In this document: positions 1 through 41,497 of the stretch, one piece after another
Layout: every line of letters starts with the position of its first letter
Numbering within the stretch: the stretch's first letter is position 1
Source: Saccoglossus kowalevskii
Taxonomy: Eukaryota; Hemichordata; Enteropneusta; Harrimaniidae
Assembly (NCBI RefSeq): GCF_000003605.2
Contig: NW_003142304.1
Location: forward strand, 555,159-596,655
Reading direction: 5' to 3'
DNA: 41,497 nucleotides
Notes under the pieces: model-generated
Database searches by the model: none
The model's input: the letters and a program-made list of their open reading frames with translations, nothing else
Told to the model about the DNA's origin: nothing
Position numbers and translations under genes: made by a program

Positions 1-782
1 CTGTACTCAGGGCTATAGTCGTATCCAACAGTTCACATGGACGTACTGGGAGCTCCATGGTCTCAAAAAAATCATGTGTAGCATTATCACGCGCAACTTG
101 AATGTAAATATTATGCAATAATAATGGTAAAGTTTAATCTCTGACAAATAAAAAGACGCAACAAATTGACCTGGTGGTGTATTTGACCTCGAAAGCTACT
201 GCATAGCAAACATGAACAAAATGATTTATAAACAGACTATAACTACAAACTAAACAAATTCTACTCAAATTAATTCTACAGTTTTGCTTTCTCAGGCGAT
301 CCTGTGCATAAAACTGAAATTTAAACAGGTCGGCATTTTACCGGTAAACCGGAAAATCAATGCATAAATTAACTTGTCAGAAGTGTGAATTGCCTCCTGC
401 CAGTACGGTAACGGCCTTGCCGGTACGGCTAATGACCTTCGGGTACGGTAAAGCAGCGGCCGGTACGGTAAAGCAGCGGCCGGTACGGTAAAGCAACGGC
501 CGGTACGGTAAAGCAACGGCCGGTACGGTAAAGAAACGCATGCCGCAGGAGACTCACAGGAAACCGGCTTGGTGGTAATGATCAGTTCCCTTATACTTGA
601 CTAGACTAGACTAATAATCACATTTGTAACAATTCTGATTTATTTCCCATGCATCCAGGTCTATTCATGGAAATACAAAATGTTTTTCAAAGATTTGCAT
701 TGTGATAACTTTTCATCTTTCCAGCTGACCTGTATTCTTACGGGATATCTATTTATTTCAAACTTTTCATTCTCTTCCCAAG
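1..782 (+). other. KCNMA1: Slo1 intron (5' part beyond the window), with a GC-rich minisatellite
   Basis: This stretch precedes the first visible Slo1 exon and ends in an acceptor with a pyrimidine-rich tract (ttcattctcttcccaag). I found no exon matching the conserved RCK1 segment that should lie just upstream, so that exon is taken to be outside the window. The only structured element is the minisatellite at 401-540. Confidence 0.7.
401..540. repeat. 20-bp minisatellite, GC-rich
   Basis: Five consecutive units of 20 bases (cggtacggtaaagcarcggc, first and last diverged) run from 441 to 540. Degenerate related sequence, with the same ggtacgg core, extends back to about 401. The array stands out as GC-rich against AT-rich flanks. 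The minus-strand reading frame across it is a by-product of the repeat, not a gene. Confidence 0.9.
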
Positions 783-869
783 GATTGCAATAAATCCAGG
801 TCCCAATGTCAGGATAAACGAAGGAACTTTAGGATTTTTTGTCGCACCCTCTGCTCAGGAAGTAAAGAG
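783..869 (+). CDS. KCNMA1: Slo1 BK channel exon: end of RCK1 (INPG...EGTLGFF)
   Basis: This 87-bp internal exon enters and leaves in phase 2. It encodes a peptide that includes INPGPNVRINEGTLGFF followed by VAPSAQEVKR, which aligns directly with the vertebrate BK segment INPGNHLKIQEGTLGFF...EVKR at the end of the RCK1 regulator-of-K-conductance domain on the cytosolic gating ring. The donor is gtacgt, and the split Arg codon (ag|a) is completed by the next exon at 3206. In the family this segment packs into the RCK1 core and helps couple calcium binding to pore opening. No frameshift or stop is present. Identification rests on my recall of the human sequence, but the match is strong and collinear with all downstream exons. 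Confidence 0.95.
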
Positions 870-1039
870 GTACGTTGTCGTAATTTATTTCTCATTTTCT
901 AAAATATTAATGCATTGTGGGAGAATATCACAAAGTGCCTGAATATGATCCATGGTAAATATTGGCTGACATGTCAATACAGCTGTGTATTGTACATACA
1001 TTTGGCAGATCTATATCAGTAAAAAAATGCAAATTACAG

Positions 1040-1985
1040 ACTTGATACATTTATTCACCTGGAATTCAAATTATAGACTTCATATATACAATTGTACTCC
1101 TTGAATGTAAATTAACACCTGCAATGCAAATTATACATGTGAAATAAAGTTGTACTCCTGGAATAAAATAACACACCTGGAATTCAAATTATAGACTTCA
1201 TATACTGTGGAATACTTTATTTTCGCTGGAATTAATTTTCGCTGAAAAGGCTTTTTGGGCGTTCTTTGTGGAATTTATTTTCACTGATTTTTGGATGAGT
1301 TGAATGTGAAATATAGGAAAAAAAGTATATTCGCTGGATTTTATTTTCACGGAATCATCCCTTCAGTAAAAATAGCGAAAATAAATTCCAAGCGAAAATA
1401 AAGTATTCTACAGTATACAGTTGTACTCCTTGAATGTAAATTAACACCTGAAATGCAAATTATACATGTGAAATAAAGTTGTACTCCTGGGATAAAATAA
1501 CACACCTGGAATTCAAATTGTAGACTTCATATATACAGTTGTACTCCTTGAATGTAAATTAACACCTGGAATGCAAATTATACATGTGAAATAAAGTTGT
1601 ACTCCTGGGATAAAATAACACACCTGGAATTCAAATTGTAGACTTCATATATACAGTTGTACTCCTTGAATGTAAATTAACACCTGGAATGCAAATTATA
1701 CATGTGAAATCAAGTTGTACTCCTGGGATAAAATAACACACCTGGAATTCAAATTATAGACTTCATATATACAGTTGTACTCCTTGAATGTAAATTAACA
1801 CCTGGAATGCAAATTATACATGTGAAATAAAGTTGTACTCCTGGGATAAAATAACACACCTGGAATTCAAATTATAGACTTCATATATACAGTTGTACTC
1901 CTTGAATGTAAATTAACACCTGCAATGGAAATCATACATGTGAAATAACATGGAATCTAATAACACGTCTGGAATTCAAATTATA
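1040..1985. repeat. 118-bp tandem satellite, about 7-8 copies
   Basis: The landmark tagacttcatatata recurs at 1521, 1639, 1757 and 1875, giving an exact 118-base period, and earlier at about 1076 and 1193. Each unit also holds the subwords tgtactcc, aattaacacctg, gcaaattatacatgtgaaata and aataacacacctggaattcaa. Once the 209-bp MITE plus its TA duplication at 1205-1415 is removed, the spacing across it also becomes 118. The outer units are degenerate, so the edges are approximate. Confidence 0.9.
1205..1413. mobile_element. MITE family A copy 1 (TA target, about 40-bp inverted ends), nested in the satellite
   Basis: The ends are near-perfect inverted repeats: ctgtggaatactttattttc on the left and the reverse complement of gaaaataaagtattctacag on the right. 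Both sides are flanked by TA (1203-1204 and 1414-1415). Deleting the element and one TA restores the uninterrupted satellite word cttcatatatacag, so insertion and target duplication are directly visible. There is no coding capacity. The TA target and CTGTA-type ends suggest a Tc1/mariner-type non-autonomous element. Related copies lie at about 2963-3171 and 34278-34491. Confidence 0.92.
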
Positions 1986-2441
1986 CATGTGATATATATA
2001 CAGCTGTATTCTTGGACTGCAAAATTATACTTAGTTTAATAGAATGTATACATATGTAGCTCATCTTCAGCCAATTTTGATTTAACAATAATCTACGTAT
2101 TCCTCATATTCCTAGTTATTCCCATGACTTTTACATATACAAAGTGGATTCAAAACTGTTTTGTCATTGACATTGATTGAAGTGTACTCTCAAGAGTCAA
2201 TGTCAAGTGTACATGCCATTTAAACACACTATTTAACATTCAGTGCATCATTGGTTCCGCTTGATAGCAAGTACACACTTAAATGGACATGGTTGTCATG
2301 TTATAAAATATGCTTCTCAGTTTCTACCTCCAGGGACAATTCTTAGAATTGGCAGTGTTAATTAAAGCATTCGCAGTGTAATGGCAGTCAGCGTTCTCTA
2401 TATCTGATGTACATGTACCTGGATTATTTCTGGCCTTCTAC

Positions 2442-2605
2442 AACCGTAAAATCTGTATTAGAAGCCGCACCCATTCTTTTTGAACAATTGAGACCCAAAA
2501 ATTCACCATTTCTCATATGTGTAGATGCTCTAATAGAAGCCGCATCCCCTTTGTTGCATCGTACCATTTTAATAAGAGCCGTGGCTTTTAATACAGATTT
2601 TACAG
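2442..2605. mobile_element. Palindromic MITE family B (about 26-bp inverted ends)
   Basis: The left end (accgtaaaatctgtattaga) and right end (reverse complement of taatacagattttacagta) form an inverted repeat of roughly 26 bases. A flanking TA is clear on the right (2606-2607) and plausible on the left (2440-2441). An internal word, taatagaagccgc, repeats the left-end word. No protein is encoded. The left boundary is uncertain by a few bases. Confidence 0.7.
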
Positions 2606-2962
2606 TATATGTGCATTTCATAACTACAGTATATCACTAGTATTCTTTTCAGATATCCATCAACTGTTTGGACCAATGCTGCATTCCATCTAGCCCTATC
2701 ACTTCGAGTGCCTAAGTCAATTTTTGTCTCTATTCACAAAAAAACATAATTTTTTTATTATATTTTTTCAAAACTTTTGCTCATGACCTTTAGCCGATTA
2801 GAAATTATGTTTATTTGGTCCCAAATTAACAAAAAAATGTAAGAAAAATTCATAAAATACTACCAAATGTTCCACTAAAATTTTGACGGGAACAATTGTT
2901 ACATTCAAGGGTTTAATATTCAGTGAGTACAGTAGATTACATAACAAGAAGCTGTAGCATCC

Positions 2963-3171
2963 ATTACAAATACTTTAGAAAACTTTTTTTTGGCTTGGAA
3001 TTAATTTTCGATAAAGGAATGATTCAGTAAAAATAAAATTTAGCGAATATACCTTTTCTCTTATATTTTACATTCAATTTGTCAAAAATCAGTGAAAATG
3101 AATTCCATACAAAACAACCAAAATGTCTTTTCAGCGAAAATTAATTCCAGCTAAAATAAAGTATTTTACAG
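2963..3171. mobile_element. MITE family A copy 2, adjacent to the exon at 3206
   Basis: The interior and right end (gaattccatacaaaac, cgaaaattaattccagctaa, aataaagtattttacagta) match copy 3 at 34278-34491 and resemble copy 1 at 1205-1413. The left end is degraded (ttacaaatactttag). A TA follows the right end at 3172. The element stops 34 bases before the Slo1 acceptor at 3205, so the branch-point region of this intron lies in or next to transposon-derived sequence. Confidence 0.8.
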
Positions 3172-3205
3172 TACTGTAATCAATTTTTTTTTAATTTATT
3201 TATAG

Positions 3206-3282
3206 AGCGTATTATTACTGTAAAAGTTGTCATAGCACAATATCAGATGTAAGAAAAATAAGACAATGCAGGTGTGAGAGTG
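3206..3282 (+). CDS. KCNMA1: Slo1 exon: post-RCK1 CXXCH (heme-motif) segment
   Basis: This 77-bp exon is preceded by a T-rich acceptor ending tttatag and followed by the donor gtaagt. The first base completes the Arg codon of the previous exon. It reads [20 protein letters not shown] then CRCES, matching vertebrate AFFYCKACHDDITDP...KKCGCK. The CKSCH pentapeptide preserves the CXXCH motif reported in mammalian Slo1 as a heme-responsive site in the RCK1-RCK2 linker, and the downstream Cys pair is also kept. It leaves in phase 1, the same position at which vertebrate Slo1 inserts the stress-axis (STREX) exon, so the following long intron is where alternative cassettes are expected. Confidence 0.95.
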
Positions 3283-4264
3283 GTAAGTACTGGTTACTTT
3301 TCTTTCCAAAACTCTGGGGTTTCTTTCTAGCTTCTGTAACTTTGGTTGTATTAAAGTTATAGTGATATAAATACAATTTCTGTGGTGTGTTTATATCATC
3401 GGTCGTGCTACACACCAATAGCAGGCAAGGAGGTTCCCATAGTAACTCTGTCACAAAACTGAAATTGATCTCCATTAGTCTAATTTACCAGAAATGTGAA
3501 ATATTAGTTCTCAGTTTTGAGATTACATGTTTACGACAGAATTGGACTGTAAATTGCATTTTTAACCACATAAGTCACTCAATATAAGATTATTTTACTT
3601 GTATACTATGGAGATTATTTTTGTTTCAATTTTGTGACTGAGCATTCAGAAATGTAATGAAATAAATAAATTGAGATGATGACGTGGTTTTTCAATAACT
3701 GCATGTGACTCTTAAATAGGAGGTAAGAATCAGAATATTTTTTAATTGATATAGAACTTCTCCTGTTCTACAATTGTAAGGAACATCCTGCACAATAATT
3801 TTATAGTTATATATTTTAATTAAATATCTATCCTATAATCCTTTGTAAATCACACCCACATAATTCAATAGTTTAATTTATTTTTATATAATAAAATTAA
3901 AATTTGATATATTGAAGAAGTAAGTCTCAACACCCAGAAACACTTCACTGCAACGATGGAATGAGTTCCTGTCACACTGTTCCTGTTTTTATTTTTTTTC
4001 TATAATGTCTGGACATTTCAGTGGTGAAAGAATTTAATCAGGTGTCACAACAGTTGGTTTGCAATAAGAAATACTGTAGCTACAATGAATATGTAAATTA
4101 GTAGTGTCACATGATCAACTTAATCATGCTCGTCCAATATTCGAAAAGGGCACTACTTACAGTAGTTACGTTTCAGATAATGATAGGAAAACATGTTTTG
4201 TGATCAGATTTTCAACACTTTGGAGGTCAGTCTTGCCCTCCCAGTTTCTACAGCTATTGTATTA

Positions 4265-4471
4265 CTGTAAAGGGGTTAATTATTCACTGGGTTTTAATTT
4301 TGCTTATTCCGCTGACTGGAAAATGCGCTAAATTAAAACCCAGTGAATATGTAAAATTTAGCTTAGAACACATTATCTAAATGATAAAACCGTGAATTTA
4401 AAACCCACTGAATATGCCTGAAATGGTAAATCAACGAAATTTAAACCCATTGAAAATTAGTCATTTTACAG
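4265..4471. mobile_element. MITE family C (TA target, inverted ends with internal subrepeats)
   Basis: The ends ctgtaaaggggttaattatt and the reverse complement of ...aattagtcattttacag are inverted and flanked by TA at 4263-4264 and 4472-4473. The word aaacccAstgaatatg recurs inside in several copies, so the interior is built of subrepeats. It has the same CTGTAAA terminus as family A but an unrelated interior, and no coding capacity. Confidence 0.85.
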
Positions 4472-7400
4472 TACATCTGTTTGAGTTACCTGTCTGCAAA
4501 TTGTAGGAGCTCAAATTGGTCCAAATATTGCATGCAGTAGTCTATATAACGTAATAGTAGGTCTTTCTTAATTATTTCACAACACAAAAACTTGAGGAAT
4601 AAACTGTGTTTTCCTATGGTTATCTGAAAAATTTTGTTGTGATTATACCCCGCCATTTCAACCCTCTATCCCTATTGTTTGAATGGTTTGAACCATCTAT
4701 AGAACATATATGGGGTATAAAGGTATAGTTTTATAAGCAGATGTATGCAAATATTAATGTATGATAGTAGAAATGATTGGTTAGTTGGAAATGTAACCTA
4801 TATTCTGATTGGTTGTTACTACTAGATAGGACAGGTGAGCTAGAATTTGAGCCAATAGGTGAAAAGTTTGCTAGATTCCTGGATAAAAACTAATTAATGT
4901 TCCTCAGTGAAGTTTCAATATTTATTACATGTGATAAGGCGGCTGCGTGAACCAAGCAATGGGTAAGGACAACTTACAGCCTGATTGATTTTAAATTATA
5001 GGGATTAAGGGATTGGTTAGTGTGAATGATAGCTTTGGGGTGAATGAAGCATTATCTTCTTGTCGTTAAACTTTGAAATGGGTCATTGCTCTGAGTACCC
5101 CCGTTAATGTAGTTTATTTATCAAATTGTGTTGTACAGCTTGTGTAGAAATCCAAATCATCATAAAAAATAATTTCAAGTTTAATGCTATAAATGGGAGG
5201 CATAAATCAATCCCACCTGAATGCTTTATAGGGCTATCGAATTTAAAAGCACGAAATGGTATAATTTGTAGATGTTTAACTGAAGTGTTTTTCCATTATG
5301 GGTGGCGACAGATGGGGAATATGGTGTTTTAAAATTCATTATTGTGTTATTTTCTTTCTGCTTTTGTGTTGTTATAGTATCTGCCTACTTTATATTTCCT
5401 TGTCAGTTCCTAATGTTCCATCTATTTTTTGTAATACTTGGAAATGCTTGCCAGGGTCAGTTCGTTCAAATTTTACAAATCTGTAGAAAATGAAAGGGGA
5501 TAATTAAAACATTTTGTAGCAGTGAATATTTCTTACAGATTTTCTCAAAACTTAATTTTTCATAAATATGTTATCAAGATTTTTCTTTCCAATTGACAAA
5601 TGTATATGTTGCACTAAATTTGTCCCAATCATTTTGCGGAAACTTTGTATTAAAAACAAAATGGCTGACATTTGTATTAAACATCTGAAAATGAGAATGA
5701 AAAAAGTAGAATTAATACTACCTGGTAACACATTCAAAATTGAATGGGTAACAGCCAACATGTTCATCATATTTACTTTTAGCATTTGGATGCGGTGATG
5801 ACATGCCATGAAAATTCAATCTAGTCATTGAATTCAGATGATCCCCCACCATATTCTTAGAGCAATTAAGTGACCACTGGTGAATTCTTCCATTGATGTG
5901 TACATGTATGTATTGTTGTTGTTGTAATTAATGTTGTTATACTAATTACTCAATTAATGTTAATTCTACCTGTCACCTTCTTCCTAGAAATCGTTCGTGG
6001 TATGTTTTTCTTTTTCATCACCTTGTTCTTCATTCCTGTTCTTCACAAACCACATTATGGTCGTATTTCATCCCGTTGTCATCGTTGTTCATGTTCCATG
6101 TGTGATGTGTGTCTATTTTTTGTTTACCACATTTTATGTATGTATGTTTCCCAGCCCTGTTCTGGATCTAACCGTGTGTTACTAGCATAGAGGACAATCC
6201 TAGACATGATTTGCAGCTTCTTTGTCACTGTATTCTTGTGACTTCACTAAAATCAGAAAGATGATGGAGCCCCAAACATTTGAAGTACATCATAGAGCAG
6301 GAAACAAACTGAAAATGCTTTAGGAGAGCTTCAGAGAGTCAAGAAGAATTGTATGAACTCTTTAACTCTCTTTAAATCCCTAACTCTCTTGATTTTCAGA
6401 CATGTTTCCATTATGATTACAGCCATTCACAAAAACATTCTGTCTTCATTTCTTATTCAAAATTTGGACGTATAGTCTTGGTTTTATAATTTCCAATTCT
6501 GTTTGGAGAAATTGTATTAAAATATAAGTAATTTGTAAAGTTTACTGATATATGAAATCTATCTAATCTAAAAACGACTAAACATTAAAACTAATGTTAT
6601 AATTTTGCTGTGATTTCTGTTTAGTTGAGGATGTTTTTCAAACCTGATAACTCATCTGCAATGCATTGTGGGATTATTATGCAAATTGATAGTAGTATAT
6701 ATACATTGTAAAACAAACAAACAAACAAACCTATATGTGGACTTTCACTCCAATGCCTATATCACCTGACTCTATGTATCATGTGCATGTTGTATCCAGA
6801 TTATACGACTCCATGTTATGTGCATGTTAATGATTGCACACTTTAGATTTAGGCAATCTATTCCGTTGCTAGTTTAGTCCTAGTGAAATGCTTAGTGGTA
6901 TTTACTGGTCTAGTGACCAGTAAACCTAGTGTAATGTTGTTTTAATAGTTAGTACTAGTATAGATAGGTGTTCCATGGACTATGATGATGTATATGGTCT
7001 GTATGGTCCACATGAAATCAGTTCAGAGCGCCAAAGCATCTTTGACCGTGAATTATATTCACTAATGGTGGACATACATTTTAATCACAACTTGTGTGGT
7101 TTGTGTTTCGTTAGCTCACAGTTCACACTGTACTTTCCTCATAGTTGATTTTTGTGATTTGTCAATGAGAAGGCTTTAGATTTAATTTGGTTGTGATAAG
7201 TTGAATGGAAAATACTGTTTAATTGATCTTGACTTTGTTTCATATATGTTATAGACCATACAGTGTTATACCGTTTGCGTGCTATTATTTATAACTTTAT
7301 ACCTGATTTTTAGCAAAACCATTCCCTGAATTTTTACACTTTTTATTTTTCAATAATCACTGGATGATAAACTAGCAAAGTAGACCTTCCTTTTTTCCTT

Positions 7401-7620
7401 CTATTTATTCCACTTGTTATCCGTATTCCCTGTCAGACAAGTAGAGTTAGTTTTCTAAGCACTGCGTGTTGTACAGATTAAAGATCGTTGTGAGTGATGT
7501 CACACATCGTTGCATCTTCATATTCCTCCCATCTTGGCAACATTCTCACCCCTCTCATGCTCAGCATGTGTTACACTCTTGTAGTGTTTTGCATTCATGG
7601 ACTGTACCATTTATATGCAG

Positions 7621-7635
7621 ACGAGGGGTGGAAAG
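7621..7635 (+). CDS. KCNMA1: Possible Slo1 microexon (15 bp)
   Basis: An acceptor-like tatatgcag is followed 15 bases later by a donor-like gtaata. Entry and exit are both phase 1, matching the flanking exons at 3282 and 12750, so inclusion would add five residues (DEGWK). BK channels do use very short alternative exons. The pyrimidine tract is weak, however, and such a pairing can arise by chance in a 9.5-kb intron. Treat it as a candidate only. Confidence 0.15.
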
Positions 7636-8452
7636 GTAATAGTTTCTCATCATTGTCATTTTCATCCATTGTTCATGAACTGCTTTGCTATATTTCTGTT
7701 CCAGCCTCTATTGATGCTAAGTTGCTGATATGTGAAAGTTTGTGACTTTTTGTCCCAGGGTTTAATTTAGAATAATTTTCAAAACTCTCAAAATGTATGT
7801 CCATATGTTTTTTTAGGATTGTATTCTCGGAGCCTATTGTAACTAAGACCTTGATTGTTTCAATAAAGATTTCAGACATTTCATACTTGTATAGACTGAT
7901 CAATTATGCAAATTTTCTGATCAATTATGCAAAATATCTTGTATTTTTGGCGGTGTGCTTTTGATGCTTATTAATTGAAAATGTTGAACTTATTTTAGCT
8001 ACAGAGTGGATCTCTGACAATCTAAATGAAGTACAAGACTTTCCATAAAACAGAAATCATATCTTTAAGTCATTCCTTCTGTCGCAACTGTTTAAAGTAT
8101 TTTTGTTAACTATAACACTATAGATTATATTTTCGATAAGACCCCCTAGGCCTAGCAAAACATCTAACTATATTTGCATGTTGGAAAATGATAAGAGATG
8201 TTCAATTTGCATCTTAACCAAGTATGAATATAACCAGTATATTTTGAGATTTTATGAAATCCTTATTTCATATTGATCCATGTTAATAATAATATTTTTT
8301 CCATAAATTTTAGAAATTATTCTGAGATTTTTTAGGTTTCACAGGTCAACAAACTTTCACATGCCAGTAAAACAGTCATGCCTGCTCTTCATACTCTTTA
8401 TTTTCCTCTCTGTACTTTGATTTATTTTTCTCTTGCTGTTGCTACTATCAAG

Positions 8453-8521
8453 ATGTTAGAGAGACTATCCTTTTTGATGCTGAAACTTTAACAAAAGATG
8501 AGTTTAAAGATGAAGTTTCTG
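8453..8521 (+). CDS. KCNMA1: Candidate Slo1 alternative cassette exon, 69 bp, acidic
   Basis: A long pyrimidine-rich tract (tttatttttctcttgctgtt...atcaag) precedes the candidate and the donor gtaaga follows. It enters and leaves in phase 1, exactly compatible with the upstream (3282) and downstream (12750) exons, and is 69 bp, so inclusion keeps frame. It would insert DVRETILFDAETLTKDEFKD then EVS, a strongly acidic peptide, directly after the CRCES cysteine segment, at the site where vertebrates place the cysteine-rich STREX exon. The peptide is unlike STREX as I recall it. Quality of splice signals, length and phase make this the best of the cassettes in this intron; expression is not shown. 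Confidence 0.65.
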
Positions 8522-10553
8522 GTAAGAAATTAAAATTATTGCAGGAGAATATAATATTTTTTTTTTTACTAACTAAAGTAGGTAATTTCGAGTGCTTGTA
8601 ATTTATTTTCTCCAGTAATTTCATGTGTGTATTTATGCCTGGCAAAAGAAGTTGCGGGAGAAAATATAAAAATAATAATTATATATATTGGCAATATAGT
8701 TCTGTAGGTAATTAAGTATAAACAGATCAAGTATTTCTTCACAGTTTTTATTTTGTTTCTATGACATTCTATTTTCAACATTCATGATGTTGTTTTCTGA
8801 TTTTTCTCAGAACTTGCAGGCTGTTTGCGTTTGCATTTTTGTGCATTTTGATGGCTTGTTTTGATTGAGGTGTTCAGCAGTTCCACTGTGTAGGTGGCCT
8901 CCCTCATGGGATTATATGCATTGTGCATGGCTGTTGCCATGGTTATTAACAGCATGGATTTCAGGAATGAAAACTAAACAAGAAGGGTCATTTGAATAGT
9001 TCTTTTAGTTTTGAGTAATGCATGTACTGCATTGTCTTGACTTGATAACATTTTAGAATGCTGGGTTGTGAGTTTTATTTATTTATTTATTTTTTAATTT
9101 TTAGTTCATAATTTATTAAAAAATATATAATGAAAACTGCGTTTAAGTTTTTATTTTTGTAAGTACATACTACATGTTTTTTTAATCTTTCTAATTCTTA
9201 ATATTTGATATCTGGGGCATTTCTGGGAAATTGATGATAATTAAAACCAATAATTGAAAGAGTCTTACCATATTTGTAAAAACATGCATACCGTATATTG
9301 AATTGTACTAAATGTAAACCGAATTTTGCATTTTATATATTCACTTTAATTAATTTTCACATGCTAATCGAACAATACAATATATTTATCTTTGATGCTA
9401 CCGGTAGTACTGAAAACAGTTCTATGGTAGATCATCTATCTGTATCCACATGCGAGTGTTGGCCATATTTATAGGTTTCACACTTGTACCATATTTATGA
9501 CGCTGTGGAATATTACATTTTGTACATTGATATTAAATTTGTTCACTGAAACACCATATCTTCTAATTTACTCATTATTTGAGTGTATGTGAAATTATAC
9601 AATTAATAACAATTGTGTCACGCATATTTAATTGGAAATTTGCATACATGTACTATATTTGGAAATTCACATACGATATTTGGGGGCACCAATTAACATA
9701 TTTAGTAACTCACGCACCATGTCCTGGCTATTAAACTGTTGTTGCTTCCTATATTCTGGAGGAGAGGGAAGGGGGGGGGTGGTGGTGGTGGTGGTGGTGG
9801 TGTGATTTAGTGTGTTGATACCTTTGAATCTTTTGTTTTTATGAATATGAGATATATGTATACACAGACTATTAAAAATAGATGCCTCATCCCCCCATAC
9901 ACAATTGTGTGCATGTATACGCAGTCTATTTGATCAGCCAACTATAGAATTTAATCACAACCTCATTTGCACTAAGTCTTGTATACTAAAATATTAGGAG
10001 GTTTCTTCTCTATTAAATACCATATATCAGTGTATTAAACATAAAATATATATATATATATATATATTTATGTAAATATATCTTCCATAGTTAGTCTCTA
10101 GATCACTATTTTTGACATGGCAACTAATAAAGATCTACATTCAACAAGACACTGCTAAAACTATAGCGTACAATGTAAACATGTCATACAGCGAGAAAAG
10201 AAATGACAGTGAGGTCAAGAACACAAAAATAAACAAAAGAAATCTAATATATCTGTACTACTCTGTAAATTTTATTCAATTTTCAATTAGTGTTTGTCAT
10301 TGTCATATTATTAAATGATCACTCGGCTTGCTTATTCAAATTTTTGGAGTGAATTTATTCCGTTGAAAATAAAAAATAATAGAAAATGTGAAATGAAGTA
10401 AGATATCATGTCTACCATACCATACAACTAACCAGTTATTTTCACCATATTCACTCATCTGCATAGTGTTTTTGTATTATTGTTTGTTTCACACACACAC
10501 ACTAACATCCCCTGCGTCATTTTTCCCTCGCTTTATGCCACCCTCATTTGTAG
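8522..10553 (+). other. KCNMA1: Slo1 intron between two candidate cassettes
   Basis: AT-rich sequence with a (ggt)n microsatellite at about 9768-9801 after a poly-G run, a (ta)n tract near 10049-10069 and an (ac)n tract at about 10491-10501. No conserved coding sequence is seen. Confidence 0.7.
9768..9801. repeat. (GGT)n microsatellite with G-run
   Basis: A run of G is followed by about eight GGT/TGG units. Such a G-rich strand could form a G-quadruplex in the transcript or DNA, but this is not shown. Confidence 0.85.
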
Positions 10554-10598
10554 TAAGCAGATTACCGCCTTACAACATGACGAACAAGGAACGTAAAG
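10554..10598 (+). CDS. KCNMA1: Candidate Slo1 alternative cassette exon, 45 bp, basic
   Basis: The acceptor follows ccctcatttgtag and the donor is gtaatg. Entry and exit are phase 1 and the length is 45 bp, so it fits the same slot as the 8453 cassette, with either or both included. The inserted residues read roughly VSRLPPYNMTNKERK, a basic, proline-containing peptide. Using the AGs 4 or 7 bases further in would run into a stop, which pins the acceptor at 10553. The local sequence is less AT-rich than its flanks. Vertebrate Slo1 also carries short alternative inserts in the RCK1-RCK2 linker, but I do not recognise this peptide. Confidence 0.5.
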
Positions 10599-12749
10599 GT
10601 AATGCCTGCCAAGCTAGCAAGTTCACCCTGCATGTATATGCTTTTTTTTTTCTTTCTTTCTCATCTCATTAATGTTCCATTCTCATACATCTGTATGGTA
10701 TATACATCACAGGTTGAAATTTGAAATTATATAAAAAGCGGATTATGATGATTTTTTTAAATATGTTTCTTGCATCAAACTTTAAATGGATTATCACTAT
10801 TGCATCTACTTTCACACATAATTAAATAATTCCTTAACTATTTTCTCATTGAGAAATGAATATGCATCTCCACTTTCTTAACTGACTGACTTTCATATAA
10901 AGAAATTATGAATAAACATCACTGCATCCATATGACCATTTATTTCCATATAAGGAAGTAATGAATATTTATCACAATTCCATAGTCTATTTATTTCCAT
11001 ATATGGAAGTAATGAATATTCATTACTGTGTCAGTCTCATTCCCTTATAAGGAAGTAATGAATATTCATCATTGTTCCATATCCAATGTGTTTGTATATA
11101 TGGAAGTAATGAATATTCATTACTGTGACAATCTCATTCCCTTATAAGGAAGTAATGAATACTCATCCCAGTTCCATATCCATTGTATTTGCATATATGG
11201 AAGTAATGAATATTCATTACTGTGACAATCTCATTCCCTTATAAGGAAGTAATGAATATTCATCCCTGTTCCATATCCATAGTATTTGCATATATGGAAG
11301 TAATGAATATTTATTGTTGTATCCATAACCATTGTATTACCATGTTAAAGCAATACTTGTCATTGCATCCCTCACTGATAAATTTCCTTTCTAGGAAGTT
11401 ATGAATATGCAGTGGTACATTTCCATATAAATTGCAATCCATAACCAATTTATCCCATATAAAGAGTTAATGAAATGATCCATAAATAGTTCTTGTTAAG
11501 TTTGTGATGAATATTCACCAATGATAATTCTTATTACATAAATTCTACTCAAAGCTCTGTATCCTCGTGGGATTCTTGCACTTTTTCTTTTGACACTGGT
11601 GACACTTTGTTTATTAAGTAGTTAATTTTTATTTTGCTGAAAGAAAAAGAGCACATTAAGTTGTATTGTATGCATTGATGAGATTTTCATCTCTTCAAAT
11701 CTTGCCACCGCATTCTTGGGATGACAGAACTGGCTGACAAGGATGGTTATGTTATTTGGTTTGGTAAATGTTAGCCCAACTTCCAACTCTTTTTCAACTT
11801 GGGAAGATCTGGTCCTGCAATAGTTCTCTTTGATGAAAAAATATATAAATGTGCTGATGTTCATTTAATATTCAATGAAAAAACACACATTACAAATGAA
11901 CAATTTATTAAATAATTATAATCTACTTACATGTGTAAATATTTTGTGTCTTGGTTAAATTCTAATTTAAAAAAGAAAGACTAAGACACTTAAGGATTCT
12001 GAGTTTAATCATGAATGATCAGCAACTCCTAAAAACTGTTAATGCGCCCACCCTCCTATCAGTGTCTTGAGTTCAGTCTTCCCAACAGATGATCAGTTTT
12101 CAGAGCTACAGTTATTGATTTAGTGATCCAATCTTCAATAATAACACAATGTGGACATCAAGAGAACTCTTGCAGGGGAATGACTACCTAACTTTCACTT
12201 GCATACGTCCCTTCAGCTACCACAGTCAGTCCACAATATAGCTTGAGTGCATTTATTTTTCTACTGATTTTTATCTGTTTTTGCATAAATTATTTAATAT
12301 TTGGTTGTAAATGTATAGAAAATTACTAACTTTTGATAAGTTTTTAAACAAAACAAAAAAGTGATGTGAGATCATCAAAAAATGTTGAAAAGCCTAACAA
12401 TGCCTACTATCCTTTTAATAATTTGTAGCATGTTATCCCTTTGTAAAATTTCCATTTACAAGTCCGTGTACATCGTTTGTTGGTCAATGTAAGTCAAGTC
12501 TTCCTTGTAAGAAACGATATATCAATCCAGACGGGGGTAACGTTTCACAGGTTACGCATTTTCGTATCTTTCAGATGCATGTCAGTCATGGCTGAAGAAA
12601 TATCTTGTTCTCATAATTGCATTTTCCTTTTTTCCTAAAGCTTTTTTTGCAGTGGCTTGTTTTACTACAACTTTCTAAAAAAAAAAGATATGAAAAATAT
12701 ATGATATAATTTTACTGAGTTTCTCCGTTTCCTATTCGCTCCTACTTAG
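10599..12749 (+). other. KCNMA1: Slo1 intron with a 97-bp satellite
   Basis: The notable feature is the satellite at about 10885-11520. The rest is AT-rich with no recognised gene. A reading frame on the minus strand at 11622-11864 has no recognisable domain. Confidence 0.75.
10885..11520. repeat. 97-bp tandem satellite built from two half-units with a perfect ATGAATATTCAT dyad
   Basis: The landmark atatggaagt occurs at 11001, 11098, 11195 and 11292, giving an exact 97-base period. Each unit contains two related halves, both with ggaagtaatgaatattcat, one after atatat and one after cccttataa. The core atgaatattcat is its own reverse complement. Flanking copies at 10885-11000 and 11300-11520 are progressively degraded. 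Confidence 0.9.
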
Positions 12750-12837
12750 CACTGTCAACTATTCCATCAAACCTTGAAAAGGGCAAGTACAATGGTAATT
12801 TGAGTCCAGGTGGATCTCCTCACAAGTATGGGCCGAG
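12750..12837 (+). CDS. KCNMA1: Slo1 exon: RCK1-RCK2 linker (LSTIPS...SPGGSPHKYGP)
   Basis: This 88-bp exon follows the acceptor tcctacttag and precedes the donor gtaaag. The first two bases complete the phase-1 codon of the upstream exon. It reads LSTIPSNLEKGKYNGNLSPG then GSPHKYGP, aligning with the vertebrate linker segment beginning PSTLSPKKKQRNGG and ending SPNTSPKLM. The linker is disordered and Ser/Pro-rich in the family and is a target of phosphorylation and splicing diversity. It leaves in phase 2 and can join exons at 15308, 17415 or 19894, all of which begin with the one base needed. Confidence 0.92.
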
Positions 12838-15307
12838 GTAAAGTTTCTGTTATTGTTTTTAGTTTCATTGCAATGTTTGTGGATGGTGGTTTTTACATAC
12901 TGTGTACACTGTATCCTCAGTTGAAACCTGATAGCTTCCCTTCATGCTGTTAAATTGTTCAATAACACCATGAATGGGACATTATAAAATTTAATTAAAA
13001 GAAACTCGTATACTTTCATATTTTGATTGTAATTTGGTCTTTATTATGTTTTGTGACCTACTTTTCTATACAATAGCAGTAATGACTATAAAAAAACGTG
13101 AATGTATCAAATGGTGTGAAAGCGATACTTTATCACACCTGCCACCTCCTTTAGAAAAAATAATATGAAATGATTTGTTATGATTCAGGAGTAAGGTAGG
13201 ATTCTGGCACAGTTTAATTTTAGCATCTAATATTCACTCTCAGCAGAATATATTTATTTGAAAAAACTTCTGTATATTACCGGTAATTGGGTGCCAATTC
13301 TGCACACAGTGGCTGGCCACTGAGGGCGCTCATATTGATCAAACTACTGAGGGTGCTCATAACACTGTGACTTAAGTTGTGATTAGTAGGTCTACCAAAG
13401 TCAACTTCAGGCACCATCCACAAAATAGTTCCATTCATAGTCTGCTCTATTCTATAAAGAATGTTACGAAAATTTTATCAAAAACTAGAAGCAATGTCAC
13501 ATTCTGTCTGTTTGGTCCAAAATTGAGATTGAATTCAGTGAAAATTACAGAAAATGTGAAAAAAATGTACCCCAATTTGAGGGAAAAAAAATTGGCTCTC
13601 AAAATATTACTGTTGTAGTGTTGGTGTTAAAGCGGAGGGGTTGTCACCTGCTCATGCACAAGAATTGAGTCCCATGCGTCAATAACAACGTATGATAACA
13701 ATGCAAAGGCTCATGGGTAGACACTTGTTTGTAAACAACGATACGCCATGACCATCTGCTGCATGCGCAGGTGACGACTCCCCCCTGCAATCATGAGCAG
13801 TTAGTTATGTTGAAATATGTCTTACTATATGTGTGCACAAAACACACAAGGTGTTTTGTATCATTACAGACTTTCCATTTACACACCTTCTGGTCTTGCA
13901 AATACATGCATATTACAGGCGTGTAAGCTTTCAAAATCAATAGGGATGTGTCATGGTTCAAGTCAGTTATTGCTACTCGATAATTTCATTACTGTTTGCC
14001 ATTGAATAACCTGTATTATGAATGCTAAACCTTCTGGGTACTAGTGTTTGATAAAGTTAATTATTACCTCTTTTCCACTATAGGTAAATGCAGTTTTCCT
14101 GTTATTATAGCTAACTTTTATATTCGTATGTAATGGTGTTCTGTACAGGCTATAAGAGGTCCCCAAGAAACCTATTACCTTTGTAATAAGATTTTTCAAC
14201 TAGGTCCATAGAGGGCGCTGTTTTCTTGCTGCTTTCTCCTCCCTTGGTCAATAGTGGGCTATGGCTAGAGAATCCATCCCCCAGTTCCTACATGTATCTC
14301 TATAGTGGCAACTGTTAATGCTGACCTGATCTTAACTGTGATGTTAAATTTGTTTTTACCTTTCATTTCAGCATTTAAATAAGTTATTAAAAATAATATG
14401 TTAATATTTTAGATCCAATTATACTTCCAGTAGCGAAATTTTAAATTACTTTGTGCATATCATAAATGAAAAAGAATGTCATCCTTTGCCACATTGTTAT
14501 GGTTGTTTTCGTTTGGTTTTAAAATTTTAAACTGGTTTGTTGATTTATGAATAAGTTATTCTCAAGCTTGGGACAACCATTGGTTATTGTGTTTATTTCA
14601 AATCATTCCTAAAAAGTGTAACCAAATGTCTGTGTTCAATACCAAAATTTGTATGTACAAACTTTGCGCTGAGTGAAGTAAAATTGCCACATCTATTTCA
14701 CTCACAGGTTTCATCATGCTTTCCTCATTGCTTTTCACAATGCCCCATATACATGTACTGCCACTACAAAGATGTTAAGTCAGTCTGCAGTAGAAAAGAA
14801 GGTGTGATCTTGGTGTATCTTATCTGCGGCATATTTTGTGTTTAGCAAAAACAAAATCAATCTGTTTCAGACATCTGTTTAAGAAAGAAATATATAATTT
14901 GGATGTAGACCTATTATGAATACAACGTTGAACCTCTTAGTGGTTTGATGTGAACTATATGAAATGAACAAATCCATGTGAATTAGCATTGAAACCGATC
15001 TATCACCCATTTATTGTCTTATCTTTTGCATTCAAGAAAATGTCTGGTGACATTTGGGTATATGCTATGAAACAGATATTGACCAATTTTAGAAAAAAAA
15101 ATTAGATTATTTGATTATTTAATTTTGGTATCACACTGAATTGTAGAATCACTACCAATAAGTAGTTTGATTGCAATATGTTTATTTGATTATTTTATTT
15201 GTTTCTTCTGACTTATAGTTTTCAAAAGTGCATGTAGTAGGAGGAATGAACATATACTTCAATAACCTCAACCATATTGCTCCCTTTTAATTTTGATTTG
15301 TGAACAG
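12838..15307 (+). other. KCNMA1: Slo1 intron without recognised elements
   Basis: About 2.5 kb of AT-rich sequence. Reading frames at 13379-13618 and 13817-14005 lack recognisable domains or phase-compatible splice sites. I see no clear repeat or regulatory element. Confidence 0.6.
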
Positions 15308-15485
15308 AGCACGAAGTCAGAGCTTGTACACCGATGCAAAAACGGTCTCTCTTCTGCAGCGAGCTAGGACCGTTTCGACATCAGCGAGGACCAAAGATGC
15401 TGACAGTTGTGTTATAGTTACTAAGGATGATATGTCTCTACCGTTAGTGTTTAACAACAATTATAGTGTAAAACTAATATAACCA
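15308..15485 (+). CDS. KCNMA1: Candidate Slo1 linker exon with two donors: in-frame cassette or truncating exon
   Basis: A good acceptor (tgctcccttttaattttgatttgtgaacag) opens a frame in the correct entry phase 2 from the exon at 12837. It stays open for 57 codons (ARSQSLYTDAKTVSLLQRAR then TVSTSARTKDADS and beyond) and reaches TAA at 15480-15482. A strong donor, gtaaga, starts at 15486 just after the stop; splicing there (178 bp) gives a transcript truncated in the linker, lacking RCK2 and the calcium bowl, or sent to nonsense-mediated decay. A weaker donor, gttagt, at 15443 would give a 135-bp exon ending in phase 2, in frame with both downstream exons. The peptide has basic-Ser/Thr motifs (RARSQS, RARTVS) of the kind used by basophilic kinases. 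This segment is not one I recognise from other Slo1 proteins. Confidence 0.55.
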
Positions 15486-17414
15486 GTAAGAGTTCAGAAC
15501 ACAAATTCATTGAATGTGTCATCATTTCAAGTAATGGAAAACATTGCTAACAATCAATGCTTTGGGCATTTATAACGTAATCTTGATCTGTAAATGTATA
15601 TCCTGCATAAAATTCTGTTTTTAAAGTTTATTTAAACTTATGATTCAATCTGATTAATACTGTGTTTAAGGTAGGGGCTCTGATGGCGCTTTAAGGACAC
15701 AGGCGATGATTTATGGTCATCGGTGTTACACACCTTTAGCTACATTTGACCTACAGTATGCAAATCACACCCAAGTCTTGTGGTTCCAGCAGCCAATCAG
15801 AAATCATGTTACAGGCTGCTTTCTGAAATGACACATCATATTTTGGTAGGGTGTACTGTAATTGGTTGGCAAAGTCAGAGTTGAGCTGCCAAATATGATT
15901 TACATCAGGTAGTTGGTCAGAGGTAGTTTGTGGAGTGTATAAAGACATAAATTGGTCATAAAATGACGACTGTGGATTAAAAAGAACCGGAGCCTTTCTA
16001 CTAACACCAGATATTAATCATATTAGTTACATTAATGTCACATTGGAAAATGAAATCTGGATATACTTTAATTTGGCTGCCAGTCTGCCAGTTCACAAAC
16101 ACCCTGGACCCTATTAAATGAATGTTGTTTTCTGAATTACTGCAACTAAAGTGAGAGATGGCACAGATGAAATAAATTATGATAGATAGTTATTTCATGT
16201 AAGATGGGGTCCATCACAAACTTGTATACTAATATATAATAATGATGCACCTTCATTATAAACTCTGCCATCTCTTACTGACACCAGGGGGATTGTCACA
16301 GGTAAGCAACTTCACTGTTTTTACAATGTCATCCTTCGCAATGAAATCCTATTTATGGTTTTGATTCCAGAGAAATTGCTTTTAATAATTAAATTAAATA
16401 TTTTAAATAAATTTATTGAAAACTGGGCATATTATTAGTTTTAATAAATTACCACAGTTCACACCTGTAGATGCATTACGTATGTGTATACAGGAAAGTT
16501 GAACTTGAAAATTAGGCTCAATTAACAATGTCTTGACCCTAAAAAGGTGTTTACTCTGAATGTAGTTGTCTACAGCCTGAATTCTCAGTACAGCCACATG
16601 AGATCTACAGAGTGTTGCTTACCGTGAATAATTTCCTGTGATGCCAATTTTGAAGTTGACATAAATGTATTTTTTAATGTATATACTACCGTACTCAAAA
16701 TGGATTTGAGTCGAGTAAGGTCGGTGTCTATGTATTGATGTGTGATGGACATTGCATCTACGCAGTAGAAGATGGTGTTTTTGGAAGTCACTGATGTAAT
16801 GGTATTTAGTATGATTCTGAGCACAATTAAGTTTTATTATTAAGGTTATGAGGTTGTACTCCCTCAGTTGTCCCCTTACAATAGTAAAATTGGTGAGTCT
16901 CCCTCCCCTCCCTCCCCTCCCTCTCGTTCTCCATCTGATCCCTATCCTTGACTATTATTTACATTATTTTCTGCTTGAATTTTTTTGTGAATACCAGTCT
17001 TTGCTGACTGAGACTCTACTTTCACTTGTATGCGGTAGTCTTTTAAGACAGTGTACCAAGAATGATTTGTATATTCTAGATAAATGCCGCAACAATGGAG
17101 TAACATATATTCCAATACCTTTAATAGTTTGAATGTAGCTCTGTTGACATCAACACAAATATTGATAATAAATCGTCATAATTTTGTTCCATTTTCATTT
17201 GGTTGGGTACTTGTCTTACAGTCAACCGCATATATAAGGATAAAAATATACAGTCTCAGTTTCACACCAATCACTTCACCAAACACCTTTGATAATTTTA
17301 GATCAGTAAAAATCCGTCGCACATCATACCGTCACAATTAATCCATATTTTGTTGTTATCCTTATAAATGTATCACTAATAATTATCCTTTAAATTTGTT
17401 TATTTTTTTTTTAG
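15486..17414 (+). other. KCNMA1: Slo1 intron without recognised elements
   Basis: AT-rich intron with a short ccctccc-rich stretch near 16900-16925. An AG...GT segment around 16858-16890 reads openly, but its exit phase does not fit the neighbours. Nothing else is recognised. Confidence 0.6.
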
Positions 17415-17486
17415 TACTCCTCGTACACGTCCCCGTCTTGGAGGGATGCCTCACCTTCATATTTCGGAAGTGCCTAAGTCCTATCG
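17415..17486 (+). CDS. KCNMA1: Slo1 linker exon, 72 bp, Arg/Pro-rich (constitutive or cassette)
   Basis: A T-rich acceptor (tttttttttag) and the donor gtgggt bound a 72-bp exon entering and leaving in phase 2, matching both 12837 and 19894. It encodes STPRTRPRLGGMPHLHISEV then PKSY with a split Arg, and is clearly richer in GC and CpG than its flanks. The position corresponds to the vertebrate linker around SPKLMRHDPLLIPG, and a loose similarity (basic start, hydrophobic middle) is possible. Because 12837 can also join 19894 directly in frame, the exon could be skipped. Confidence 0.8.
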
Positions 17487-19893
17487 GTGGGTCTGTAAGA
17501 ATAGTTATGAACAACATGTAAAATCTAATGAAGCACAAATCCTTTTTTTTTTGGCTGTTTGTTTTGGTATAGTCATTGAATGATTTTGTTTGATCATTTA
17601 TCATAAGCCCAAACCCCTATAGAACAGTCTGGATCATTGTAAATTCGAAAGATTGATGGATCCTCAAACCAAAGTGCAACAAAAAGTTAAACCCAAGTAT
17701 ATTGTTTAAGCGAAATTTCATTATAGATTGGGTAAAATGTGTTTTATCAAGATTGGGTAAAATGTGTTTTATCACAGTTTACATGTTGTTCAAACTTGCT
17801 TGTTTTGGATAAGTTTTCTCTGACTAAAATGTTCTGGAATTGGGAATTGTTCTCCATTTGTCATTGTCTCCATTGTCATCGTCAATGTCTTCGTCATCTA
17901 GTACTAATTCATAATCTTACATTTCCTCAATATCATACTAACTCTCTCACTGGTTCACAGGTAGGTGGGGGTTAAAAATCCAGATCATACATCTGCAAAA
18001 AATCTTTACATCCAGTGGGAACATGTGTGGATCTTCAAGATTATGGTTCATCAGGAAGCATTATGGGAACAATTCCCACAATGCACCTTGATAACACCTT
18101 GGTATTCTACCAAATTGTTCTCACTGTACTATTCACTTCGCTTGGTGCTTCTAGAATAATCCAATTTATTTTCCCACTTTTCAATATCTTGTATTATTAC
18201 AGTCAGAAAACTTGTCAAATGGTGATCTAACTGTAAATTAAAAAAAAAAAAAAACTATTTTCATAGTTCTCTGTTCTAACTGTATCTCTTATATGGGTAG
18301 GAAAGAAAAGGGTCTTAATGTAATGTTTTTTCTCAACATTGTTACTGAACTCAACTTCAACTAACTACTTGCGCTTTAAAGCAACATTGTTGCTGCACAG
18401 TGCGTATTTGAATGTTTTACGTACACTGTATTCATCACATGGGACTGAATATGACGCTGTGCAGTGACTGAGATGCTTTAAAACAAACTTAAACTACATA
18501 AGGTGTTCTAAGATTTATTCATGATCTAATCAGTTGATATCTTCTAACTCTCTTATATATTTGTTATTTGTTTTTATTCTTACTGCTAATGTATTTATTT
18601 TTCTTCTCAGTCTTGCCTAATCTTTATTTTATCTTTACTTTACTTTAGAGCAATTGTTTATATTAACATATTCGGTGTATTAACAGCGTGGTCAATATTT
18701 ACATAAATTACACTCTGTTCCGACATACAGTCTTTTCTTTTTTTGCGTTTTGGAATAAAAATGTTGCTTTCTGAGTTGTTAATTTGATTAGATTGCAAAA
18801 AAATGTATTGAATAAAAAAAGTCTGGGTGACCTGAAATAAAAACAAATGACTTGTGTTCTTCGGAAGGGCTCTCAGCCCGCCGACCGACTAATGTTATAG
18901 TCGGTGGACTTGATGGATCAAGTGTAAACTTTTGAAAATGTTGAAAAAAAAATTGCATTCATTATCACATGATTTATTCTGTCTACAGACTACAACGATC
19001 AGTCAGCAAAGGGCACTTCCAAAGAATACAAATTTTTTGATTTTTTGCAATTTAATTAAATTAAAAAACACGAAAAATGAAAAGACTGTATAGATGTTAA
19101 GCTGATTTTGGTAATACCAATTATCAAGGCGATTTCACATTTATCTATTTGATACTATTTTTAAATTGACTGTGTGTCATAATATTATTTTACACTTTTT
19201 ACCAGTCTCAATAACTCCAGACAATTTCTGAACTGGAATTGCCTTTTTGCAAATTTCGAAAGAGCTTGAATAGCCAGTTTCTAGCAATTTAAAAATGCCT
19301 GGTCAATTAAACATACAGACCCTGGCGGCTCAAAATGTCCACAAAATTTCCATTCAATTCAACAACTATACCTCGACAGCACAAAATATCAAATTAATTA
19401 AAAAATAATCTTCCCTCACTCCATTGAACTATATGCTCAGTACTTTTCTCACAAATTGTTATTCTGGATCTATTGTGGTGTTGGATATCTGTATTATCTC
19501 TTGTTGACTCTTAATTTTGTCAAATATTTTCTTTAGGTGTATTTGCCAACAGGGGCTATCTGGCATATAACCCGTCTCCGACTTTCTGATTTTTAATACA
19601 ATTCAAACTCCGTACTGTCTTTTTAATTCTTCTTCTCTAGGCTATTTATCTACGAATTAACTTTTCTATTATGATATTTTTATCGTCATTTAAGCACTTC
19701 TGATAAAATTGTTATTATTCTTAAGAGAATGACGAATGGAGATCTTGTATCTGGGCTCTACTGTCTATCATATGAAGATAAACTGCAAGCAATCATGGGT
19801 TTTAGAAAATCTTGAGTTAAATTTATTAATAGTATAATATTATCTCTTTTTGACTTGTTCCTGATTGCTGTTATGTTACTTACATCAATACAG
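17487..19893 (+). other. KCNMA1: Slo1 intron
   Basis: About 2.4 kb. It contains a 28-base near-duplication (attgggtaaaatgtgttttatca) at about 17728-17774, a poly-A run near 18240-18253 and a small inverted repeat (ccgccgaccgactaa...tagtcggtgg) near 18878-18906. A coding-like frame at 18015-18110 is discussed under rejected items. Confidence 0.6.
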
Positions 19894-20032
19894 ACCCTGT
19901 AGTTATCCAGCCAGTACAAGGAATGCCTTATCTATTGCGGAGCAAAAGGAAATTGATGAAGACACTAAAAGGTTTGATTCCACCGGAATGTTTCATTGGT
20001 GTCCATCAAGAGACATTGAAAATGTAGTATTG
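19894..20032 (+). CDS. KCNMA1: Slo1 exon: linker to start of RCK2 ([10 protein letters not shown])
   Basis: This 139-bp exon begins with the base completing the split Arg codon and ends in phase 0 at the donor gtgagt. After a linker portion (PCSYPASTRNALSIAEQKEI...) it reads [20 protein letters not shown], matching vertebrate [20 protein letters not shown], the conserved entry to RCK2. The acceptor tract (acatcaatacag) is relatively poor in pyrimidines, which may make its recognition dependent on enhancers. The linker part has no close match to the vertebrate PGNDQIDNMDSNVKK stretch beyond its acidic character. Confidence 0.95.
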
Positions 20033-20635
20033 GTGAGTTTTTTTGCTGCCATGGTAACATTTGCACATATTTGCCATATTTAAACATATAGGTACTACAG
20101 GTAGATCTCTCTCAGATTTGTTCATTTCGTGATATTTTCAATTCAATTCTGTTGGCAAAATTGTTGCTTATACCTCAAATTCACACTGTTCAATAAAGTT
20201 CAAACTTGGTAAACAGACAATTTTTTTTTCTAGCACTTCAACAAACAATTTGTGTAATGATCCAATCCAAGGTGAACGATGGGCAGCCATTTTGTTTAAC
20301 CTCATGCCAACGTAGACATTAGAGTCTCACATGTTTTCAGTTGTCTTGCAGGCCAAAACATTTTAGTTCACGTCATAGAACTGGTATGTGCAATCGACGG
20401 CTTGTTACTCATAAAGGTCAACATCCTGGCTATTTTGATTGATTTTGTACACCCTGGTATTTTGTTTCTGTAGAATAAATGTTGCAAAGCATCATTCTTC
20501 AGAACTGATACAAACAAAAATATTCATATGCAAAATTAACTCACCATGCAACTAGCATTTGATCATGGGTGAGTCAGTATGGTGTTCTAAGAAACTTTAT
20601 ATTAACTTTAAAAAAAATCTTCTTTTTTATCACAG
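20033..20635 (+). other. KCNMA1: Slo1 intron without recognised elements
   Basis: About 600 bp, AT-rich, with no repeat or additional exon seen. Confidence 0.6.
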
Positions 20636-20860
20636 ACTCGTAATCAAGCACACTCAAAAATCATGAATGGGCACGTGGTAGTGTGTATATTTGGAGACAA
20701 AGATTCACCGCTTGTTGGTCTCCGCAATCTAGTTATGCCACTTCGTGCAAGTAATTTTCATTATACTGATTTGAAGCAAATAGTTTTAGTTGGCTGTCTA
20801 GAATATATCAGTAAAGAGTGGGAAACACTGAGGAATTTTCCAAAAGTCCATATTCTTGAT
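20636..20860 (+). CDS. KCNMA1: Slo1 exon: RCK2 Rossmann-fold core ([10 protein letters not shown])
   Basis: A 225-bp, phase 0-0 exon (acceptor tttttatcacag, donor gtaagt). It encodes [20 protein letters not shown], then D followed by [20 protein letters not shown] and [12 protein letters not shown]...[15 protein letters not shown]. This is nearly residue-for-residue the vertebrate RCK2 segment [10 protein letters not shown]...[12 protein letters not shown]...EWETLHNFPKVSIL. RCK2 forms half of each gating-ring layer and binds calcium through the bowl encoded downstream. The [12 protein letters not shown] core is invariant in Slo1 and distinguishes it from Slo3 or Slack-type relatives. Confidence 0.98.
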
Positions 20861-21684
20861 GTAAGTATGTTTAACCAATATGTGTGTTCTATTCTAACTT
20901 GTCATTTTCTAAAACCGCTATGTTAGTCTAATGTTTAGGAAAGTCAATATTTATCACAATACATGTTTACATGTGTTGAGAACAATATAGATGTGTGTAT
21001 ATTGTTAGCGATTAGGCGATTAGGTGCCATACGCGAGCACTGGTTCGAGTCACGCACGCAGTAGGTACGTGTTTACAATAATTAGACATAGTCTTTACCT
21101 TGCCGTTTATTCGGTGTTATTTGCTTACTTTACTTCCTATGTCGACAGCAACTATGAGTTTTAGATGTGTGTATGATTTTTAAATGATGCTTAAATTTAA
21201 GTTGTGGGAGTCTGATTGTATGATTTGAAGGTTTAATTTAAGCATCTCAAGAATACTATTAGAACTAAGAAAAATGGAATTAGAACACGTTAATAATTTT
21301 GTTTCACAAATATTGCATAGAAGCAAGGTATAAATGAACAAGTGTCATATCACACAGAAAACATTTCTGCCACATTTTTAATTATTTGAGCACTTGTTGG
21401 TGTTGATTGATATTCATATGCTACAGTAACATATGAAATGTATCACATGTCTCTTTTTAACCAATCAGAACCGTATATCAGAAGATGTATACATGGCTTG
21501 CTCTGAAAGTCTAGTGAATCTCCAACAAATACCTCGCTTCCTTCCCACGAATGATACTTTTGTTTTTGATAAGTTAACAGTTATTTCATAGCATTTGTAA
21601 CGATTTTGACATTTATCATAAATCACATTATAGTTCACAAATCATGGGCAATGTGATCAATAGTTTCGCTATGTTTTCTTTCAG
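20861..21684 (+). other. KCNMA1: Slo1 intron carrying a tRNA-derived SINE
   Basis: The only recognised element is the SINE at 21001-21161 with its 13-bp target-site duplications. The remainder is AT-rich. The acceptor at its 3' end (atgttttctttcag) is strong. Confidence 0.75.
21001..21161 (+). mobile_element. tRNA-derived SINE with 13-bp target-site duplication
   Basis: The 13-base word tagatgtgtgtat occurs exactly at 20988-21000 and again at 21162-21174, bracketing 161 bases. Near the 5' end are an A-box-like sequence (tagcgattagg, 21006-21016) and a B-box-like sequence (ggttcgagtca, 21042-21052) at internal RNA polymerase III promoter spacing, as in tRNA-headed SINEs. The 3' part is unrelated to tRNA and does not end in poly-A. 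CG content is high in the head. It shares the sense orientation of Slo1. Family membership cannot be assigned without a repeat library. Confidence 0.85.
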
Positions 21685-22003
21685 GGATCGCCACTAAGTC
21701 GGGCTGATCTACGCTCAGTCAACGTTAACTTATGTGATATGTGTGTCATACTATCAGCTAATCAGGGCAAAGCAGACGATCCGTACCTCCAAGACAAAGA
21801 GACAATCTTAGCATCGTTAAATCTGAAAGCAATGACGTTCGACGAGAGCGTGGGCTTACTACGTGCATCCTCACAAGGTGATATAAGCGGTAACAACAAC
21901 AGTAGAGTAGCGCTTGATGCAACTAATTCATGTCACCTTGCTAGCACTAGTCATTCTGTTCGCACTGCTTCGGCTGTACATGACACTGAGATAATGGAAG
22001 GTG
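21685..22003 (+). CDS. KCNMA1: Slo1 exon: RCK2 ([13 protein letters not shown]), two alternative donors
   Basis: The exon starts in phase 0 after ctttcag and reads [40 protein letters not shown] and [20 protein letters not shown] then ASSQG, matching vertebrate [27 protein letters not shown]. Two donors leave in the same phase 1: gtgata after 21877 (ending at SQ-G, the position of the vertebrate exon end) and the much stronger gtaaga after 22003. The long form adds 42 residues rich in Ser, Asn and Thr ([17 protein letters not shown]...EIMEG). Both forms join the exons at 23818 or 26711 in frame. The frame remains open past 22003 to 22344, probably by chance. Confidence 0.93.
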
Positions 22004-23817
22004 GTAAGAATTGCCACATTATATCATGCTGCATGTTGTCACTAGATCATTGTAACTTTTTCATATTCTTTATGGTAACCATTCTGAATCACTGCGTACA
22101 ATTCCATTCTCAATCACAAACTGAATTTCAAATCTTTTCATCTCCTCTTGTAAAAGCTATTGCGATGTTTAACTATTTTCTTCTTCTTCATATAGTCATG
22201 CATCATAACGCACATTTCTTTTCATTTCATGCAGTAAACAGCACAAAACTAATATCTAACTTTGTTTTCATAAAATCAATATTAAAAAAGTGGTGTGCAT
22301 TTTTATTGGCAGATCCTGTTAATGAAGACAAAATATTAGAATGAATTTAATTGCTCATGTCTGCATTGTTATTAAAAGTCTGGATAATCACTTAGAGTTA
22401 CCTTAACTATAGAGGCCTCTTAAATAGTAGCCTATAAGTATATATCTATATATACCAGTATACAACAATTATATATGCATATCAGAGTAAAATGAATTTG
22501 TGATATCTGGAAATTATAAATTTGAAATTAAGGTCAAAGTACATGTTTATTAAAATATGCACACTAAACATTATGTATAAACAGATGAGTGTTTAAACTC
22601 CTTAAAGCCAAGTTTTTCTTTCAAAGACTTTTTGAAAATTTTTAATCAATGAGAAACTATGTCCATTTAGTCTAAAAGTAACAAAGAGATTATAGAAAAA
22701 CAAGGAAAAATGTTGCATGTTCAGCTTACATATGGATGCACTTCTAAATATAGTAAATACACTGTTCATAAGGGTGTGCATGCTTTCTTGCAATCACATG
22801 CAGGAATTATGGTCACATGACTTTGCTCATTTACATATATATAAATATGCATGCATGTGTTTATATTTGCATACTAAACAGCAGTAGAGTATTGGGATGT
22901 ATGACACAGAGCTACATGTATGTTCATAAAAACTTTCATGGTAGAGAGAATGACTGTATAACCTTGCATGTCTGACTGATTGCTGGTGGTGAGGGAGTGC
23001 CCTGCATCACATTTGCCAATAGTTAACTGTCTGTAACCGTAGTAACATCTAAGCCATCTCAGTACATGTAAATCACTCAATGCAGTTTACCATTGCAGGG
23101 ATTGATATTTACCCCTGTTATGGATGAGTGGTTTCATACATTGGCCATGTGACATTCTCCAAATATCAACTGAGTTTGTCACTGCTGTAGTGTTCATGGA
23201 ATCCTTGCTCAGTCCCTGCCACAGCTGACATTTAGTACCAAATTTGATAGGTTTTATGATATGTTATATATCATTTTAATTTCTGATAATATTTGTCTGA
23301 TCAGTGTATTTTTTTTATTATTATGAATAACTTTTTATGTCTCTCAAAGCTGTAAAATAAGTAAAACAAATATTTCATATTTGTGGCAGCAACTGTGTAA
23401 ACCACCAATGAAAAATTGAGACGAGCAGAGAGATATGTACCTCTGATATGTTACAAATATTGTGTTACAGCCCATCAGACTGGTACACAGACTAATAATA
23501 ATTTATGCGATGGACCACAGATAAATCACACGTGTCATTCCCAGAAATGTTATAAACTCACTTTGTACCCATCCTACTCAACCACATGTATACTGCATTG
23601 TAACAAACAAAGTAACCAATAAATATGCCACTAGAGAGTGCTGCTCACAAAGTAACCAAGTGCACCACCACCAGAGTGCGCTACACAACACACTTGTTGC
23701 AGCATTTAGACGATTATAGTTTATCTTGCGCTATGCATGAAATACACACTTACTTTATGTATTTGCATAATGTAAAATCTTCTTTTGTCTATTTCTTTTT
23801 CCTGTATTATTTTTTAG
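22004..23817 (+). other. KCNMA1: Slo1 intron without recognised elements
   Basis: About 1.8 kb of AT-rich sequence with small near-palindromes such as (tata)n around 22440-22475. Open frames at 23416-23622 and 23625-23921 are only partly explained by the 23818 cassette; the rest has no recognisable domain. Confidence 0.6.
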
Positions 23818-23862
23818 ATATTCCTCTTATTGATATTGATCTTGATTCTATTGATGTGGAAG
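23818..23862 (+). CDS. KCNMA1: Candidate Slo1 acidic cassette exon, 45 bp
   Basis: A T-rich tract (tttttcctgtattattttttag) and the donor gtacaa bound 45 bases entering and leaving in phase 1, compatible with 21877 or 22003 upstream and 26711 downstream. It would insert DIPLIDIDLDSIDVE, an alternating hydrophobic/acidic peptide, into the RCK2 loop that precedes the calcium bowl. Vertebrate KCNMA1 has alternative inserts in this same loop, but with a different sequence as I recall it. Strong pyrimidine tract, length divisible by three and matching phases support it; transcript data are lacking. Confidence 0.6.
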
Positions 23863-24528
23863 GTACAACTCCCGATTCTTTTGCCCTTATTGCTTTCTTT
23901 TGCTGTGCCTGCATCTTATAATTCTGCATGTGTCCGTTTCTTTTCTCTGCTGTTCATATCCATCCAACCATTGGTTATATGCAAATTAGATTCAGAGTGG
24001 GGTCTGATGATGATTGGTTGAATGACTGTCATTTTTGAAAATGCAGCCAAGTTAGGTTTTAGATCTATGTTTGCATAGGCTGTGGAAAGTCTGTAGTTTT
24101 TGGTGTGATTTAAAGTACCATTATTTTGGCATACGTTAAAATAATAGATGGTACTCTCATGTTCAGGTTTTCCATAATGAAAATACAGAATTGAGATTAT
24201 TTGATTGGCTATTCATTGTAGGGCCAAATAATGAATATTCATTGTTTTCCATATTTGGAATAGATATAGAACATGATGCATAATTTCTGTTTCGTACAGA
24301 TTGTATTTAAATATTGGTTTGTAACAGGGTCATTTTAGAATACAATACAATGTAATGCAAGCCACTGTACATTAGTTGCTTGATCTTTTTCATTGATATA
24401 ATAAAACAATAAATCTAGTGAAGGAGTTTGGATCCAATAAGTGAGAAGAAGCTATTTAGTTTGTAGGCAATTCCAAAAAATGATGTTAAATAATTTCTTC
24501 AAATTCTTGTCTTCATCACTTGGGAAAG

Positions 24529-24576
24529 ATTCTGAAGTTAGTCGTCATGTGGTTAGCAAGCATGGCATGAACATTG
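24529..24576 (+). CDS. KCNMA1: Weak candidate Slo1 cassette, 48 bp
   Basis: An acceptor-like tract (tttcttcaaattcttgtcttcatc...gggaaag) and the donor gtgaga bound 48 bases that are phase 1-1 and in frame, reading DSEVSRHVVSKHGMNI. The phases fit 22003 or 23862 upstream and 26711 downstream. The acceptor dinucleotide context (aaag) is weak and the open frame extends well beyond it on both sides, so this may be chance. Confidence 0.2.
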
Positions 24577-24928
24577 GTGAGACAATACAGAATGGTTTTA
24601 TCTTGATCTCATGCATGCTGGTAATTTACATTGGGTTTGCAGTGCTGATGAGAAAGTGTTGTCACATCAATGTTTCCACCTATCCATATGGCATTGATGT
24701 TATTACAGAGTTTCAACTATTTTGGGCCAATGTTTAACTGTTTGTTGTCCTTTTCCTTATACAGTTATTTATTTTTTCTGAAAAACTTTTAATTAGATCA
24801 AGCATAATTTCACTTTTAAATTTAGAGATAGTTATAGATGTACATGCACCAAATTTAGGATTGGTCAATAATTTGATGTTTTTTGATATCAAACAATGTT
24901 AAAGCTCGGTAGTCTCATATAAACAAAG

Positions 24929-25165
24929 ATGGCGACTTTGACTGTTGCGCAGATCAACGAGTACAAACTGAGACGTTTCCAAGCTTTAATTCATCAATTT
25001 TCATGTGATTGGAAGGTATCGAAAGAGTCACCATCGGTAATCAGTGCAAGTCGCGCCCAGGTCAAACCTCATACTTGTGATTTCCATTTGAAGAACGCAT
25101 TGGATTGTGGGAAAATCAATGTTTATCAACACAAATGTCGCACATGCGATGACTACCGCGCTTAA
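24929..25165 (+). CDS. Uncharacterised 78-codon ORF in a Slo1 intron, Cys/His-rich C-terminus
   Basis: This frame starts with an ATG in good context (aagATGGCG) and encodes MATLTVAQINEYKLRRFQAL followed by a segment ending HTCDFHLKNALDCGKINVYQ then HKCRTCDDYRA. Base composition is visibly less AT-rich than the surrounding intron. The spacing FHL...GKINVYQHKCRTC loosely recalls the 3CxxC-type zinc-finger family (receptor-transporting proteins), which has an FH...G-V-x-(M/V)...Q-x-C-x-x-C pattern, but the first CxxC pairs are not evident, so that is speculation. It stops without an obvious donor or poly(A) signal. It could be a short nested gene, a retrocopy remnant or chance. Confidence 0.25.
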   Translation: MATLTVAQINEYKLRRFQALIHQFSCDWKVSKESPSVISASRAQVKPHTCDFHLKNALDCGKINVYQHKCRTCDDYRA

Positions 25166-25453
25166 AATTTTCGTTATTCTTATCATCAGTCAGTTTATAG
25201 TGTCATAAGTGTAAATCCACCCATTAGAGATCCAGCTTCTGACACTCACACTAACCAATGGCTGATGCTTTTTTATAAAACTGCTGAGCATGATCTGATC
25301 ATGTTGAACTGCAGCTCTGCCATCCCTGGGATTGTACCAGTGCATCATGGGGAATATAATTTTAATGGGAAAAATGCCTACAATGCCTATATACATGTAT
25401 ACAAATGTTATCAGATGCGAGCTAACATCCTATGTACACCATAATTATCTGAT

Positions 25454-25672
25454 TTGAAAAATACCGGTGAACGTATTGACGCTCACAGTTTAGATCAACA
25501 CTTTGATTTGACAATTATTTTTAAGACTGGCGTATCTGTTGATATGCTTTTTTTTACCCCTTTTAGACCAGAAAAAAAATACAGTGCTCCGTGCATTAAG
25601 ATTATAGAAAAAGAGCAATTTTGCGAGTGCTCCCACCAGATTCATCATCATGGTGTGCGATTTGCTTCCTGA
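25454..25672 (+). pseudogene. Possible remnant ORF downstream of the 24929 frame
   Basis: A 72-codon frame beginning at an ATA/TTG-type codon rather than a good ATG reads ...NTGERIDAHSLDQHFDLT and ends CECSHQIHHHGVRFAS. Like the 24929 frame it is less AT-rich than its flanks and lies on the same strand 290 bases downstream, so the two may be pieces of one degraded insertion. No domain is recognised. Confidence is low. Confidence 0.15.
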
Positions 25673-26199
25673 AATCTTGCTACCATCTTTTTTTTTTTTT
25701 AATATACACCTGGATTTACTATATTTGACAGTGTAACTTTCATTATGTATAGTATAATTTGCATTTGAAAAACTTGCCTCAGGAAATCTACGACACTATA
25801 AAACAACCGGCTTATAGAGGTGTTTGAAAGTGGAATCTGGGAAAAGAAAACTTGAGGTCATTGATTGGATATTAGAATAGCATTATGTTAACAATCAGAC
25901 CAATCAGAGAGCAGCTTCTTTGTTGACATGCCTTTTCAATGTTTCAAATTCTGCCTTGCTTATATGCTTAGAATCAACGGCAGTTACTTTTCAAATAAAC
26001 TTACAAACTGATATCCTAACCTTAATGTTATTTCATAATATTGAGTCTTGGAGTGTATGAATTACAAATATTTCACTAACAAGATATGTCAGCTTATTTG
26101 AAATATAGCATTCCTATCTATATTTTCCCCATAAATGAAAATTATTTCATTAAATGCATTAATTGTAGTATAGATATTATGATAACAATAATAAAATAA

Positions 26200-26645
26200 G
26201 GGATGACGTCAAAATATCGATGTCGGATAAAAAACTTAATTCCTTTAGTTTTTTTCAAACCCCCCTACCCCCTACTGAAACTTAATTGACAAATATTGGT
26301 CATGGCGTCAGACTACATTCACCATTCACCATTAAATACAAATTGATAATCAGACAGTAGTATTGCATAGCAGTTGGTTGTCGGGTGGGTGTAGAAAGAG
26401 TTTACAAATGCACCTCATTTGACGCACAGATTTACACTCCAACCAAACCATTTTTCTGTTTTTTCCCCTTTTCGGTTAGTTCTGTCCATGATTGGATAGA
26501 ACTACAAATACTCCAAGATTTTTTTGACTTCATTAAAAAATAAAATCGTTTTTGTAGGATGGAAACTTTTTGAGGTCAAAACCCCCCACCCCCAAACTAA
26601 AGGAAATAAGTTTTTTATCCGACATCGATCTTTTGACGTCGTCCC
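26200..26645. mobile_element. PIF/Harbinger-like (Tourist-type) MITE, copy 1
   Basis: The inverted ends span about 50 bases: gggatgacgtcaaaatatcg...ggataaaaaactt on the left and its reverse complement (aagttttttatcc...cgatcttttgacgtcgtccc) on the right. The element is flanked by an exact TAA duplication at 26197-26199 and 26646-26648. Three-base TWA duplications and GGG-starting ends are typical of PIF/Harbinger elements. It is 446 bp with no transposase fragment recognised. It lies 65 bases before the Slo1 exon at 26711. Copy 2 at 39722-40155 is in the opposite orientation. Confidence 0.9.
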
Positions 26646-26710
26646 TAAGGGTATAGCTCTCATTTTAGTTGATATACTGAATTATTGTAATTTTATGCTC
26701 GTAATTTCAG

Positions 26711-26815
26711 GATTCATGCCACAGGGCTTTTCCCCTATGATGGGCGGTAGTGCCAAGAGTCTATCTAGGAGAGGATCAGCTGTAGGAGCCAATGTGCCTA
26801 TGATTACAGAACTAG
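26711..26815 (+). CDS. KCNMA1: Slo1 exon: loop before the calcium bowl, with RRGS kinase motif
   Basis: A 105-bp, phase 1-1 exon (acceptor ctcgtaatttcag, donor gtgtgt). It reads GFMPQGFSPMMGGSAKSLSR then RGSAVGANVPMITEL, aligning with vertebrate GFTPPGMDRSSP...RQPSITTGVNIPIITEL. The RRGS tetrapeptide falls where vertebrate Slo1 has RQPS, reported as a cAMP-dependent kinase site regulating the channel, and here fits the R-R-x-S consensus better. The split Val codon (g|ta) is completed at 27154. Confidence 0.96.
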
Positions 26816-27609
<794 letters not shown>

Positions 27610-27804
27610 ACATATTTCAATGACAATGCATTGACGTTGATCCGTACACTCATCACAGGGGGAGCTACTCCTGAATTGGAGCAGATTCTAGCGGAGGGAG
27701 CTGGTATGAGGGGTGGTTACACAACCCCACAACTTCTTGCCAATAGAAACCGTTGTAAAGTAGCCCAGTTACCGGTATACGACGGACCACTATCACAGTT
27801 TTCA
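27610..27804 (+). CDS. KCNMA1: Slo1 exon: RCK2 C-terminal part (TYFND...GGATPELE)
   Basis: A 195-bp, phase 0-0 exon after a T-rich acceptor (tttttttttcgcag), with donor gtgagt. It reads [40 protein letters not shown] and [14 protein letters not shown] then [11 protein letters not shown], matching vertebrate [24 protein letters not shown]...[20 protein letters not shown]. This helical region forms the lower part of the gating ring and the flexible interface in the family. No anomalies were seen. Confidence 0.97.
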
Positions 27805-28185
27805 GTGAGTATGAAACCCTGCTTGTAAACATGTTTGATACCGGTAATGCACAGTAATATTAAATATGCTCAATGTTTGTAACACTTTAGATTTTGTGCA
27901 TGTACATTGTAACTGGTCAGTGAGAGCCAGTCATTTGCACTGCGCCACATGGTAAAATAATGGCGTTGTTTGCCACTACTGTTTCAAAATATAGTATGTG
28001 TCACTACTTTTGAGTAATGTTTTCACAGCAGATCGGGCGGGAGATACATGTATAGTGTTGATCTGTGAGCAACATCTTTTATCAGCTTGCTGGTTAGCAC
28101 AACTGGAAATAAATTAATTTAATACATGATGATGTGAAAGCCTATAGAAAAATGAAAATAACCACCCATGTCTTTTCTTTTCTAG
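27805..28185 (+). other. KCNMA1: Short Slo1 intron, no recognised elements
   Basis: A 381-bp intron ending in a strong pyrimidine-rich acceptor (catgtcttttcttttctag). Nothing else is recognised. Confidence 0.7.
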
Positions 28186-28536
28186 AATGGTGGGCAATTT
28201 GGAGACTTGTATGAATACGCCTTGAGAAAATACGGCATGTTGTGCTTTGGCATTTACAGATTCCGAGATACCACCGCAACCACTGCTACTCCATCGTCCA
28301 AACGTTACGTTATCACTAACCCATTATATGAATTCCTACTGATGCCAACAGACATGATTTTCTGCTTGATGCAGTTTGACCCCGCAAAAGAAAGTTCTTA
28401 TCCGAGACGCCCTACGAGAAGGAAGCAGCGGGACGACGACCGTGATGGTGATGTTCGAGAAAACGGAGATAGGTACACAGATGCGCATTTACCCGATAAC
28501 AGAAACGCAGACGATTGGGATGAAACACTCTGTTGA
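28186..28536 (+). CDS. KCNMA1: Slo1 last coding exon: end of RCK2 and divergent C-terminal tail
   Basis: It starts in phase 0 and reads [20 protein letters not shown], then [20 protein letters not shown] and [20 protein letters not shown] then LMQFD, matching vertebrate [23 protein letters not shown]...[27 protein letters not shown]. After QFD comes a 54-residue tail ([20 protein letters not shown]...) dense in Arg and Asp, ending WDETLC at TGA 28534-28536. It shows no similarity to the Ser-rich vertebrate tail. The C-terminal T-L-C could resemble a class I PDZ ligand but lacks a standard terminal hydrophobic residue. A possible donor, gtacac, at 28472 inside the tail (after ...GDR split) could permit alternative C-termini. 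Confidence 0.95.
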
Positions 28537-29216
28537 TGGCACGACTGTGTGGCTGATCTACCTGAATCATATGTGTGAACTGGTCATCTTATTGTCGACA
28601 CTGCCATGTTTGTGGTATATTTACCCGCCCACTCCTCCCTTCTTTCATCCCACTGTCTATCATTTCTCCCTCCCAACTTCCTTCCTCCATATAACCAGTT
28701 TTTTACTGGTCTGCTAATGTCCTCAATGTCTGCTAATATTCTTTTCATCTTTTTTTGTTTCATGTCTGTTATGTATGGTAAACTGTCTGGTTGAGTTTCC
28801 TGTTGTTGGGTCTTGTTGGTGGGAATAGATGTAAAGGAGCGCATAGTAAGAAAAACTGCAAGTGAATTTTAAAGGCTTCCATTTTAAGCAAAGAATCTTA
28901 TCTGTCTCTGTCAACTAAAGTTTCTTCATCTGTTTTGTGATAAATTCACTCTGTACAGTCTTCAGATGCGTTTATGCACGATGCGTGCAGGTGTTGAAAC
29001 ACAAGCAGTCTTTTATTGTCTTGTATCTGGTCGCATGCATGGATTGAAAGCACCATTTTTTGAACACTGCTTGTTTGTAATTTAGATGCAAAACAGATGC
29101 ATTGCATGTTTGCACAGCATGCGAATATAACTGAAATTGAGTGGTGTTTGTTATTACAAAACAAAGAATTCTAAGTGCAGAAAACAGCTGGCTGGTGTAA
29201 AATTATCAAGAATAAA
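28537..29216 (+). other. KCNMA1: Probable start of the Slo1 3' UTR, with a candidate poly(A) signal
   Basis: Non-coding sequence follows the stop. The first canonical AATAAA I see on this strand after the stop is at 29211-29216, with others farther downstream (for example near 30845). Slo1 3' UTRs can be long, so the transcript end is not decided. A second frame on the same strand is open from within the last coding exon to 28717 but has no recognisable domain. Confidence 0.4.
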
Positions 29217-32200
29217 ACAGAGGCGAGAACTGATTGGCTACTAAGACCATCTAATTGGCCAATGAGATCACTTGTTACATAGTGAAACAACATAATTATT
29301 TGATTTTGTTAAATTATTTTTTCGATAATCAAAATCTGTTTTCAACTGCTGTTATTTATTTCCAGCTATTAAGCGGATCTGTTTTTGTGATGTAATTGTT
29401 AATGTTTTTATTTTTAAAAAACAAATCCAGGAGTTTTAAAAGTAAAGCTCATAAGGGTGGTAGTTATAACAGTGTGGGACTTTAGCAGACGGTGTGGCAT
29501 GTGGGTTAGTTTGGGTGAAATATTAGACTTATTTTAAAATTTGGTTAATTAGCGAATGAAAAGATTTATTTTCTGTTATTAGGTTTGCCTCTTGACAATG
29601 GTATTTGTCATACCATTGAGTGTTGAAATCTAACGATATGAAACTAAATCTTGGTGAACCTCCCCCCTCCCTTCAATCAAAGTATGACATCACACTTGCA
29701 TGGTCTGTCATCTCATCTTAACGGTCAGTGACAGCAATGTAAGTGAAATGTTTACTTTGACATGAAATCCTACCATATTCCTCAAACACACCACTAGAGA
29801 GAAATCAAGAAGTTCAGCATGTGATGAGGGCTCATCAAAAGTAAGATCGTTTTCACCCTTTTTGCCAACAGGTATTCTAAAGAAGGGACAACAAAAGAAT
29901 GCACGAGTTCAACTCTTCCCCTTTTAGTATACCTGATGGCGAAACATGGTGATGCGGTCTGAAATTGGCGATCAGCCACGCAGAAGATCGTAGATATTTA
30001 AATTGTTAAAATGGTTCTTGTACTTAAAATATAAAGCTTGTTCTGATATCATTTGTAAGTGGTGTTCCGTCTAAAAACTAGAAATAATTTGATAGTATTT
30101 TAGACAGCATAGTTGAGGTCTTCAATCGTTAGTACCCGGTTTTCTTTGCTGATAAAGAATTAGACTGAATAGGTTGTGTCATGATTTGTGTAGTTATTGT
30201 GAGTCAGCTAGGGAGTCATAGTGAGTTTTGCACTCCTTGTGAAAGTGTAACTATGGTTACAGTTCAGCTCTTTATGTTAGCTTTAAATGACTCTAAACCT
30301 GATTTTCGATGATGATCTTAACCTAGTTTTAAATAATAATAAAAATAAACCCAGGTAACAGTTTTGACATTGAATGTCTCTCCTAACTTTTTTAAGCGTA
30401 AATTTTAAGGGCAGTTGCTAGCCATACATATATATTTTATTTTTGCCAGAAAAACACATGTATGTAAATGTGATGACTTCACAAGTTCAACAGCCAATTG
30501 CGAGACGTGAAATACAAACTCAATTTCCAAACCTGACAAAACCCTTAGGAATGTACACACTGCCTTGAAGGCTCTTATCTATGCTGTCTATAAAGATAAC
30601 AGTTTAATACTAAAATATTCCAAAGTACAAGTTTTCTGCTTTAATCAAGTTTTTTTTTTTTTTTTTGTATTATTAACAATAATAATAATTGGGTTTTTAA
30701 ATGATTTTAAAACAAGACACTTGATAATTTTTGCTATGCAATTTCTGTACGATTAACACCAGATTGACAAAATTTAATAAATTGTAGATATTATGTACAA
30801 TAAGTGTAATTTTCAGATTCTAACAATATTTTTTGAATATTTAAAATAAAGTTCATTAATAATTGGCAGACTGGATGCCAACATGAAGGAATTACATATT
30901 ACAGTCCATAGATGTAAAACTTTAAGAATACCATTAATTCTTCTAATCCTCTTTTCAGTATTTTTCCTCTTTCACATCATGAATACTAGTCAGTGTTTCT
31001 GTCACCTCATTTTTGTTATGGTTCTATCACTATTTTGATGTCGTGCACTTTCTTTGTATCATGTTTGCTCAATTACATCACAGGTGAACTCTTGTTTAGA
31101 AGTATAACCTGTTTTTAATTTTTGTACCACTGAGGGCAATATTTGTCTCTAGAGGGCACACTAACTTATTTTTATCCATGTTTTTGTTGAAGACGCATCT
31201 TGTACTATTTTTTTCTTTGTCCATATTTAATATTTTACTTTGTATATCGGATGTAGATTTTGTTTGTTACGTTTGTTATTTTTCGTGTGTATCACATCAA
31301 TTTTGACAACTATCGATATTTACACGTAAGCATTTGTTTGTAACATCCCATTTGTCATAGCTTGTTGACATACAAGTTTGTTTTATTGTTACCTACAAAT
31401 ATGGTTGGTCTTTCCCAGAAATGTTTTCTCCCTCCCATGGTTGATGCTCTGTTTTTTGGACCAAACTACTGGGTTTTCTTTTTCATGATTGCGAAGAAAA
31501 AAAAACAAAAAATGTTCTTTTAGTTCTTGTATTTGTGTTGTACAATTGGCTTTGGTTATTTTGCAATACCTTGGTGTACTGCAACATTTCAAACATTCAT
31601 AATGTTTACTTTTACATAAGTCCTATACAAAATATCAAATCCGTTCATTTTGGCTCATAATTAACTTAAAAAACGGAAAATATGCAAAAAACTAATTTTT
31701 GACAGAGACAGTACTCAAATGTTATTTTAATTAAATATTATAGTTTTATTTTAGGTAGATGCAACAACAATTTGAAAATACTGACATGTTGTATCCGTTG
31801 TATTTATGTTACAGAAAAATGTAATTTACATGAAAGAAAACTTAGATAGACATGACCCTTTCAAAGCCAAAGTCGATTTTTCTCACCATCCAAATCATTT
31901 TTTCCCCTTATTTGTTTTCAAAAATGTTCATCAGAGCCTACTAAGAAATTACGTTTATTTGATACAAATTGTATTAAAAAAAATATAGAAATTTACGTAA
32001 TGTCGTACACAAATCTTGGTGGGAAAAATGGCGGCTTTGAAGCGATTAAATGGACCAGCACTGGGTTGTGAACTGTCTGCTTTTTAATGAATTAACAAAT
32101 TGTCCAAACAAAGAGTCAGTTTCCAGTCAGGTTTTTAAGTGATTTTATGAAATGCATTTGTTTTTTTATTTTCTATGTAACCCTTCAGAAATGATTTTGT

Positions 32201-33757
32201 TCCAGTCTTTGCTATAAATGATTTTTATTTTGTGTACTTTTTTTTTTTATTTACAAAATTTGAAATAATTATGCTTTGAACAGAAATTGTACTGTTTCAA
32301 TCTCTCAAACGATTATTTAATGTTATTCAAAACAAATCTTGATAATGAAATATTATTAATAATAGAATATTTCCAAATCTTTCTCAACTTTTTACTATAC
32401 TGTATATCGCCATCTCTGAGTGCATAAACGTAAAGTTAAAATTCAATAGGAATAAAACTGCGCAATCTTTTTTTTTTTTTAATCAATTGGAGTATATACG
32501 ATGATAAAAATGTCTACTCTAGTAATAATAGACAGAGAAAGATGAATACAAGATAAACTGAAGGCGTACATTTCAGCGCTTTCACGATTACAGCAATAAA
32601 TCAAAGAATGTGTCAAGGATTAGTAGTTTATAATGATATGCTTTAGTACATAGTCATAATCCAACTAAATTAGATATAGTGAAACTACCTGGTAACAAAA
32701 GTATCTCTTTTACATTTTCTTGTGTACATAGAATTTCGAGAGTGGGTTTCAGACTGCTGAAACAAGCTACCAATGCAACTTTCTTCATAACAAACAATTA
32801 TTGAAAGTTGAGGAAAATCAAGCTGAATAATTGGTTGACTTGCTTATTGGGTTAAACCATTTGTAAAAATAGGGGGTAAGGGTTAGTAATAAAAAGATAG
32901 ATTTTTTAAAGATTTAAACTGAACGTGGTGTTCCACTGATTGGGTCTTTTCCTTTTTGTTTACTGTCTTAATATGGTGTATGCTTTCATACTGTGTTATT
33001 AATTCTTGTATAATTTATTAGAAACTTGTAAATAAACGGTTGATTCGACTTGGTTACTGTGTTCTTGTTGTATTCTTTACTAACTGTTCCCCAGAGTCCT
33101 GTGAAGGTAGAATAAATTTTGTTAGAGAATTTTCCAGCTGCGCATGGGAATTTCCTAGCTATATACTGTTTGAATGCACATAGCCATCTCGGCAATGTAT
33201 CATAATATTTTGTGCATTTGGTTCTACGAAAAAATTAAATAAACCATTGAAAGAAACTCCTGTGTGCTGAAGGTATTGGAGGAATGACGTACAAAACAAA
33301 GGACACCGTATTTACTCTATTAGAAGCACATCTCCAATAGAAGTACAGATAAACAAAAACTGCATGCAAAATCATTGATATACGTTTTTTTTTTTTACCA
33401 TAGAATCAATTCTTGTCATTTACATTTAAAAGCCCAGGTATACTATAAATACGCTCCTAAACAATAGAGATTATTTCTTTGCTTGTCACGCTGTAGTAAA
33501 CAGCTCCAGCCAAGCTCCGGTAAAAACGCATGTGACTATGAATATCACAGCAGTGACTGTGTGTAGTATTTATAAATAGTGTACGAGCTGAGATTTTGGC
33601 GGATAAAAGTAAAAAACATGAACCGGGGAAAGGGACGCGTGACTAATCTTGAATAATTACTACTGTCAATCAAAGTCGCGTGATGTTGGTCTGCTGAAAC
33701 AGGATGCGTCATAGGCTATGCGAGTCATTAACACCACTCATTAGCATAGCCACACCT
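29217..33757. other. Intergenic or distal 3' UTR sequence, no gene recognised
   Basis: About 4.5 kb, AT-rich, with poly-T runs near 30651-30666, 32240-32249 and 32468-32480. Frames in this stretch (30565-30756, 31389-31592, 31806-31988, 32986-33195) have no recognisable domains. A short ATG in strong context (aaaATGGCGGC, 32028) opens only 19 codons. I see no RNA gene. Confidence 0.6.
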
Positions 33758-33789
33758 CCAATTCACACTTGCCGGGCAAGTGAATTGGG
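33758..33789. repeat. Hairpin-forming near-perfect palindrome
   Basis: The sequence ccaattcacacttgcc is followed directly by gggcaagtgaattggg, which folds into a stem of about 15 bp with a two-base bulge and almost no loop. It may be the end or centre of an unidentified transposon, or a cruciform. The 130 bases upstream are unusually GC- and CpG-containing for this window. Confidence 0.75.
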
Positions 33790-33837
33790 CCTTTAAGTAC
33801 ATGTGCTTTGATCAGAGCAAATAGTCACAAATATAAC

Positions 33838-35060
33838 TGCAAGCAGTGATCCGGGTGGTTACCGTTGGCTATGGTATAATTATAAATATCATGTATATAC
33901 TTAATATTCATATATCTTGTCTGACAGCATGATAGTACTGGTTGCATGTCTGTAACAGTATTTGAGATATTAGTTATGCATAATTATGTCATTTGACATG
34001 TTAGTTGTATCTTTTGCCGATGCATTCATTTATGAATTTATGAATAGCATTAGTTGCATATCACTAACTGCAAAGATACTACAGTTATGCATATTTTGAG
34101 GTCATCTGATATGTTAATCATATTTCTTGTCCCTTGCTTTCAATATCACACTGATCCCATTGTCCTATCTGCAACAGTGCTCGAGATATAATCAGGTCTT
34201 TGGATTATTCAAAAGTTTCATTTAAATTTGATGAGTGGTATTGTAGGTATCTGTGGTAAATTTATGCAAATTAAGTACTGTAAAGTACTTTTCACTTGGA
34301 ATTAATTTTTGCTATTTTTGCTGAAGTGATGATTAAATAAATAATATTCAGTGAATATACCTTTTTATCCATATTTTACATTAAACTTGCCAAAAATCAG
34401 TGAAAATAAATTCCATACAAAACACCCAAAAAATCTTTGCAGCGAAAATTAATCCAAGCTAAAATAAAGTACCGGTACTAGTATTTTACAGTAATTAGCA
34501 TGAAATTCAACAAACTAAACACGTATGTGGCCTATTCCTGAAGCATGTATGTACAATGTTTTATAGAAATCTGCAGAGTGGTTCTTGAGATATCAGTGGA
34601 AAATGTGCTCAATGTAGTAATTTAACATAGTCAATAACAAAAACTAATAATGCTCTATAGTAACTCTATACAAATTTCATTCAAATTCACTGATTTTGAG
34701 TATTTCCACCAAAATTGACAGCCAACATTATGTATTTTATGGTGTGACGGCAGATTCCAAGAAAATCAGGAAGTAGCAAAATTGGAATGTGTTAGTGCCC
34801 TCTGGTGGCCACCCCTTTCTCAAGTTATGTCAATGACTCCTTAGTTTTTCCAGCTTGCATTCAGCTTTTACATGAATCTGTGCTGCAAAGAGCCAATTAT
34901 GTGTCAATTTGAAAAAAAATTTATGTGACTACACCCTCACACGGCAGGCTTCTAGCTTCCATGTCCACCCACTCAGTATCCAAAGTCCAACAAGGTAATT
35001 TTGAAGCTTTCAACTGTGCCACTGTAATAGGTGTGAAGTTGGAGAAAAATTCACATTAGC
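33838..35060. repeat. Old degenerate repeat interrupted by a MITE
   Basis: Diverged versions of a unit containing words such as ctgcaacagtgctcgagata, ctgtaacagtatttgagata and ctgcagagtggttcttgagata recur at about 33950, 34170 and 34570, with spacer words such as gttatgcata and catttgacatgttagttgta. The 34278-34491 MITE is inserted within it. It looks like an ageing dispersed element. Edges and class are uncertain. Confidence 0.45.
34278..34491. mobile_element. MITE family A copy 3
   Basis: The ends ctgtaaagtacttttcactt and the reverse complement of ...gtattttacag are inverted and flanked by TA at 34276-34277 and 34492-34493. The interior (ccaaaaatcagtgaaaataa, attccatacaaaacaccc) matches the copy at about 2963-3171. 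There is a short internal expansion (accggtactagta) near the right end. No coding capacity. Confidence 0.88.
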
Positions 35061-37639
35061 TTTATGTCAAATCTGTTTTACATCACATTTACCGGTATTT
35101 TAAATATCAATTGTGTAAAAACTAAATTGGAACTGCAAAGTATCATAATTAATATTTTTAATTAATATTAAACTTTGTTATATTTTTTACCGTGATACAT
35201 CAATGTCATACAGCAAACAATATTGTTGATGAAAACATGTTCATATCAGATCACAAACACTTCTATACAACGAGAACAAATGTCAGAGTTCACATACTGA
35301 AATTTGAAAGTACAAAGTTAACTCAGCGTAAAGAAAATTTACAACAACAATATCCTATGTCTATATATCTTTATTTTAGCATTGTTTGTACTTTACAAAA
35401 ATACAGTAAAGTGTTAAAAACTGGCCATAAAAGATTGTAGATGGAATATAAATATTACTTGCACATTGTCCTTTTTGTGTGGAGATACAGTCAATGTTTC
35501 AGCAGGTTCAAAAGTTAAGGAATTGTTTATAAGAAATTTAATTACATTCACAATCAAGATTTCTTGGATGTTCATGCAGAATATGGTAGCCTGGTTACTT
35601 TCCTATTGTATTGTGTGTTCTCTTGCACATCAGTCTGAAATTGCCTAGATTTTGCCTGTGCACTCAGTGGGGGAAGTGACACTGATTGGCTGATAAAAAT
35701 AGCATGCTGCTAATTTGAATATGATAATTTTCCAAAACACTAGATGACAGTTTGTTTTTTCAATGTGCTATTTAGAGCAATGAGCAAAAACTAGACAACA
35801 ATTCTAGAATTTTGTTGAGAGAACCAACGGAAGAATAGAAAGAAAGCAGGCAAAGAATACACATGTATATACCACCGTTTTAATAAAATTGAAACCTCAA
35901 AATCTACCCCCTGCCCCCTTCTGTTTTTCAGTAGCGAAGTAGAGAAAACAGATAAAGGCAGCTGGGCTCTTCAAAACAATGCTAAAACTTATCATTGCCC
36001 TACTATCATTCACAAATGCCAATGATTTGGACGTAACACATATATATATATATGTATATGTGTGTGTGTGTGTGTGCGTGCTCACTGTTCCAGGATGCGA
36101 TCAGCATGGTATCATTCTACCTTAAGACAACAGTAGTATTCATCAACCATATTTTTCACATAATCATGCATTAAATCTTTCAGGAAATTGTTTACACTAT
36201 TTACAATTGTAATTAATTCTCATCATTTCAATGATTACTTGTATCTATTTTTAGAATTCAAAAAGGAAATAAATTTTTTTTTATGTCATCACATGTCAGA
36301 TTGCATCAACTTTTGACTTTATCAAATGAAAGTATGCCCTCTATGGCAGAAATAGAAAATGTAATCTAAGGTCATGTATTGACTGCATAGATATACTGAA
36401 TTTGTTAGGGTATAGTTGTTATATTCACTGCAAACAAGTGCTTCCTAAAAACTGCAGTTTTGTACTTTAAAAACTAATAAATTTATTATTACTTTTTTTG
36501 TGAAAAATCTGATATTGACTATATAACATAGCAAAAATTGGCATACAGTGCAAAATACATAGTTTAAGAAGCCTTTATTTGCATCATTTCGCTTAACAAA
36601 ATTGAATTTTTAATGCATCATGATGTCAATAGTGTTTTTTTTTTTTTTTTTATTGCAATGCTGTATGCTGTCCTTAATTAAAACATCGCCTGTTAAAAGG
36701 CTCTATGGATAACCAATTTGCAATTAGTGTATGACAGTGGCCTCCAATGTGTTAAAAATGTATTGTCACCCATATTTCGTTTGAAGCATTTGACATGTTA
36801 AGTAATACATGTCAGAGATAAATGCCACATTTATGGTTTTCACAAGACATCAGGGTCAGAAATCTTTTACCAATAGCCAAAAAATGTATTTACATATACG
36901 GTATGTAGACTATTACACCACAGCACATGCAGGATTTGAAGATGGACATATCACAAAATCAAAATTGGATGAAACTTATTACTTTAAAAATTGGTTTGTG
37001 ACACGAACCAGACTCTTGAGTTGTTTCATGTGCAGCCCTTCACAATTTGACGCTTTTATTTATGTGACCTAGAGTAATTTGAACATTGAAATTATGTCCT
37101 TCCTAGGTCAATTGTGTTTAGACCATCTGTTTGTTGTTTTTATAGCGCTGTCCCCTAAAAATATGTATGTAGGTACATTGTATACAAAATGCCAGTTTCT
37201 GGGCCATCACCACTGACACGAAAATGCCTCATTTCAATTAAAATTTCAATAACTATCTTGTGTTACACCTCTTTCAAACCATGTCAACAACAAAAATCTC
37301 CTCGCTGCCTCATTTGCAAATTCTAGAAACAGGTTTATTTTTTTTTCCTGGCCTCAGCATGAAACTTAGTAGATAAACTGTGGTTTCAATCCTGTGAACA
37401 CCATGATATTCAGATTTTACTTTGGGACCGAAGTTACTCAAGGTCTTTCAACAAAATATTACTGACAATACAACTTTAATGCACACACAGAATTCCAGTA
37501 ATAATATATTATATAAAACTGATGAAGAAGTCCTAAAAGTGATATTTTTTCCATCCAATAATCAATACTATTTAAAAATTGCACATTGAACTTTAAAACA
37601 CCTGTCATATACACAAGATGTGATGACATTCTTCAAAGA
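35061..37639. other. Intergenic sequence, no gene recognised
   Basis: AT-rich sequence with a (ta)n(tg)n microsatellite at about 36041-36077 and a poly-T run near 36635-36650. Open frames (35192-35440, 35466-35648, 36809-37072) are AT-rich and show no domain. On the minus strand an AATAAA-like signal for the FAM241B transcript may lie at about 37339-37334, some 300 bases past its stop. Confidence 0.55.
36041..36077. repeat. (TA)n(TG)n microsatellite
   Basis: Consecutive TA and TG dinucleotide runs (atatatatatatgtatatgtgtgtgtgtgtg). This also explains the minus-strand frame rich in His-Thr and Tyr-Ile repeats. Confidence 0.9.
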
Positions 37640-37894
37640 TCACTGCCTCCGTCCTTGAGTTTGTTGACTCCATTTAACCGCAAAGAAAAGTAGTCCTGCA
37701 AACAATAGTCCCTGTAAACCGAAAAACATCATGGCCAAGAGCATTCCTACAGTAGCTATTGGTTCTACAACATATGGTCCAAGGTTCCATCGGGGGAAAC
37801 CAGCATCTAGGAGTTTCTGATTTCCCACATCTATAATTGATACTTGTTGTCCCCCTCCACCATATTGATTGTGATCTTCATGCTGCACATAACC
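37640..37894 (-). CDS. FAM241B: FAM241B-like protein, last coding exon (membrane segment)
   Basis: Read on the minus strand, the exon begins after an acceptor (ttattattttgttaag) in phase 0 with GYVQHEDHNQYGGGGQQVSI then IDVGNQKLLDAGFPRWNLGP, and YVVEPIATVGMLLAMMFFGL then QGLLFAGLLFFAVKWSQQTQ and GRRQ, stop. It resembles human FAM241B (C10orf35): ...LNRQLVNMGFPQWHLGNHAVEPV...LLLLMMLGVRGLLLVGLVYLVSHLSQR. The GFPxWxLGxxxVEP motif precedes one hydrophobic segment of about 27 residues, so it is a small C-terminally anchored membrane protein. In humans the family has been linked to endolysosome homeostasis, with mechanism unknown. Both exons together give 119 residues against about 121 in human. 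Confidence 0.92.
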   Translation of the reverse strand, partial: GYVQHEDHNQYGGGGQQVSIIDVGNQKLLDAGFPRWNLGPYVVEPIATVGMLLAMMFFGLQGLLFAGLLFFAVKWSQQTQGRRQ

Positions 37895-38079
37895 CTTAAC
37901 AAAATAATAAAAAACAAGCCATGGATGGCACAGTCCCCGTTAGTTATCAAATTTAAGATATATAGTTTTGTTTATAGTAATTAGCTGGAATATAACCATG
38001 TCAGGAATATGATTTTTTAACATTAAAATGATTGACATTTGTATCTGATCGTCAAACAAGTACTTGTTCATATTGAGAG

Positions 38080-39567
38080 ATATTGCTCTGGAACAGCATT
38101 CAAAATCAGCCATTGATGATGTATAACGAATATATAAAATTTAAATATAATAAGTCAAAGCATTTAAGAGATATGGCTCTAGAAGCCCAATCATTAAAAC
38201 AAAATGGCTGCCAGTCAGCCATTTTGAATCCAATCTGATAAATAAAATGACGAGCATCAGGAAATCCACCCATGAATGCTTGATATTTGATGATTTTTTA
38301 GCACAAAAATGACCACCATTCGGCCATTTTGAATAGGATAGTCAAACCAATATATCTGTTTATCTATGACATGATGGTATAATGAATATTTAAAATTTGA
38401 AAATATTATCAGTCAAAACAAGTCGGAGATATGGGTCTAGAAGCCCAATCATTAAAACAAAATGGCCGCCAGACAGCCATTTTGAATCCAATCTGAAAAA
38501 TAAATGATGTGCATCAGGAACCTTTAATGTCTAATATATGTACCAAGTTTGAACGAAATCCATCCATAAATGCCAGAAACGCTTGATATTTAATGATTGT
38601 TTAGCACAAAAAAGGCCACCATTTGTTATTTTGAATAGGATCGTCAAACCAATATATCTGTCTATCTATGACATGATGTATAATGAATATTTAAAATCTG
38701 AAAATATTATCAGTCAAAACAAGTCGGAGATATGGGTCTAGAAGCCCATTCATTAAAACAAAATGGCCGCCAGACAGCAATTTTGAATCCGATCTGAAAA
38801 ATAAATGATGTGCATCAGGAACCTTTAATGCTAATATATGTACCAAGTTTGAACGAAATCCATCCATAAATGCCAGAAACGCTTGATATTTAATGATTGT
38901 TTAGCACAAAAAAGGCCACCATTTGGCCATTTTGAATAGGATCGTCAAACCAATATATCTGTCTATCTATGACATGATATATAATGAATATTTAAAATCT
39001 GAACATAATCAGTGAAAGCAAGTCAGAGATATGGCACGAGAACCTCATTCATTAATACAAAATGGCCGCTAGTCGGCCATTTTGAATCTTATCTGAAAAA
39101 CAAAATTAATAGCATCAAGGTCCCATAATGTCTAATGTATATACCAAGTTTGAACAAAATCCATCTGTAAACAGTCGAGAAATGGTTGATTTTTTAGCAC
39201 AAAAATGGCCGCCAGTTGGCCATCTTGAATTAGATTGTAAAACAAAATGATGTGCATCAAGGTCCTATAATGTCTAATGTATATACCAAGTTTGTACATA
39301 ATCCATCTGTAAACAGCCGAGAAATGCTTGATTTTGATGATTTTTAGCACAAAAATGGCCGCCATTCGGCCATCTTGAATCAGATCGTGAAACAAATTGA
39401 CGTGCATATGTATAATATCATGTATAATGTATGTGTGAAGTTTGATTGTTATTGGTCCAGGCATTTCTAAGATACAGGTCCGGACGCACGCACAGACACA
39501 CACACGGACACACAGAGATCAAAACATAAGTCCCCGTTTTCGGACTGCGTCCGAACGGGAACTAAAA
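38080..39567 (+). repeat. Interspersed element: roughly 300-bp-period units with AAAATGGCCGCC...GGCCATTTTGAAT hairpins and a 3' CG-rich hairpin
   Basis: The word aatggcygcc recurs at 38203, 38461, 38762 and 39061, giving periods of about 258, 301 and 299. Shorter, diverged half-units follow at about 39206 and 39355. Each unit has aaaatggccgcc...ggccattttgaat, able to form a hairpin, plus shared words (ccaagtttgaacgaaatcca, gatatgggtctagaagccc). The 3' end has an acac-rich stretch (cacagacacacacacggaca), then a stem-loop at 39533-39559 (cccgttttcggac-tgc-gtccgaacggg), then aactaaaaaaaa. This looks like a structured transposable element with a defined 3' end. The class (SINE-like, Helitron-like or other) is not determinable by eye. 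Confidence 0.8.
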
Positions 39568-39721
39568 AAAATATTAAGCCACATGCCAATTGTTGTGAAT
39601 CTTCAGATAAAAGGCTGATGACATTCCCTCATATTATATAAAATAGTATTTTTCTCTAAAGACAACCATAATAAACAATACAAATTTGACACTGTTAAGT
39701 GCATCGATTTAGACTAGTTTA

Positions 39722-40155
39722 GGGACAACGTCAAAAGATCGATGTCGGATAAAAAACTTATTTGCTTTAGTTTGGGGGTGGGGGTTTTGACCTCAAAAAG
39801 TTTCCATCCTACAAAAACGATTTTATTTTTTAATGAAGTAAAAAATTTTTTAGAGTATTTGTATTTGTTTGTTTTTTCTATCCAATCATGGACACAAATA
39901 ACAGAAAATGAAAAAAAAACACATCCAAGACGAGAAAATGGTTTGGTCCAAGTGTAAAATCTTTTTACACACACTCCCGACAACCAACTGCTATGCCATA
40001 CTACTGTCCGATTATCAATTTGTATTTAATGATGAATGTAGTCTGTTGCCATGGTAAATATTTATCAATTAAGTTTCAGTGGGGGGTAGGGGAGTTTGGG
40101 AAAAAACTAAAGGAATTAAGTTTTTTATCCTACATTGAACTTTTGATGTTGTCCC
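39722..40155. mobile_element. PIF/Harbinger-like MITE, copy 2 (inverted relative to copy 1)
   Basis: It begins gggacaacgtcaaaagatcg...ggataaaaaactt and ends with the inverted counterpart (aagttttttatcc...cttttgatgttgtccc). It is flanked by an exact TTA duplication at 39719-39721 and 40156-40158. The interior block ttgacctcaaaaagtttcca / tcctacaaaaacgattttat is the reverse complement of the same block in copy 1 (26530-26585). 434 bp, no transposase recognised. Confidence 0.9.
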
Positions 40156-40682
40156 TTACTTTAAGTGCTAGTACTTAATATCCATGATGGCTTGAAAACA
40201 ACAATTCACATACATGTATGACATTTCAAAATTCAATATGTGTCAAAACTAGACCAGGGCTTGCACATTTTATGAGTTGGACGTTTACTTGTGAACACTT
40301 GTTATCTCTAATGAATACTTGGAGGATTAACTTAGTCGTCTTTAATAGCCAACCATGAACCATGGTGACAACATGGCGGATAATTGAGATGCAGTCAAAC
40401 AAACTTATCATGTGACACATAAACCTGCAAATGATTTTTCGCCTTGATGCCCAAAGAGTTTGTTTTTGTGCTCTTTGATATTTCTTGTATTGCAGTATTC
40501 CTATAATGCCAAGGCAATTTTATCAACTTTGGCCTAAGCACTGACTGAATGATACCTTGTACCAGCAAAATAGGTACATATAGTTAACACACAATAATAA
40601 AACAGAAATCTATGATTTAAGTCACAAGAATAAGCTTGGCTGACATTATAGTTTCATTATATACAACAAATATTATACTAAC

Positions 40683-40787
40683 CTGTCGAGGTCGGTTTGA
40701 TTGCGTATCTCGTTGTCTACCTGTAGAGCTACGTGCCCTTGGGTCATCGTCCTGTACTATATCACCATTGGCCAGAATTCGAACCAT
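40683..40787 (-). CDS. FAM241B: FAM241B-like protein, first coding exon
   Basis: On the minus strand the exon starts with ATG at 40787-40785 and reads MVRILANGDIVQDDDPRARS then STGRQRDTQSNRPRQ, leaving in phase 0 at the donor gttagt. MVRILANGDIVQDDDPR is almost identical to the human FAM241B N-terminus MVRILANGEIVQDDDPR, which fixes the start codon. An out-of-frame ATG lies 8 bases upstream (aATGGAAAAATGG), and a probable acceptor (ccccaaatacag) 11 bases upstream of the start suggests a separate 5' UTR exon further right. The region after DDDPR is a basic, polar, probably disordered stretch as in the family. Confidence 0.95.
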
Positions 40788-40798
40788 TTTTCCATTAA

Positions 40799-41497
40799 CT
40801 GTATTTGGGGAATATAATGATTGAATTTATTGCAAAGTTTTAATACGACTAAGACTACTGGAGTATTTGCACCATACTGTCACCATCATTGAGATAAGTA
40901 AAGCTTCCTTTTTAACCCCCCTCCCCGAAAATGAGTACTACTGCCCAGTAATGTACCAGGTAGGTCTCAGATTAATATTGCTAATTTAACACCATTGATA
41001 GCTAATATAGTAAGTATTACTCATACTGCTACTGCATTTGTCAATGATTTCACTCAGAGTCAGTGGTTTGGGTCTCAGTGAATCAGTTGGTGCTAGAAGG
41101 CACAGTATTGCAGGTAGATCATGTCAGACTACTTCATTGACAGCTTTTTTTTTAACAAAGATATACTAGCAGTGTTCTCCACACATAAAATTTAAAGAGG
41201 GGTGCTAATTTGCATATAATTAGCATATTTAATTTGCATATAATTAGCATACTAATCAAACAATTCAAAGGAAATTCTTAGCACTTTTATATTTACATCA
41301 ATTAAATACTGTGTACAAGTACTATATTAATGTTCTTGAATTATTTTGATGAATAAGTTAAACCACTTGATGTGTAAAAAAATATCAACTTTGACAAATG
41401 AAGAATATCAATTTTGTATTTTTTGTAAAAGTGTAATGGAACAAGCTGTGAAATTCTAGCCTTTCATTTATTTCTTTTAAATTTCTTTCAAATATTT
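40799..41497 (-). other. FAM241B: Probable 5' UTR intron or upstream region of the FAM241B-like gene
   Basis: About 700 bases with no recognisable coding sequence. A direct repeat, aatttgcatataattagcat, occurs twice at about 41208-41252. A promoter or first non-coding exon cannot be located from the sequence alone. Confidence 0.5.

Follow-up and report, generated by a model that had tools for sequence, protein, structure and literature searches.

The stretch of DNA that was analysed here, which we call the window, comprises 41,497 nucleotides (555,159-596,655) of contig NW_003142304.1 of the hemichordate Saccoglossus kowalevskii, and its + strand carries the 3' portion of a gene for a BK potassium channel (Slo1, KCNMA1-type). 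The identity of the gene as BK comes from a phmmer comparison with PDB BK structures, in which the best E value was 5e-80, and from a Pfam match to PF22614 (Slo-like_RCK) at 1.3e-37. The gene model, for which the window and 100 kb of upstream sequence were used, has 19 exons spanning S4 through the final coding exon, and the phases agree at 17 of its 18 consecutive exon junctions, the exception being the upstream S4-pore junction. An additional RCK1 exon lies at -8209 to -8141 relative to the window. The linker between RCK1 and RCK2 is encoded by exons in the order x2, x3, x4, x5, x6 and x7, of which x3 and x5 are candidate optional exons. The features on which the analysis of x5 is built are these:

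3206-3282, + strand: x2, exon with the CKSCH motif
12750..12837, + strand: x4, upstream linker exon (ALSTIPSNLEKGKYNGNLSPGGSPHKYGP + AG), phase 2 at its end, terminal bases ..CCG AG
Starting at 12838, + strand: intron of 4.6 kb, phase 2, containing the candidate exon x5
15306..15307, + strand: acceptor AG of x5, matrix score 6.5, previous AG 64 nt back
15308..15442, + strand: x5, probable cassette exon, 135 bp, phase 2-2, 45 aa, with a coding score of 0.388 bits/codon and the pseudo-exon scan as evidence
15308..15323, + strand: RARSQS, its first Arg coming from the splice junction with 12836-12837
15360..15377, + strand: RARTVS, entirely within x5
15443..15448, + strand: in-frame donor gttagt, weak (4.45; U1 pairing -3.7 kcal/mol)
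15443..15485, + strand: extension belonging only to the second-donor form, intron-like, with TAA at 15480-15482
15486..15491, + strand: second donor gtaaga (9.79; U1 pairing -4.5 kcal/mol), giving a 178-bp exon that breaks the frame
17415..17486, + strand: x6, downstream linker exon (TPRTRPRLGGMPHLHISEVPKSY)
19894-20032, + strand: x7

The sequence-only reading had described x5 as one acceptor serving two donors in a frame that is open for 57 codons and carries two basic-serine motifs, and each of these elements was found when the sequence was checked. The acceptor AG directly precedes 15308, the in-frame donor is CC/gttagt and closes an exon of 135 bp, and the second donor is CCA/gtaaga and stands three bases past an in-frame TAA. 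The junction codon, AG+A, encodes Arg, and it is followed at 15309-15479 by the 57 open codons in the required phase. Both RARSQS and RARTVS are present, and the former requires the Arg that is made by the junction. Since x5 is 135 bp long and of phase 2-2, the reading frame between RCK1 and RCK2 is kept whether it is included or skipped. When x5 is skipped the linker reads GPS-TPRTRP, and because the junction makes the first Arg of RARSQS, skipping removes both RxRxxS sites and leaves a Ser at the junction. RxRxxS is a motif of the Akt/SGK/PKA type. Two RxRxx[ST] motifs are present in the x5 peptide and in 71 of 20,000 shuffles of that peptide, in a test that was chosen after the motif had been seen.

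An open frame by itself is cheap in this DNA, as 303 stop-to-stop ORFs of at least 45 aa on both strands overlap the window, and coding character was therefore scored with two models. The kinase-locus model is a second-order periodic model based on 26 ORFs of at least 170 codons (28.9 kb) that were found at 30 kinase loci of this genome. Some of these ORFs may be shadow frames. With this model 18 BK exons were scored, the S4 exon being excluded. By this model the score of x5 was higher than that of 14 of the 18 BK exons and lower than that of the other 4, and the other frames of x5 scored 0.16 and -0.46 in the forward direction and 0.03, -0.10 and -0.57 in reverse. Only 9 of 427 intronic ORFs of at least 44 codons on both strands reached the score of x5, in a null set from which the ORF near -14547, the RCK1 exon at -8209 to -8141, x3 and x5 had been masked; 6 of these 9 were in CGGTACGG-type repeats and the other 3 were on the minus strand. 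In a simpler model trained on the BK gene x5 scored 0.32 bits/codon, 16 of the 18 exons scored lower (leave-one-out), the frame of the gene was the best of the six, and 12 of 434 intronic ORFs reached x5 under a lighter masking of x3 and x5 only. The coding signal begins at the acceptor and has faded out by position 15441 or so. The GC content of x5 is 0.47 compared to 0.23-0.30 in its flanks, and 1.2% of 135-bp intron windows are equally GC-rich. Thus, 15308-15442 is well supported as coding sequence.

The splice sites of x5, in contrast to its coding score, are weak. With matrices built on 18-19 sites of the BK gene, the acceptor score of x5 is below the range of 7.5-17.8 for 19 other acceptors and the score of its in-frame donor is below the range of 5.4-13.3 for 18 donors (both leave-one-out). 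Within its own intron the acceptor ranks 82nd of 216 AGs and the donor at 15443 ranks 94th of 310 GTs, and GTs as good as this donor are common, there being 921 in 50,478 intron bases. Its U1 pairing is the weakest among 24 sites, and that of the donor at 15486 is the next weakest and equal to one real donor. The stretch of 64 nt free of AG before the acceptor is matched by 13 of 217 intron AGs, that of x5 included. Such weak sites are what is expected of an optional exon. Two splicing-factor words lie nearby, TGCATG at 15229 and ACTAAT at 15473, which we take to be a Fox site and a STAR site, respectively, and the former is unremarkable since 65.5 kb of this DNA contain 44 copies of TGCATG.

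Places where the sites, the frame and the coding score come together were scanned for in two ways. The first scan, with the BK-trained model and each intron's own phase, gave 71 forward and 63 reverse candidates, and x5, with a coding score of 13.9, was 7th of the 71 by combined score. The six above it were the real RCK1 exon, x3, two repeat hits and two candidates in one coding-like ORF; coding scores of at least 14 were reached by 3 forward candidates and by 0 reverse candidates. The second scan, with the kinase-locus model, covered 50,658 intron bases on both strands and in three phases, and it accepted a candidate when its acceptor, donor, in-frame length and coding score were each at least those of x5. 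It returned nine rows at three places, namely, x5, a repeat at -2127, and a long coding-like ORF near -14450. When the same criteria were used on the 12,960-base 3' flank there was one hit, on the minus strand at 28855-28625. The joint pattern is therefore rare outside coding or repetitive DNA, whereas the single sites are unremarkable.

Some of the other places that came up in this work deserve mention in their own right. The exon x3 at 8453-8521 (+ strand, 69 bp, phase 1-1, DVRETILFDAETLTKDEFKDEVSG) is likely to be a linker exon and may also be optional; its splice sites are better than those of x5, with matrix scores of 11.4 for the acceptor and 10.8 for the donor. The coding-like ORF, which has 143 codons, lies on the + strand about 14,550-14,140 bases before the start of the window, within the RCK1 intron that separates ..AMRSNSE from INKDTWQ.., and has a good acceptor and a good donor in phase 0. 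It is Ser-rich, a Pfam search with it gave no match, and it could be either a large optional RCK1 insert or part of a nested gene. At 398-538 (+ strand) there is an array, detected by TRF, of a 20-bp CGGTACGGTAAAG-type unit, and by eye a second array was recognised upstream, some 2,100 bases before the window; such arrays have several open frames and look like coding sequence to both scoring models. Further downstream, the RCK2 exon that ends at 21877 can be read in frame through 21878-22003 (+ strand) to donors after 22000 or 22003, which would add 41 or 42 residues. The donor after 22003 scores 12.4 compared to 5.4 (leave-one-out) for the donor after 21877, and from the sequence an alternative 5' splice site after 22000/22003 is probable.

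The second donor of x5 was examined with the same measures. The 43-bp extension to which it leads has a GC content of 0.23 and scores -0.106 bits per codon with the kinase-locus model, that is, it is without coding signal, and of 628 thirteen-codon windows taken from BK exons 5.4% score no higher. The low GC content and the low coding score of the extension point to 15442 as the end of the exon. A GT as good as that at 15486 is expected by chance with a probability of 0.043 within 43 nt and 0.096 within 100 nt, and at the 18 other exon ends no donor as good was found within 100 nt. As this donor is better than chance usually gives at that distance (p about 0.04), a truncating form is possible. 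In the gene model eight exon junctions follow the stop codon of the 178-bp form and, by the general rule, mRNA decay would be likelier than a stable truncated channel if the donor were used. With regard to an alternative last exon with a poly(A) site, a search up to 17414 found the first AATAAA/ATTAAA past the TAA at 15976, roughly 500 bases away.

The explanation that we consider probable is that x5 is a real in-frame cassette exon whose inclusion is conditional, so that cells choose between a linker with and a linker without a kinase-sensitive segment. Upon inclusion of x5 the RCK1-RCK2 linker would gain 45 residues and two RxRxxS sites, RARSQS across the junction and RARTVS inside the exon, and upon skipping it would be a plain linker without these two sites. 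It is the weakness of both the acceptor and the donor that suggests that inclusion is conditional and thereby that a choice is made between two linker types. The coding character of x5, its correct frame and phase, the one copy that was found and its weak sites are observed; that it is spliced in, that its inclusion varies, that its sites are phosphorylated and that gating is altered by them are inferred.

The sequence-only reading had gone further and proposed a switch between an insert and a truncation, and of this the first half stood, as the in-frame 135-bp linker exon with its basophilic kinase motifs is well supported as coding by the kinase-locus model and by the second scan, while a regulated switch to a truncated product stays a proposal. 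A true dual-donor switch is fairly unlikely in our estimation. In such a switch the weak proximal donor would give the in-frame insert, and use of the stronger distal donor would append 13 codons followed by a stop, leading either to degradation of the mRNA or to a subunit that lacks RCK2 and the calcium bowl. The matrix score of the distal donor, which ranks 6th of the 310 GTs in the intron, speaks for the switch, and so do the low chance of finding such a donor within 43 nt and its absence within 100 nt of the 18 other exon ends, but the 43 bp that would be added look like intron, an early stop is expected anyway on reading into an intron, and this donor, too, pairs weakly with U1. A broader version, in which x5 controls BK in three ways, by skipping, by the proximal donor with its two AGC-kinase sites, and by the distal donor with a stop before RCK2 leading to mRNA decay or an RCK2-less subunit, such that kinase sensitivity is tied to channel dose through one acceptor, and in which this compact exon arose independently of the vertebrate STREX exon, is likewise unlikely.

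Use of the 178-bp form alone, as a truncating or poison exon, has the far better matrix score of its donor (9.79 against 4.45) on its side, but 44 codons of strong in-frame coding signal that end at the weak donor argue against it and a pure poison exon needs no coding signal, and we hold it to be very improbable. The remaining explanation is that x5 is a coding-like stretch that arose by chance or is a relic, such as a dead exon, and that splicing no longer includes it. Consistent with this, neither site of the 135-bp form scores as high as any of the constitutive sites tested, its coding score is reached by 9 of 427 intronic ORFs, and a homologue was not found in PDB or Pfam; however, frame, phase, boundaries and coding score all coincide in x5, and elsewhere the joint pattern was met only in a repeat and in a coding-like ORF. 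We therefore regard chance or a relic as quite improbable.

The assembly holds at least one copy of x5 by protein and at least one by DNA, with one match in each search, and a second copy was not found in 141 kb; with a single assembly match and no other copy in that distance, an origin from a repeat or mobile element is not supported. When the insert alone was compared with PDB sequences at E values up to 10, only an unrelated enzyme was returned (E 2.2), and the sole Pfam hit, zf-XS at an E value of 0.23, was below the cut-off and was rejected. In shuffle tests x5 gave p values of 0.61 with the C-terminal part of STREX, 0.54 with the human downstream exon and 0.65 with the Aplysia linker. 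After follow-up, a phmmer alignment that extended across a STREX-like stretch was not considered significant; chains that we take to carry STREX scored 271.0-272.0 bits and, among the human-type chains, those that we take to lack it scored 268.6-271.2.

How x5 compares with the optional exons of other BK genes can be stated for vertebrates and nematodes. Like STREX of vertebrate KCNMA1, x5 is an in-frame cassette of the RCK1-RCK2 linker, and x5 has two basophilic Ser sites. Unlike STREX, which is a Cys-rich palmitoylated segment, x5 has one Cys, and sequence similarity was not found between x5 and the C-terminal part of STREX, which was the part compared. As this similarity is undetected, x5 is at most STREX-like in action and is not classed as STREX. 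The role of x5 is most likely that of a STREX-like linker cassette that adds kinase sites, yet is not STREX. By intron order, on human positions and phases that we assume, the STREX slot would correspond to the intron of x3, the first after the CKxCH exon, and x5 lies one intron downstream of it. On the other hand, TPRTRPRLGGM of x6 weakly matches SPKKKQRNGGM, which belongs to the human exon that follows STREX (p 0.03 in one of 12 comparisons made without correction; the shuffle-test p values for x3, x4 and x6 are likewise uncorrected), and this match would place the intron of x5 at the STREX slot. STREX lies in the disordered vertebrate RCK1-RCK2 linker and sets the regulation of the channel by AGC-family kinases, and its palmitoylated Cys pair is C645/C646 (PMC4122160).

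In nematodes, the two-donor cassette of C. elegans slo-1 is located in the RCK1-RCK2 linker. Compared by description, x5 and this cassette are alike in having two alternative donors in a BK gene, but the second donor of x5 breaks the frame. The C. elegans exon is described as either present or not and as having two 5' splice sites, and in Trichuris a splice choice in slo-1 yields a severely truncated Slo-1 (PMC4270693). The Trichuris truncation is caused by intron retention in the S4-S6 region (PMC4270693), whereas that of x5 would come from the second donor in the linker. These nematode cases provide a precedent for each ingredient of the x5 finding, and they also count in favour of the dual-donor switch.

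Optional exons tune BK channels in several animals, and x5 would be a known kind of variation. If x5 is real, it would be a further phospho-switch in the BK linker without similarity to STREX, one that may have been invented independently, and it provides a precise exon to seek in RNA. Use of the second donor as well would put the regulation of the channel and also its amount under the control of a single exon.
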